Origin: Candidatus Methanophagales archaeon | GTDB taxonomy: Archaea > Halobacteriota > Syntropharchaeia > Alkanophagales > Methanospirareceae | Length of the DNA stretch: 64,000 nucleotides | Direction: 5' to 3' | Assembly (NCBI GenBank): GCA_030602585.1 | Contig: JAUVZJ010000006.1 | Location: 1 to 64,000, forward strand | Shown here: piece by piece, positions 1 to 64,000 of the stretch | Position numbering within the stretch: position 1 is the first letter of the stretch | Layout: each line of letters starts with the position of its first letter | The notes under the pieces: generated by a model | The model's database searches: none | The model's input: the letters and a program-made list of their open reading frames with translations, nothing else | Told to the model about the DNA's origin: nothing | Position numbers and translations under genes: made by a program

Positions 1-92
1 CCCGGTCTCATTCCGAACCCGGTAGATAAGCCTGCCAGCGTTCCTTATTGTACTGAGTTGCGCGAGCACTTGGGAACTAAGGATCGCTGCTA
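1..92 (+). rRNA. rrf: 5S ribosomal RNA, 3' portion (truncated by window start)
   Basis: Begins with the conserved 5S core 'TCTCATTCCGAACCCGGTAGATAAGCCTGCCAGCG' and continues into a typical 3' half; 3' end approximate. Confidence 0.85.
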
Positions 93-144
93 TGCCTCAA
101 CCCTTTTCTTTTGAAAAAGAAAAGCGTTGACGGAAAAGAAATCC

Positions 145-1464
145 ATGAAACAAGTAGACAACGATGATGCAAAGAAATGGAAAATCTTAGCTGCAATCTT
201 CTTAGCAACCACCATAATATCTGCATCTCTCGCTGGATATTGCGTACATAGGGTTATGGAGGAAAGTGGCTTTCCTAGTGGCTTTCCTCCGGTACGTTAT
301 ACCTTTGATGTTGCCGTTTCACAGGAAGGATGTGCTTTTGTCGTAGACGGAACTACCGGAATGAAAGTATTCAAGCTAAATTCAGATGGAACCCGAATGG
401 AACCAATCTCTTTTCTGTTCCCACCCAGGGGGCATTATTTTAGAAATATTAAAATTCAGGACAACTATGCCTTCATAGCTGATATAGCTGATAACCCTAA
501 GTCGGAAAACGCCGTAGGTGGAGGAGGAGTAATCGCAGTTGATATATCAGATCCTTACAAACCAAAAATTGTAGATATGGCTGAAAAAGGTATGGGTCTG
601 GGCTTATTTATAAAAGATAATTATGCCTATGTAGCTGTTGGTCAAGAAGGACTTGTCATCTATGATATTAAAGACCCAACTTCTATGAGACTTATAGGTA
701 CATGTCGTACACCTGGCACTGCCTGGGATGTGTGGGTTTCCGGGGACTACGCCTTTATTGCTGATCTTGAAAAAGGACTAGCAATCGTTGATGTTTCTAA
801 TCCAACATTACCTAAACAGATAGCGCAGGCATCATGGGAAGGAACAATACACATATTTAGCATGGATTTAGAGTCAGAAAAGTACTTGAATAATGGTACC
901 ATATCAAAAGAATTATTAAACATATTTGCAAATGATGGTCTTTCACTTATGGAAGATGATACTGTTATGAAAGAGAATGAAGACAGATGGGTAATAATAG
1001 AGAATGATGAGAAAAGTTACATCATCCAAAAAGAGGAAGAAAAACTAAACGTCTACATGGTACAGTCCTGTGCGGAGATAGTTAGAGGAGAAGAGAACTT
1101 TGTGTATGTGGCTGCTGGGCCACAGGGCTTGATAGTAATAGATGTGTCTAACCCCTTTGAGCCAAAGGTGGTATCACAGTTCAAATCTACAAATGATGCA
1201 TGTGCTGAGGGACTGGCTGTACGGGATAATCTTTTGTATATAGCAAATGGAAACCTCGTAGATCCTACGGACAATGGTCTTCTCATAATAGATGTGTCAG
1301 ACCCTTCAAGCCCAAAAATAGTTGGAAAAGCCTCCTTCTCTGGATGGGTTGAAGGAGTAGCACTGCTCGAAGATAGGGCATTTGTTGCAAACACAGGGAA
1401 GGGTACCGCACTAATTGATATATCTAACATTAAGAAACCGTTGTTATTATCAAGAGCACCATAA
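145..1464 (+). CDS. Membrane-anchored/secreted LVIVD-repeat beta-propeller protein
   Basis: N-terminal hydrophobic segment (ILAAIFLATTIISASLAGYCV) and repeated 'G(L)xVIDVSNPxxPK' LVIVD-like units; ATG at 145 preferred over TTG at 127. Confidence 0.75.
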   Translation: MKQVDNDDAKKWKILAAIFLATTIISASLAGYCVHRVMEESGFPSGFPPVRYTFDVAVSQEGCAFVVDGTTGMKVFKLNSDGTRMEPISFLFPPRGHYFRNIKIQDNYAFIADIADNPKSENAVGGGGVIAVDISDPYKPKIVDMAEKGMGLGLFIKDNYAYVAVGQEGLVIYDIKDPTSMRLIGTCRTPGTAWDVWVSGDYAFIADLEKGLAIVDVSNPTLPKQIAQASWEGTIHIFSMDLESEKYLNNGTISKELLNIFANDGLSLMEDDTVMKENEDRWVIIENDEKSYIIQKEEEKLNVYMVQSCAEIVRGEENFVYVAAGPQGLIVIDVSNPFEPKVVSQFKSTNDACAEGLAVRDNLLYIANGNLVDPTDNGLLIIDVSDPSSPKIVGKASFSGWVEGVALLEDRAFVANTGKGTALIDISNIKKPLLLSRAP

Positions 1465-1683
1465 ATTAAGAAAATTAGAGATGGTTGAACACATAACTTT
1501 TCTCCGTTTAGGGTGGCGGGTAGGGCGCTGCAGGTTTATCCTTTTTGTTGCCTTCACAAGGAAGCAGATTAGAGGCGTTTATCCTATTGTCCCGATTTTT
1601 TAATTTTGAGGGGTTTGTAGAGTTCCCAATCTGTTTCCAAAATGAAAATGTTTTATATTTGACATAAGCAATTTAAAAGCACG

Positions 1684-3693
1684 ATGAACTCAAAAGACCC
1701 GCTAACAATTTTAACCACCGTGTTCAATCATAGCTCTTTTCGGTTCAATCAAAAAGAAATAATAGACAATGTTTTAACCCCGAAGAACACGCTTGCCATT
1801 CTACCCACGGGTGCCGGGAAGTCTATCTGTTTCCAAATACCTGCATTGATATTTGATGGATTGACAGTTGTGGTGAGTCCGTTAATCGCATTGATGAAAG
1901 ACCAGGTGGACAATCTGAAGAAGAATGGGGTTCTTGAAGCGGCGTATATTAATTCCATGCTGGATTCCAGTTCAAAAGAACGGATATACGAGCAATTAAA
2001 GGAATCGAAATTGAAGATGTTGTATGTCGCTCCCGAAACATTCGTAGATAACAAATTGATGAGTATATTAAAGTCGTGTAATATCAGCCTGATAGCGATT
2101 GACGAGGTGCATTGCATTTCTGTCTGGGGTCATAACTTCAGACCCGACTATTTACGACTGCAAGGTGTAATAAAGGCACTAAACAACCCCCCTCCGCCTG
2201 TGCTTGGATTGACTGCTACCGCCACTAAAACCGTTGAAGAGGATATACAAAAACAATTGGGTATCAACTGTGACGTGTTCAAAGACAGTTTTGACCGTAA
2301 GAACCTGTTATTTTCCGTGCTCACCTTGAAAAGCGCCATTAGAAAAGAAGAGTTACTCAAAACGCTGTTAACACAACTCAAAGGCTCTGCTATCGTTTAC
2401 GTCAATTTCACAAGAACCGCAGAAGAACTGGCTAAATATCTGGCTGGGGAGGGGTTGAGCGTATCGCATTATCACGGTCAAATAGCGGATAAAGAAGAAA
2501 GGAAGAGGATACAAAATGATTTTATAAGCGGTAAAACGAGAATCGTGGTTGCCACCAATGCATTTGGGATGGGCATTGACAAAGAGGATATAAGGGCGAT
2601 AATCCATTACAATCTGCCGAAATCTATTGAGAGCTATTATCAGGAGGTTGGGCGTGCGGGAAGGGATGGAAAGATAGCGAATTGCATCTTGCTTTATTCT
2701 AAAGGGGATGAGAGAAAACTAAAAGGATTGATAAAACGAAATACGCCATCAGCAAAGCAAATTAAAGCAGTGCTTGACCTGTTGACAGAAGGGGTAGGTA
2801 AATTGAGTTATGTGAACGTGAAGAGGGTAGCAAACGATTTGGAGCTGAATGAAGTTCCCATCAGATTGATTTTGCATCATCTTGAGAGGCTGGTAGCGAT
2901 AAAAACGTATTTCAGGATTTACAGACGTGCGGTGGTGAGAATGCAGAATGCAGACGTTAAGCCACTAAAATTTTATCAGCAAGAGGCGGAAGAGATAATC
3001 AGGAATGCGTATTTCAAGAGGTATTTGAATAGTTGGTTGGATTTGGAAGTGTTGAGCAGTTCGGTTAAAATATCCATTCTGGGGATAAACAATGTGTTGC
3101 GGGAGTTGAAAATTGCAGGGATAATAGAACTTGAAGAACGTGATTTTTGCACGCCTATCAAAGTCAATCCAGGTATAAAAGACGTTGATATGAATGAGCT
3201 TCTTGAGATTTTCCGGCGCCTGGAAGAGAGCAATCTAAGAAAGGTCGAGAACGTGGTGGAATATGTGGAGAGTGAGGAGTGCAAGAGGAAGTTCATTTTG
3301 AATTATTTCGGTGAAGAGTATGGTGGGGAGTGCAATGCGTGCAGTGTTTGCAATCCGTTTTTGCGTCACATAGGAGAGGATGTTGAAGCGGAAGGAATAC
3401 CAGTCACCGATGAGGGAGGGAAAGAAATAGATTCGCGGTTGCCGGTGAAAAGAGAGGAGGTAATTGGCGAATTCGTAAATTTGAGCGTGTTTGAAGCGTT
3501 GAAGAAGTGGCGAAAAAATATTGCGGCTGAGAGGAATATCCCGGCTTATTGCGTTTTTCACAATAGCACGTTAATCGGCATAGCAAATCAATTGCCGAAG
3601 ACAAAGGAGGAGTTAGAGGGGATTAAAGGAATTGGAGAAAAGAAGATTGAATCTTATGGTGATGAGATATTAAAGATAGTGAACGGAAATTAA
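1684..3693 (+). CDS. recQ: RecQ-family ATP-dependent DNA helicase
   Basis: Walker A 'LPTGAGKS', 'DEVHCISVWGHNFRPDY', 'GFGMGIDK'-like 'AFGMGIDKEDIRAIIHYNLPKSIESYYQEVGRAGRDG', Cys cluster and C-terminal HRDC-like region. Confidence 0.93.
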   Translation: MNSKDPLTILTTVFNHSSFRFNQKEIIDNVLTPKNTLAILPTGAGKSICFQIPALIFDGLTVVVSPLIALMKDQVDNLKKNGVLEAAYINSMLDSSSKERIYEQLKESKLKMLYVAPETFVDNKLMSILKSCNISLIAIDEVHCISVWGHNFRPDYLRLQGVIKALNNPPPPVLGLTATATKTVEEDIQKQLGINCDVFKDSFDRKNLLFSVLTLKSAIRKEELLKTLLTQLKGSAIVYVNFTRTAEELAKYLAGEGLSVSHYHGQIADKEERKRIQNDFISGKTRIVVATNAFGMGIDKEDIRAIIHYNLPKSIESYYQEVGRAGRDGKIANCILLYSKGDERKLKGLIKRNTPSAKQIKAVLDLLTEGVGKLSYVNVKRVANDLELNEVPIRLILHHLERLVAIKTYFRIYRRAVVRMQNADVKPLKFYQQEAEEIIRNAYFKRYLNSWLDLEVLSSSVKISILGINNVLRELKIAGIIELEERDFCTPIKVNPGIKDVDMNELLEIFRRLEESNLRKVENVVEYVESEECKRKFILNYFGEEYGGECNACSVCNPFLRHIGEDVEAEGIPVTDEGGKEIDSRLPVKREEVIGEFVNLSVFEALKKWRKNIAAERNIPAYCVFHNSTLIGIANQLPKTKEELEGIKGIGEKKIESYGDEILKIVNGN

Positions 3694-3739
3694 AGACAAA
3701 GATAAAATATACCTACCAAATTAGATACAGGATAGAACA

Positions 3740-6700
3740 ATGGAGAACATTGCCAATGTCATGGATAGGCATTCCCTGATGGAATTCCTGAACCGCTTGA
3801 ATTATCAAACCGAAGAGGTCATCCTTGACAAAGAAATAGACTTAGACCTGCCAGAACGAGCTAAGGACATTATTAAATCCATTGCTCTCATAAGCGATTA
3901 CAAAACTGACGGTACGCAATTCAGGATTTATATTATTGAAGCGGAACGCTTACGCCGAACTGACATAAGAACTGTTCTGGAACCTTTCTACACCGGACAC
4001 CCGCAGGTAAATACCCTTTTTGTTTTTACCCCCGAGAAGTATAATCCACTTGTTCTCGTAAGTCCTCAACGAGTTCTTTCCCCGGAAGATAGGACAAAGA
4101 CAAAACTGAAACTCCGTATTCTCCGGATAGATCGGGATAATGTTTATCATACTGACTTGGAGGTTTTAGAAGCCTTGAAACTCACTCCGGGCGAAGCGGA
4201 CCCTTCAGAAATCTGGGCAAAACATCGTGACGCCTTCAGCATCGAGAAGGTAACAGAGGAATTCTTCAAAACCTATAAAGACAAATTTGACCATCTTAAA
4301 GAAGCTTTAGAGTTGAATAAGAGAAAAATCATATTTTTTAAAGACGAGAAATATCTTGAAACTTTCGCACAACGCATTCTCGGAAGGCTGATTTTTCTTT
4401 ACTTCCTGCAAAAGAAAGTCTGGCTAAACAAGGATAAGAAGTTCGTAGGCAATTTGCTGGATAGAGCCGAAGAGGAACATAAGAATTTTTACAAGGAGTT
4501 TTTAGAACCGCTATTTTTTGAGGTGTTGAACGAGCAAAGACATAACAGCGAGTCGCCTTTTGGAACAATTCCGTATTTAAATGGCGGGCTTTTTGAAAAG
4601 GATTATAATTTCGAGGTAAAGTTGCCAAACGGGATATTTAGGGAGATAATAGATTTCTTTAACCGCTATAACTTTACGGTTCAGGAGAACACGCCGTTAG
4701 AGGTGGAAGTGAGCCTTGACCCTGAACTGCTTGGTAAAATGTTTGAAAATATGCTTGCTGAGAAGGAGAGAGGCGAGAAGGGAACTTTCTACACTCCTCG
4801 CCCTATCGTGCATTATATGTGCAGGGAGAGCTTGAAAGAATATCTTGCCGCTTTTACAGATATTGCGAGGTATAAAATCCTGACGCTCGTGGAAGATAGT
4901 AGCACAGGGGATTTATCTGGTGATGAAGCCGAGAAACTTTGCAAAGCGCTGGATGAAGTTCGGATTCTCGACCCGGCAGTGGGTTCAGGTGCTTTCCTCG
5001 TGGGAATGATGCACGAGATTATCAATCTAAAAACAGTCCTGACGGATAAATTAAAGATAGCGGTAACGAATGCAGAGCTTAAAAGAGAGATTATTAAATC
5101 CAATCTTTATGGTGTGGATATAGAACCGGAGGCGATTGAGATTGCCAGACTGCGACTCTGGCTTTCGTTGGTAGTAGATGAAGAACTTGACGACGTGGAG
5201 CCATTACCAAACCTTGATTATAAGTTGCTCGTGGGAAACAGCCTCGTAGAGAGTTGGCGAGGAAAGAAATTACTGGGAAAGGAGGTGTATCAGAAAACCT
5301 TCGGAGAAGATGAAACACTGAAATTGATTGAGGAACTCAGGAATCTGAAAGAGAAACTTCTGAATGAAACGAACACGGATGAGAAGAAGAAACATCGTGA
5401 GCGTTCAGAGGAAATAGAATGGCAGTTAATTGAGAAGGGACTAAGCGAAGAGGCAGAATGGAAAACAAGGCGGGCACTTGAAATAAGTGGAAAATACAAA
5501 CAATACGAGCATCCAGAGCGTAAAATGTCGGCAAAAGAGAAAAAGGAATTGAAGAAATTGAGAGAAGAAGCGGAGAATGCGGGAAGATTTTTGGAAGATA
5601 TAAAGAAATCAGGCGAAAAAGCATTTTTCCTGCCTCAGATACATTTTGCCGAGGTGTTCACCGAAAGAGGAGGTTTTGATATTGCCATTGCCAATCCGCC
5701 GTACGTAAGAACGCAGAAACTCTCTAAATTACCATATCGAGACGATTTAGAACTTCATTTTGGCTTTATTGATGACTTCTACGTGCATTTCACTTTCCGC
5801 GCTTTTGAGCTCGTAAGACCGAAGGGGATCGTAACGTTCATCACGTCGGATACCTATCTCACGCTTGCATGGAAAGAGAGGATGAGAGAATTTTTGCAAG
5901 ATAATCGGATTAGAAGGCTTATACTCACGCCAAAAGCTTTTCGGGCAACGGTTAATACTGCTATTTACATCACTCAGAAAGAACATCTTGCGGATTATAA
6001 CTTCACGTTCCTGGATGCAAGAGAGGTTAGTGGCAATGAAGAAGGGAACTGGGAAGACAAACTCATCGTGTTTGAGGGATTGAAGGAGGTAAAGCAATAC
6101 GATACGCAGAATCCTGTAAGGATCGGCGATAAGGAATTGGAAGTATCTTACAGTCGACAGGCAGATGTCGGGCAGTTCCGAGTGCCTGTGGAACTATACA
6201 AGAAAGCGATTAAGCGGGTATTTTTCTCGCCAACAGCGAAGAACTTGAAGTTGTACGAGAAGTTCATGCCGATAATGAAAGAACTTCATGAGAAGTGGTG
6301 GGATAAGATAAAATCAAGCAAGGATATACAGAAGAACAAAAAGGAAATAGAGAAATATTTGAAGATGTTAAAGCCCGGCGACGTTACTCTTTTGGGATTG
6401 ATTACAAATGGTGGGGTAGGCTTACAAACATCAGACAATGGAAGGTTTTTAGCAGTGCTCGAAGGCACGAAAGAGGCGAAAAGGATTGAGGAAAGGCTTG
6501 AAGAGTTTGAAAGGAAGTGGGAGAGGAAAGAGCCGAAAATATATGAGAAATGTCAGGAATTGTTGGCAACCCATTCCAGAAACGATGCGCTGGATAAACT
6601 GAGAAAGGAATTTGAAGAGAAGATGTTAGGGTTTCCAAGAGGGTTCATCTACAAGGTGATCAAGAAAGAGGACGTTTTTGATGCGGCTTCTTATCTTGAG

Positions 6701-7453
6701 GGTCTTGCGCCTGAGATAAGGGATGTTATGCGAAGGGTGATAATTTTTGGTGGTATTCCAGAAAAAGAAAGCGATGTGAAAAGTCTGCGGAAGCTACCGA
6801 AGTTGCCTGATGATTTGAAAACGTTGGATACGGACTTGAAAAAGAAGGTGGAGGAAGAGTATGGGAAGCTGAAAGAAAAAGGTAGATGGATAGCTTTTAC
6901 CAGAGGTGGAGAAGCTGAAAATATATACTTGACCCTTACGGATCGATTCATAGATTGGTCACGAGATAGTGTGAAGTGGCTATTCAATAATTCAGGAAAA
7001 AAGGGTTCCGGAATGCCGGTCATAAGAAATCCACACTATTATTTTACTGAAGGCGTAACTTACATAGACGTTGGTGGAGCCGAGATAAAAGCGAGAATTT
7101 TGCCTTCTTCAATCTACGACCACACAGCACATTCTTTTTTCCCTGACGAGAAGGACATCTCACCAAAGTATCTCTTAGGAATACTGAATACTACTTTTGC
7201 TTCTTATTTTGCAAATGAATATTTGAATCATACAATGCACTTTGAACTTAACGATATCCGATTGTTTCCCGTTGCCATTCCAACCGAGAGCCAGCGAAAA
7301 GAGATAGAAAGCCTCGTTGACAAAGCGATTGAGATACAAAAGAAGCGGTATGCCTCTGATAAAGAGGAAGAGAAATCGGAGTTCTGGAAAGAACTTCAGA
7401 GGGTGCAGGAACGAATAAATGGGGAGGTGGAGGGGATATATGCGGGAAGTTGA
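3740..7453 (+). CDS. Eco57I/type IIG-like DNA adenine methyltransferase (restriction-modification)
   Basis: Motif I 'ILDPAVGSGAFLVGMMHEI' and catalytic 'IAIANPPYVRTQKL'; about 1240 aa. Confidence 0.9.
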   Translation: MENIANVMDRHSLMEFLNRLNYQTEEVILDKEIDLDLPERAKDIIKSIALISDYKTDGTQFRIYIIEAERLRRTDIRTVLEPFYTGHPQVNTLFVFTPEKYNPLVLVSPQRVLSPEDRTKTKLKLRILRIDRDNVYHTDLEVLEALKLTPGEADPSEIWAKHRDAFSIEKVTEEFFKTYKDKFDHLKEALELNKRKIIFFKDEKYLETFAQRILGRLIFLYFLQKKVWLNKDKKFVGNLLDRAEEEHKNFYKEFLEPLFFEVLNEQRHNSESPFGTIPYLNGGLFEKDYNFEVKLPNGIFREIIDFFNRYNFTVQENTPLEVEVSLDPELLGKMFENMLAEKERGEKGTFYTPRPIVHYMCRESLKEYLAAFTDIARYKILTLVEDSSTGDLSGDEAEKLCKALDEVRILDPAVGSGAFLVGMMHEIINLKTVLTDKLKIAVTNAELKREIIKSNLYGVDIEPEAIEIARLRLWLSLVVDEELDDVEPLPNLDYKLLVGNSLVESWRGKKLLGKEVYQKTFGEDETLKLIEELRNLKEKLLNETNTDEKKKHRERSEEIEWQLIEKGLSEEAEWKTRRALEISGKYKQYEHPERKMSAKEKKELKKLREEAENAGRFLEDIKKSGEKAFFLPQIHFAEVFTERGGFDIAIANPPYVRTQKLSKLPYRDDLELHFGFIDDFYVHFTFRAFELVRPKGIVTFITSDTYLTLAWKERMREFLQDNRIRRLILTPKAFRATVNTAIYITQKEHLADYNFTFLDAREVSGNEEGNWEDKLIVFEGLKEVKQYDTQNPVRIGDKELEVSYSRQADVGQFRVPVELYKKAIKRVFFSPTAKNLKLYEKFMPIMKELHEKWWDKIKSSKDIQKNKKEIEKYLKMLKPGDVTLLGLITNGGVGLQTSDNGRFLAVLEGTKEAKRIEERLEEFERKWERKEPKIYEKCQELLATHSRNDALDKLRKEFEEKMLGFPRGFIYKVIKKEDVFDAASYLEGLAPEIRDVMRRVIIFGGIPEKESDVKSLRKLPKLPDDLKTLDTDLKKKVEEEYGKLKEKGRWIAFTRGGEAENIYLTLTDRFIDWSRDSVKWLFNNSGKKGSGMPVIRNPHYYFTEGVTYIDVGGAEIKARILPSSIYDHTAHSFFPDEKDISPKYLLGILNTTFASYFANEYLNHTMHFELNDIRLFPVAIPTESQRKEIESLVDKAIEIQKKRYASDKEEEKSEFWKELQRVQERINGEVEGIYAGS

Positions 7454-7557
7454 GAAGTGTGAGATAAGAAAAATTTGCTGAAAAAAAAATTCGATAAAGG
7501 TTGAGTATAGCTTTAGTTGCGAAATATTTATATTGATCTTATATATATTCCATTCAC

Positions 7558-9567
7558 ATGGGCAACATGGATATAGGTAGAGCTAAAAGCACAAGTCACT
7601 ACACGATGACGATATCTAGGACTACGGTAGACAAGCTCGGCATCAAGTTGTACGATAAGGCATCTGCAGTAGTTGGAGAACTTATCGCGAACTCTTACGA
7701 CGCCGACGCAGAGAACGTAACGATTAAGATGCCTCTTAATAGATGGTTAGCCACTAAATCAGGTGGTGATGTAGTTGATCAGGGGTTTGAAATCTTAGTA
7801 GAGGACGACTGACATGGAATGACCCCCGATGAGATCAATGAGTTTTATCTTAGGGTTGGAGCTAACGCTAGAGAAGACGACAGGAGAGGGCCTTATTCAC
7901 GTGATAAAGAACGGGCAAGAATGGGCCGTAAGGGTATTGGAAAACTGGCACCATTCGGTATCTGTAAAACTATCGAGGTCCAAACCGCAGGCGAAGAAAA
8001 TGATGGAGATAACTTCAGGGTTGCACACTTCGTCATGAACTTCGACGACATTAACCAAGAGACGGATGAACCTTATCACCCAGAAATCGTTTCCGACGAC
8101 GGCACCTTATCTCAAAAGAGAGGAACGATAATAAAACTTCGGAATTTTTATCACAGACGCACCCCTGATGAAGAGACTTTTCACCGTCAGATTGCTAGGT
8201 CTTTCGGTACTAAACTGCCGGATTTTAAAATAAAAATTGAAAACACAGAAAACGGGAACGTATCTGAGATAGGCGAATTAGATGTCGAGATCGAAGAGGA
8301 GACAAAAATAAATGTTGATGATAGGCCCCCCGTGACAATGGAGGACGGAACAACTTTGCCGGTGAAAGGTTGGGTGGCTTACACGAAGCATCCTTACAAA
8401 AACGAAGAAGTTGCAGGTGTCAGAATTTACACTAGAGGGAAGATAGGAGCAAGTACTAGGGACTTCGGTCTGAAGGCAGGATTCACAGGTGAGCATACTC
8501 TTCGGTCTTATCTTGCTGGCGTTATACATGCAGAGTGGCTGGACAAAGACGATGGCGAAGATCTCGTACACACTGGTCGACAGGATATCCTTTGGGCTTC
8601 CGAGGAAGGAACTGCGTTTATGAAATGGGGGCAGCAACTACTAAAAGAGCTGGCAACAAAATCTAGAACCCCTCTGAGAGAAAAAGCGTGGCGTGTGTTC
8701 TTAGAGCGGTCTAATTTGGAAGAAGAAGCAAAAGAACGATTTCACGACAAAGAGGTTGTGAAGCAAGCTATGGTTGTTGGAAAAGTCATAGGCCAAGTTA
8801 CCTCTTTAGATGACCTAACAGATGAAAGTTATACACAAAAAATCAAAGAGTTAGTCCTGACAATAACGCCTCACAAGATGCTGGTGGACAAATTAAAAGA
8901 AGTCGAAGAAAAGGGAGTGGGGACTCCTTTAGGTGTTATCTCTGCTATCTTCAACGACGCCAAGGTTGCAGAAGCGTCCTCACTTGGTCAAGTCGCCATG
9001 GTACGAATTGACATCGTAGACAAACTGGAGCAGCATCTTCAATCAGGAGCATCGGTAGATGAAAGTGCACTCCAAAAATTGATAGAGAGTGCATCTTGGC
9101 TGGTGGATCCCAGGTGGACTGTCTTACAAGCTAATAAGTCGTTCGAAACCCTCCGCTCTGCGTTTGAGACTTGGTACCGAGATCAACATGGAACAGAAAT
9201 AACGACGACAACGTTAAGCGGTTTGCAGAGACCTGACTTTGTGATGATGCACGTAGGGCGCGGTGTGGAAATTGTGGAAATTAAGAGGCCAAGACACGCG
9301 CTTATAGATGAAGAGTTTGAGAGACTGCGATCGTATATTGGGGCGTTGGATAGATTTCTGGAAGCAAATCCAAATTTTAAGGAGGATTTTCCAAAAGTAC
9401 ACGCCACATTGATATGTGACAGTTTAAGATTAGGAGCAACCCCTCAACTGGCCTACGATAAGCTGAAAGATGACAGAAAGTTAAAAAAGAAAACTTGGTG
9501 GGAAATCTTGCAAGACACGAAGAAAGTTAACCAAGATTTCCTCGATGCCCGCAGTCCATCTGAGTGA
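7558..9567 (+). pseudogene. MORC/MutL-like GHKL ATPase fused to a C-terminal PD-(D/E)xK-like nuclease, interrupted by an in-frame TGA at 7810-7812
   Basis: Two ORFs (7558-7812, 7819-9567) in the same frame. 'GELIANSYDADAENVTI' (N box), 'VEDD*HGM' (DxGxG motif with TGA at the G), 'RKGIGKLAPFGI'; C-terminal 'RPDFVMMHVGRGVEIVEIKRP'. Confidence 0.8.
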
Positions 9568-9590
9568 TAACTCATTTTAGTCTACCAATT

Positions 9591-10286
9591 TTATTGTTTA
9601 TCACTTAGCATTTTCAATGGGTATTTGCATAGGCGTACTAAAGGGCAAACGTCACAAAGAGGTCGTTTCTTACAGACCATTAATGCGAAGTCTAGTAGTG
9701 CCTCGTGATAAGTCGCTGCTCGCCCTTTTGGAACGAGTTTCTGAGAGATCTTTTTGATATCATCGTTATTTACCCCACAGGACTTTGGTAAGTCAAATAT
9801 TCTAGTTAAAACGCGAACTACGTTGGTGTCGACAATTGGAATATCTCGACGAAAGCCAAAACAGAGAATCGCAGAGGCAGTGTAAGACCCCACTCCTGGA
9901 AGTTGCATCAGCTCGTCTCGATTATTTGGTACGTTTCCGCCGTACTTCTGGCATATTGTCTTCACTGCGCTGACTATCCAAGGCAGCCTCTTTTTCAATC
10001 CCATTGGACGGCTGATTTGCTCGAGTTGTGTCAGATCCGCCGAAGCAAGTTTTTCAGGTGTTGGGAAACGTGTAATGAAAGAAGGATAGAATTTAGCGAC
10101 CCTGTCGGCGGGAGTGCGTTGGAGGAAGAACTCTGCTACGAGCACGCGGTAAGGATTAGGATTCACCCTCCAGGGGAATGTCTTTTTATTACTTCGATGC
10201 CAAACGAGCAAAGTCCTCGTGATAGTTTGTTCGCGTGATTTCACGATTTCACCTCTTCCGTTACGATAAATGGCCGTACTCCTCAA
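9591..10286 (-). CDS. HhH-GPD DNA glycosylase of the MutY/Nth superfamily, probably Mig-like thymine-DNA glycosylase
   Basis: 'LMQLPGVGSYTASAILCFGFRRDIPIVDTNVVRV' HhH-GPD plus Asp, [4Fe-4S] cysteines 'CKKRPLCDVCPLVRLC'; overlaps the m5C methyltransferase gene by 26 nt. Confidence 0.85.
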   Translation of the reverse strand: MRSTAIYRNGRGEIVKSREQTITRTLLVWHRSNKKTFPWRVNPNPYRVLVAEFFLQRTPADRVAKFYPSFITRFPTPEKLASADLTQLEQISRPMGLKKRLPWIVSAVKTICQKYGGNVPNNRDELMQLPGVGSYTASAILCFGFRRDIPIVDTNVVRVLTRIFDLPKSCGVNNDDIKKISQKLVPKGRAATYHEALLDFALMVCKKRPLCDVCPLVRLCKYPLKMLSDKQ

Positions 10287-11367
10287 CGAAGTATCGAACT
10301 AAGTTTTGGATGAAGAGCACCGGAACGGCATTTCCAATATACCGATCGGCCGAGGCAGTTTCGGTAGGGAAAACGAAGTGGTCAGGGAACGTCTGGAAGC
10401 GTGCAGCCTCTCTTGGAGTAATGCCTCTGTCCTGTTCAGGGTGTATGAATCGCCCGCTACTGGGACAAGTACAACGAGACGTTATAGTGGGCGATGGCTG
10501 GTTCCACCACATTCTACCGTAAACGTTCTCGGCTCCCCCATTTCTGAGTTTTCGGTGGCATCTAAGCCAAAGCCGTCGTGAAAGGTCTTTTCGGCTCCCG
10601 CCGTCCTTGGGAACGTTTTTAATTATTTCGAGTACTTTTTGAGTGTGCTTACGAGCTTTGTGATTTGGAATTACGGAATCCCGCTCACCCGGTTCGAGCG
10701 GTGGAAGATCAGCTATGGTCTCCCTCACGGTAACACACGGCAGCTTATCCCCCTCGTCAACGAATTTTGGATCGGAGTGTGTAGGTGGTGGCATTAATAG
10801 CTCTTCTTTACCGTTTGTGCCTTCCACGCTGAAAGCTATTACTCTCTTACGGTGTTGAGGAACTCCGTAGTCAGCAGCGTCGAGAATTTTGCAAACAGAC
10901 TCGTAGCCCATCTCGTGCATTCGTTTGAGGTATAGGTCCAGGTACCTACCACCTTCAAGCGTGGCGATACCAGGAACATTTTCGAATAGCACGACTTTAG
11001 GGCGAATCTCACGAACCCGCTTGAGGAACGCCACGATGAGGGCATCTTTATCGTCTCCCTTTGGCAGTCCTCGAGTCCGCCGAAGACTGCTGAAACTTTG
11101 GCAGGGAGGGCACCCCACGACAAAATCTACATCGTGTTTTTTCAGTCCGTAGTGTTTTAAGATCTCGCTACCTTTTACGTGCTTTAAGTCACCACAAATT
11201 GGTTTTAAGTCCAGATTCTCCGGGTAAATTTTACACGCGGTGGAGTCGATATCGACAGCACCTACGATCCGACAACCAGCGAGTTCAAGACCCAGAGATG
11301 CGCCTCCACATCCGCAAAAGAGGTCGATCACATTGTAACACGGCGATATTATTTTCGACATTTGCAC
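10261..11367 (-). CDS. DNA (cytosine-5)-methyltransferase
   Basis: 'VIDLFCGCGGASLGLELAG', 'GCPPCQSFSSLRR', 'VLFENVPGI', 'PQHRKRVIAF', 'QTFPDHFVF...IGNAVPV' - complete set of m5C MTase motifs. Confidence 0.95.
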   Translation of the reverse strand: MQMSKIISPCYNVIDLFCGCGGASLGLELAGCRIVGAVDIDSTACKIYPENLDLKPICGDLKHVKGSEILKHYGLKKHDVDFVVGCPPCQSFSSLRRTRGLPKGDDKDALIVAFLKRVREIRPKVVLFENVPGIATLEGGRYLDLYLKRMHEMGYESVCKILDAADYGVPQHRKRVIAFSVEGTNGKEELLMPPPTHSDPKFVDEGDKLPCVTVRETIADLPPLEPGERDSVIPNHKARKHTQKVLEIIKNVPKDGGSRKDLSRRLWLRCHRKLRNGGAENVYGRMWWNQPSPTITSRCTCPSSGRFIHPEQDRGITPREAARFQTFPDHFVFPTETASADRYIGNAVPVLFIQNLVRYFVEEYGHLS

Positions 11368-11463
11368 TATATTACATTTCCCTTCTTTTATTTTCTTTTA
11401 TTTGTTTTTATATTCATCCCTGTTCTAAAAAATAAATGTTAATTGAGTGGATAAGGATGCAAA

Positions 11464-14400
11464 ATGACCGAAGGACTCCCCGACATCATTGACAACTCAG
11501 AAGGCAAAAAACTTGGAGCGGTGCTGAACCAACTGCTGGAGCAAGGCGAGCCAGTAGTCCGCATCGTAACCGCATATTTCAACCACGAAGGTTTTGCCGT
11601 TTTAAAAAACGGGCTTGAAAACGCAAAAGAGTTCAAGTTACTACTTGGAAAGGAGCAAGAACGTGAATTTGTCATTGGCAATAGATTGTGGGACGAGATA
11701 GAAATAGCAATGAATAAGAAGGAAACGCCTCCACTATTGAATGAAATCGTGGATTTTATAAATCAGGAGAAAGTTGAGGTCAGAGCGCTAAAGTTCAAAA
11801 ATAAATTTTTGCACGGAAAAGCATATATCATTGACGGTATTCCGGTGATGGGTGGCGTTGGAATCGTTGGTTCCTCAAATCTCACCTACGCAGGTCTTAC
11901 CGCAAATTACGAACTGAATGCGGTTTTGAAACAAGAATCCGCAGTGAAGGAATTAATAATATGGTTTGATGGCTTCTGGAACGAAGCCGAAGATTATAAA
12001 GATGAACTTCTCGACATCTTCACGGCTTTTACTTCCAAATACACACCATACGAAGTTTACGTCAAAATTCTATACGAATATTTCAGAGACCGGTTCGAAC
12101 TGGAAATAAGTCCAAAGGAGGAGACGCCAAGCCCGATTATTCTCGCGGATTTCCAGCACGATGGCTATCAGAATGCGAAGGATATACTCGAAAAATACGG
12201 TGGCGTAATACTTGCCGATTCTGTTGGGCTCGGCAAGACTTACTTAGCTCTTAAACTCCTCGACGATTATGCCTACAAACTACGGCAAAAAGCGCTTCTT
12301 ATTTGTCCCGCACAACTTAAAGAAGTCCTATGGGAGCCCGAACTCAGGCGTGCAAGCATACGTGCAGACATCGAGAACATGGAGTTCGTGGGCAGAGATT
12401 CGTTCAGCGGTGAGATTGAGAATTATGCAGACTATGACCTCATCGTAATAGACGAATCACATAATTTCAGAAACGCAAAAACAAACAGGTGGGAGAATAT
12501 TTTTCAACTTCTCACCACTGGAAAACCCAAGAAATTGATTCTTCTAACTGCAACTCCTGTTAACAATTCCGTATTTGACCTTTACAACCAGCTCAGACTC
12601 ATCGTAAAGGATAACGATGATTTTTTTGCAGGGAGTGGAATAAGAAATCTTAAAGGATATTTTCAAAAAGCCGAAGCGGATAAGGAAAATCTTTACGATA
12701 TTCTTGAGGAAATTGCGGTAAGACGAAGCCGATACTTCATAAAAAAGAATTATCCTGATGCAGAAATAGATGGAAAAGCCGTCCAATTTCCAGAAAGAGA
12801 ACTCCATACCGTCAGATATAGCCTTGAGAAAAGTTATAAAGGGCTATACAGAGAGGTTGCCAGCACAATTGAAAACCTCTACCTTGCACCGTACAATCCA
12901 GAAGCTTACAGAAAAGGGATGGTAAGTCCTGAGTTTGAGGGACTTAAAGATAGGCTGCGGAAAGAAGGTTTGAGCGAAAAAGACGCACACAATTATATGA
13001 TGAAACTCGGTAGGGGCACAGCACTCGTTCAGATTATGAAAACCCTGTATCTAAAACGACTTGAAAGCAGTATTGAAGCCTTAAAAATAAGCCTTGTAAG
13101 GCAAAGAGATTTTCAGAAAAAATTCTCGCAGCTTTTGGAGAAAAATAAACTTCTGGATTCTTCTACATATCGCAAATTCTTTACGTGGAATGGGGTGGAT
13201 GACCAAGAGAACGAGGTTGATGTAGAAAAGGCGATTTCACAACTCCCTGAAGCTGACCCGAATCTTTACGACTTAGACACGTTCAAGAAATTCGTGAGTA
13301 AAGATGTAAAAGTGCTGGATGGCATAATCAAGAAACTCGAAAAGATAAAGGTTCAGGAGGATGACAAATTAAAAGAGTTAAAGAAACTTCTTGTTGGTGA
13401 GTTAAAGGGCAATAAAGTTGTCGTTTTTACTTATTTTAAGGATACAGCTCGCTATCTTTACCACCAATTAGGAGGAAGACTTGAAGATGGCAAGCGTTTG
13501 CCAGAAGGTGAAAGTTTCCTCAGAGAACTTGGTCATGAGCGCATCAGTATCGTAGATAGTATTGTTGACCCAAGAGAGAGAAAAGACCGAATCATTCGGT
13601 TCGCACCAGAGGCAAACGCGACAAATGAAGAGATAAAGGATTCTATAAAGGGAACAGCCCGTGAAATTGACCTTCTGATTAGCACTGACGTTTTGAGTGA
13701 GGGACAGAATCTACAGGATTCTGACACGGTGATTAACTACGATCTACACTGGAATCCTGTGAGAATGATTCAACGTGCAGGTAGAATTGATAGAATAGGG
13801 TCGCCATACAATAGGGTATTCAGCTACAATTTCAATCCCGAAGATGCGCTTGAAGATATTCTTCACTTAGTAGAACGCATTTACAATAAATTAGAAGGTA
13901 TAAATCGAAGCGTTGGACTGGATTCTTCGGTTATGGGTGAGAGACCCAATCCACAAGATTTCAATGCCATACGGATGATTGCACAAGAAGATAAGAGTAT
14001 TTGGGACGAACTTGAGCAATTATCAGAGATAGATGTCGGTGAATTTTTAAAACAGGAACTTATTGACTTCATAAGACGTATTGGAGAGGAAAAACTGAGA
14101 CGCATTCCGCTTGGGATTGGCAGTGGTATACGAAGCGAAGGGCGGAAAGGGCTTTTTGCAGCGATAAAAGACGAGAAAAATAACCGCCATTTCTGGCTAT
14201 TCTACGATATAGGGAAGAGCACCATTTTAGACAGGAAACTTGAGGTCATCAAGCTTATTCGATGCCGAGAGAATGAGAAGCGTGTCGAACCCGACTTTGA
14301 TGTGTATGCAATTCTGGAAAAACTGAAAAAACATATTGTTAACCAAACGAGGGTAGTGAAGCATAGACTTTCTGTTTTACCACATCCGCAAAACCATGTC

Positions 14401-14661
14401 ATGAATTGGCTACAAGCATTGCCTCCTTCAGAGGATCGAAAACTGCTTATTGACTATTTTTCAAAGCCTCTGAGTGGATTGCAGATTAGGGAGCTAAGAC
14501 GGTTGTGGCGAGAGAATAGGCAGAATAGTGAAGAAAACCTTCCCGCTATTTTACATCAGTTTGCTGAGACACATCCGCACATCATCGAAGTTCAGCCCTC
14601 TTCTATTTCTGAAATCTCTGAGGAAGACCTTCAACTTGTCGGGTGGATTGCACGGGTATAG
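11464..14661 (+). CDS. SNF2-family helicase with N-terminal phospholipase D-like nuclease domain
   Basis: PLD HxK-like 'LHGKAYIIDG...GIVGSSNLTYAGLTANYELN'; helicase 'ILADSVGLGKTYLALKLL', 'DESHNFRN', 'LTATPVNNS', 'STDVLSEGQNLQDSDTVINYDLHWNPVRMIQRAGRIDRIG'. Confidence 0.92.
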   Translation: MTEGLPDIIDNSEGKKLGAVLNQLLEQGEPVVRIVTAYFNHEGFAVLKNGLENAKEFKLLLGKEQEREFVIGNRLWDEIEIAMNKKETPPLLNEIVDFINQEKVEVRALKFKNKFLHGKAYIIDGIPVMGGVGIVGSSNLTYAGLTANYELNAVLKQESAVKELIIWFDGFWNEAEDYKDELLDIFTAFTSKYTPYEVYVKILYEYFRDRFELEISPKEETPSPIILADFQHDGYQNAKDILEKYGGVILADSVGLGKTYLALKLLDDYAYKLRQKALLICPAQLKEVLWEPELRRASIRADIENMEFVGRDSFSGEIENYADYDLIVIDESHNFRNAKTNRWENIFQLLTTGKPKKLILLTATPVNNSVFDLYNQLRLIVKDNDDFFAGSGIRNLKGYFQKAEADKENLYDILEEIAVRRSRYFIKKNYPDAEIDGKAVQFPERELHTVRYSLEKSYKGLYREVASTIENLYLAPYNPEAYRKGMVSPEFEGLKDRLRKEGLSEKDAHNYMMKLGRGTALVQIMKTLYLKRLESSIEALKISLVRQRDFQKKFSQLLEKNKLLDSSTYRKFFTWNGVDDQENEVDVEKAISQLPEADPNLYDLDTFKKFVSKDVKVLDGIIKKLEKIKVQEDDKLKELKKLLVGELKGNKVVVFTYFKDTARYLYHQLGGRLEDGKRLPEGESFLRELGHERISIVDSIVDPRERKDRIIRFAPEANATNEEIKDSIKGTAREIDLLISTDVLSEGQNLQDSDTVINYDLHWNPVRMIQRAGRIDRIGSPYNRVFSYNFNPEDALEDILHLVERIYNKLEGINRSVGLDSSVMGERPNPQDFNAIRMIAQEDKSIWDELEQLSEIDVGEFLKQELIDFIRRIGEEKLRRIPLGIGSGIRSEGRKGLFAAIKDEKNNRHFWLFYDIGKSTILDRKLEVIKLIRCRENEKRVEPDFDVYAILEKLKKHIVNQTRVVKHRLSVLPHPQNHVMNWLQALPPSEDRKLLIDYFSKPLSGLQIRELRRLWRENRQNSEENLPAILHQFAETHPHIIEVQPSSISEISEEDLQLVGWIARV

Positions 14662-14746
14662 AAAAACAATAGCTAAAGAAGAAATATCAAATGGATTTTT
14701 AAACGCAGATATTTGCGGTGTTTCGCATCTCATGTGGGGGAAATTT

Positions 14747-16048
14747 ATGAGGGAGAGCAAGATGAAAGAAGAGCCGATAATGAAGGGATTTGGGGTTCAG
14801 AGGAAAAGAAAAGGCAGGGAAAAGCTGATTGTATATACAGATGGAGCAAGCAGAGGAAACCCCGGACCTGCTGGCTTCGGTATTGTGATATGCGATGAGT
14901 CGGGAAAAATAGTAAAAAAATATGGAGAATTTATTGGCAACGCAACGAACAACATTGCAGAATACCGGGCATTGATAAAAGCATTAGAACTGGCGAGCAG
15001 TTTTCCAGTAAGCGAAATAAAATGCTTTTCGGACAGCGAGTTAATGGTTAGGCAACTTAATGGTGAATACAGGGTGAAAAACGAAAAATTAGGTGAGTTA
15101 TTTCTTCAGGTAAGAGAAAAAGAGAAGCGATTTGAAAAGATAAATTATTTTCACATGCCGAGAGAGGAAGACCTTATAAAAAGGGCGGATAAATTAGCTA
15201 ATCTCGCAATAGATGGGAAAATGTCTGAGGAGAGCGAATTAGAGAAAAGAAAGGAAAAAGAAATAGCGAAAGTGAAAGGCGATGAAGATGCTATGGATTA
15301 TTATAAAAGGGGCAAGGATTTATTTTTAGCTTACAAGCACGACCTATCGCCTGAGCGTGTGAAGGAAATCGAGTCACTGCTTAGGAAAGCAATAGAACTA
15401 AATCCCAAGCTGTGGGCTCCTCATTACTTCTTAGGCGAGTTATTCTATTTGAAGAAGCGATTTCCTGATGCAAAAGCGGAATTTGAGAAAGCTCTTGATA
15501 AAAAACCGGATAGTGTGCCTGCCAAGTATTATTTGACTCAAATTAGCAGAATTGAATCTGGTATTTCATTTCCAAGAGATTTAGATGAAGTTAAAAAAAT
15601 GGCAAATAACCCGGTGTTGCTAAATCACGCATTGATAGAATGGTTTGAAAATACCCTTAGAGAACTGATTCAGGGAGTATTAAGGGATGCGTACGGAGAA
15701 GAATGGTGGTGGGAAGGAGTTCCAAGCGATGTGAGGAAGAAATATGGAGAAAGAGTTCAAGAAACTCGGTTAAAAGAGGAAAGGGGACTGCCCGAATTGT
15801 ATTTTATTGACTTTTATGATTATGGAAAGATTATCGAGGCTAAGACTAATAAAGGGGTCTTCAGTTCTTATATGGAAAATCCGAAAGAGTGGAAGAAGAG
15901 ATTAGACGATTTGGAACCAATCCGAAATGCAATAATGCATTGCAGAGGGCAATATCTTTCTGAGGAAACAATGTCAAGACTGAAGGAAAGCTGCATTGAA
16001 CTACAAAAATTAATTGAGAAAGTGAGGAAAGGTGCTTTTCAGAAATGA
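14747..16048 (+). CDS. RNase HI-like domain + TPR + C-terminal HEPN-like (Swt1-type) domain fusion protein
   Basis: 'LIVYTDGASRGNPGPAGFGIV...TNNIAEYRALIKAL...FSDSELMVRQLNGEY...RADKLANLA' (RNase HI); TPR-like 'NPKLWAPHYFLGELFYLKKRFPDAKAEFEKALDKKPDSVPAKYYLTQI'; C-terminal 'IRNAIMHCRG' (Rx4H). Start revised from 14528 because the longer ORF overlaps the helicase. Confidence 0.75.
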   Translation: MRESKMKEEPIMKGFGVQRKRKGREKLIVYTDGASRGNPGPAGFGIVICDESGKIVKKYGEFIGNATNNIAEYRALIKALELASSFPVSEIKCFSDSELMVRQLNGEYRVKNEKLGELFLQVREKEKRFEKINYFHMPREEDLIKRADKLANLAIDGKMSEESELEKRKEKEIAKVKGDEDAMDYYKRGKDLFLAYKHDLSPERVKEIESLLRKAIELNPKLWAPHYFLGELFYLKKRFPDAKAEFEKALDKKPDSVPAKYYLTQISRIESGISFPRDLDEVKKMANNPVLLNHALIEWFENTLRELIQGVLRDAYGEEWWWEGVPSDVRKKYGERVQETRLKEERGLPELYFIDFYDYGKIIEAKTNKGVFSSYMENPKEWKKRLDDLEPIRNAIMHCRGQYLSEETMSRLKESCIELQKLIEKVRKGAFQK

Positions 16049-16137
16049 TATGGAAAGAGGATAACATCCACCCCTCTATGTTTCCGGATAATAACATATC
16101 TTTATCTTTTGATTTTAACTTTAATTATATAGTAGAA

Positions 16138-16290
16138 ATGGAAGAAAGAAGAAAGAAAGTGGGGAAAATAGTTTCTGCCGATGTATCAAAGCCAAAAGGG
16201 AAAGTGGGGAAAATAGTTTCTGCCGAAATCTTGCGACGGAGTGAAGAGGAAAATGGTGGTAAGAGTAAAGGTCAGATTGAAAGCGCTTAA
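16138..16290 (+). CDS. Small charged protein with an internal KVGKIVSA duplication
   Basis: ORF with ATG at 16138; 26-nt direct repeat at 45-bp period encodes KVGKIVSA(D/E) twice; overlaps next ORF. Confidence 0.35.
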   Translation: MEERRKKVGKIVSADVSKPKGKVGKIVSAEILRRSEEENGGKSKGQIESA

Positions 16291-16681
16291 AGGGGAAAAA
16301 GGAAAAACAATAGAGGATATAGCATTACTCAATGCTGGATATGAGTCGAAAAATCCGGAGATGGTGATACCAGTAAATATCGCAGAGAAACTCGGTCTAT
16401 GGCCAAAACTGCCAGAAGGAACAGAAGTGGAGGATTATGAAGTTGCAGGTGGGACAAAAATAAGGATTCACTACATTGAAGATTGTTTGGAAACGCAGGT
16501 AATTACAGAAGATAAGGATTCCGAACCCGTTGAAGTACCTGCGGTGATACTGGAAGGTGAAAAGGAGATTCTGGCAAGCGATAAGTGGATAAGTGCGCAA
16601 AAAATCGTTTTGGAGGATGTGGGCAAAGGGATTTGGAGATTTAGGGGAGAAGAAAAGAGGAGGAGTGAAAAATCCACCTGA
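16241..16681 (+). CDS. Conserved-looking hypothetical protein, possibly degenerate retropepsin-like fold
   Basis: 'ALLNAGYESKNPEMVIPVNIAEKLGLWP' resembles archaeal clan AA aspartic protease-like domains but lacks DTGA; weak call. Confidence 0.4.
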   Translation: MKRKMVVRVKVRLKALKGEKGKTIEDIALLNAGYESKNPEMVIPVNIAEKLGLWPKLPEGTEVEDYEVAGGTKIRIHYIEDCLETQVITEDKDSEPVEVPAVILEGEKEILASDKWISAQKIVLEDVGKGIWRFRGEEKRRSEKST

Positions 16682-16762
16682 AAAAGTCTCAAAATTCTTC
16701 ACGATTAGAATGGAGGAAAGCATTTCTTTGCATAACCTCTGACATACTTTTATATTAGAAAA

Positions 16763-18289
16763 ATGCACTGGTCTTTAGCAATCGCAAAGGAGATAGTAGA
16801 GCGAAGGAAAGAGAAAAAGCATGTTCTTGCTACCGGTATTACACCCTCTGGCGATATTCACGTGGGAAACCTGCGAGAGATAATAATAGGAGAGGCAGTG
16901 CATTCTGCTCTTGTGGACATGGGCGTGGATGCGAGACTCATCTACGTCGCAGACACTTTCGACCCGCTCAGGAGAAGATACTCGTTCCTTCCTGGAGAAT
17001 ACGAAGCGCATGTAGGAAAGCCATTATCAGCGATACCAGACCCTGAGGGATGCCATTCGTCATACGCAGACCATTTTCTACAGCCGTTCCTTGATTCTTT
17101 AGACGTTTTGGGCATAAAAATAGAGATTTTCAAAGCCGATGAGATGTATAAGTCGGGTATGTACGTGGACGTGATAAAGGAAGCGATTTCGAGAAGAGAA
17201 GATTTGTCGCGGATAATAGAGGAAGTCTCCGGTAGGCAACTGCCGGAAGAATGGATGGCTTTTAATCCGCTTTGTGACGCCTGTGGCAGAATCACAACCG
17301 CAATTGTAAAGCGATACGATACAGAAAAGGAGGAAGTGTATTACGAGTGCGAATGTGGAAACAATGGTGCTGCTTCGTTTAAAGCTGGCGGTAAATTAGC
17401 ATGGCGAGTGGACTGGGCAGCGAGATGGAAAATCCTTGGCGTTACAATTGAGCCTTTTGGCAAAGACCATGCCGCTCCCGGCGGCTCTTTTGACACGGGA
17501 AAAAGAATCTCCTTGGAAATCTACGATTACGAAGCACCGTATCCTATCCCTTTTGAGCACATCCTCCTAAAGACGAAGGCGGTAGAAGGAACGAAGGCGA
17601 AAGTAACGGCTATGTCATCATCCAGGGGAACGAACGTTCCGGTGCACGCGATATTAGAAGCAGTGCCACCCGAAATTTTAAAGCACGTCATTTCGAGAGT
17701 GCGACCGGATAAGCACATAGAATTTAACCCTTCATTACCGCTACTCAACCTGATAGATGAATACGAGCGTGAAATAGGCGAAATAGGACGCGGTGTTGCG
17801 GGAAAAATTCCTTTCCGGCATTTCATCACCCTTGTGCAAATTGCACGAGGTGATTTCTCTGAACTCCTGAACGTCATCGAGAGAAGTGGGTATGAGGTTC
17901 GTGAAGAAAACGAAGAAGAAATAAAGGGGATAGGTGAAAAAGCACGGTATGTGGAAAATTGGCTGCGTGGATATGCACCTCCAGGCTTGAAGTTCGAATT
18001 GCAACCGGCGTTACCGGCAGAGGAACTAAAAAGCTTGTCCGAGGCACAAAAAAAGGCATTGAAGCTAATGGCACAGGAAATAAAGGAAGGTAAGACCCTG
18101 AGTGCTGACGATTGGCATGATAAAATATATGAAGTAGCCTCCGGTACAAACATAGAAGCGAAAGAGATTTTTAGGGCAATTTATGTGGTTCTGTTGAAAA
18201 AGTCTTCGGGACCTCGTGCAGGCTGGCTTCTCGCATCTCTGGATACTGAATTCATAAGGGAAAGGTTTGAGGCGGCGGCACGGATATGA
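16763..18289 (+). CDS. lysS: Lysyl-tRNA synthetase, class I (archaeal type)
   Basis: 'TPSGDIHVGNLREIIIGEAVHSAL' class I signature, 'AMSSSRGTNVPVHAILEAVPPEILKHVISRVRPDKHIEFNP'. Confidence 0.95.
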   Translation: MHWSLAIAKEIVERRKEKKHVLATGITPSGDIHVGNLREIIIGEAVHSALVDMGVDARLIYVADTFDPLRRRYSFLPGEYEAHVGKPLSAIPDPEGCHSSYADHFLQPFLDSLDVLGIKIEIFKADEMYKSGMYVDVIKEAISRREDLSRIIEEVSGRQLPEEWMAFNPLCDACGRITTAIVKRYDTEKEEVYYECECGNNGAASFKAGGKLAWRVDWAARWKILGVTIEPFGKDHAAPGGSFDTGKRISLEIYDYEAPYPIPFEHILLKTKAVEGTKAKVTAMSSSRGTNVPVHAILEAVPPEILKHVISRVRPDKHIEFNPSLPLLNLIDEYEREIGEIGRGVAGKIPFRHFITLVQIARGDFSELLNVIERSGYEVREENEEEIKGIGEKARYVENWLRGYAPPGLKFELQPALPAEELKSLSEAQKKALKLMAQEIKEGKTLSADDWHDKIYEVASGTNIEAKEIFRAIYVVLLKKSSGPRAGWLLASLDTEFIRERFEAAARI

Positions 18290-18291
18290 GA

Positions 18292-18474
18292 CTAAAATAT
18301 CCTTCTTAATGCTGTAAACCAGTAGTGCACATAACCACTGATGAAATCACCTATTTCCATCGCTGAGAAATCTTCTGGAATGGACGCACTTCCGGAAAGA
18401 ATGGGTAGCAGCAGGAACAGCGCAATCACCACCAGCACTATTATCGCTACTATTTTCATTTTTTCCTTCCGCAC
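18292..18474 (-). CDS. Small single-TM protein
   Basis: 60-aa ORF with hydrophobic 'IVAIIVLVVIALFLLLPIL'. Confidence 0.45.
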   Translation of the reverse strand: MRKEKMKIVAIIVLVVIALFLLLPILSGSASIPEDFSAMEIGDFISGYVHYWFTALRRIF

Positions 18475-18532
18475 CTCTTATTCTTATTCTTTATTCTCTT
18501 ATTATAAAAATGTATCGCAAGCAACCCCGAAT

Positions 18533-19192
18533 TTAACGGTTGTTACTGCCATTGCTATTGCCCGTTTTAACAAATAAAAGAGGGAAGATTATGTCGCTCA
18601 GGCAGCAAGGAAACCAAACTGAAATGAATAATATTACGAATACAAAAGGCAGAAATAAAGCCCAATTTGCAGTGCCACCAAAAGCCATGAGGTAAAATAA
18701 CGACGCCCACGTGCTCAACAAAACATGCCCGGCATGTGGAAACTCGGTTGTGGGTTTCCAATAAGCGATTAAAATACCGAGAACCGCAAGTGGATTCACA
18801 AGCCACCATTCCTCGATAAACCCCAGGTGCAATTCCATCTCCGCTCCTAAAAGAATACCACCGAAATAGGGAAATAATATATCGCTTATCGTTGCTATGC
18901 CAACAGCGCCGATGTAGCCAATTAAAAATACCGACACGCCTTTTCCCCGGTGTAATCTATACATGCCCGTGGTCACGATCGCACTCAAGACGACATGAAT
19001 CGGATGGAGGGTACAGAAAATCCTTTCAGAAATATTTGGAGAGAGGTGGACTGTCAGAAGCATGATAACTATTCCTGTAACGGCGCCAAAAAAGGTGAAA
19101 GGGGCATGGCTCAGTAACTCTTTGGTAATTAGCTTCGTTCTTTCTCGCGCCCTCATCCTGAAAACATTTACGTATTCGTTAATATGCTTCAT
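18533..19192 (-). CDS. Polytopic membrane protein of unknown function, divergent from the NikR-like regulator
   Basis: Several hydrophobic segments with conserved-looking His/Glu in loops; divergently oriented to 19293. Confidence 0.6.
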   Translation of the reverse strand: MKHINEYVNVFRMRARERTKLITKELLSHAPFTFFGAVTGIVIMLLTVHLSPNISERIFCTLHPIHVVLSAIVTTGMYRLHRGKGVSVFLIGYIGAVGIATISDILFPYFGGILLGAEMELHLGFIEEWWLVNPLAVLGILIAYWKPTTEFPHAGHVLLSTWASLFYLMAFGGTANWALFLPFVFVILFISVWFPCCLSDIIFPLLFVKTGNSNGSNNR

Positions 19193-19205
19193 CCCTATTT
19201 TTCTG

Positions 19206-19279
19206 ATAATATTAATAACATTTAAATAATTTATTATTAATATTTATGGAAGTATTTATAAATATGTTATTAATATTAT
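19206..19279. promoter_or_regulatory. Perfect 16-bp inverted repeat upstream of the NikR-like gene (candidate operator)
   Basis: ATAATATTAATAACAT (19206-19221) and its exact reverse complement ATGTTATTAATATTAT (19264-19279) in the divergent intergenic region. Confidence 0.5.
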
Positions 19280-19292
19280 TTTGGAGAAGGAG

Positions 19293-19676
19293 ATGACAAT
19301 AATCAGCATCTCGCTAACGGGAGAGATATTGGAGGAGATAGACAGGCTACAAAAGGAACTCGGCTTCTCTGGAAGGTCCGAAGTGATAAGAGCCGGAGCA
19401 CGAATGCTCCTCGCGGATAACAAAGAGAAAGAAAAACTGGAAGGCAGGCTGAACTCTGTGCTTTTGCTCATTCATGCACAAAAGATGGAGGATACCGTAA
19501 CAGAGATAAAACATGAATTCGAGGACATCATAAGCACACAGATTCATAACCACTTGCGAGAGGATAAATGTATCGAAGTGTTCATTTTAGATGGTGACGC
19601 TGCTCGAATAAAGCAATTGGTTAGATTGTTCCAGACAAGCGGGAAAATGGATTACGTTAAGTTGATAATTGCGTAA
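19293..19676 (+). CDS. nikR: NikR-like ribbon-helix-helix regulator
   Basis: RHH N-terminus 'MTIISISLTGEILEEIDRLQKELGFSGRSEVIRAGARML' and ACT-like metal region 'HNHLREDKCIEVFILDGDAARI'; ATG 19293 with GGAGAAGGAG just upstream. Confidence 0.8.
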   Translation: MTIISISLTGEILEEIDRLQKELGFSGRSEVIRAGARMLLADNKEKEKLEGRLNSVLLLIHAQKMEDTVTEIKHEFEDIISTQIHNHLREDKCIEVFILDGDAARIKQLVRLFQTSGKMDYVKLIIA

Positions 19677-19864
19677 GCTATTTTCTTCTTGCTCCTTTCT
19701 GAAACTTTGCCGAGAAACCTTTCTTTAGAAAAGAAAGCTTTACCAAAGAAACAAGGGAAATGCTGTGGAAAAAATATGGAATGTAAAAGGAGGGTATGCA
19801 ATCTCTACTCTTCTTGCTTCTTTCTGAAAGTTTACCGGGATAAAATCTTTATTTTTCTATTTTA

Positions 19865-20182
19865 GTGGTTATCATTAGTTTTCGAGTTCGATTTCTTTTA
19901 GTTTTTTCGCCGAAATATCGAGGAAAGGTATTGGACGGAGAAGTAGCTGAAGTAGCGGAAGAAATTATTAGGGAAACCTGCAAAGAGATTGATATTGAAA
20001 TCATAGACATTGGTGTGAATGTAGACCACGTTCACCTTTTTATCAAATATCCTCCAAAGTATTCCGTTAGCTGGATAGCGAAACGGATAAAGGGGAGAAG
20101 CAGTAAGCTATTGAGGGATAGATTTCCACATCTTAAGGTGTGGTGCCCGGACCACCTGTGGGCGCCTTCTTGCTATCACTAA
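19865..20182 (+). pseudogene. tnpA: IS200/IS605-type TnpA (Y1 transposase) remnant
   Basis: 'VFSPKYRGKVLDGEV', 'VDHVHLFIKYPPKYSVSWIAKRIKGRSSKLLRDRFPHLK', HUH-type HVH; stops at 'LWAPSCYH', losing the catalytic Tyr helix region. Confidence 0.75.
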
Positions 20183-20420
20183 AACTTTTTTAAAAAAAAA
20201 GTTTATCAACAAACGTTTAGAAAAAGTTTGACCAAAAACGCTTGGCAGCTTCGCAGTAGGGCAAGGATGGGTAGTGGTGGAGAGGTATATATCGGGGCAG
20301 AAGGGGCATAGTTACTTCTCATGAATGAGATATCGAAAAAAAACCGAAAATCATTTTATATCCTATACTAAATATATAGTAGCAGTAAGCCACTGAGTTC
20401 CGTACTTGGGGGAGGGGGGT

Positions 20421-20443
20421 TTAAGTACAGGCCTTGTACTTAA
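20421..20443. repeat. Near-perfect palindrome/hairpin
   Basis: TTAAGTACA-GGCCT-TGTACTTAA, 9-bp arms with 5-nt loop, flanked by CCGTACT/AGTACGG. Confidence 0.6.
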
Positions 20444-20518
20444 GTACGGGGTATAGTGACTATATCCTTTAAAAATAAAAAATTTATATCTCGAACAAAG
20501 TTCGAGTCGGCTCAAAAT

Positions 20519-20557
20519 GGATGTCTCGGAATTTATTCCGATGGTGGGAAGGTTGGG
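20519..20557 (+). repeat. Structured repeat family A, copy 1
   Basis: GGATG-TCTCGGAAT-TT-ATTCCGATG-GTGGGAAGGTTGGG. Confidence 0.55.
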
Positions 20558-20609
20558 TTATATTAAATTATATAAAGAAAGGACATATTGGTAAAAAAGA
20601 GGCGAATAA

Positions 20610-20981
20610 ATGAAAAGCAAAATCGCAATAGGAATTGTGGTAATATTATTGGTCGTTATTGTTGCATTTTCTGGATGCATTGAAGAACAATCATTACCAG
20701 AAGAAACACCTACAATAGCTCCAGAATTACCAGAACAACCTATCATGACACCCGCTCAACCTACGATACCAACTACACAAAATATAAATGGCAATTATAA
20801 GGTTCAAGATGTTTCTGGCGATACAATAAATATAAACGGCAATTATAATGAGATTAGGATACTTAATGCAGATGTCTCATTGATCCGAGTTAACGGGAAC
20901 TACAATACTGTTTACTATCCTAAAGAAGCTAGACCTACGATAAAAGAAAATGGTTCCGGAAATGAGATCAAAACTTATTGA
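20610..20981 (+). CDS. Lipoprotein with DUF3060-like ING(N)Y repeats
   Basis: Lipobox-like 'LLVVIVAFSGC' and repeats 'INGNYKVQ', 'INGNYNEI', 'VNGNYNTV'. Confidence 0.65.
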   Translation: MKSKIAIGIVVILLVVIVAFSGCIEEQSLPEETPTIAPELPEQPIMTPAQPTIPTTQNINGNYKVQDVSGDTININGNYNEIRILNADVSLIRVNGNYNTVYYPKEARPTIKENGSGNEIKTY

Positions 20982-21024
20982 CGCTTCGCTACTATGTCAA
21001 GGGTTCAAATCATGAGGCAATAAA

Positions 21025-21516
21025 ATGGATGGAGAACATCAGTTTTTTCATAAGAACTGTGGTGAAATTTTAAGAATGGCGCTCAATATAGAATCTGAAT
21101 TAGATTTCTTTATATCTAATTATTTTTGTTCTCCTCAAAGTTATAAAACCTTTCTCTTTAAGGATTTAATTTTGGTGGAACACCACATGGTATTTGGACG
21201 TAAAATCGAGATTTTTAAAGAGATCTGTAAAAAGGAAAATATCGGTAAAGAAAGGATTGATAAGATAGTTGACGCTGTTAAGTTTGTAAATAGGATCAGA
21301 AATAGAGTTGCACACGATGAGGCATTTGTATCTGATCAAAAAGAAGGAATAAAACTTCAAAAACGTAAAAGTGTGAAATACAAACAAGATGAAATTGAAA
21401 TCACATACGATCTCGTTAAGAAGGTCGATGAAAAAAGGTTATCCGCTATACAAGAAATTGTCAAGCTCTATATGGAACTATCTGACCCTTCAAGAGAGAA
21501 GAACATAGAATGGTGA
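21025..21516 (+). CDS. Hypothetical helical protein with Rx4H motif (possibly HEPN-like)
   Basis: 'VNRIRNRVAHDEAFV'. Confidence 0.45.
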   Translation: MDGEHQFFHKNCGEILRMALNIESELDFFISNYFCSPQSYKTFLFKDLILVEHHMVFGRKIEIFKEICKKENIGKERIDKIVDAVKFVNRIRNRVAHDEAFVSDQKEGIKLQKRKSVKYKQDEIEITYDLVKKVDEKRLSAIQEIVKLYMELSDPSREKNIEW

Positions 21517-21592
21517 TATTATGGTAAAAATTTGGCATATAATGGTTCCATCCCCTCCCGCGGTTCATCCCATCGCCCGACCTCCATCCCGC

Positions 21593-21745
21593 GGATGCCC
21601 CGCAATTCAGAGGCTGTCTCACAATTCAAAATCTCAACAAAAAGAAACCCAAATAGTGCTTTATAGCGGAAAATAAGCATTCATTTTCGCAAAATATCTA
21701 ATTATGGGACTTTCTCTTCATTGCGGGGTGGAGAGGTTGGGGCTT
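21593..21745 (+). repeat. Structured repeat family A, copy 2 (expanded loop)
   Basis: GGATG-CCCCGCAAT-[113 nt]-ATTGCGGGG-TGGAGAGGTTGGGGCTT. Confidence 0.5.
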
Positions 21746-21782
21746 AAGAGTTTTTTATAAGCGGGGTTATGAATTTTAAAAG

Positions 21783-21923
21783 ATGAAAAAAAACATCCAA
21801 ATTGTTGAGATTCTTATAGCACTTATGCTTGCATCAACAGTGCTGATAATACCTATAGCCCAACATATGGCATATTATAATGAAAAGATCTTGGAATACG
21901 AACATTTAGTACCTGAATTTTAG
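21783..21923 (+). CDS. Small single-TM peptide (46 aa)
   Basis: ATG..TAG, MKKNIQIVEILIALMLASTVLIIPIAQHMAYYNEKILEYEHLVPEF; below ORF track cutoff. Confidence 0.35.
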   Translation: MKKNIQIVEILIALMLASTVLIIPIAQHMAYYNEKILEYEHLVPEF

Positions 21924-21926
21924 CGA

Positions 21927-22124
21927 TTATAGGCACCATGTACAAATTTATCAATCTCCAACGCTTTCATAAGTAATAATCGCTTTTTAGTAGCTCTTTA
22001 TTTTGGTGCGTATGAATGACATGGTGCCTAATAGGCACTATGTCATATAAATAGTTTGCGTAATTATCGCCTTATTGGTGATAATAACGCAGGTATGCAG
22101 AGATTCAAGGCATGGTGCCTATAA
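21927..22124. repeat. 198-bp element bounded by perfect 14-bp inverted repeats
   Basis: TTATAGGCACCATG (21927-21940) / CATGGTGCCTATAA (22111-22124), with an internal CATGGTGCCTAATAGGCACTATG palindrome at 22020-22042. Confidence 0.65.
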
Positions 22125-22437
22125 AGCCAAAAATTCAGGTTAGTAGAAGAAGCAAAATATCCAGCAGCTAAACAGGATTTGATAAGCATTAGGGGTACTT
22201 TTATTTGGAAAATTAATATGAATGGGATTATCTTTTTTGTTCACAACATCGAGTGCAGTGATAAGTATAAGTGGACTTTTTATATTTCTATTTAGGGGTA
22301 TTGAGTCTGAGAAAATTTTAAAATATGTTGTTTGTCTAAGTATCGTTTTTTTCTTGTGCGCAATAGTACTAATGGCAAGAGTAATATCTTTTTATCCTAT
22401 ACCTTAAAGATATTGAAATTTGATGAGGATGATATAA

Positions 22438-22844
22438 TGACAACAGATTGGCATAAAAGGATTGTAGGTGCAAAGAGAGAGGAACTTAGACGAAAAAGTC
22501 TTAGGATATATGATAGTGAGAAGATGATCGGGTTTAAATGGCCGGCGGACAGCGAATCGCAAATAAAGAGGGTAGACATACTTGCAGAGAATGAAAACGA
22601 GATTGTCATAGTTGAAGTGGAAGACGCAAAAGCGAACGGTTTGGAAATAGGTGTGCCATTTGTTGAACTTGGAGGGATTCTCCTTTTGACATACGTAGCG
22701 TCAAGGCATACCGATAAGATAGTTGAGCTATGTTTGATCTTTCCAAAGAATATCGAAAAGCACCGATTTGAGAAAATAAGTAAGATTATTGATGAAGCAA
22801 AAAGTGTATTGACGTCATTACAAATCAATATTGAACAAAGGTAG
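22438..22844 (+). CDS. Hypothetical protein, possible restriction-endonuclease-like fold
   Basis: 'RVDILAENENEIVIVEVEDAKANGLEIG' resembles D...ExE/K beta-core; ATG 22438 chosen over 22332. Confidence 0.4.
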
Positions 22845-22865
22845 TTGTGTGAATGAATAAAGCAG

Positions 22866-22910
22866 GGATGCACCCGAATTCATTCGGGTGTGGCGAGGAT
22901 GGGGCTGCTT
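22866..22910 (+). repeat. Structured repeat family A, copy 3
   Basis: GGATG-CACCCGAAT-TC-ATTCGGGTG-TGGCGAGGATGGGGCTG. Confidence 0.65.
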
Positions 22911-23207
22911 TATAATCTCATGCTCGCTGAGTCTATTCATTTAATTTATTATATTCTCGGCGAGTGTGAGTCGAAAATGAAGCCCTCGAATTTATTCGGG
23001 GGTTTTTACTCGGATCTGTTGCTGGTGCCTTTATCGGGCATATGGTGAGCGAGATTTTGGAGTAAATGTATCTTTTTGGCGACGGCATCTAACAGCGTGT
23101 TTCCGGTTCGCTACGCTCACCAAAATGCTTCGCACTTCGCAAACACTGAAAACGTTATAGAAAATTACTTAAGGTTAAACATACAAAATAAATAGCGAGG
23201 TGAAAAT

Positions 23208-23402
23208 ATGGAGGTAAAGGAAGTAATCTTGAAGGAAATCGAGCGGGTTCCTGAACAATATCTTGCGGAGATACTGGATTTTATACACTTTTTAGCGGCA
23301 AAAGCGTTGGAAGAAAGTATGGAAACAGCAATCGCAAGCGAAACGTCCCTTAAAAAAGATTGGCTAAGACCGGAGGAGGACGAAGCTTGGCGAGATTTGT
23401 GA
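23208..23402 (+). CDS. Antitoxin-like small protein (DUF2281-like)
   Basis: 'VKEVILKEIERVPEQYLAEILDFIHFLAAK' followed directly by a MazF/PemK-like fragment. Confidence 0.6.
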   Translation: MEVKEVILKEIERVPEQYLAEILDFIHFLAAKALEESMETAIASETSLKKDWLRPEEDEAWRDL

Positions 23403-23503
23403 AGGGAGATGTGGTGGTTGTTCCATTTCCATTTTCGGATTTAACCCGCGCCAAAAGGCGTCCTGCTCTGGTTATTACCGAATTAGAAGGGGATGACTTT
23501 TAA
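23387..23503 (+). pseudogene. Truncated MazF/PemK-family toxin
   Basis: TTG start overlapping antitoxin end: LARFVKGDVVVVPFPFSDLTRAKRRPALVITELEGDDF*; only 38 aa. Confidence 0.7.
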
Positions 23504-23549
23504 ATAAAGGTGGTTATCATATAGATAGGGAAAAGGAGGTGAGAAAAAA

Positions 23550-24413
23550 ATGAGTGAAAAGTTGTTTGGGGAACGTCCATTGAGACTCGGTCCAATAATC
23601 GGAGTGATAGTAGCGATTGTGATACTGTTAATCGTGGTATCTTCGATGGTTGTCGTAATCGGTGCTGGTGAAACTGGCGTCAAGTTCAATCCTTTCGCTG
23701 GTGGTGTTCAGTCAGACGAGTTCACGGAGGGATTTCATTTCAAGGCGCCATGGGTTCATGTAGATAGATACAACGTCAAGACGCAGGACTACACAATGTC
23801 GAGAGTGGTAGAAGAGGGAGCAGTAAAGAGGGATGATAGAATTAGAACAGTGACAAAAGAAGGGCTCTATGTTGATCTGGATATAACCGTTCTTTACAGG
23901 ATTGACCCAACCAAAGCTGATGAAATAAGGAGAACCATTGGTTTAGATGGTCAATATCAGGGAATTGTCGTTAGACCGACGATAAGAAACGCAGTGCGAG
24001 AAGTAATCAGCAGCTACAATGCTATGGATATCTACGGTGAAAAGAGACCGATAGTGGAGCAGAATATGCATGAAATATTAGTTGACCAGTTACAAGTAAG
24101 AAATATCGTCGTGGAGAGAATGCTACTGAGAGACGTTGAACTGCCTGCGGAATTAAGCGCGGCAATAGAAGCGAAGAAAACAGCGGAACAAGAAGCCCTG
24201 AGGATGGAGTATGTGCTGGATAAAGAGGAGCTGGAAAAGGAGAGAAAAATCATCGAAGCTGGAGGAATTTCAGAGGCGAACAAGATAATTGCAGGGAGCC
24301 TTAGCACAGAATATCTTACATGGTACTGGATAGACAACCTGGATACACACGAGAGTGTTATCTACGTCCCGGTTGGTGAAGCAGGGATGCCGATGTTTAG
24401 AGAGATTCCCTGA
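23550..24413 (+). CDS. SPFH/Band 7 (prohibitin/stomatin-like) membrane protein
   Basis: N-terminal TM then 'VVVIGAGETGVKFNPFAGGV...EGFHFKAPWVHVDRYNVKTQDY...YRID'. Confidence 0.85.
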   Translation: MSEKLFGERPLRLGPIIGVIVAIVILLIVVSSMVVVIGAGETGVKFNPFAGGVQSDEFTEGFHFKAPWVHVDRYNVKTQDYTMSRVVEEGAVKRDDRIRTVTKEGLYVDLDITVLYRIDPTKADEIRRTIGLDGQYQGIVVRPTIRNAVREVISSYNAMDIYGEKRPIVEQNMHEILVDQLQVRNIVVERMLLRDVELPAELSAAIEAKKTAEQEALRMEYVLDKEELEKERKIIEAGGISEANKIIAGSLSTEYLTWYWIDNLDTHESVIYVPVGEAGMPMFREIP

Positions 24414-24542
24414 TTTTTTCAAAAGTTGGGGGGTTTAATTTTCCCCTCCATTTTTAGTAGCTCTGGAAATCTGAATATAGAGCACTGTTGGTGAAACGGA
24501 GGCATCGTTGGTTGAATGAAAAAATCTAAGAGGAGGTGAAAA

Positions 24543-24788
24543 ATGATAGCTATTCTAATAAGGCTCTTGATACCGCTAATCATTGGTATACTTGCTCTAC
24601 TCGGAATCTTGAAAGTAAGTGAATGGTGGCGGTATGGAATACCATATTGTGGTATATGTGGTAGATTGGTCTTGGGATTAAGGAGTAGTTGTCTAATAGA
24701 GGGTCAAAGAATTGAATGCCATGCTGATTGTTGCCCTCTGTATCGTGAGAACCTTGTGTGTAAACGGAAAGTGATAATCGAGGACTGA
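24543..24788 (+). CDS. Small TM protein with Cys/His cluster
   Basis: TM followed by 'CGICGRLV...CHADCCPLYRENLVC'. Confidence 0.45.
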   Translation: MIAILIRLLIPLIIGILALLGILKVSEWWRYGIPYCGICGRLVLGLRSSCLIEGQRIECHADCCPLYRENLVCKRKVIIED

Positions 24789-24810
24789 AAAATTAAAGGA
24801 GGTGATACGA

Positions 24811-25212
24811 ATGTCAAAAATGGTTTTAGACAGACTATTGAGGGATATGAAGATAACGATAGATGAAAAGACTAAAGAAGATCTTTGGGAAGGTGTTAGA
24901 AGAGATTTCTCTATTGCTGGGTCAGTTGAGAATGAGAGATGTGAACATCTTGAGTTAATGACTAAAGATCGCAGAGGAAGGAGAATACTAGAGGGCTACA
25001 TAAGAAAGTGGATGGAAAAGAGAAAAAAAGAAAAGAGAAAATTAATAGAAGTCCCTGCGTAGATAGTTCCAAAAAAGGGATTGATTACACGTTATGTGAC
25101 CAAGATTGATCCTGGTACATGTGCGTCTATCATAAAAGACTTTCTTGGATATTACGATGAATTTTTCGAGAGAAGAAAAGAGTGGGTGGAAGATTTTGGA
25201 AAGAAGTTTTAG
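24811..25212 (+). other. Hypothetical ORF with in-frame TAG at 25060-25062 (annotated ORF ends there; frame stays open 49 more codons)
   Basis: ATG 24811 after AAAGGAGGTGATACGA; after TAG the frame reads IVPKKGLITRYVTKIDPGTCASIIKDFLGYYDEFFERRKEWVEDFGKKF*. Confidence 0.45.
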
Positions 25213-25260
25213 CTTTAATTAGAAAAAATGAAAAATAGGTGGCGATGCCCACAACAAAGC

Positions 25261-25305
25261 GGATGCACCCGATTTTAATCGGGTGTGGCGTGGTTGGGGC
25301 TTCCC
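25261..25305 (+). repeat. Structured repeat family A, copy 4
   Basis: GGATG-CACCCGATT-TT-AATCGGGTG-TGGCGTGGTTGGGGCTT. Confidence 0.65.
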
Positions 25306-25308
25306 TTC

Positions 25309-26391
25309 TTATTTTTTAACCTTTGCATCTATCCCTATAATATACGCATAAGGAGCATAAGGCTTCACTTTCCTCGCTTCCAGTATCTCCAACTGAAAGT
25401 GAAATTCTTCTTGTTCGCATGCCTCTTCTATTTTCGCAGTTAATCTCTCCTTTGCCTTATTTATTGCTATTTCAAGCGATTTCCTCTTCTCATCGCTCAA
25501 ATCAGAATAAGAAGATACTACATCGTAGAAATGAATTATCCCGCCTTGTGGGTTAAGCATGCACAACGCTTCTCGAAGGAATGAATAAGCACTTTTCGGG
25601 AGGTTCATAATTATCCGGTCTGCCTTGTTTCGGAACTTCACGTAGATTTCTCTCACGTCGCCCTCTATCGCTTCTATGTTTCTCACACCGTTCAGCCTTA
25701 TGTTCTCCTGAAGATACCGTATCGCATCGGGATTGATGTCAATAGCAGCAACGTGACTTTGACGTGCTCGTTTAGCAACTTGTATGGAGAAAGAGCCGAC
25801 ACCTGCGAACATGTCTATTATTTCCTCTTTGCTATCCCGAACCTGCACTGCTACGCGATTTCGTTCACCCGCCAGACGAGGATTAAAATAAACCGTTTCC
25901 AGGTTGAGCTTGTATTTACAGCCGTTCTCCTTGTGCACCGTCTCTGTCCTGTTCTCACCTGCGATTATCTCCATCTTCCTTTTTCTGAATACACCTTCCA
26001 CCGGTGAAATCCGTTTTGCTACCACTTTAATGTTTTTATGCAGGCTCATTAACGCATGCGCTACGAGCTGGTCATTCGTCCCGTTTATCACGTCAGTCAG
26101 CACCGCAATGTCACCGATTATTTCATAAGAGGGTTTCAGTCCAACGATGTCTTCTATGCTCCTTCTCGGTTCCAATACCGCAAATTCTCTTGTTAAAAGT
26201 TCCGCAACACCTATTTCTCTTTTCTCCGCTTCTTTTAGCGCCCGTATAAGCGGTAAATAAATAAAATCGGCGTCGGAATTTATCTTTGCGTCCGTTCTCA
26301 GCAGTTCGAGTTCTTTCAACGCTCTACGGATTTCTTCTCCCCTTCTCTTCTCTACTTTCACACAGGGCAAATTCTCTGTTTCTGCTTTCAT
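25309..26391 (-). CDS. trm5: tRNA (guanine37-N1)-methyltransferase Trm5
   Basis: 'VYFNPRLAGERNRVAVQV', 'IIDMFAGVGSFSIQVAKRA', 'IIMNLPKSAYSFL'. Confidence 0.9.
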   Translation of the reverse strand: MKAETENLPCVKVEKRRGEEIRRALKELELLRTDAKINSDADFIYLPLIRALKEAEKREIGVAELLTREFAVLEPRRSIEDIVGLKPSYEIIGDIAVLTDVINGTNDQLVAHALMSLHKNIKVVAKRISPVEGVFRKRKMEIIAGENRTETVHKENGCKYKLNLETVYFNPRLAGERNRVAVQVRDSKEEIIDMFAGVGSFSIQVAKRARQSHVAAIDINPDAIRYLQENIRLNGVRNIEAIEGDVREIYVKFRNKADRIIMNLPKSAYSFLREALCMLNPQGGIIHFYDVVSSYSDLSDEKRKSLEIAINKAKERLTAKIEEACEQEEFHFQLEILEARKVKPYAPYAYIIGIDAKVKK

Positions 26392-26522
26392 GGCTTTCTT
26401 TATTTGATCTACTTTTTCATCTACCTGTAATGTAATTTGGCAGGGAGGGTTGATAAGTCAACCCTTTTAGAAAACGGTTTAATCCAAAACTGAGTTCTTT
26501 TTTGGTGGGAGTGTCTGGCCCC

Positions 26523-27416
26523 TTATAAAGAAAGTTTGAAAGGCAGCCCTTTTCTACAACCATATTCACGTATGCAGAACGAAGCAACTAAATTACCCGT
26601 TTTAGCACTTTCGTATATTCCCTTTTCGTGTAGCAACCCATACAAGAATCCTGCTGCGAATGCATCGCCCGCGCCTGTCGTATCTACCACATCCGTTGGA
26701 TATGCATCTATTAAATGCGATTCTCCGGTGCTATCTGCTACATAACTGCCTTTCTCGCCAAGCGTCACGCAGACAATCTTAGCACCAATGTTCAGAAGAA
26801 CCTCAGCACCTTTTTCGTAATTATCATCCTTCATTAATGATTTCAACTCTTTAAGGCTGAGAAAAACCACTTCGCTTCGCTCTATTATCACAGTTAAATC
26901 CTCAAGCTCGTATGTGAAGCAGAGCATACCGGGGCTGAAACTTAGCTTCGATTTTATTTCGCGCGCCAATTCGCACTGCATTTCCAGTTGCTCCTTGTTT
27001 ACAAACGAACTCGTATGTAGAAACCTCGCATTCTCTATAAATTCCATATCTATATTCTCTATATGCAGCTTAGCATTCACACCTGAATGGATATAAAGCG
27101 CCCGTTCTCCTTCGGCATCAATGAATCCTATTGCGGCGCCTGTGTAACCCTCTTCTTTTATTATCCTCGTCTCTACTCCTTCTTTACTGAACTCTTCCAG
27201 AATTAGTTCGCCTTCTTCATCTTTTCCTACAATACCCACGAACCCTGCATCAACGCCTAATCTCGATAATGCAACGGTTGTATTCGCCGCAGAGCCACCC
27301 GGCACCTTCATTACGTCTATAATACCTACCTCTTCCCCTCCGCTCGCTATTCGTTCCACGACATAAAGAACGTCGTAATTCAAGGCGCCTAAGCCGATTA
27401 CTTCTTTTACACTCAT
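26523..27416 (-). CDS. PfkB-family carbohydrate/nucleoside kinase
   Basis: 'GGSAANTTVALSRLG' and 'DVVDTTGAGDAFAAGFLYGL'. Confidence 0.93.
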   Translation of the reverse strand: MSVKEVIGLGALNYDVLYVVERIASGGEEVGIIDVMKVPGGSAANTTVALSRLGVDAGFVGIVGKDEEGELILEEFSKEGVETRIIKEEGYTGAAIGFIDAEGERALYIHSGVNAKLHIENIDMEFIENARFLHTSSFVNKEQLEMQCELAREIKSKLSFSPGMLCFTYELEDLTVIIERSEVVFLSLKELKSLMKDDNYEKGAEVLLNIGAKIVCVTLGEKGSYVADSTGESHLIDAYPTDVVDTTGAGDAFAAGFLYGLLHEKGIYESAKTGNLVASFCIREYGCRKGLPFKLSL

Positions 27417-27421
27417 TTTAA

Positions 27422-28000
27422 TTACGCTTTTAGTTCCCCTTTCTCATCTATATAACTTTCAACTCTTATTTTCATCGCCGAAAACTCCTCCAAAACATCC
27501 AATCTCTTGCATCGCTCCGCCAAATATTCCATGTCCATGTTGTCAAACTGTCTGACATAGATTCCTTCGGCATCCTTTATGTCTTGCTCGCTTCCAAATA
27601 GCAGTTTATTCGCAATCGTATCCTCCGGCGATGTTACGTAAAACACAAAATCCGCGAAACTTACTTTCCTTCTCCTTTTTAACGTTAGCCGGTCATTTTC
27701 GCCGTAGATTCCTTTTATATCCAGTCTTATCATTGAAGTTTTATCTTCTATCATGGCATGAGACTTCTCCTCAAACGCCGTTTTTACATCATCTACATCT
27801 GCAAAAAAGTCATTCTCTTTAAGGAGTTCTACAAATCTCTTTACTTTGGGCATATCCATCTCGATTATTATGTCTATATCCATTGTCGTGCGGGGAACAC
27901 CGTAAAACAGAACCGCTAAACCTCCAACTACTACATACGCTACCTTTTCTTCATTTAAAAACGTGCACACCAATTCTAATATCTCATTCATGTTTCGCAT
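27422..28000 (-). CDS. Nucleotidyltransferase-fold protein (MNT/AbiEii/DUF6036-like)
   Basis: 'YVVVGGLAVLFYGVPRTTMDIDIIIEMD' GG...T.DID signature. Confidence 0.8.
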   Translation of the reverse strand: MRNMNEILELVCTFLNEEKVAYVVVGGLAVLFYGVPRTTMDIDIIIEMDMPKVKRFVELLKENDFFADVDDVKTAFEEKSHAMIEDKTSMIRLDIKGIYGENDRLTLKRRRKVSFADFVFYVTSPEDTIANKLLFGSEQDIKDAEGIYVRQFDNMDMEYLAERCKRLDVLEEFSAMKIRVESYIDEKGELKA

Positions 28001-28148
28001 TTTTCGATATCCTCATTGCAAATTCTATAAGGTTTAAACCCTGTTCAAAGGTTTCGATTTCGGAGAATTTTCTTGCTCTTAACGCTTCTCTTATCCATCC
28101 TTTCTCCCTTTCCTCTTTTATTCTCGCTCTTAGTTCTTCTTTTTTCAT
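27984..28148 (-). CDS. 54-aa small protein upstream of and overlapping the nucleotidyltransferase (below ORF track cutoff)
   Basis: ATG overlaps upstream stop (TAATG at 28146-28150); translation MKKEELRARIKEEREKGWIREALRARKFSEIETFEQGLNLIEFAMRISKNAKHE; ends inside NTase start. Confidence 0.7.
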   Translation of the reverse strand: MKKEELRARIKEEREKGWIREALRARKFSEIETFEQGLNLIEFAMRISKNAKHE

Positions 28149-29383
28149 TACTCTTGAGCCAGAGCCTCAAATATCTTTTTACCAAGATTAGTGACCGAAA
28201 ACCATTCGATTCCCCAACCATGTCTCACGAAATATTCGTCCCTGTCCTTCTCATACCCAAAATCAAGAAGTCCAAACAACTTAAGTGCTGGCATGATTCT
28301 TTCCGCGAAAACGCTTAAAATGAATTCTGTCATCGCCCAATAACCTTCAAGCTCGTCTTCTGTATTCTGCAGTTCCATTCCGGCTTCCTTTAACTGTTCT
28401 TTAAACAAATATGTCTCTTCGGGTTCGCACTCTGAGAAAAGGAAAGCCATATCCCACCTTCTTGCTTGCACATACTCCGGTCTTCCTCCACTATACGGCG
28501 GTAAAAACTTCTCCCACCTCGTTCCATTCCACATCGCATCGAACAATAGCATAAATTGCTCCTTTAGCGAAAGCGTCTTGAAAATATCTATTCTTGGAGT
28601 CATCACTAATGTGTTTTTTGCGCTCACAACGAACAAGTCTAAAGTTATGCTTACGTTGTAAAACAGGTGGATGGTTCTCGAATCGGGTTGATTTGCAGTG
28701 CTTTTCAGTTCTTCTGGGCTGCTCATCAATTCGTTCAACGCAAAAACGTGTTTTCTACCGATGAAGCTACTCGCAGCAGTCAGTTTCATGCCGTTATTTG
28801 CTGATAGGTAGTTCAAGAACGTCTGGAAATCTCTTACAACTGATGTATTGCTTGACTTCAAATCTTCTTCCGAAAACGACTCGTTAATCTCTTCGCTCAC
28901 TTCATAATGTTGTTCGTAGTTCACTTCTATCTCTTCTTCTTGACCCATAAACCATCTTTCAAAATCTTCTTCCCATGTCTCGCTTTCCGGATCGAGTTCA
29001 AAGTAAGTTTCAAATCTGCGGATGTATTTTTGAGGGTCTTCGCATGCCGAAAGTATGTCATCCAGTTGTTCTTCTTCCACGTCGCCACGTTCATGAAGGA
29101 ACTTGTAGAATTTCTTGAATGCAACGAGTATGGGACGGACATCGCTCTTGCCACCGCCCACCTTTCGGATATACCAATTCCCGAGATAGTCTTCGATATC
29201 AGTGCCTGCAACTTCCAAAAGGCTTTTTCCCTCGTAACCGGTGAGGTAGTGGAAGGCGAAGAAGCTGATTTGTTCAGCGTGCGCTGAAGCTGTTTCTTTG
29301 CTTATTCCTTTTTCTGTCGTTAGATGGTCATAAAACTGTTTGGTTAATTTTTCCGTTTTCTTTTCTAAACTCCTGTGGGTCAT
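28148..29383 (-). CDS. Protein with N-terminal integrase/recombinase core-binding (SAM-like) domain, no catalytic domain
   Basis: 'TKQFYDHLTTEKGISKETASAHAEQISFFAFHYLTGYEG...FKKFYKFLHERG' resembles phage integrase N-terminal domain; no RHRY motifs found. Confidence 0.55.
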   Translation of the reverse strand: MTHRSLEKKTEKLTKQFYDHLTTEKGISKETASAHAEQISFFAFHYLTGYEGKSLLEVAGTDIEDYLGNWYIRKVGGGKSDVRPILVAFKKFYKFLHERGDVEEEQLDDILSACEDPQKYIRRFETYFELDPESETWEEDFERWFMGQEEEIEVNYEQHYEVSEEINESFSEEDLKSSNTSVVRDFQTFLNYLSANNGMKLTAASSFIGRKHVFALNELMSSPEELKSTANQPDSRTIHLFYNVSITLDLFVVSAKNTLVMTPRIDIFKTLSLKEQFMLLFDAMWNGTRWEKFLPPYSGGRPEYVQARRWDMAFLFSECEPEETYLFKEQLKEAGMELQNTEDELEGYWAMTEFILSVFAERIMPALKLFGLLDFGYEKDRDEYFVRHGWGIEWFSVTNLGKKIFEALAQE

Positions 29384-29385
29384 TT

Positions 29386-30618
29386 TTACGCCTCGGCAAG
29401 TTTTTGCTTCAGTTCTTCAAAAACACTTTCTTCGCCAAATTTTCCTTCTATTGGTTCAATATTATCTTTGATAGGCTCCAAATCGTCTCTTATTTTCTTT
29501 GCATTCGGATTTATCAAAAAAATCCTTATTTCCGGATTTCTTTTCACGGCATCGAAGAATACATTTCTGATATGTTCGTCTCCGAAGGAGTAGCCTATGA
29601 TAATGCAAATCTTCTCTGAACGCAAACTGGTTTTTAAGCGAGTGAACAACTCAAAAAAAGGGTCTTTGTAAACTTCTTTCTCTCGCATTGGGTATATCAT
29701 TGCGTTTTCGAGTTTACTTGGTTCAAGAGGGGTTTTAATTATCTCTTCTTTGTAGATATATTGGTCAATAGAACCATGCAGCTTTAAAAGCTTGATTTTG
29801 TATTTATTTTTGTCATATCTCTCGGGATCCCAATCTCCTATCCTTCTTTGCGGATCAGAGTATGTAAATCCATCGTAAAAATCATCAAATTTGTCTTTTG
29901 TTTCAATATATTTTTCAATAACCGTGTCATAGTTCGTTGTGAAGATGTTGAAGGAAGAGGAGCAATTTTCTAAAATCTTAAAGAGTCGGTCATATTTATC
30001 TTTAATGTCCGCCTTGATAGAATCATCATGTTTAATCTTCTCATTTATGTTACATTCCTTCTTGATAAATTCGATTATTTTCGATTTTAGGTTTTTTGAA
30101 AGGTTTTGATTAAGTAAGATTCTCATTCGGTTTAATTCTTTTTCTAAATTTTCGATTATTACGGGTGAATTATTAATTTGGTCTGCTATTTCATTATAGC
30201 GATTAGGTGTGAGATTCAGCATTTCTATTAATTGTGACCGAGGGGTTTGTTCTTCCATTATCTCTTTTAGCTCCTTGCTTGCATCAGCTAATTTACGCAT
30301 TCCTATACAACCTCTTTCTATGAAGGCATGATACCAATCTAAATAATTAGATTTTAGATATCTTATTGTAGGGTTGTCTGATGGTTTAGCCAGATCATTC
30401 AAGACTGTGAGAAGGTCTTCTAAATTATTAAATTCCATAGCATCAATGGCATAATATAGCACTTCATCATCCATTAGCTTCCGGTTACCCTCTCTCTTCA
30501 CCAAGTTATAATCTATAATTTTTTCGAATACACTACTCAATCCATCTTCTCCACTCATCGTTGGTATCCCAAACGGCTTAGAAGCCCCTGCACCTAAGAA
30601 AAGCATCATCTTAACCAC
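29386..30618 (-). CDS. SIR2-like domain protein (putative NADase effector)
   Basis: 'FLGAGASKPFGIPTMSGEDGL', 'FNIFTTNYDTVIEKYIE', 'KLHGSIDQYI', 'IIIGYSFGDEHIRNVFFDAV'. Confidence 0.88.
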   Translation of the reverse strand: MVKMMLFLGAGASKPFGIPTMSGEDGLSSVFEKIIDYNLVKREGNRKLMDDEVLYYAIDAMEFNNLEDLLTVLNDLAKPSDNPTIRYLKSNYLDWYHAFIERGCIGMRKLADASKELKEIMEEQTPRSQLIEMLNLTPNRYNEIADQINNSPVIIENLEKELNRMRILLNQNLSKNLKSKIIEFIKKECNINEKIKHDDSIKADIKDKYDRLFKILENCSSSFNIFTTNYDTVIEKYIETKDKFDDFYDGFTYSDPQRRIGDWDPERYDKNKYKIKLLKLHGSIDQYIYKEEIIKTPLEPSKLENAMIYPMREKEVYKDPFFELFTRLKTSLRSEKICIIIGYSFGDEHIRNVFFDAVKRNPEIRIFLINPNAKKIRDDLEPIKDNIEPIEGKFGEESVFEELKQKLAEA

Positions 30619-32684
30619 CCTCCTTTTTGAAGTTCTTTTCTTAGTCTCGGATTGAGACGATTGGTAATTTCTTGGGCTATTTTTTTACTTGCCGCTGCAA
30701 TACCTTCCACACACCATCCAATCTTTCCTATATCCTCTTCCTTTTCTATTTTCGTTAAAAGAACGTCAACATTAATGCGATTGACAATTTCTCTGGCTAC
30801 TTCTTCACCTGCCACTGCAATACCTCCCAGACACCATCCAATCATTCTTATATCCTCTTCTATTTCTATTCTCTTTAAAACGCTATCAACCAATTTCAAT
30901 CCTGCTTCTTTACTTGCCGCTGCAATACCCACTACACAAAATACTATATTTCTTGATGCGTCCTCTTCTATTTTTATTTTCGATGAAAGAGTGTCAATAT
31001 TAATGCAACTGACAATTTCTCGTGCTACTTCTTTATTTGCCCCCGCAATATACCTCGCGCACCATCCTATCTTTCCTATATTCTCTTCTTTCACTATGCC
31101 CTTTTTAATTGATTTTTGTATTTTATCATCTTCAATCAATTGTTCTAGTAATGTTCTTCCTCCTTTCTTCATGAAACAGTCTCCTCCGAGCTGAATCACA
31201 ACATCAATAGCATTTCTTGGATCCGTGCTTGTCAGGTATTTGTAAAACAAGCAATATTGTAGTAAATCCTCATCTTTCTGTTTTAGGATTTCCTCTTTGC
31301 TTCTTTCTCCGAGAGAAGGATATGCTTGGTATGCTCTAAAATATAATTCAGCAATAGAAGAGTGTATAAGCGAAAGCATTCTATTTCTTCCTATCTCCTC
31401 CGTTTCAATTATTTCCGAAAGTTCCATCAGTTCATTGATTTTGTCCTCCTCTAATTCAAGTTGCTCTTCCAGAAAGTTTCGCGCAACAGGAATTTCAAAC
31501 CTGTAAAAAACGGACAAAGGAAGAAAAACATCTTCTGCATTTATTCTTGGTTTGTCTTTCCCTGCATTTATATCTCTAATCGAATCTCTTATCTTCTCGT
31601 AAATCTCTTTTTCTTCTACGGTATCCTTTTTCGGATTATACGACTTTAATGCCCATGATAAATGCCAAAGGTCTTTCTTGTATTATTCAAGGTTTTTTGA
31701 TACCGTTTTTATTCTTTTGTCGCTAAAACCATATTCTCTCTTCAAAAACCGCTTTATCATCTCTTCTGTTATGTCTTCCGCATGTATCTCTATTTTACTC
31801 AAATGCTCAAATACCGAAGCTTCCTTTGGGTGTTCTCCTTGAATCTCTCTTGTTGGTCGAGACCCGATTAGAAGTCTTGTCTTCAAATTCCGGTTTTTAA
31901 AATCCCTGACTAATCGCTCGCATTCAGTAGGAAGAAGATGCGTATCGTCAACGATAAAAACCGTTTTTTTATCTTTTATCTCAGAAATATCATCAAAATA
32001 ACGTTTGACCGCATCTCTTGAATGCCTTTTGAGTTCCACAATATAAACATCTTTATTTTCATTTGCAAGTTTGAAACCGATATTTTTCAGAATAACTGAT
32101 TTCCCGGAAGCTGGCTCACCCAAAACCAGTTGAATATTGTCGTTTTCCAGCTTCTTTATAATCTCATTTACTTCTTTTCGTTCAACAACAAGACATTCTT
32201 CAAAGTCTATCCATTCAGGCTCTTTCTTGAAAAAATCACTTCCAACGGATTCTCCTTTTCTCAAAATGGATTGGATAGTGGGTATGGTTATTTCTGGTGG
32301 CTTTACTTCTATTCCTCGTGTGTGAATTTCAATCAAATGAAGCAATAACTCTTTGATCTCCTCGTGGTCTGCTCTAAGTTCTTTAAAAGAATAAAGCGTG
32401 ATTTCCTGAATATCCTTTAAATACTTAACTGAAACTCCTACCTTCTCGCTAATTTCATTAAATTGACTCTCAGACAACCCCTTCAACTCTTTTATAAGCT
32501 CTTCTTTTTCATCTGGCGAGAACTCATCAAAAGCGTTCTTTATAATTTGTCCTACAACGGGGATAGCACCTACAGCTTCTTTTACAGCAAACTTAGCAAT
32601 ATCTTCAGGCTTTATCTCACTCAACCGTTCACTCAACCCTTTTTTCGTCTTTTCAAACAGGATTTTAAGTTTTTCAGATACCAT
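30606..32684 (-). pseudogene. P-loop (STAND/AAA-like) ATPase with C-terminal helical repeats, interrupted by in-frame TAA at 31683-31685
   Basis: Walker A 'LGEPASGKSVILKNIG', Walker B 'KTVFIVDDTHLLP'; frame after TAA is open and reads YKKDLWHLSWALKSYNPKKDTVEEKEIYEKIRDSIRDINAGKDKPRINAEDVFLPLSVFYRFE..., continuing to repeated 'IGWCxxGIAxAxKExAxEIVxRI' units. Confidence 0.8.
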
Positions 32685-32866
32685 CTCTAAAATCTCTATT
32701 GGCTATACTATCATAAAATAGTTCCAATGCTCAACTAAAGCCTTCGCAGAATCCCTCAGTGGAATAACGTAATCGCTTACAAACTTCTTCCACTCACCCC
32801 TATCCGCATTTTATATTCATACGATACCTTTTTCTTAGCGCCGATAATTTTTAATAATAATGTGCT

Positions 32867-33547
32867 ATGCAAAGGAAATATAAAAAACATGGTTTCTTCA
32901 GTTTCTCGGACAGCAAGAACAGAGAACTCTGGTGCTTGAAGCATGGCGAATCGGAAATAAACACCGTATGCAGGGTCTTGGAAGTATCAAGAAAGGAGAT
33001 AAGGACGAGAGAGGAGGAGAAAAAAGTTATTCTTAACGGAATAATTGCTGACGATACCGCGAAATTACCTTTTGTTTCGTGGGAAGAGCGAGAAGAGCTT
33101 GTGAAGGACAAGGTAGTGCAAATAGAGAATGCATACGTGAAGAGGTGGCAGGGAATGGTTACGTTGTATGCAGGTAAAAACGCGAAAGTGCGCGTAATCG
33201 AAAATGAAATTGATTTTCCCAGTTGGGTTGAGTTGATGAAGCCTAAGAAGAGGACGATAGAGGAAATAGTCGGCTGTGAAGGTGCATTTGATGTAATAGT
33301 GGAAGGAAATATAATATCAATGGCGGAAGAGGAAAATAAAAAGGCGCGGGTATTAGACGATGGCACGGGCGCACTGTTTCTCATGCTGAGAGAAGAAGAA
33401 CGTATTTTGTTTGGAATGCCAGTTAAGGCGAGGGGAAATGTGGTGGAATCGGAAGGAGGCTATGTGTTAATGGCGGAAGAAGTTAAAATACTGGGTGAAG
33501 AGTTTATAATAGAAGAGATGAGGAACTTTTTGTGCAGATATACGTGA
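32867..33547 (+). CDS. RPA-like OB-fold single-stranded DNA-binding protein
   Basis: Two OB-like segments: 'VILNGIIADDTAKLPFVSWEE...VVQIENAYVKRWQGMVTLYAGKNAKV' and 'GAFDVIVEGNIISM...RVLDDGTGALFLML'. Confidence 0.65.
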   Translation: MQRKYKKHGFFSFSDSKNRELWCLKHGESEINTVCRVLEVSRKEIRTREEEKKVILNGIIADDTAKLPFVSWEEREELVKDKVVQIENAYVKRWQGMVTLYAGKNAKVRVIENEIDFPSWVELMKPKKRTIEEIVGCEGAFDVIVEGNIISMAEEENKKARVLDDGTGALFLMLREEERILFGMPVKARGNVVESEGGYVLMAEEVKILGEEFIIEEMRNFLCRYT

Positions 33548-33569
33548 ATCTTATGGATTTCGAGCAATA

Positions 33570-33750
33570 AACTTGACTTTGTCATATTTAAAATTTACCG
33601 CCGAGAACGCGGAATTAGAGGTTTAGTTTATTAGCGGTTCAGCTCGTTAGCTAAACCCCTAAACCTCCAAAAACCCCTACCTCCAAACCCCTAAACCTAC
33701 ATCCTCTGCGTTCTCCGTGAACTCTGCGGTTAATCTGACAATGTCAAGTT
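33570..33750. repeat. 181-bp long imperfect hairpin / MITE-like element
   Basis: Outer arms AACTTGACTTTGTCA / TGACAATGTCAAGTT (15 bp, one mismatch), inner arms ACCGC/GCGGT, GAGAACGC/GCGTTCTC, GAGGTTTAG/CTAAACCT. Confidence 0.65.
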
Positions 33751-33870
33751 AAATGCAGATTGAAAAACGTAAAATACTTTTTCTTTTTAAAGAAATTTAG
33801 TTTCACATTGTTTTTTATATAAGTTTTGTCATAAACAAAAAGGAGGAGAGGAAATAGGGGGGAGATACGA

Positions 33871-35058
33871 ATGAGGGATGTAGCGATAATAGGAATTGGG
33901 CATACGAAGTTTGGACGAGCCACGAAGATGTCTCATGAGTTATTTTCAGATGCGACACTGCAAGCAATGGACGATGCGGGTGTGGAATTGAAGGAGATAG
34001 AAGCTTTATTTCAAGGCGCTGCTCTTCCGGGTTTTGAAGAAGGGCAGGTAATGCCCGCGGCGTTCTCAGCCGCTGACCTCAACCTGGGACCTATACCTGC
34101 GACGCGATGTGAAGGCGCATGTGCATCTGCATCTGTTGCAATAAGAGATGGCGCAATGTGGGTCGGTGCCGGGGAATACGATATGGTGATAGCGGGAGGA
34201 GTGGAAAAAGCTTTGATGATGGGGACATCATTTGCATCAAGGACATTTGCAATGGCCTGTCATGCGCCAACAGAAGGACCTGTGGGGCTCACATTTCCAG
34301 GCGTATTCGCAATGGCTGCGAGACTCTATTCGATAAATTATGACATGCCACTTGATACAGTCAGAGAAAAAATGGCGTCTGTTTCAGTAAAGAACCACAG
34401 GCACGGTGCTTTAAATCCTTTAGCGCAGTTCTATAAGAAGTTAGGTGACCTGAAGGTAGAGGACGTAATAAATTCAAAATTTGTAGCCGACCCGATAACG
34501 CTTCTGGACTGCTGCCCGTTTTCAGATGGAGCATCTGCTCTTGTGCTCTGTTCCGCAGAGGAAGCGAGGAAATATACTGATGAGCCGATTTACATATTGG
34601 GAATGGGACAGGGTTCAGGTGGTCCATTATCGAAGATGGCGGACTTAACAAAGCCAGTTTCGAGGATAAGCTCTGCGAAGATGGCGTTTAAGCAAGCAGG
34701 TCTCAGCCCGGAAGATATTGATATGCTGGAAGTTCACGATTGTTTTACGATTGCGGAATTGATCGCACTTGAGTGTATGGGTTTCTTTGATTGGGGAGAA
34801 GCGGCAGATGCAACCGCAGATGGACAAACGGAGATAGGTGGGGAAATACCTGTAAATATGTCTGGCGGGTTAATAGGCAAGGGGCATCCAATAGGTGCAA
34901 CGGGGGCTTCTCAGGTTTACTGGGTCGTTAAGCAGATGAGGGGAGAAGCACCAAGAGGTAATCAAATTGACCCTGTTCCGGAGTATGGAATGACCGATAC
35001 ACTTGGAGGCGACTTCGGAACGTTGTGCCATTTTATACTTGGAAGGTCGAAGAAATAG
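33871..35058 (+). CDS. Thiolase / acetyl-CoA C-acyltransferase (archaeal type)
   Basis: 'GACASASVAIRDGAMWVGAGEYDMVIAGGVEKAL', 'VHDCFTIAELIALE', 'NMSGGLIGKGHPIGATGASQ'. Confidence 0.93.
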   Translation: MRDVAIIGIGHTKFGRATKMSHELFSDATLQAMDDAGVELKEIEALFQGAALPGFEEGQVMPAAFSAADLNLGPIPATRCEGACASASVAIRDGAMWVGAGEYDMVIAGGVEKALMMGTSFASRTFAMACHAPTEGPVGLTFPGVFAMAARLYSINYDMPLDTVREKMASVSVKNHRHGALNPLAQFYKKLGDLKVEDVINSKFVADPITLLDCCPFSDGASALVLCSAEEARKYTDEPIYILGMGQGSGGPLSKMADLTKPVSRISSAKMAFKQAGLSPEDIDMLEVHDCFTIAELIALECMGFFDWGEAADATADGQTEIGGEIPVNMSGGLIGKGHPIGATGASQVYWVVKQMRGEAPRGNQIDPVPEYGMTDTLGGDFGTLCHFILGRSKK

Positions 35059-35060
35059 AA

Positions 35061-35513
35061 ATGGTAGGAAAAGAGCGGGAGGAAATGGAGAAAGAACTGA
35101 AGGGATATACGGTTTTAACGCATGCGGAATATGAGGAAGGGATAAAGGAAGGGAAATTGTTAGGGCTGAGGTGTGCATCATGCAAAAAGATAACTTGCCA
35201 TCCAATGCCTGTTTGCCAGTGGTGCAGCGGGAGGAGTCTTGAGAGAACAGAATTGAGCGGAGAAGGCGAGTTGATGACGTTTACGATAATCCGGGTGCCA
35301 GCAGAGGGATTTGAAGATGACGTCCCTTATATCCCATGTCTGGTGAAAACAAAGGAGGGACCCTGTGTCGTAGGACGGCTTGATTACGATGCTGAACGTG
35401 CCTCGCAAGTGTTAATTAGTAAGCAGGTGAAACTGAGTGGTGCATATACCCATAAAGGCGATAAATTCTCCGGAGGGACTCATACATGCCCGGTTTTTGA
35501 AGTTATAGGATGA
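35061..35513 (+). CDS. DUF35 OB-fold/zinc-ribbon protein (thiolase partner)
   Basis: 'GLRCASCKKITCHPMPVCQWC' and OB 'GELMTFTIIRVPAEGFEDDVPYIPCLVKTKEGP'; start revised from 35025 to ATG 35061. Confidence 0.88.
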   Translation: MVGKEREEMEKELKGYTVLTHAEYEEGIKEGKLLGLRCASCKKITCHPMPVCQWCSGRSLERTELSGEGELMTFTIIRVPAEGFEDDVPYIPCLVKTKEGPCVVGRLDYDAERASQVLISKQVKLSGAYTHKGDKFSGGTHTCPVFEVIG

Positions 35514-35544
35514 AAATATTTATGAAAAGGATAAAAGAAGTGCC

Positions 35545-36405
35545 ATGAACGGAAAGAAAGTTTGTGTTCTGGGAATAGGTGTAATGGGAAGTGGAATAGC
35601 GCAGGTATGTGCTCAAACGGGTTACGACGTATCAGTTGTGAGCAGGAGTGAAGAATCACTGGAAAAGGGAGTTGGAAAAATAAAAAAAGACCTTTCGAGA
35701 CTTGCGAAAAAAGGGCATATAAAACAGGAGGAGACGGAGCGGATTGTGGATGTGATAAGCGCAAATGCGACAACGAGCATGGAAGAGGGTGCAAAGGGTG
35801 CGGATTTTGTAATTGAAGCGGTGTATGAGGACATGGAACTGAAGCAGGAGATATTCAGAGACTTGGATAGGATATGTCCAGAGCATACTATTCTCGGGAG
35901 TAATACCTCTACATTTCCTATTACCGCTTTAGCTTCAGTAACAAAAAGACCGGATAAGGTAATTGGAATCCATTTCATGAATCCCGTGCCTTTAATGAAG
36001 GGAGTGGAGATAATAAAATCGCTATTAACTTCTGAGGATACGCTAAGTAAAACGCTGGCATTCGTACATTCGCTGGGTAAGGAGACGGTTATTGTTAAGG
36101 ATTCGCCAGGGTTCGTTACGACCCGAATGATGTGTCTTATTTTGAATGAGGCGGTAAAGATGCGAGAAAACGAGCTCGCTACCGTAGAGGATATAGATAA
36201 AATATTAAAGCTTTCTTTTAACTGGCCTATGGGTCCTTTTCAGCTTTTAGACTTGATAGGGATAGACATTGTGGTAGCAGTGCTCAATACCATTTACAAT
36301 GAGACCGGTTTGGATAGATTTAAACCCGCGGTTCTTATGGTGCAGATGGTAAGAGCAGGATGGACCGGGATGAAAGCAGGGAAGGGGTTCTATGAGTATA
36401 GGTAG
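35545..36405 (+). CDS. 3-hydroxyacyl-CoA dehydrogenase
   Basis: 'VLGIGVMGSGIAQVCAQTGYDVSVVSRS', 'GIHFMNPVPLMKGVEII', 'KDSPGFVTTRMMC'. Confidence 0.94.
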   Translation: MNGKKVCVLGIGVMGSGIAQVCAQTGYDVSVVSRSEESLEKGVGKIKKDLSRLAKKGHIKQEETERIVDVISANATTSMEEGAKGADFVIEAVYEDMELKQEIFRDLDRICPEHTILGSNTSTFPITALASVTKRPDKVIGIHFMNPVPLMKGVEIIKSLLTSEDTLSKTLAFVHSLGKETVIVKDSPGFVTTRMMCLILNEAVKMRENELATVEDIDKILKLSFNWPMGPFQLLDLIGIDIVVAVLNTIYNETGLDRFKPAVLMVQMVRAGWTGMKAGKGFYEYR

Positions 36406-36504
36406 GTGTTAGGTAAAAGATGTGTTATAGCTGATGAAAGGGGCTACTTTTATAAGCGGAGAAGACAAAATATCTTAAATAATAAAAAGGTGGAACAAAC
36501 AATT

Positions 36505-36684
36505 ATGGCTCTGGAAGAAGAGATAAGAATTTTGAGGCAGGATGTGGAATATATCAAAGGAGCTTTAGCAGAGCTTGTGGAGGATTCTGTGCTAACGAGC
36601 GAGGAAGAGGGGCTGATAAGGAAAGCGACGGAAGCTGTGCGCCGGGGCGACCTATCGTGCTTCATAAAGGCGGAAGAGATATGA
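36505..36684 (+). CDS. RelB-like antitoxin candidate
   Basis: Small acidic ORF MALEEEIRILRQDVEYIKGALAELVEDSVLTSEEEGLIRKATEAVRRGDLSCFIKAEEI overlapping (ATGA) a RelE-like gene. Confidence 0.65.
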   Translation: MALEEEIRILRQDVEYIKGALAELVEDSVLTSEEEGLIRKATEAVRRGDLSCFIKAEEI

Positions 36685-36935
36685 GCTACGAGGTCAGGGT
36701 CCACGAAAGTGTGAAAAATCTTCTCAAAAGGATTCCAAAGGAGGATAGGAATAGACTCAAAAGTCTTATTTTATCGCTTGAAAAACCTTATGACGTGCCA
36801 CATGTGAAAATAAAAGGAAAAGAAGGTGTTTACAGGGCACGGCTTGGAAAATACCGAATCCTTTACTCGATATTCGAGGAAGAAAGGCTCGTTCTCGTCC
36901 TAAAAGTGGATAAAAGAGAGCGAGTTTATAGATGA
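36681..36935 (+). CDS. RelE/ParE-family toxin
   Basis: 'YEVRVHESVKNLLKRIPKEDRNRL...VYRARLGKYRILYSIFEEERLVLVLKVDKRERVYR'. Confidence 0.88.
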   Translation: MSYEVRVHESVKNLLKRIPKEDRNRLKSLILSLEKPYDVPHVKIKGKEGVYRARLGKYRILYSIFEEERLVLVLKVDKRERVYR

Positions 36936-37036
36936 GTGTAGTGTGTCTCAAAAATGAATTAGTGGAAGAAACGTAGATACCTACCATCAGGTTCTTTTGG
37001 TAAAGCTTTTCTTTTAAGAAGTGGTTTGCGATATTA

Positions 37037-37831
37037 ATGACTGACGAAAAGAAATACGAAAATGTATTGTATAAGAAGAAGGAAAAAGTTGCGACAATAA
37101 CATTTGACAGGCCGAAAGCGTTGAATGCATTGAATACAGCTCTATTGACGGATTTACGAGATGCATTAGAGGATGCAGAAGCCGATGTCGAGGTGCGTGC
37201 AGTTGTAATAACAGGAGCGGGCGATAAGGCGTTCTGTGCCGGTGCCGATATTGTAGAGTTGCTTGAGAAGAGTTCCGTAGAAGCAAGCGAGTGGTCGAGG
37301 TGGATTCATGGGATAACAACGAACATGGAAAAGATGCGGAAGCCGATAATAGCAAAGATAAACGGGTTCTGTTTGGGTGGTGGGTTGGAGCTTGCGATGG
37401 CATGTGATTGCAGGATTGCATCAGAAAAAGCGATATTTGGTCAGCCGGAGATAAACCTGGCGATTATTCCGGGTGGCGGCGGCACACAAAGACTAACGAG
37501 GTTGGTAGGGCGGACGAAAGCGATGGAAATGCTGATGTCCGGCGAGCACATAGACGCCGAAGAAGCTTTTCGGTTAACACTCGTGAATAAAGTCGTCCCC
37601 GCAGATGAACTCGACAGTGCGGTTGATGAACTTGTCAAAAAACTGCTTTCTAAAAGTGCTGTTACGCTCGGAATAATAAAGGATGCGGTGAACAGGGGTA
37701 TAGAAATGGACCTGGAGCAGGCATTGCAGTACGAAGCGGAATGCTTCGGGTCGGCACTTGCGACTGAGGATGCGAGGGGAGGGTTAAAGGCTTTTTTGGA
37801 GAGGCGGAAGGCGGGGTTTAAAGGGAAGTGA
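37037..37831 (+). CDS. Enoyl-CoA hydratase/isomerase (crotonase)
   Basis: 'ALNTALLTDLRDALEDAEAD', 'GAGDKAFCAGADI', 'FCLGGGLELAMACDCRIASEKAIFGQPEINLAIIPGGGGTQRL'. Confidence 0.95.
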   Translation: MTDEKKYENVLYKKKEKVATITFDRPKALNALNTALLTDLRDALEDAEADVEVRAVVITGAGDKAFCAGADIVELLEKSSVEASEWSRWIHGITTNMEKMRKPIIAKINGFCLGGGLELAMACDCRIASEKAIFGQPEINLAIIPGGGGTQRLTRLVGRTKAMEMLMSGEHIDAEEAFRLTLVNKVVPADELDSAVDELVKKLLSKSAVTLGIIKDAVNRGIEMDLEQALQYEAECFGSALATEDARGGLKAFLERRKAGFKGK

Positions 37832-37970
37832 GGGAACAGGCATCAAAAATTTGGGGTGATTTAAAGCGTCACGAAACGGATTGCAGATGACGTTTTTGGT
37901 GTTTGCGAAGTATCGTCGGCATTTGGGCTGAGTGTTAGCGTAGCTGCAAACACATTATTACACGAGGGCG

Positions 37971-39692
37971 TTAGCATCGTTTCGATTTATCAGGAAAGCA
38001 CTCAGATAATCCCTCTTTACTTATTATTTTCTTCAATATCCCATCGGAATCTAATTCAATACGATCTATTTTAAAATCAAACGGATTAGAATCATTTGGT
38101 TTGTATTCAAATTTGAATGTTCTATCATCATCCTCAATGTCCTTTATTGTTATAATTATGTTAGTCCCAACTTTTTTAATAATTTGGTAATACTTTCGAG
38201 CTATTGTTTCAAAGTGTTTATAGGGCTTAACATATTCTGGAGGCTTAACATATTCTGGAGTCGCATTACCATATTCAAATTCTATTTCTACCTTTTTCAT
38301 ATTAAAATCCTTAACAAAGGGCGTACAAAACCCAGGTATTTTTGTATAGCCCTCGCCCATCGTAAATCGCGACCATTCACATAAATCATCTAATAAATTG
38401 AACCACAGATATAATATTTTTTCGTCACGTATTCCTGGTCTAATATTTTCAGTAGAGTGGTAGATAATTGTCTTAAGGATTTCTTGGCAAATTAAAAATT
38501 TCTCGTCAATCCCCTTACCCTCATAGCTCTTTAAGGCATCAAGGTGGATATCATAATCCTCTTTGAACATTTCAAGGTGTTCGATTAATTTCATACAACT
38601 AAATAGACCATGATTATATTCCAATAATGCAGTTGATATAAGAGGTCGCAAATGTTGCGTTTGATGGATACTCTTGATTTTTATACAATCTATAATTTTT
38701 CCATCGTACACACGTAGCTTTTTGGCCTTATCCTCTCTTGAATTATCTTCTGTATTAGCCTCTATTGTATATCCCTTCTCGCCATCCACGATTCCCCATT
38801 CTTTTTCATTCTTTTCTTTTTCTAAAAGGTATGCTTCACGGGATAACTCTTTATTCTTCTCCTTGAATTCCTTTCTCACCTTATCATCAATTGAACCATC
38901 GTCCAGGTGTTTCTTACAGCTTGGCGGTAACTCAAACAAATAATCTACACTTTTAACTCTTTGTTTTCTACTATATGGATCTGAAGAATTAGTTTCTGGT
39001 TTAGTTTCTGGTTTTATTGCCAAGCTTAGGATGTCAATTAAATAATCAAAAATCCCATGATATGACAAAGGGAAATCCACTGCGGGTTCAATGAGTTTAA
39101 TATTTTTGTAATGTGAAAACATTTCCCTATATTTCTCATTAGTTGAGTGAATGACCTCAATTGGATAACCCAAATCATGTGTCATTGCAATAATGCAGAA
39201 TATTGCACTTTTATCATCATTATTCTTACCCTTAGCAGTAGTATACATACGTAACTTCGAATATTTCAATTTCTCTCTAAATAGCATTTCACCCATTAAG
39301 TATAAGTTAATGCAGTGATTAATATGGTCCCTATAACGTACAGAACCGTATAATACCTCTTCAAATTCTCGGAACGTCTTTTGATAATTATACAATTCTT
39401 CGACACCAACAATTTCGTTTCTGAACCCAATGTATTCCAATGAGGAATTTAATAATTCTTTCCAGATTTCTAACGATATTTTTTGTAACTCATTAATTAA
39501 ACAATGAGCTTCTTTGAGCGTTAATTCTTTGCTCTCCAATTCTTTTTGACTTTCTAAAAACTTCTTGATATATTCCTTTAGTTCTGTATTTTTAATATGC
39601 TTAATATTATTAATTGCCGCCCTAAAAGAGAAAAAATAGTCATACAATTCTTTGGAATTTATTTCACTCCACTTATCCCTTTCGTCGGGCAT
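37971..39692 (-). CDS. Putative HD-domain protein of unknown function
   Basis: 'RYRDHINHCINLYLMGE' (H) and 'IIAMTHDLGYPIEVI' (HD); otherwise unrecognised 573 aa. Confidence 0.55.
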   Translation of the reverse strand: MPDERDKWSEINSKELYDYFFSFRAAINNIKHIKNTELKEYIKKFLESQKELESKELTLKEAHCLINELQKISLEIWKELLNSSLEYIGFRNEIVGVEELYNYQKTFREFEEVLYGSVRYRDHINHCINLYLMGEMLFREKLKYSKLRMYTTAKGKNNDDKSAIFCIIAMTHDLGYPIEVIHSTNEKYREMFSHYKNIKLIEPAVDFPLSYHGIFDYLIDILSLAIKPETKPETNSSDPYSRKQRVKSVDYLFELPPSCKKHLDDGSIDDKVRKEFKEKNKELSREAYLLEKEKNEKEWGIVDGEKGYTIEANTEDNSREDKAKKLRVYDGKIIDCIKIKSIHQTQHLRPLISTALLEYNHGLFSCMKLIEHLEMFKEDYDIHLDALKSYEGKGIDEKFLICQEILKTIIYHSTENIRPGIRDEKILYLWFNLLDDLCEWSRFTMGEGYTKIPGFCTPFVKDFNMKKVEIEFEYGNATPEYVKPPEYVKPYKHFETIARKYYQIIKKVGTNIIITIKDIEDDDRTFKFEYKPNDSNPFDFKIDRIELDSDGILKKIISKEGLSECFPDKSKRC

Positions 39693-39939
39693 TTTTACCA
39701 GCCACCTTTTATTGCCGCCTACTAAAAATGAATGCGAAAATTTTTCTTCCCCTCCCTTATAGAATAACGTCTTTTTATTTATACCTTCCTCTCATTATTC
39801 CTTATTATGAACCTCATCTCGATATATGGCCTCTCGCATGCGGAGATAGAAGCGATAATAGAAACGGCAAAGTGCTTCCCTCTTACTTTGATGCCTCGCG
39901 AGAGAAGGATTAAAATCTTTCCTTTCTAAGAATACGTCC

Positions 39940-41085
39940 ATGAAAAAAATATACCACATTGCGGACACGCACATAGGATATTCGGCATATAGAAGAATAG
40001 ACGAAGCGACAGGGCTGAATCACCGTGAAGTGGACACCTACGAAGCGTTCAAGCAATTTGTGGATTATGCGCTGAAGGAAAGACCGGATGTGATATTACA
40101 TGCAGGCGACCTGTTCGACTCCGTTCGACCAACGAACCGTGCTATTTCTTTCACGCTTAGCCAGATATTAAGATTAAGCGATGCAGGAATACCATTTGTA
40201 GCGATTTCCGGCAATCACGAAACGCCTCGTTTGAAGGAGACAGGCAGTGTATTCAGCCTGTTTGAGCATATTCCTGATGTGCACTTAGTTTATGAAAATA
40301 AATACGAACTCGTTGAAATTGACGATATAAGCATCCATGCGATTCCTCATTGCGATGATATTAAAGGCGAGAAGAATAAAATGATGTCGAATAACAGCGA
40401 TACGAGTTTTAATATCGCACTTATCCATGCAAGCGTTCTCGGTGCAGGACAACCGATTTTCAGGATGGGCGAATTCAACGAGCAAATTGTTGATATTAAC
40501 GATTTGACAAATTTTGACTACCTCGCACTGGGGCATTTTCATAAGTGCACGAAAGTAATGGAAGATGCTTATTACGCAGGCTCAACAGAAAGGTTCAGCT
40601 TTAATGAAGTAAACGACGATAAAGTGTTCTTAGAAGTCAGATTGAGAGAAGATGGCGAAAAAGAAGTTATATTCCACGAGTTAAGAACAAGAGAAATGAT
40701 GGATTTGGAGCCGATTGTTTGTAACAGTCTCGATGAGCACGAGATAAGAAGCACTATAAAACATCGCATCATGGAATGCAATCCGGAAAATAAAGTGGTG
40801 AGGTTAAAAGTGCAGGATATACCACTGCACGTATATCATTCGCTGGATTTTGACGAGCTAAAGCGACTGACGAAGTCCGCAGTTCATTTTGAGATAAAAT
40901 ACGAATTCCAGAGTGATAATGAATTGCTTTCTGCCGAACATCCTGCCTTTCGTTCTTTACATAGCGAGTTCGAGCAGTTTATCCGCAAATATACGATTGG
41001 CGCGCATATAAATAAGACAAGGCTAAAGGAGTTGGGGTTGAGGTATATGCAGGGATGGGAAAGAGAGGAGCAGGAGGAGGAATAA
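39940..41085 (+). CDS. mre11: Mre11/SbcD-like DNA repair exonuclease
   Basis: 'IADTHIGYSAYRR', 'VILHAGDLFDSVRPTNRAI', 'ISGNHETPR', 'YLALGHFHK'. Confidence 0.92.
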   Translation: MKKIYHIADTHIGYSAYRRIDEATGLNHREVDTYEAFKQFVDYALKERPDVILHAGDLFDSVRPTNRAISFTLSQILRLSDAGIPFVAISGNHETPRLKETGSVFSLFEHIPDVHLVYENKYELVEIDDISIHAIPHCDDIKGEKNKMMSNNSDTSFNIALIHASVLGAGQPIFRMGEFNEQIVDINDLTNFDYLALGHFHKCTKVMEDAYYAGSTERFSFNEVNDDKVFLEVRLREDGEKEVIFHELRTREMMDLEPIVCNSLDEHEIRSTIKHRIMECNPENKVVRLKVQDIPLHVYHSLDFDELKRLTKSAVHFEIKYEFQSDNELLSAEHPAFRSLHSEFEQFIRKYTIGAHINKTRLKELGLRYMQGWEREEQEEE

Positions 41086-41216
41086 GTAGCTCCTCAAAAA
41101 AATATTTGGAATTTGGTTGGTGCCTGGAGCTTGTGATTTATTAAGATAATAGTGCTTCGTTGTGATGGAGAAAAAGTTTTTTAATGATGAAAGAGAAATG
41201 ATAATGCAAAGAAGAA

Positions 41217-41289
41217 AGTCCCGTGGTGTAGCGGTCAAGCATACCGGCCTTTGGAGCCTGTGACAGGGGTTCGAATCCTCTCGGGACTA
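41217..41289 (+). tRNA. tRNA-Gln (anticodon TTG)
   Basis: AGTCCCG...CGGGACT acceptor, loop CTTTGGA, TTCGAATC T-loop. Confidence 0.85.
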
Positions 41290-41376
41290 CTAAAAACTTT
41301 TTTACTCCGCAAAAACCTTTAGTAAAAAAACCCGTAAAAATCAATAAATAGCTTTTGATTAGGGTATATTATATCA

Positions 41377-41457
41377 TGAAAGCGGTAATTTTAGCGGCAG
41401 GCGAAGGTAAAAGGATGCGCCCACTTACTTATGAAAGACCAAAAGTAATGCTTCCAA
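41377..41457 (+). pseudogene. 5' fragment of a sugar-phosphate nucleotidyltransferase (RmlA/GlmU-type)
   Basis: ATG... encodes [27 protein letters not shown], then identity stops at the 3' end of the convergent GIY-YIG ORF. Confidence 0.75.
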
Positions 41458-41879
41458 GGTTTCATTCCTGATTCATAGAAACTATCGTAAACGCGTTCTT
41501 TTAGCCTGGTTAAGCTGTTAGAGAAGAACAAATGACTTTTACATGAACAATCGGTGCATCCGAAGTTTTCTATGAAATCTAACTCCTTTCTTAGGTGCAT
41601 GTTCGCAGCTATTTCGCATTCTTTCCGCTCCTCTGCTTCTGCGAACACTACTTCCTTTATTTCTACTGCAGGACACGCCATGAAATAATCTATATGCCAG
41701 TGCAATTTCTTGTTATTGCCGGGGTTACGCAAATGTCGTTCTACCCTTCGTTCTAATCCAGAAAGAGCAGAGCCGACATAAGCATAAAATCCCTTTTTGA
41801 ACGCTATGCATCCTATTTTACCTATTTCTGCTTCTATATCCTTCCTGTTCTCTATGATTAGCACGTAGGTTCCTTTCAA
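41391..41879 (-). CDS. DUF123/GIY-YIG nuclease-like protein
   Basis: '[11 protein letters not shown]...[29 protein letters not shown]...HWHIDYFM'; C-terminus runs antisense into the nucleotidyltransferase fragment. Confidence 0.8.
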
Positions 41880-41988
41880 TTTGTTTTCTTCGCCATATTG
41901 AGGAAAATCTCACAGTCGGGGACTTATACCTATATCTATATAACATATATGATATAAACGAAAGTAAAGGAGGTGAGATAAGAAAAAA

Positions 41989-42765
41989 ATGGATTTTGGA
42001 TTGATAGTTGGAATAATATTTGTGGCATTGATTATATTGGCGTCTTCGATAAAGGTAGTGAAGGAATATGAGCGAGGCGTAATCTTCAGACTTGGACGTT
42101 TAGTAGGAGCAAGGGGACCCGGGCTGTTCTTAATCATACCCATCTTCGAGTCCATGGTAAAGATAGACTTAAGGGTGTTGGTGTTCGACGTCCCGCCACA
42201 GGAGGTTATAACCAGGGATAACGTCACCACGAGAGTAAATGCAGTCGTCTATTATCGTGTGCTTGACCCGGAGAAGGCGGTAACCGCAGTGGAGAGATAC
42301 GAGTATGCCACTTCTCAAATCGCTCTGACCACGATAAGAGGCGTGATAGGGCAGGCGGAACTGGATGATTTGCTCTCTGAAAGGGACAAACTAAATAAAC
42401 GATTGCAGGCCATAATTGACGAAGCAACAGACCCCTGGGGGATAAAAGTCTCAGCGGTGGAGATAAAAGACGTGGAGTTGCCAAAAGAGATGCAGCGCGC
42501 GATGGCTGCGCAGGCAGAAGCAGAGCGGAATAGAAGAGCGCGAATTATCACCGCAGATGCGGAGTTCCAGGCGTCGAAGAAGATTGCAGAAGCTGCGAAC
42601 GTCCTTCAAAAAGAAAAAGGCGGGATGTTCATTAGAACATTACAAACAATAAAAGAGGCAACGGAGGAGAAAGCTACTACTGTCGTCATCCCGTTCCCAA
42701 TAGAAATGCTCGAGGCTTTCGGACACCGATCCGAGACAAAGTCCAAATCTAAAAAAGAGGACTAA
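41989..42765 (+). CDS. SPFH/Band 7 (slipin-like) membrane protein
   Basis: 'IKVVKEYERGVIFRLGRLVGARGPGLFLIIPIFESMVKIDLRVLVFDVPPQEVITRDNVTTRVNAVVYYRV'. Confidence 0.95.
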   Translation: MDFGLIVGIIFVALIILASSIKVVKEYERGVIFRLGRLVGARGPGLFLIIPIFESMVKIDLRVLVFDVPPQEVITRDNVTTRVNAVVYYRVLDPEKAVTAVERYEYATSQIALTTIRGVIGQAELDDLLSERDKLNKRLQAIIDEATDPWGIKVSAVEIKDVELPKEMQRAMAAQAEAERNRRARIITADAEFQASKKIAEAANVLQKEKGGMFIRTLQTIKEATEEKATTVVIPFPIEMLEAFGHRSETKSKSKKED

Positions 42766-42770
42766 GCAAG

Positions 42771-42891
42771 AAATCCCAAGTAAATCCCAATTTCCAAATC
42801 CCAAAAAGAAACCACGAGATTTTACAAGATTAATGTGTTCTTGTGGTTAAAAAGAGTGCAAAATTGGTAGTATTGGGATTTGGGATTTTTT
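42771..42891. repeat. Long imperfect hairpin (AAATCCCAA-type)
   Basis: AAATCCCAAGTAAATCCCAATTT... / ...TTGGGATTTGGGATTT arms with inner AACCACGAG / CTTGTGGTT. Confidence 0.6.
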
Positions 42892-42918
42892 AGAGCTCCA
42901 CAATTGGAAATAGATGGT

Positions 42919-44250
42919 ATGGGGAAGCAATTCTTAGAAATAACCGAGAAAGAGAAAGTAGAAAAAATAATCGCCGACTTCAGCGTAAAACTTGCAACAC
43001 AGATAGCCGTTGAGGCGGAAAAAGTGAAAATAGGCGAAGCACTCGGTAGAATTGCTTCCGCAGATATTTTTTCCCTTCTCAGTATCCCACCCTTTGACCG
43101 GTCAACTATGGACGGCTACGCAGTTGTAGCCTCTGATACGTTCTACGCCGATGAAAATAATCCTTCAGCGTTGATTATAAAAGGATATATCCCCGCTGGT
43201 GAGTTCCCTTCGCAATACGTAGAAAAAGGCTATTGCATGGGCATATCTACCGGTGCACCACTTCCAAAAGGAGTAAACGCGGTTGTAAAAGTCGAAAATA
43301 CTTCCGAGTATCGGGACTCTGTGGAAGGCGAAAGGGAAGGGGGAAAGATAAAAAAGGTGAAGATATACAAACCTGTCGCTCCTGCCGAAAATATCATGCT
43401 TGCAGGTTCGGATATAAAGCGAGGAGAGCAGATAGTAAGGAATGGAACCACGCTAACACCGCGTGAGACGGGTGTTCTGGCTGCTTGCGGGATAAATGAA
43501 GTTTCTGTACGTAAAAAGCCGATAGTGGCAATTATATCCACAGGCAACGAAATAATAGCGCCTGGAGAAGACCTCAAGCCCGGAAAAATATACGATGTTA
43601 ATGCACAGGCACTCAGCGATTCTGTTAGAGAAAGCGGCTGCACGCCTTTATTCCTCGGTATAGCCAGCGATAATATCGAAGAAATGACAGGAAAGATAGA
43701 AGAGACGTTGAAAGAAGGTGCTGACGTTATAATCGCTTCTGGAGGGACCTCTGCTGGCGTTGGCGACCTGCTGCCCAAAGCGATAGAAGAGCATGGCGAG
43801 ATTATCGTGCACGGCGTGGACATAAAACCAGGAAAGCCGTTCATTTTCGGTATGCTACATGAAAAGCCTGTGTTCGGATTGCCTGGAAATCCAACTTCCG
43901 CATTGATTACATTCAACCTTTTCGTTGCTCCTTTGCTACGCACAATATCCGGTATCCATTTGCAAAATTATGAAGAGGGTGAAAGCAGAAAGACAAAGCG
44001 AAAAAAAGCAAAGGCAGGGCTTAGAATCTTCTCCGAGCGTGGACGAAATGAATACGTGCTTGTAAATCTTGTTCCTGTGAAAACGCCGGGAGAAGGAGAA
44101 GAACCTTTTCTTGCCTATCCTATTCTCTCCGGCTCCGGTGCAATCACGACACTATCAAAAGCGGATGGCTATATATTCATGGAGAAAGGGAAGGAGATAA
44201 TAGAAGAAGGAGAGATGGTGGAAGTGGAATTGTTGGCATCCAGGTTTTAA
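42919..44250 (+). CDS. moeA: Molybdopterin molybdenumtransferase MoeA
   Basis: 'PPFDRSTMDGYAVVASDTF', 'ISTGNEIIAPGEDLKPGKIYDVNAQAL', 'SGGTSAGVGDLLPKAI', 'GLPGNPTSALITF'. Confidence 0.94.
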   Translation: MGKQFLEITEKEKVEKIIADFSVKLATQIAVEAEKVKIGEALGRIASADIFSLLSIPPFDRSTMDGYAVVASDTFYADENNPSALIIKGYIPAGEFPSQYVEKGYCMGISTGAPLPKGVNAVVKVENTSEYRDSVEGEREGGKIKKVKIYKPVAPAENIMLAGSDIKRGEQIVRNGTTLTPRETGVLAACGINEVSVRKKPIVAIISTGNEIIAPGEDLKPGKIYDVNAQALSDSVRESGCTPLFLGIASDNIEEMTGKIEETLKEGADVIIASGGTSAGVGDLLPKAIEEHGEIIVHGVDIKPGKPFIFGMLHEKPVFGLPGNPTSALITFNLFVAPLLRTISGIHLQNYEEGESRKTKRKKAKAGLRIFSERGRNEYVLVNLVPVKTPGEGEEPFLAYPILSGSGAITTLSKADGYIFMEKGKEIIEEGEMVEVELLASRF

Positions 44251-44294
44251 CTTTAACTTTTATATTGTAATAACATATAGACATATCTTAGAAA

Positions 44295-44414
44295 CCCGCC
44301 TTAACTCAGTTTGGAAGAGTGCGCGGCTGTAGTGTGACGTTTTATCACCTCCCAAGGGTCATATAACCGCGCGCGGACACCGTGCTGTCCCCGGTTCAAA
44401 TCCGGGAGGCGGGA
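44295..44414 (+). tRNA. tRNA-Tyr (anticodon GTA) with 46-nt intron at 44333-44378
   Basis: CCCGCCT/AGGCGGG acceptor; exon junction restores GCGCGG-CTGTAGA-CCGTGC anticodon arm; GGTTCAAATCC T-arm. Confidence 0.88.
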
Positions 44415-44423
44415 TTTTTTAAA

Positions 44424-45470
44424 ATGACAGAAATGAAAGAACTATTGAAAAAATTAGCCGATGCACATGGCGTTTCGGGCTACGAAGAAGGGGTAAGGGG
44501 AATCGTGGAAGCGGAGTTACGGGAATACGTGGACGAGATAAAAACCGACAGGTTGGGGAATCTGATAGCCACGAAGCACGGTAAGAAACCTTCTGTTATG
44601 ATAGCTGCGCACCTCGATGAGATAGGGCTTATGGTGAAGCATATAGAAGACGAGGGTTTCATAAGATTCTCAACCGTGGGAGGCTGGTTTGCGCAGACAT
44701 TGCTCAATCAAAGGGTGATTTTGCACACCGAGGGCGGCGATGCGTTCGGCGTTATAGGCTCGAAACCGCCTCATGCAATGAAGAAGGAAGAGAGAGAGAA
44801 GGTAATAAAATCCGAAGATATGTTCATTGACGTAGGCGCTCGTAGCAAAGAAGAAGTGGAGCAAATGGGTATTCCTCTTGGAACGCCAGTCACCATAGAC
44901 CGGCACTTTGTAGAGCTCAAAAACGAGATGGTTACCTGTAAAGCATTTGATAATCGGTCAGGCATTGCAATGATGATAGAGGCGCTTAAAAGGGCAAATA
45001 CTGAATTCGAGGTGTATGCAGTGGGAACAGTGCAGGAGGAAGTAGGACTGAAAGGAGCACGGACTACCGCTTATGAACTCAACCCTGACGTTGCGATCGC
45101 AACCGATGTAGCAATAGCTGGCGGGCATCCCGGTATAGAGAAGAAGGATACAACGATAGAGATAGGAAAAGGTCCGGTAATCACCGTTTCCGATGCTGCG
45201 GGTCGTGGTATAATAACGCCCCCTTCAGTATTGAAATGGCTTAAAGAGTCTGCTTCTCGTTATAATATAGAATACCAGTTGAGCGTAGCAGAGGGCGGCA
45301 CAACCGACGCTACTGCAATACTTCTCACGAAAAGCGGCATACCCTCAGGCGTAATTAGCGTTCCCACAAGGTATATTCACACGCCTGTGGAGTTATTAAG
45401 CTTAAAAGACCTTGATAGATGCGCTGAACTCATTGCAAAAGCTATCGAGCGAGTGGGGGATTACTTCTAA
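44424..45470 (+). CDS. M42-family aminopeptidase / endoglucanase-like metallopeptidase
   Basis: 'VMIAAHLDEIGLMVKHIEDEGFIRF', 'CKAFDNRSGIAMMIEAL', 'VGTVQEEVGLKGARTTAY', 'VPTRYIHTPVELL'. Confidence 0.93.
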   Translation: MTEMKELLKKLADAHGVSGYEEGVRGIVEAELREYVDEIKTDRLGNLIATKHGKKPSVMIAAHLDEIGLMVKHIEDEGFIRFSTVGGWFAQTLLNQRVILHTEGGDAFGVIGSKPPHAMKKEEREKVIKSEDMFIDVGARSKEEVEQMGIPLGTPVTIDRHFVELKNEMVTCKAFDNRSGIAMMIEALKRANTEFEVYAVGTVQEEVGLKGARTTAYELNPDVAIATDVAIAGGHPGIEKKDTTIEIGKGPVITVSDAAGRGIITPPSVLKWLKESASRYNIEYQLSVAEGGTTDATAILLTKSGIPSGVISVPTRYIHTPVELLSLKDLDRCAELIAKAIERVGDYF

Positions 45471-45559
45471 ATAAACCCTTTTCTTTTAGAAAAAACTTTT
45501 TTGCTTCGCAAAGACCTTTACTAAAAATTAAAAAGTCTTAGCGGTTTCAGGAAAGAAAA

Positions 45560-46327
45560 ATGCCTTTAAGAATAAACCTTGGTGGCATCGTTCCTTTTTC
45601 TACCATAGACTGGCGAGGAAAAGCAGCAATGGTGATATTTCTTAGAGGATGTCCGCTCCGATGCAGCTATTGCCAGAATTATAACCTGTTAGAAGACTCT
45701 CACTACGGTGAGATGAAAGAAATAGAAGAGGACATAAAGAAAAACGAGGATTTCATAGATGCGGTGGTTATCTCCGGCGGTGAACCCTTCATGCAACCTC
45801 AGGCAATAGAGGAAATCGCGGAATTCGCGAAAAAGCACTCGCTGTTCGTTGCCGTGCAGACGAATGGGTTTTATCCCGCGGTTATCGAATCCATGCTAAA
45901 AAGGAAACTAATTGATAAAATCTTCCTCGACATCAAGGCGCCGCTATCAGATGAGAAGCTGTACGAGAAACTAACAAAGGTCTCCGGGGTAACGAGAAGA
46001 GTAAAAAATACGCTTGATGTTTGTATCCATGCGAAAATAGACCTCGAACTGGTAACGACCGTATTCAAGAATCTCGTTGGCGGCGAGGAAGTGAAGCGCA
46101 TAGCGGAAGAAATTGAAGAGGCTGGTGCCGCATACTGCCCGTATGTAATACAACAGGGAAGAGCCGAAATCGTTCCCGACAAAGCAATAAAAGAGGAGGA
46201 CGTGTTCAGCCACGACGAGTTAAAAGAGCTCGCAGCACTTGCATACCATGCCGCATATCTGAAAGAAGTCAGGGTCAGAACCAGGGAAGATGGTGAAGAA
46301 GTAATATTCAAGAGGGGGAAATCCTAA
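45560..46327 (+). CDS. nrdG: Anaerobic ribonucleoside-triphosphate reductase activating protein (radical SAM)
   Basis: 'IDWRGKAAMVIFLRGCPLRCSYCQNYNLL' CxxxCxxC, 'VISGGEPFMQ'. Confidence 0.9.
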   Translation: MPLRINLGGIVPFSTIDWRGKAAMVIFLRGCPLRCSYCQNYNLLEDSHYGEMKEIEEDIKKNEDFIDAVVISGGEPFMQPQAIEEIAEFAKKHSLFVAVQTNGFYPAVIESMLKRKLIDKIFLDIKAPLSDEKLYEKLTKVSGVTRRVKNTLDVCIHAKIDLELVTTVFKNLVGGEEVKRIAEEIEEAGAAYCPYVIQQGRAEIVPDKAIKEEDVFSHDELKELAALAYHAAYLKEVRVRTREDGEEVIFKRGKS

Positions 46328-46525
46328 ATCCTAAACTCTAAATACTAAACAAACCCAAATGACAAAAATAAAAAATTCAAAACAAACCTTTCTTTTGAAC
46401 GGCTTCGCCGTTCCATTGCTTTAGCAATGTGAAAAGAAAGCTTTACCAAAGAAACTATTATTTCAAAAAAGTTTGTTTTGGTATTGTGATTTTGAATTTT
46501 GATATTGTTTAGGATTTAGTGCTTG
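46322..46525. repeat. Long inverted-repeat intergenic element (CTAAATCCTAAA-type) with branched centre
   Basis: Left arm AATCCTAAACTCTAAATACTAAACAAA..., right arm ...TTTGTTTTGG...GTTTAGGATTTAGTGCTTGGTATTTAG; centre CTTTCTTTT-[GAACGGC ttc GCCGTTC]-[CATTGC ttta GCAATG]-AAAAGAAAG. Confidence 0.65.
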
Positions 46526-46569
46526 GTATTTAGTTATTTATAACGATATTGTCTACTTAAGGGGTGAAC

Positions 46570-46902
46570 ATGGTAAGCGTTTTTATTGAGGCGGTTCCCG
46601 CAAATGTGCTTATTGCAAGAGCAGTTTGTAACGATAACGGGGATAGCAATGCGAATTACACATGCTTCGGAATGATGATAAGGATAAGAGGGGATAAAAA
46701 ACTTGTTTTGAAGAGGGTAATTATCGAACAGGCAATTGGCAGGGGATTGACCGAAAACGAATGGCAGAGTGTTGCATGGAATTATATCGGTGCTATTTCC
46801 AAATCGGAGCAAGACGAGATTGTATTCGTGGATTCCGAAGAATCAAAAATCATGGATGAGTATTGGGACAAACAGTTAGAGAGTGTCAAAAAGAAAACTT
46901 AA
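46570..46902 (+). CDS. Hypothetical protein
   Basis: 111-aa ORF from ATG 46570; no recognised family. Confidence 0.5.
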   Translation: MVSVFIEAVPANVLIARAVCNDNGDSNANYTCFGMMIRIRGDKKLVLKRVIIEQAIGRGLTENEWQSVAWNYIGAISKSEQDEIVFVDSEESKIMDEYWDKQLESVKKKT

Positions 46903-46929
46903 AAAGTAGTTATCATATAATCAAACAAC

Positions 46930-47376
46930 ATGGCAAAAATAAAATGCGTTTTCTGGAAGGATAAACTCGGTGGGGAAACAGAGAGGCAGGTAACAGAGGC
47001 TTTCAGCTACGGATTTACCGTCGGTCCGCATGGCGAATGGGAAATGGTAATCGCAAAGGAGGATAAAGAAGTGAAGAAGGACGAAGTCGTGAATATAAAG
47101 ATAAACGAAATAGAGGTGCCTCCAAAGTCAATAATCTTGCCTTGCCCCATATTGCGACACGCACTTGGTATAGTTTCTTCGCTCGCGGCAGTGGGAAAGC
47201 CGACGGCGGTTGAGGAAAGAAGAGTTTTTGATGAAGTCATTTTTCACCCAATAAGCGATGGTAAGGTGGGCAAAGGGGAATTACTCTGTGTTATGAACAT
47301 ATTTTACGCTACAATCGAGCGAAGGCTTACAAGGGGAGCTGCGGAAAAGTGGCTGCAGGAGAGATACAGGTATTAG
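46930..47376 (+). CDS. DUF22-like archaeal protein
   Basis: 'PCPILRHALGIVSSLAAVGKPTAVEERRVFDEVIFHPISDGKVGKGELLCVMNIFY'; overlaps next gene. Confidence 0.55.
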   Translation: MAKIKCVFWKDKLGGETERQVTEAFSYGFTVGPHGEWEMVIAKEDKEVKKDEVVNIKINEIEVPPKSIILPCPILRHALGIVSSLAAVGKPTAVEERRVFDEVIFHPISDGKVGKGELLCVMNIFYATIERRLTRGAAEKWLQERYRY

Positions 47377-47915
47377 CATTTGTCGGTGCACCCGCGGCAG
47401 GGAAGACCGAAGCTGCATCGGTTGCAAAGGAAATGGGCATTCCAGTCATAACAATGGGAGAAGTAATAAGAGAAGAGTTGAAAATGCGAGGGCTTTCGTT
47501 AAGCGACGAAAATGCGGGCAGAGTAGCAACTGAGCTAAGGGATAGGGAGGGGATGGATGCGATTGCAAAACGGTGCATCCCGCTTATAAAGGACATAGAG
47601 AGAAAAAAAGCGGAAAAGATGGTTATCGTGATAGATGGAATAAGAGGCATCGCAGAAGTAGAAACGTTCAAGAGAGAATTTGGCAATGATTTCGTTCTTG
47701 TGAGAGTAGATGCGCCTCTTAGCCTTAGATATGAACGAATAAAATCCCGTGGTAGAAGCGATGACTTATTAAGTATCAGCGATTTTAAGAAGCGAGAGGA
47801 AAGGGAGAAAGGCTGGGGTATGGGAGAAGCGATGGAAAAAGCAGATAAGGTTGTAAAGAACGAGAGTTTCATAGAGGAGTTTAAAGAACAGATAAAAAGG
47901 ATTGTATTTCCATAG
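47349..47915 (+). CDS. UPF0200 / dephospho-CoA-kinase-like P-loop kinase
   Basis: 'VLAFVGAPAAGKTEAASVAKEMGIPVITMGEVIREEL'. Confidence 0.85.
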   Translation: MAAGEIQVLAFVGAPAAGKTEAASVAKEMGIPVITMGEVIREELKMRGLSLSDENAGRVATELRDREGMDAIAKRCIPLIKDIERKKAEKMVIVIDGIRGIAEVETFKREFGNDFVLVRVDAPLSLRYERIKSRGRSDDLLSISDFKKREEREKGWGMGEAMEKADKVVKNESFIEEFKEQIKRIVFP

Positions 47916-47934
47916 CTAATGTAAAAAACCACGA

Positions 47935-48018
47935 GATTAACACAAGACCAGAAAACAGAGAATAGATAACAGAGAACAGAAAACAGAATTCTGACTTCTG
48001 TTCTCTGACTTCTCGTAT
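47935..48018. repeat. Palindromic CAGAGAACAGAA-type intergenic element
   Basis: CAGAGAACAGAAAACAGAATTCTGACTTCTGTTCTCTG. Confidence 0.6.
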
Positions 48019-48037
48019 CTTCATCACAATTTCTCGC

Positions 48038-48484
48038 TTACACGGCATTTGCAACACTCAAGGGTTTCATGCTTTCCGTGGGAAACAACTGGTATTGCCG
48101 CATTGCTCTGCTCCCCTTTCTCTCTAAAATACCTTCAGAATGCATGCTCGCCAAATACGTTGATATGGTGCTAAGTCGCACATTCTCATCGAATGCTTCT
48201 TCATATATTCTCTTTACCTGTGAAGAGGTGAACCAACCATTTGGGGCACGTTCGTCATAGCGCAAAAAAGATGCCAACCTTTCCTTTATCGTGAGGTCTT
48301 CGCCTCCGCCGTCATAGGGATTCCTAACGGACGATGAAGAAAGTTGTCCCTCTAAAAACTGTGTTATACTTCTTATCATGAGAGGTTTAAACGATTCGCT
48401 TAGTAAATCACCTTCGCTTTCCATAGAAGTTTTCACTCCTTCTTCATTCGTCACCTCCACCCGCACCTTTATTCCCATCTTCAC
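48038..48484 (-). CDS. Hypothetical protein with probable winged-helix domain
   Basis: 'GWFTSSQVKRIYEEAFDENVRLSTISTYLASMHSEGILERKGSRAMRQYQLF'. Confidence 0.6.
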   Translation of the reverse strand: MKMGIKVRVEVTNEEGVKTSMESEGDLLSESFKPLMIRSITQFLEGQLSSSSVRNPYDGGGEDLTIKERLASFLRYDERAPNGWFTSSQVKRIYEEAFDENVRLSTISTYLASMHSEGILERKGSRAMRQYQLFPTESMKPLSVANAV

Positions 48485-48659
48485 GTCTTCACCTGTTCAC
48501 TGAACAAATGAAGTATAGTTGGAGGTTATATATAAAGGTATAGGGTAAAGAAGGGAAAAACATACTTATTTCCTATGGAGCGAAGCAGTGAATAAGTGAA
48601 CCTTACTAAAACTTTATACCGTAGAAGATAAATTTTAAATAGCGGAGGGCAAGGCGAAG

Positions 48660-49889
48660 TTGGCTGCGAAGAAAGATTACTACGATACTTTAGGTGTGGA
48701 TAAAGGAGCATCGCAGGACGGAATAAAACGTGCTTATCGGAGATTAGCGAAAAAATATCATCCTGACCTTAACAAGGATAATACGAAGGATGCGGAAGAG
48801 AAGTTCAAAGAGGTATCTGAGGCTTATGAGGTGTTATCAGACCAGCAGAAGAGAACGAATTATGATAGTTTTGGACATGCCGGCGTTGATTTTGGTCCGG
48901 GAGGATTTGACTGGTCTCATTTCACGAGGTTTAACGATATAGACGATATATTTGGTGATTTGCTCAGAGATTTATTTGGAGGAGGCCGTGGATTTGGTAG
49001 AGGAGGTGGTGGTGCCGGAGTAGGAAGTGCCATATTTGATGAGTTCTTCGGCAGGGGCTATACGAGAGCGGATGGGAGATACAGACCAGAAAGAGGAAGC
49101 GATATCAGGTATGGGCTTGAGATAGACCTTGAGGAAGCAGTGAAGGGAATGGAGAAAGAGATAAGCATTGTTAAAGAAGAGCAATGCCCCTCCTGTAAGG
49201 GAACAGGTGCGAGTTCGGGTGGATTGGGAACCTGTTCTACCTGTGGAGGAACGGGACAGACAAGGAAAGTGCAAAGGCAGGGCTTTGCTCAATTCGTTTC
49301 TATCTCTACATGTCCTCGATGTGGAGGAAGGGGAAAAGTGATAGAGAAGCCGTGCGAGGATTGCAATGGAAGCGGTAAAAATAGAGTGAATAAGCGAATA
49401 TCGGTGCGAGTACCACCGGGTGTGGATACCGGAAGCAGATTAAGGATTGCAGGTGAAGGAGGAGCAGGAGAAAGAGGAGGACCACCGGGCGATTTGTATG
49501 TAGTGATCCATGTAAGAGAGCATGAATTCTTCAAAAGGGCGGGGGATGACCTGTTTTGTGATATTCCTATTCGCTTCGCACAGGCAGCGCTTGGCGATGA
49601 GATAGAGGTAAAGACGATAGATGGTAACGTTGCGAGAATAAAAATGCCGGCGGGCACGCAATCAGGCACGGTTTTCCGGCTGAAGAACAAAGGAATGCCG
49701 GATTTGAAAGGCTACGGCAGAGGAAACATGCTGGTGAAAGTGGATGTAGTAACGCCAGCAAAACTGAGTAAAAAACAGAAGGAATTGCTACGTGAATTTG
49801 ATAATGAAGTGGGAGGAGGACAAGAAGAGGGGCAAGGGCAAAAGAAAGGTTACTTCTGGTGGAATAAAAACGAAGGTAGAAGTAAATAA
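48660..49889 (+). CDS. dnaJ: Chaperone protein DnaJ
   Basis: J domain with HPD 'YHPDLNKDN', G/F region, four CxxCxGxG zinc repeats; TTG start. Confidence 0.96.
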
Positions 49890-49949
49890 AATACAAACTA
49901 TCCAAAATTAACATTAGCACCGCTTAATAGAATAGATAAAAAGAAGGAG

Positions 49950-51740
49950 ATGAATGGCATGAGCACAAAGAGAGAAATAAGAACGCCTATACTCTCAGTT
50001 CTGGGACACATAGACCATGGTAAGACCACTTTACTCGATTCCATAAGGGGCACTGCGATAACAGTGAAGGAAGCAGGACGTGTAACACAGCATATAGGCG
50101 CAACAGAAATTCCCGTTGATACGATAAAGAAGATTTGTGAACCCTTAAAAAGAGACTGGACGGGAATAGAAGTCCCTGGTTTGCTTTTCATTGACACGCC
50201 AGGGCATCATGCTTTCGCCTCTTTGAGGAAAAGGGGAAGTGCTTTAGCCGACGTTGCGGTTCTTGTGGTGGACGTGATGGAGGGATTCCAGCCGCAAACA
50301 TACGAATCGTTAAACATTTTAAAATTATTAAAAACGCCGTTTGTCGTTGCATTAAACAAAATAGACCGTATAAAGGGGTGGAATTCAAAGAAGGAACCTT
50401 TCTTTATCAATTGTAAAGACCAGCCGGAATATGCGATGAAGGAACTGGATGCGAAAATATATGAAATAGTGGGCGACCTTTACGATAAAGGCTTCTCGAC
50501 CGAGCGGTATGACCGGATAAAAGACTTCTCAAGAAATGTGAGTATCGTGCCGGTGAGTGCGAAGACCGGGGAAGGTATTGCAGATTTGCTACTCGTGCTC
50601 ATAGGCTTATCGCAGAAGTTCTTTGAACGAACTTTGAAGCTACATTTAGAAGATGCGGGCGTTGGCACTATATTGGAGAAGAAGGAGGAGAGAGGGCTCG
50701 GAACCACGATTGACGTGATATTATACGATGGAAAGATCGGCGTGGGCGATACGATAGTGATAGGAAGCACAGAGGAGACGCCAATAGTAACAAAAGTGAA
50801 GGCGTTGTTGAAGCCACGCGCTTTGCAGGAAATACGAATGGAGCAAAGATTTGATCGTGTGAAAACGGTGAATGCCGCTTCTGGCGTGAAAATAGTAGCC
50901 CCGGATATAGAAAATGCGCTTCCCGGTTCGCAGGTAAGGGTGGTGAAAGAGGAGGATGTGCTTGAGAGCGTGGTGAAAGAGGTGAAGAGCGAGATCGAGG
51001 AGATGAAAATGGAGACAAGCCCGGAAGGAATAATCATAAGGGCGGATACAATCGGGTCGCTGGAAGCGCTTGCTCTTGAGCTGAAAGGTGACGAGATAGT
51101 CGAGATAAAAAAGGCGGAAGTCGGGAATATATCTAAAAGAGATGTGATAGACGCTACTACGGTTAAGAATCGTTATTCCAGGGTTATTTTGGGCTTTAAC
51201 GTTGATATACTTCCGGATGCAAAAGAAATAGCTTTGCAAAACGGGATACCCGTGTTTATAAACGATGTTATTTACCGATTGATAGAAGATTACGCGAATT
51301 GGGTGAAGGAAGAGCGGGAGAAAGAGAAGCGGGATAGAGCGGAGCGGCTGACTACGCCTGCTAAGATAAAAATACTGCCTGGGTGTGTGTTCAGACAAAG
51401 CAAGCCTGCTATCGTGGGTGTAGAAGTTTTGGGTGGTAAAATAAGAACCGGTGTGGAACTGGTAAAAGCGGATGGGGCAAACGTTGGAAAGATAAATGAG
51501 ATACAGGATAAAGGAGAGAGCATAAAAAGTGCAGAGCAGGGGATGCAGGTCGCTATTTCAATGAAAAAACCGACGGTGGGGCGGCAAATAAATGAGAAGG
51601 ATGTTTTATACGTGGATATTACCGAAGAGGAAATGAAAGAGATAAAAATGATAAGGGGTTTGTTGTCGGCAGATGAAGAAGAAGTGCTGGGGGAATTGCT
51701 GGAGATAAAGAGAAGTAGGAATCCTGTTTGGGGTGAATGA
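49950..51740 (+). CDS. infB: Translation initiation factor aIF5B
   Basis: 'LGHIDHGKTTLLDSIRG', 'FIDTPGHHAFASLRKRGSALADVAVLVVDVMEGFQPQTYESL', 'ALNKIDRI'. Confidence 0.96.
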   Translation: MNGMSTKREIRTPILSVLGHIDHGKTTLLDSIRGTAITVKEAGRVTQHIGATEIPVDTIKKICEPLKRDWTGIEVPGLLFIDTPGHHAFASLRKRGSALADVAVLVVDVMEGFQPQTYESLNILKLLKTPFVVALNKIDRIKGWNSKKEPFFINCKDQPEYAMKELDAKIYEIVGDLYDKGFSTERYDRIKDFSRNVSIVPVSAKTGEGIADLLLVLIGLSQKFFERTLKLHLEDAGVGTILEKKEERGLGTTIDVILYDGKIGVGDTIVIGSTEETPIVTKVKALLKPRALQEIRMEQRFDRVKTVNAASGVKIVAPDIENALPGSQVRVVKEEDVLESVVKEVKSEIEEMKMETSPEGIIIRADTIGSLEALALELKGDEIVEIKKAEVGNISKRDVIDATTVKNRYSRVILGFNVDILPDAKEIALQNGIPVFINDVIYRLIEDYANWVKEEREKEKRDRAERLTTPAKIKILPGCVFRQSKPAIVGVEVLGGKIRTGVELVKADGANVGKINEIQDKGESIKSAEQGMQVAISMKKPTVGRQINEKDVLYVDITEEEMKEIKMIRGLLSADEEEVLGELLEIKRSRNPVWGE

Positions 51741-51767
51741 AGTGTGGCACGTTTGTAAAATGGTTTT

Positions 51768-51860
51768 TACCGCTGAGCCCGCAGAGAACACAGAGAGTCA
51801 GAAAAATCATTTATCTTATTTCATCTTAGCGCTCTCCGTGACCACGGCGGTAAACAAATA
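51768..51860. repeat. ACCGC...GCGGT hairpin element (related words to the 33.6 kb element)
   Basis: TTTACCGCTGAGCCCGCAGAGAACACAGAGAG ... CGCTCTCCGTGACCACGGCGGTAAA. Confidence 0.6.
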
Positions 51861-51865
51861 AGGGT

Positions 51866-52675
51866 TTAGTTTTGGATTTTCCTCGCTACAAAAATGAACC
51901 CGGTATGAGCAATCATTTTATGTTCAGGACGCATGCTTCTACCCTTTATCTCCCAGCCGCGCATACCAACCTCATAAATACTCATAACACGGAAGCTTCG
52001 CGGGTATCTCAACTCCAGCCGTTTCGATAGCTTGTATATCTGCAACACGGTAGGATTGTAACACAGGAGTATTCCACCGTTTCTCAGCGATTGTTCTATG
52101 TGCTTCAGCACTCGCCAGGGCTCTTGAAGGTCCAATATTATTCTATCCAATTCTTTCTCTTCTATGCCTTCATACACATCCTTATCCTTTAATATCAACT
52201 CCCCTGAATGTTCTTTTCCTGTACTTTCTACTTTGCCGAAGAATGTTTCTATGTTTTTTCGTGCGATTTCCGAGAATTCCTTCCTCCTTTCATACGATAC
52301 CACTTTACCGTCCTTGCCCACAGCACGTAACAAAGCCATCGTAAGAGCTCCTGAGCCTGACCCCGCTTCTAATACCTTTGCACCCGGAAATATGTCCGCG
52401 AGCATTAAAATGGCTGCGATGTCCTTGGGGTATATTATTTGCGAACCTTTCCGCATCTTTGATATGTATTCTGCTAAAGTTGGTCTGACGATCAGGAGGT
52501 TTTCTCCACCGGCGGACTTTATAACACTTCCGTCCTCTAATCCTATTATCTCGTCATGCGAGATTGTGCCACGGGTGAAAGAGAAAGAGGAGCCCGTTTT
52601 CAATAAAATCCGGTATCTTTTACCTTTTTTATCTATCAGATGCACGAGCTCGCCTTCTTTCATACGCATTGACAT
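51866..52675 (-). CDS. trmI: tRNA (adenine-N1)-methyltransferase TrmI
   Basis: 'TRGTISHDEIIGLEDGSVI', 'QIIYPKDIAAILMLADIFPGAKVLEAGSGSGALTMALLRAVG'. Confidence 0.93.
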   Translation of the reverse strand: MSMRMKEGELVHLIDKKGKRYRILLKTGSSFSFTRGTISHDEIIGLEDGSVIKSAGGENLLIVRPTLAEYISKMRKGSQIIYPKDIAAILMLADIFPGAKVLEAGSGSGALTMALLRAVGKDGKVVSYERRKEFSEIARKNIETFFGKVESTGKEHSGELILKDKDVYEGIEEKELDRIILDLQEPWRVLKHIEQSLRNGGILLCYNPTVLQIYKLSKRLELRYPRSFRVMSIYEVGMRGWEIKGRSMRPEHKMIAHTGFIFVARKIQN

Positions 52676-52894
52676 TGATTTAATATTGACTTAGGTGAAT
52701 AATAAGGGGGGATTTTTGGGTGTCTTAAAGACCGACCATATGCTTTGCACCTAAATTCACGTTTGCACTTTTATTCGGTTAGTTGCACCTTTATTCGCTC
52801 ATAATTAGTATCTTAGGAGCACAGCCGCTTTGCTCCCAAAACACCAATCAGAAGAATACAAGTGATGAACACAAATGTTTTTATATGGAAAAGA

Positions 52895-53569
52895 TTAACT
52901 GGCAAAATCTGCGAATAAATGCAATAGCATTATCTCCGTGCCAGTGTATCTTTGGATATGAACAGTCTCAAAAATTAGTGAGTGCGCAACAAAACCTCCA
53001 ACCTTATTGAATGGTATTTTTTCATTTGTTTTTGCTTTCCTCTTTTCTAATGCTTTCTTGACAGCTACTATAGCTTCATCAATGGGTTTGGACAATATGT
53101 AGCCTAACATAATTCCATGACTATGGCCATAACTATATCTTCCCTCTATGAAGTCAAGTACACCTTCTTCTACATATAGACCCCCATGTCTTTTTCCTTC
53201 ACCAAAAAGGAGTTTCGCCTCTACGGCCAAGTAACCATTAGGGGAATAATTGTCCCAAGTGAATTTGATGTCTATTTGAGAATATTTAATATTAGTTAGG
53301 GGATGTACAAGATTTAAACTAAGAGGCTCTGCACGGATTTTATACGTCTCTTGTTCTTTTTGTATTTCATTTACCAGTTCTATTGTAATTGTATTTTCAA
53401 GTGTTTTCTTCTTTCTATTCTTTTGTGACCTGCATAATTGTTTAACAAAATTTTTTTGTCTTAGCTGGTCTGAACCCAGTATCAACAAATTTAATGCCGC
53501 CTTTAAGTAAGCAGAAGGAATTGAGAAAGTTGGCTTTCCTTTATAGTGTCCCTGTTTATAATTTGCCAT
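52895..53569 (-). CDS. Hypothetical protein, partner gene of the downstream-reading adenine MTase (possible restriction component)
   Basis: ATG at 53569 overlaps the MTase 3' end by 14 nt; 'DIKFTWDNYSPNGYLAVEAKLLFGEGKRHGGLYVEEGVLDFIEGRY' is nuclease-like by position and motif only. Confidence 0.6.
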   Translation of the reverse strand: MANYKQGHYKGKPTFSIPSAYLKAALNLLILGSDQLRQKNFVKQLCRSQKNRKKKTLENTITIELVNEIQKEQETYKIRAEPLSLNLVHPLTNIKYSQIDIKFTWDNYSPNGYLAVEAKLLFGEGKRHGGLYVEEGVLDFIEGRYSYGHSHGIMLGYILSKPIDEAIVAVKKALEKRKAKTNEKIPFNKVGGFVAHSLIFETVHIQRYTGTEIMLLHLFADFAS

Positions 53570-56500
53570 CTCGATTCTCCATATGCTCCCTGATGATTTC
53601 GTCAGCATCATTCAAAGCTGACGATTCAGACCAAAATCTTTCTTCTGATGGTTTAATGATGTACAAACGTTCCCCTTCATATACCCTGAGATGGCCCCAT
53701 GCATATACCCCTCCAGAAATCTCGTTTTTTACATTTTCTGATAATTTTATCAGTGCCTCTTCTATCCCCTTAACTTTCTTTGGTTCATCTGCTTGTTTTG
53801 CTCTTTGTGATGTTTGTCTGAACTCCACTAATGTTAAAGAAGGAGATTTATCTTCTAGTTCGTATAATTGATAAATCACTTTTTTGCCTTCTAATGCCAA
53901 CAGGTCATTTAATTGTTCGCATAACCTATTTGCGTACTTCTCTAATTGTTTTAATGTTGGACTGCGGATACTTCTTAGTCGACTTTTCTTTTTCTTTCGG
54001 TTTAAAAAGTGATCTATTGTATAATTAATCATGTCCTCCACAATAATGCGTTCTTCCTTGGTTAATTCATACAGGTCGCAAACAGATTTGAATAAAGAGT
54101 CTTCTAGACCCTTGATTTCTGATGAAGAGGCAGATTTCCACGATTCACACAGCTTATTTTCGATTGCAATTACTTCATTCCATCTATTATCCTCTAAATC
54201 AAGGATAGACTTGGGCAATGGAACATTAAGCCAATCTTTTTGTTCAATCAACTTAAAATGCCAACCAAAACTATCCCCTAGCAAAAATGCGAAATATATG
54301 CCGAGTTTGGTGTTAAGAACTGCGTTAATTCTATGTGCTATTTGTTCGCCTTTATTATAAAAGGATATTCCAATAAATATACCTGAAAAGATAGTATCAT
54401 GCGGTGTAAAAGCAACTCTTGTTTCGTTTTCTATTAAACTTCTGCGGAAAATCAATAAAGGGCCTCTAAATAATTCAATGCTTCTTTTCCGGCCCAATTT
54501 TCTATAAGAAAAGATAGGTAAGATTTCAGAATCTACGCAATACTTAAAGTTTTTATCTTCTTCAAGATTAGGAAGTAAAAAGTATTCATGGAAATTGCTC
54601 TCATCATATACAGATCCATGTTCATAACCTTGGCCATATTGGTTATCTGGAATGCCGATTTGCTTTAAAACATTTTTCAATGTAAAATTTTTATAGAGTT
54701 TCTGAATTAATTCAAAATCTCTTTGTGTCCCTCTAAATGCTATTTTCCATAGATGGGGATTTTCGATTAAAAGGTCAGTAGATATTGTTTGAATATCTGA
54801 TGAATGTATAATTATGTCCTCTCTCCTTTTTATCCCCGAATACCATTTGGGGCAGATATATGTGATGCAAGAATTCATTTCAGGAGCGTGTGGCCTGTAT
54901 ATGAATACACTGCCTGGCATTCCAGTACTTCCTCCCCTCCCTTTTTTATCCCCAAACAATATTTTTGAGTCGGAAAGGTCGGAAAGATTAAAAACTAATT
55001 CAACGAAATTTTCCGTTAAAAATGAATTTAACCAAAAATTATCCGATGCTTTTTTCTGTTGATAGAAAATCCTACTTGAGATAATAAATGCGATTTTAGT
55101 CTTTGGTTTAGCAAAATCTTTCACACGAATCATAATTGCTTGGTCAGGGCGATTTCTATAAATCTTCTTTTTCTTACAATAATCTAATGCCCATTGTTTA
55201 CCTAATGCCGGGTTTTCAGGATCGCAAGGCGCCGTATCTTCTCCTAACTTCGTCCACGGAAGGTTCCCTACGATGAGGTCGAATTTTAGACTTTTGAACG
55301 GTTCATTTCGATTAAATATATGCTCCGAATTGCAGATATCCTGTATATAGAGTGGTGGATAATAATCCTCCTCCCATTGTGGGTGATAAATGAGTTTTGG
55401 GAATTTAATAACTTCTGGATTGGTGAAATTCTCATCGAGTTCCAATAACGCCAAATAGAGACTGAAGGCAGTAACTTCAACGGCTCCAGGTTCAACGTCC
55501 ACCCCATATATCTGGTTCAAGAATATTTGGAGAATCTCATCGTGGCTGAGCTTTCTACCTAATTTACGGCTTCTTTTCAAAACAAGTCTGCGAAAAGCAT
55601 CCACAAGAAAAACGCCTGATCCACAGGCAGGGTCGAGAATACGAGCATCATCCGACAAATCCAGCATTGCTATAGATTGAACCAGTTCTACGAGATGGAA
55701 CTTTGTATAGTGAATGCTCTTTGCCCTTGCGTCGATCGGATCCTTTGAGTGTGCAAACATCTCATAAATACTGCTTATCAATTCAATTGGAATTATATCA
55801 AAACTATATGGCCATAGTCTTTTCTGACCTTTTATGTTATTGTTATCATCAAATTCAATACCACTCATCACAGTACCATCAAAGAATGCACGTATAATTT
55901 TGTACGGTTTATCATCTCTAATTTTTTTTTCATCCTCCTTATATAGTGGAAATAAATCACCATTGAACGTTATTCGTAGCCATTGGAAAAAATTGTCGAG
56001 TTGTTCTCTATCAGTTAACAAATCTTTAATATCCCCATGTTCAAAATTCGCCTTTAAGAATTCTGGTGTGATAATTTTACGATCCCATAAATATGCCATA
56101 AAAATAGCCCTTCCAAGGAGCGCATGAGCAATATGAACTGGGACACGATCGCTATCACCTCTAGTTAATTTTTGCTCAGTATCCCATAAATCATCCAATA
56201 ATGATTTTTCAACTCGCTGATTGGGGTCAATTTGTCTCCCAACGCCACTTTCCCAAAATTTACCTGTATCAAATAACTCTCGCCTAAATTGTTCGACATC
56301 TTTCAGTCCTTCAGAAGTTATTTCCAATACATCTAAAATATGAGTGTCTTCAGTATCTTCTTCTTGTGGACGGGCAAATGCATCATATATACGCACCTCA
56401 GTTGGGCTAATTAACCAAAGAATAGGAGCCCTACCAGTGTTCCAAACATCTTTCCTAATTTGTTTTATCTGTTCTTTAGATATTCCTTCAATGTCTTTAA

Positions 56501-56741
56501 AATAGATGCAGGAGTGTCCAGCCCTTCCTTTAAGAGTTGCAGGGGTTTCATAAATCAAATCGATCTTCGCTTCGTGTTGATTTTCATCTAGAATACGCCC
56601 GTGACGGAGGAAAACCTCATCTTCTTTTTCTGCCTTTTCTCTATCATACAGCCCATCCACAAAGTCCCCACTATCTGTGAGAAAACCTGCCGACTTCAAT
56701 GTAATGTTAATGGATTTTTTTAGCGTCAGCACTTCACTCAT
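53556..56741 (-). CDS. Eco57I-like/N6-adenine DNA methyltransferase (second R-M locus)
   Basis: 'ARILDPACGSGVFLVDAFRRLVL', 'FDLIVGNLPWTKLGED'. Confidence 0.92.
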   Translation of the reverse strand: MSEVLTLKKSINITLKSAGFLTDSGDFVDGLYDREKAEKEDEVFLRHGRILDENQHEAKIDLIYETPATLKGRAGHSCIYFKDIEGISKEQIKQIRKDVWNTGRAPILWLISPTEVRIYDAFARPQEEDTEDTHILDVLEITSEGLKDVEQFRRELFDTGKFWESGVGRQIDPNQRVEKSLLDDLWDTEQKLTRGDSDRVPVHIAHALLGRAIFMAYLWDRKIITPEFLKANFEHGDIKDLLTDREQLDNFFQWLRITFNGDLFPLYKEDEKKIRDDKPYKIIRAFFDGTVMSGIEFDDNNNIKGQKRLWPYSFDIIPIELISSIYEMFAHSKDPIDARAKSIHYTKFHLVELVQSIAMLDLSDDARILDPACGSGVFLVDAFRRLVLKRSRKLGRKLSHDEILQIFLNQIYGVDVEPGAVEVTAFSLYLALLELDENFTNPEVIKFPKLIYHPQWEEDYYPPLYIQDICNSEHIFNRNEPFKSLKFDLIVGNLPWTKLGEDTAPCDPENPALGKQWALDYCKKKKIYRNRPDQAIMIRVKDFAKPKTKIAFIISSRIFYQQKKASDNFWLNSFLTENFVELVFNLSDLSDSKILFGDKKGRGGSTGMPGSVFIYRPHAPEMNSCITYICPKWYSGIKRREDIIIHSSDIQTISTDLLIENPHLWKIAFRGTQRDFELIQKLYKNFTLKNVLKQIGIPDNQYGQGYEHGSVYDESNFHEYFLLPNLEEDKNFKYCVDSEILPIFSYRKLGRKRSIELFRGPLLIFRRSLIENETRVAFTPHDTIFSGIFIGISFYNKGEQIAHRINAVLNTKLGIYFAFLLGDSFGWHFKLIEQKDWLNVPLPKSILDLEDNRWNEVIAIENKLCESWKSASSSEIKGLEDSLFKSVCDLYELTKEERIIVEDMINYTIDHFLNRKKKKSRLRSIRSPTLKQLEKYANRLCEQLNDLLALEGKKVIYQLYELEDKSPSLTLVEFRQTSQRAKQADEPKKVKGIEEALIKLSENVKNEISGGVYAWGHLRVYEGERLYIIKPSEERFWSESSALNDADEIIREHMENRDGKL

Positions 56742-56798
56742 TCATTTCTCCCCCTATCTTCCCTTCACCACACACATTTTGGTACACTTAATACTCTT

Positions 56799-57020
56799 TC
56801 ACTCCTGCCCCTTTAGATCTTTTAATATTCTTCTCAAATCTTCAAATGTATAGTTATCTGTGAGATCAGTAACAATCTCAAATATTCCCTTTAGTTGTTC
56901 GAGCGTATATTCGTTTTTAGATTTGATTATGCTGAAAGATTTGGTCTTATCGAACTTATTCTTCTCTTCTCCTTGCTTCTTTATCGTTACTTCCCCCCAT
57001 CGCTTATTCGCCACTCTCAT
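56799..57020 (-). CDS. Small hypothetical protein upstream of the MTase
   Basis: 73-aa ORF, co-oriented with the MTase. Confidence 0.45.
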   Translation of the reverse strand: MRVANKRWGEVTIKKQGEEKNKFDKTKSFSIIKSKNEYTLEQLKGIFEIVTDLTDNYTFEDLRRILKDLKGQE

Positions 57021-57248
57021 ATCTTACACCATAAATTATACTATTGGTTATACCAATGGTATAATCTAAATATATATAAGTTTTTCGGAATATTTTTTGA
57101 AAAGCTAACAATAATCTGATGTTAAGCCAACCAGTCGCATTCACCACTCGCATGAGTCCCACCCCGAAACCCGAAGAGTCACCAGTACCGACCATCGAAA
57201 AATTTATAAGTAATACATAACGTATGAAAGTTAAAAGACAAATCCATA

Positions 57249-57611
57249 ATGAGCGATGCGGCGCTTGGATGGAATAAAAAAATGGCAACGATCACCATCA
57301 AAAAAGGCTATTTGGAGATTTTAAAGACTTTAGGTAGTGCAGAAACTGTCGTTGAGGACGCAATACGAAAGTATTTAATAGACAAAAGCGTAGAGAGGAT
57401 TGAGAAAGCAAAGTGGAAAATCAAGGAATTTGAGAGGAAATACGATTGTAACTATGCAGAATTTATCGAGACAATATCAAATGAGGAAGGATTAAAAGCA
57501 GTTGAAAAGATAAGTCCGAATTGGGAAGCGGATATGACGGAGTGTGAATACTGGGAGAAGGAACTGGAAGAATGGAAGATGCGATTAGAAGACATTTTGA
57601 TAAAATCATAG
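57249..57611 (+). CDS. Small protein, candidate antitoxin-like partner
   Basis: 'MATITIKKGYLEILKTLGSAETVVEDAIRKYLIDKSVERIEKAKWKIKEFERKY'; overlaps next ORF by 40 nt. Confidence 0.55.
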   Translation: MSDAALGWNKKMATITIKKGYLEILKTLGSAETVVEDAIRKYLIDKSVERIEKAKWKIKEFERKYDCNYAEFIETISNEEGLKAVEKISPNWEADMTECEYWEKELEEWKMRLEDILIKS

Positions 57612-57778
57612 AGGATGCTAAGGCTGTTATTGAAGATGTTGAGATCGAACAGGACTATTCTGTTAAGAGGGCACTTTTAAAAATAAGCGGAATTTTTAGG
57701 AATTTTAAAGTCAGGATTAGGGAGGTCATTGATGAAGATAAACGGAAATATGCTTATTATTTGATTAGAAAAGATTAA
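57572..57778 (+). CDS. Small protein, candidate toxin-like partner
   Basis: Overlapping ORF 'DYSVKRALLKISGIFRNFKVRIREVIDEDKRKYAYYLIRKD'. Confidence 0.5.
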   Translation: MEDAIRRHFDKIIEDAKAVIEDVEIEQDYSVKRALLKISGIFRNFKVRIREVIDEDKRKYAYYLIRKD

Positions 57779-57830
57779 ATCAATGAAATAAGAAGATAAC
57801 TTCAAGCCATGAAAATGGAGACGAGATACA

Positions 57831-59753
57831 ATGCGAAAAAGCATAACGCAAAAAATTTTGGAGGGACATACAGTAGAAGGCAAATTTGAACCCGGTAAGG
57901 AGATAGCGATAAAAATAGACCAGACTTTAACGCAGGATGCAACCGGAACCATGGCTTATTTACAATTCGAAGCGATGAACGTCGAGAGGGTAAAAACAGA
58001 GCTCTCTGTGAGTTACATAGACCATAACACGATTCAGGCAGGATTTGAGAATGCCGATGACCACCGATACCTCCAGTCTATCGCAGCAAAATATGGTATT
58101 CTGTTATCGAAAACGGGAAACGGAATATGTCATCAAGTTCACCTTGAACGGTTTGGAAAACCAGGGGAAACATTGTTAGGTTCTGATAGCCATACGCCCA
58201 CTGGTGGTGGAATAGGGATGATTGCGATTGGTGCCGGCGGGTTGGACGTTGCAGTTGCAATGGGTGGTGGTCCTTTCTATCTCACATGTCCGAAAGTAAT
58301 AAAACTGAATTTGAAAGGAGAACTGCGTCCCTGGGTAACCGCAAAAGATGTCACACTAAAAGTTTTGGAGCTGTTCACGACAAAAGGAAATGTTGGCTCT
58401 ATATTTGAATACGGAGGCGATGGGGTGAAAACACTTTCGGTTCCTGAACGTGCGACGATAACAAATATGGGCGCAGAATGCGGCGTTACTACTTCTGTGT
58501 TCCCCTGTGACGAAATAACAATGCAATTCCTGCAGGCGCAAGGCAGAGCACAGGATTGGCTTGCAATTAAGGCAGATGAAGATGCAGAATATGCGAAGGT
58601 GGTTGAGATTGACTTGAGTGAGGTCGTTCCTCTTGTTGCATGCCCGCATAGTCCTGACAACGTCAAGCCGGTAACGGAATTGGAAGGCATGGCTGTGAAT
58701 CAGGTATGCATTGGAAGCTGCACTAATTCTTCATACAAAGACCTGATGACTGTTGCAAGGATATTGAAGGGTAAAAGGGTTCATCCTGACGTGGATTTTG
58801 TAATTGCCCCGGGGTCTAAACAGGTGCTTGAGAATATTTGCAGAGCAGGCGCATTAACCAACCTCATATCTGCGGGTGCAAGGATTGCAGAGTGTGCCTG
58901 CGGATTCTGTATCGGAAACAGTTATGCACCTGCGACGGATGCGGTATCAATACGGACGAGCAACCGTAATTTTCTTGGTCGTTCCGGGACGAACAGCGCA
59001 AAAGTATATTTAGTTAGCCCGGAAACAGCCGCTGCGACGGTTATCAGCGGGAAGATGACAGACCCACGAAGTTTCGGAATGGAATATCCGCAGGTGGAGA
59101 TGCCCGCGAAATTCTATATAGACGACAGCATGATTCTCCAACCTTCTAAGACGCCTGAGAACGTCGAGATATACCGAGGACCAAATATAGGCGAGCCACC
59201 CTCGAATTCTCCGCTGCCTGACGCTATTTTGGGATTCGTGACTATCAAAGTAGCTGATAAAATCACCACTGACCACATTATACCGGCAGGTAGCAGGATG
59301 AAATACCGGTCTAATATAGCCAAATATGCGGAGTTTGTATTTGAAATGGTGGATAAGGATTTTTATAAAAGGGCTGTTCAATACCGCGATAAGGGAAAAC
59401 ATAATATCATCGTAGCCGGGGAGAGTTATGGTCAGGGCTCCTCACGCGAACATGCGGCACTATGTCCCATGTTTTTGGGTGTAAAGGCAGTGATTGCGAA
59501 GTCGTTTGAGCGGATACATGCAGCAAATCTCGTTAATTTCGGGATTGCCCCACTCACTTTCAAATCGGAATCGGATTATAATGGCATAGATGTGGGTGAC
59601 GAGATTGAGATTCCAGGCATAAGGCGGCTGTTGTCAAAGAATGAGGAATTGGTGGTGAGAAACCAAACGAAAGGGGTTGAATTCGAGGTCTGTTATGAGC
59701 TGTCGGAACGGCAGCGTGATATTGTTCTTGCTGGTGGCCGAGGACGAAATTGA
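57831..59753 (+). CDS. Aconitate hydratase
   Basis: 'LLGSDSHTPTGGGIGMIAIGAGGLDVAVAMGG', 'VNQVCIGSCTNSSYKDL', 'GESYGQGSSREHAALCPMFLGVKAVIAKSFERIHAANLVNFGI'. Confidence 0.95.
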   Translation: MRKSITQKILEGHTVEGKFEPGKEIAIKIDQTLTQDATGTMAYLQFEAMNVERVKTELSVSYIDHNTIQAGFENADDHRYLQSIAAKYGILLSKTGNGICHQVHLERFGKPGETLLGSDSHTPTGGGIGMIAIGAGGLDVAVAMGGGPFYLTCPKVIKLNLKGELRPWVTAKDVTLKVLELFTTKGNVGSIFEYGGDGVKTLSVPERATITNMGAECGVTTSVFPCDEITMQFLQAQGRAQDWLAIKADEDAEYAKVVEIDLSEVVPLVACPHSPDNVKPVTELEGMAVNQVCIGSCTNSSYKDLMTVARILKGKRVHPDVDFVIAPGSKQVLENICRAGALTNLISAGARIAECACGFCIGNSYAPATDAVSIRTSNRNFLGRSGTNSAKVYLVSPETAAATVISGKMTDPRSFGMEYPQVEMPAKFYIDDSMILQPSKTPENVEIYRGPNIGEPPSNSPLPDAILGFVTIKVADKITTDHIIPAGSRMKYRSNIAKYAEFVFEMVDKDFYKRAVQYRDKGKHNIIVAGESYGQGSSREHAALCPMFLGVKAVIAKSFERIHAANLVNFGIAPLTFKSESDYNGIDVGDEIEIPGIRRLLSKNEELVVRNQTKGVEFEVCYELSERQRDIVLAGGRGRN

Positions 59754-59775
59754 GGAGTGCAGAGAGGTTACGCAA

Positions 59776-60396
59776 TCATTCATCAAGAAGTAAAAAATTT
59801 TCATCCAGAATACCCATCGCTTCTTTCTCTCTACGACCACCGCATTTCTTGACGATACCGGCATAATGTACCATAAGTTTTTTTAGCTCCTCCTTTTCTC
59901 GCTCATCTTCGATTACAACATCATACCTCGTTGCGAGGATAGTAGCTTCAATCACGGCATTAAGCCCGCGGTTTATCGCTTTTACTTCTTTTCTATTTAT
60001 TTTTACTGCAATGGGCGTCAATTGAAAGAGGTAAAATTCACTGCACTCTTCTGCCAGAACGCTCTGGAATATTATCCATGAATTCGCTTCTGTTAATGCC
60101 GGTAATCCGGAAAAAAAGGAGAAATAGGTTTCGTTCAGATTATCAAATGCTGCTTTCACAAATAAGACTGCGTCATCTGTCACATTCGCCATTAACTTAT
60201 TTGTTTCCATCAGGTTAGAAAGCGTTTTTGAACCTTCGTATAGCTTCACAAAATGGTTATTTTTGTCTTTGTCTTTGTCTTCGCTGGTTGTAGTTATTAT
60301 ACCAATAGGAGCTGCGTTAAGCTTCCCGGAAGCTGACTTCGTTGTAACTATTACTTCTGATATGCCTTCGTCTATCCCGGCTTCTTTTAAGTCCAT
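59776..60396 (-). CDS. DUF447 family protein
   Basis: 'EVIVTTKSASGKLNAAPIGII...VKLYEGSKTLSNLMETNKLMANVTDDAVLFVKAAF'. Confidence 0.8.
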   Translation of the reverse strand: MDLKEAGIDEGISEVIVTTKSASGKLNAAPIGIITTTSEDKDKDKNNHFVKLYEGSKTLSNLMETNKLMANVTDDAVLFVKAAFDNLNETYFSFFSGLPALTEANSWIIFQSVLAEECSEFYLFQLTPIAVKINRKEVKAINRGLNAVIEATILATRYDVVIEDEREKEELKKLMVHYAGIVKKCGGRREKEAMGILDENFLLLDE

Positions 60397-60513
60397 TTTT
60401 ACACAAACGCTATCAGTTTTCTTCTCAATGTTTTAAAATAGAAATGTTGATATGGTATTAGTATTTAAAGTCATGTTAATTTTTTTGATTACGAGCAGGA
60501 GAAATAAAATAGC

Positions 60514-61200
60514 ATGGACAGAGTTAGACCTTTTGTATTCATAAATGCCGCAATGAGCGCGGATGGAAAAATATCAACGGTGAAGAGGAAACAGACGAGA
60601 ATAAGCGGCAAAGAAGACTTTGACAGGGTTGATTCACTGAAGGCGGAATGCGATGCAATAATGGTTGGCGTAGGCACTGTTTTAGCTGATAACCCTTCTT
60701 TAACTGTGAAATCAGAAAATAGGCGAGAAGAAAGGAAGAGCGCGGGAAAAGATGAAAATCCGTTGCGAATAGTGGTGGACGGCAGGGCGAGAACGCCTGT
60801 TGATGCAGAGATATTGAACAAAGGCGAAGGCAGACGAATAATTGCGGTTTCTGAACAGGCAATTGTAGAGGATTTGGACAGATTAGGCGAGAAAGCGGAG
60901 ATTATGGTCTGCGGCAAGGAAGAAGTGGACTTAAAGAAACTTCTGTATATATTATTGCAGCGTGGTGTGAGCAGATTGATGGTGGAAGGTGGTGCAACGC
61001 TTAATTGGTCTTTGGTCTCGCAAAAGCTCGTTGACGAAATATACATATACGTTGGCAATATGATAATAGGTGGCGAAGACGCACCGACACTTGTGGATGG
61101 TAAAGGGTTTGTTAAGGAAGACGCGATGGTAAAGCTGGAGCTTTTGAGTGCAGAGAAGATGGACGAGGGTGTTTTGTTGCGGTGGCGTGTTCGTAAGTAA
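60514..61200 (+). CDS. 2,5-diamino-6-(ribosylamino)-4(3H)-pyrimidinone 5'-phosphate reductase
   Basis: 'RPFVFINAAMSADGKISTVKRKQTRISGKEDFDRVDSLKAECDAIMVGVGTVLADNPSLTV', 'LMVEGGATLNWSLV'. Confidence 0.93.
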   Translation: MDRVRPFVFINAAMSADGKISTVKRKQTRISGKEDFDRVDSLKAECDAIMVGVGTVLADNPSLTVKSENRREERKSAGKDENPLRIVVDGRARTPVDAEILNKGEGRRIIAVSEQAIVEDLDRLGEKAEIMVCGKEEVDLKKLLYILLQRGVSRLMVEGGATLNWSLVSQKLVDEIYIYVGNMIIGGEDAPTLVDGKGFVKEDAMVKLELLSAEKMDEGVLLRWRVRK

Positions 61201-61371
61201 CTGAGTAGGTGATGGTAAAATATGAAACTTCCTGACGGAATAAAGGATATAAACGATCTTGCCAAACACCCCAATCAACCCCAAAAGGCGGACTCATAAT
61301 AGATGATTAAACATAGCTATCAAAAAACATTTTTCATTTTTTGTTTATAGATTCGTTAATTGTGCAAACAT

Positions 61372-62154
61372 TTAACCTCCACAAATCTTCTCAAATATCT
61401 CCTTCACCGCAACAACCGCTTTAGAATCCTTAGGCAGTTCTATTATCGGCTTTCCTACCAAATCATACGCCCTTATGTTCTCGTCTTCGGGAACTGTTCC
61501 TATGAGCGTAAGCCCGCTATCTTTTACCATCGCAGGCAAGGCGTTCTTCACCGCTTCATCCTCCGTAACCTTGTTCAACACGAGATATATGTGCCGAAAG
61601 TTAATCTGCAGCTTCTCTGCAAGGTTCTTTATGGCTAATGCAGTGTCTATACCCCTTTTAGTGGGATCGCTAACCACGAGCATTGTATCCACGTCCCTTG
61701 TCGTTCTGCGGCTTAGATGCTCCAACCCCGCTTCGCAATCTATCAGTATCGTAGGGAACCGAGCAGACAGTTTATCAATAAAATGCCTTAACATGTCGTT
61801 TATCAAGCAATAGCAGCCCGGACCTTCAGAACGTCCCATAGCTAATACCGAGAAAAGAGGTGTGTTTACCGTTATCTCCTCTATCTTATATTCAATCAAC
61901 ATATCAGTGGGCATCTGTTCAGAGAAAAATACGCCACTTGGCGATGCTATCTCTTCCCTTACATCTCCTATCGTCTTATTTACTTTCACGCCTAACGTGC
62001 TTGGAAGACACGTTGCAGGGTCGGCATCTATCGCAAGCACTCTTCCTTTTCCATTTTCTGACAGGAATTTTAGCATTAACGATGCGATTACAGTTTTTCC
62101 CGTGCCTCCTTTTCCCGCTACTGCTATGATATTAGCCTTATCCCCTTTCATCAC
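61372..62154 (-). CDS. CooC/nickel-insertion type MinD-like ATPase
   Basis: 'IIAVAGKGGTGKTVIASLMLKFLSENGKGRVLAIDADPATCLPSTLGV'. Confidence 0.88.
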   Translation of the reverse strand: MMKGDKANIIAVAGKGGTGKTVIASLMLKFLSENGKGRVLAIDADPATCLPSTLGVKVNKTIGDVREEIASPSGVFFSEQMPTDMLIEYKIEEITVNTPLFSVLAMGRSEGPGCYCLINDMLRHFIDKLSARFPTILIDCEAGLEHLSRRTTRDVDTMLVVSDPTKRGIDTALAIKNLAEKLQINFRHIYLVLNKVTEDEAVKNALPAMVKDSGLTLIGTVPEDENIRAYDLVGKPIIELPKDSKAVVAVKEIFEKICGG

Positions 62155-62219
62155 TTTTTCTAACTTCTTTCTCCTTCTCTCCAGAAACCTTATTAATTTA
62201 TTGTTACTTCTTGTATATG

Positions 62220-63140
62220 AAAAGAGTCATGCCTACACCCGTTTACCTTGAAACTTACAGAAGCGGTGAGCTTGAAAAAAGGATAGAGAAATTTGAGGAT
62301 ATACTAAACGAGTGTAAACTGTGTCCAAGAGAGTGTGCCGTCAACAGAAACAGAGGCGAGAAGGGCTATTGCAAATCCGATAAATATATGATGGTATCCA
62401 GCGTGCAGCCACATTTTGGAGAAGAAGACGTGCTGGTTGGGACGCAAGGCTCGGGAACGATATTCCTTACAAACTGTAACCTTGGTTGCATCTACTGTCA
62501 AAACTATGACATAAGCCATTTAGGACATGGACAGAGGATGACGGAGGAGGATTTTGCGTTTAGCATGCTCGGTCTGCAAAAAAGAGAGTGCCATAACATC
62601 AATTTCGTTACTCCTACTCATTTCATACCGCAAATAGTGAAAGCGCTGAAAATAGCAGTTGAAAATGGGCTTCACGTCCCTCTCGTCTATAATTGCGGTG
62701 GTTACGAATCAAAAAGCACCATAGAGTTGTTGGATGGAATCGTGGATATATACATGCCTGACACAAAGTATGGCGATGTGGAAACTGCAAAGAAATACTC
62801 CAATGCACCTGATTACTTTGAGACGTGTAAAGAAGCGTTAAAGGAAATGCACCGTCAGGTCGGAGATTTAAAAGTGGACGAAAGGGGGATAGCGGTGAGC
62901 GGGTTGCTGATTAGGCATTTAGTGCTTCCGAATGGATTAGCAGGCTCTGCTGAAGTTTTGAAGTTCATTGCTACTGAAATATCGAAGGAATCATACGTAA
63001 ATATAATGCTACAATATAGACCTATGTATAAGGCATACGAGTATAAAGAACTGAACAGGGGGCTAAAAATGAGCGAATACCGCGAAGCAATAGATATTGC
63101 GAGGGAATGGGGGCTGCATAGGGGGTTTGAGCAGATATAG
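62220..63140 (+). CDS. Radical SAM protein, pyruvate-formate-lyase activating enzyme-like
   Basis: 'CKLCPRECAVNRNRGEKGYC...GSGTIFLTNCNLGCIYCQNYDISH' CxxxCxxC. Confidence 0.9.
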   Translation, partial: KRVMPTPVYLETYRSGELEKRIEKFEDILNECKLCPRECAVNRNRGEKGYCKSDKYMMVSSVQPHFGEEDVLVGTQGSGTIFLTNCNLGCIYCQNYDISHLGHGQRMTEEDFAFSMLGLQKRECHNINFVTPTHFIPQIVKALKIAVENGLHVPLVYNCGGYESKSTIELLDGIVDIYMPDTKYGDVETAKKYSNAPDYFETCKEALKEMHRQVGDLKVDERGIAVSGLLIRHLVLPNGLAGSAEVLKFIATEISKESYVNIMLQYRPMYKAYEYKELNRGLKMSEYREAIDIAREWGLHRGFEQI

Positions 63141-63184
63141 AAGGGGAGATGAAAGAATAAGGGAAAGAATTAAGAGGTAGTGGT

Positions 63185-64000
63185 ATGATGTTATCGCATA
63201 AAAGCGAACAAGGAGAAGAGATGGTCAAAGGTGAAGGTTTTTGTTTAGATGAAAAGTTGAAATCTCTTGACACCGAGGACTTCTATAATTTGGTACAAAA
63301 TCTAATAAGGAAAAACACGGAAGTTCATAGATTGGTTTTGGAGTGGTTTAAAGAGAAAGCAAAGGCTTCAAGAGTTGCCGAAAAAGAAATAGTAACTCTA
63401 AATGACGAATTATTGATGGAATACTGGGAAAATGCTAAAAATATAATCTCGGAATTCAATGAATATGGCGGCGGACCTGAAAAGGAAGAGGAGGAAGCCG
63501 ATCATTGGCTAAATGAACTTTCAGAATTGATTGAAGAAGGTAATATATCCGCAAACGCGAAGTTTGATTTTTTAGATGACGCTTTTGTGGAGTATGATAA
63601 GGATAACTCAGGTTTTGAGGATGCATTGAGGGATATATTTTTCGAGATTTGCGAGACGAATGAAGAATGGAAATATTTGGTGGAAAAACTGGCAAAACGT
63701 CCCTCTGATTGGCGAAAAAAGTTGATTATGACTATTCAGAAGAGCTATCTTTGCGATGAAAAAGCTTATTTAGAAACGCGTATGGAAAATCTCCATTACG
63801 GTATGGATTACTGGGATTTGGTGGAGTTCTATGTTAATAAGGGAGATTTGCAAAAGGCTTTGGAAACCGCAGAGCAAGGGATATTAAAAGGTGAGGGGAA
63901 GCTTACGGAACTGTTCCAATTTTTATTTGAGCATTTTGCTGAAAAAAGGGACACACCTAATATAGAACGAATCGTTCATACTGCGGTGACCCGGAAGAGC
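63185..64000 (+). CDS. Hypothetical protein (truncated by window end)
   Basis: ORF from ATG 63185 open to the window end: MMLSHKSEQGEEMVKGEGFCLDEKLKSLDTEDFYNLVQNLIRKNTEVHRLV...; TPR-like 'YVNKGDLQKALETAEQGILKGEGK'. Confidence 0.6.
   Translation, partial: MMLSHKSEQGEEMVKGEGFCLDEKLKSLDTEDFYNLVQNLIRKNTEVHRLVLEWFKEKAKASRVAEKEIVTLNDELLMEYWENAKNIISEFNEYGGGPEKEEEEADHWLNELSELIEEGNISANAKFDFLDDAFVEYDKDNSGFEDALRDIFFEICETNEEWKYLVEKLAKRPSDWRKKLIMTIQKSYLCDEKAYLETRMENLHYGMDYWDLVEFYVNKGDLQKALETAEQGILKGEGKLTELFQFLFEHFAEKRDTPNIERIVHTAVTRKS

Follow-up and report, generated by a model that had tools for sequence, protein, structure and literature searches.

Why does a putative restriction gene, open in every other part of its frame, carry a stop codon at an invariant glycine of its ATPase motif? 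The window analysed here, a stretch of 64,000 nucleotides, is contig C69 of the metagenome-assembled genome (MAG) of a methane-oxidising Candidatus Methanophagales archaeon, hereafter G000 (2.05 Mb, 89 contigs, 92.7% complete). An earlier note on this DNA had placed a TGA within the run GAG GAC GAC TGA CAT GGA ATG ACC, and this is indeed what positions 7801-7824 read, in the frame shared by the ATG at 7558 and the terminal TGA at 9565-9567 (Table 1). Its description of an otherwise uninterrupted frame of 670 codons holds as far as the interruption is concerned, the forward-strand frame being open except for one TGA, but the size has to be corrected to 669 codons plus the stop. That the frame bears no other decay also agrees with our analysis, the remainder being open and nearly identical to an intact homologue described below. 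The stop site occurs only once in the G000 genome. Because coding potential is high upstream as well as downstream of the TGA, and homology runs through the stop over the whole length, the frame is more than a chance overlap of frames.

Table 1. Coordinates of the interrupted gene, of its neighbours in the window, and of further premature stops in G000.
Feature	Position	Strand	Remarks
Eco57I/type IIG-like methyltransferase	3740..7453	+	upstream neighbour, separate system
BbrUII/HgiDII-type restriction gene (putative), interrupted	7558..9567	+	GHKL ATPase with C-terminal PD-(D/E)xK motif; 669 codons if read through
N-terminal piece, 84 codons	7558..7812	+	holds N-box ELIANSYDAD and D83
In-frame TGA, codon 85	7810..7812	+	invariant Gly of DDGxGM; GGA in intact homologue
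Remaining ORF, 582 codons	7819..9567	+	starts at ATG = Met88; re-initiation needed
PD-(D/E)xK-like site	9235..9285	+	D560 (RPDF) to E574-I-K576; from alignment
HhH-GPD DNA glycosylase, MutY/MIG-like (LPGVGSYTA)	9591..10286	-	intact
Cytosine-5 DNA methyltransferase	10261..11367	-	intact
PLD + SNF2 helicase	11464..14661	+	downstream neighbour
TGA at Gly, ketopantoate reductase PanE, codon 12	L021:5611 = G000:C8	-	third Gly of GAGALG; Gly in twelve aligned relatives
TGA at Gly, CheC-like gene	L052:2687 = G000:C39	-	two tandem paralogues with Gly
TGA at Gly, multihaem cytochrome c	L148:11306 = G000:C73	+	four or more paralogues with Gly
TGA at likely Gly, GT2 gene	L045:1063 = G000:C32	+	family pattern and one weak paralogue
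TGA, PIN gene	L037:750	-	ancestral residue not assigned
TAA at Glu, AlbA_2 gene	L044:2194	-	
TAG at Gln, aldolase-like frame	L028:9804	-	
TAA at Lys, transposase-like frame	L028:345	-	

The gene product matches the GHKL ATPase family in Pfam (HATPase_c_3) and a type II restriction enzyme model in PADLOC. The NCBIfam profile NF050001 (BbrUII/HgiDII) covers the intact homologue from residue 15 to 664 (E=1.1e-68), scoring 232 bits against an equivalog cut-off of 550, and the gene thus appears to be a relative of the BbrUII/HgiDII enzymes below equivalog level. The three GHKL motifs, namely the N-box, the DxGxG motif and the GxGxxG lid, form invariant columns in 10 homologues, and the window copy has its TGA at the DxGxG glycine. 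Towards the C-terminus, an RPDF...EIK motif, in which D560 and K576 are invariant and E574 is nearly so in the homologue alignment, may be read as a PD-(D/E)xK nuclease site. A sequence search of the PDB returned no relative, and an AlphaFold run on a 4-sequence alignment gave a model too poor for use (mean pLDDT 36).

The resemblance to the BbrUII/HgiDII enzymes comprises a full-length profile match below the equivalog cut-off, the GHKL motifs, a D...ExK site at the C-terminus and a C5 methyltransferase neighbour, whereas the window gene differs by its score, its stop codon and an adjoining MIG-like glycosylase. According to PMC5867850, M.HgiDII (GTCGAC) and M.BbrUII are methyltransferases that form 5mC. 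Restriction-modification loci in which a GHKL ATPase accompanies helicases and cytosine methyltransferases were reported in 2008 (Iyer et al., PMC2292703), and the window likewise has a GHKL ATPase gene beside a cytosine methyltransferase and SFII helicases, as with the MORC/paraMORC ATPases of that study. The gene family is already known, so that the window copy is a broken new member of it.

Pairing of the restriction gene with an adjacent C5 methyltransferase is found at several homologous loci, and the Deinococcus locus additionally has a Vsr endonuclease. Mig.MthI of Methanothermobacter is a MIG-type T:G mismatch glycosylase encoded beside a C5 methyltransferase. The HhH-GPD gene of the window similarly adjoins its C5 methyltransferase directly, and its LPGVGSYTA motif has a Tyr as in MIG; unlike Mig.MthI, it is called MIG-like from sequence resemblance. 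Farther downstream, after the PLD-SNF2 helicase, an ORF at 14528-16048 (+) encodes RNase H, TPR and Swt1-like HEPN domains; its true start is probably further in, because the ORF overlaps the helicase gene. Avoidance of GTCGAC, which enzymes of the BbrUII/HgiDII type cleave and their partners methylate, was set aside as uninformative. In sampled contigs the site is about fourfold rarer than the maximal-order Markov estimate in G000 (12 vs 45), but it is also about threefold rarer (9 vs 31) in G001, a genome of the same genus in which no GHKL enzyme was found.

The nature of the change was addressed by comparison with homologues. An uninterrupted copy, 98% identical and with GGA at codon 85, lies on contig C118 of G030 (Methanophagales MAG CSMAG_2436), which belongs to another genus of the same family; a codon alignment of the two genes shows 25 differing codons, of which 13 are synonymous and 11 non-synonymous, the remaining one being the stop. 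The 10 homologues aligned comprised G030, two Cenarchaeum copies, G043 (same phylum), Halobaculum, Rubrobacter, Deinococcus, Acinetobacter, Pseudomonas and Streptococcus. Glycine occupies the codon-85 column in 10/10, and D83, G85, G87 and M88 are invariant, which bears out the earlier assignment of the TGA to the conserved glycine of the GHKL DxGxG motif; no deviating residue pattern was seen. None of the homologues aligned is split, and a pattern scan of IMG/VR for the stop site gave no match. Because G030 has GGA and all 10 homologues have glycine, this full-length BbrUII/HgiDII relative has undergone one derived substitution, GGA>TGA, in line with the proposal that one substitution explains the split.

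Among the 51 family genomes searched, only G000 and G030 have a full-length copy, the remaining matches being weak and partial. DNA identity between these two genomes reaches 95-100%, mostly 98-100%, over window positions 7668-10268, falls to about 91-95% on either side and to 77-90% further out. Because identity in this tract exceeds that of its flanks, the restriction gene and the glycosylase seem to belong to a segment that passed between genera, by exchange or conversion, not long ago, and it is in G000 that the stop originated or was miscalled. Within the gene, which is otherwise 98-100% identical, differences from G030 cluster at window positions 9286-9306 (codons 577-583), just after EIK, where 6/7 codons are changed (KRPRHALI vs KKPLHALK); this looks like a small conversion event.

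Is UGA then a stop codon in this organism at all? Among 899 ORFs of at least 150 codons (1.22 Mb of G000), 387 terminate with TAA, 338 with TGA and 174 with TAG, and the open length beyond TGA is similar to that beyond TAA or TAG, and to that in G001. In 193 genes compared between G000 and G001, GGA faces TGA at only 1 of 61,569 aligned codons. A genome-wide change of the UGA code was rejected on stop usage and on this ortholog codon comparison. The earlier note had listed readthrough among the possible causes and proposed a search for UGA recoding machinery, but neither tRNA-Sec nor selD, the pair that marks a selenoprotein-encoding genome, gave a match above cut-off in G000, selenocysteine at this TGA was rejected on that ground, and TGA behaves as an ordinary terminator. 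About 28 tRNAs found in 60% of the genome include no UCA anticodon, and a genome-wide pattern search for the 3' halves of Gly-type tRNAs returned two only, with anticodons UCC and GCC and none with UCA. The known UGA=Gly lineages are bacterial, the Absconditabacteria and Gracilibacteria (PMC8629427). G000 resembles them in having TGA at conserved glycines in several genes, but it does not show the two marks of this code (table 25): TGA is often used as terminator rather than disused, and no UCA tRNA-Gly was seen in these searches. We know of no description of UGA=Gly, complete or ambiguous, in archaea.

Premature stops elsewhere in G000 were surveyed as homology across in-frame stops in coding-like frames, over about 60% of the genome. 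As most of what an unfiltered stop scan gave came from antisense and non-coding frames, a coding filter was applied, and several matches were then discarded by eye. In the part surveyed, about 5/9 premature stops within coding frames have TGA in place of a glycine codon (Table 1), and at least three of these, probably four, lie outside the window gene. The affected residue in PanE is an invariant Rossmann glycine; in PanE, CheX, PIN and AlbA_2 one Pfam domain bridges the stop. From codon usage, GGA>TGA should make up 5% of random nonsense changes, which gives P = 4e-5 for at least 5/9, or 4e-4 for at least 4/8 without the prompting case, values to be taken as a guide only since the nine cases were collected manually and post hoc. 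All five TGA-at-Gly sites fit a G>T change, and 3/5 have the CGG>CTG context, compared with 16% of GGA codons. This context resembles that of oxidative G>T change, CGG being associated with oxidative library damage. No overall G>T excess was seen between G000 and G001 orthologues, a comparison of limited power in which G/T differences are symmetric (non-synonymous 185 vs 168; synonymous 218 vs 234). Stops were absent from all 44 Radical SAM domains and from the best 150 GT2 domains listed in a family-wide search. A further GT2 domain, at G000:C1:20023-20505 (-), has two in-frame TGA. A double TGA on G000:C4 (L017), which at first resembled a Gly-Gly pair, was rejected, as the MRP/ParA-type gene there (MIISVASGKGGTGKTT) has its true start downstream of it. 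That TGA recurs at glycine could reflect a G>T bias, chance or weak glycine suppression.

We consider that the window gene is probably a recent loss-of-function nonsense allele of a restriction subunit whose protective partner is retained. In this scheme a single recent G>T would have made UGA of the Gly85 codon in the GHKL G1 motif (DDGxGM), the gene affected being that for the restriction subunit in a BbrUII/HgiDII-like type II restriction-modification module. Translation would end after 84 residues with the ATP site incomplete, so that neither ATPase nor nuclease would be made and restriction activity would therefore be lost; re-initiation at ATG 7819 would yield 582 residues, from which the N-box and D83 are missing. 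Since the methyltransferase would still protect the DNA, loss of restriction would be non-toxic, and the glycosylase would likewise remain able to repair the T:G mismatches that arise when 5-methylcytosine is deaminated. Restriction lost with methylation kept is the safe direction of decay for a restriction-modification pair. The methyltransferase and glycosylase frames are intact beside the stop-bearing gene, TGA serves as a normal terminator in G000, and this genome does harbour nonsense alleles of dispensable genes, single nonsense codons being present in other accessory genes. With no further damage in its frame, the allele would be young. Recent inactivation of a restriction component, which the earlier note had listed among possible causes, is thus supported by the full-length NCBIfam match, the intact methyltransferase and the lack of further decay.

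That same lack of damage says that the event is either recent or not real, and the main rival is a consensus base error, or a minority-strain base, in the MAG, the population having GGA and a working gene. The excess of TGA at glycine, with one case in metabolic PanE, suggests a common process that could be technical, and it argues against inactivation; PanE is expected to matter for CoA synthesis, and the shared G>T direction and CGG context point the same way. On the other side stand the balanced G/T counts when orthologues of G000 and G001 are compared, the 44/44 Radical SAM domains without stops, and the paralogous or accessory nature of several affected genes, where real nonsense codons are expected. 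We regard a base error as possible but less likely than inactivation. The TGA-at-Gly excess would also fit a suppressor tRNA that inserts glycine at UGA weakly or partially, UGA remaining a normal terminator as well, so that translation would run through the stops in the restriction gene, in PanE and in several others. This is very unlikely in view of the 338/899 ORFs terminated by TGA, whose read-through lengths are ordinary, the single TGA facing GGA among orthologous codons, where many would be expected if TGA meant glycine, the lack of a UCA anticodon among about 28 tRNAs from 60% of the genome, the two Gly-type tRNAs with UCC and GCC, and the restriction of known UGA=Gly lineages to bacteria (PMC8629427). 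Finally, the same-frame ATG 6 nt past the stop could point to a programmed or functional split into 84 and 582 residues through re-initiation, or to a reversible on/off switch. We rate this as the least probable reading, since the homologues are all unsplit, the substitution destroys the invariant glycine itself, ATG 7819 is the conserved Met88 of the motif and is present for that other reason, the site has no slippery tract, and phase variation does not usually work by point substitution.

The interest of the locus lies mainly in the unexplained recurrence of TGA at glycine, which matters more, if upheld by reads, than the restriction gene by itself. If upheld, it would mean either that a public reference MAG contains a base artefact of oxidative type, or that G>T mutation or suppression of UGA is real in the organism. 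Taken alone, the locus offers an ordinary and familiar pattern, in which the restriction gene dies first and the methyltransferase survives, seen here one mutation after the event. Moreover, a second genus of this archaeal family has a near-identical restriction gene, which indicates that the module moves.
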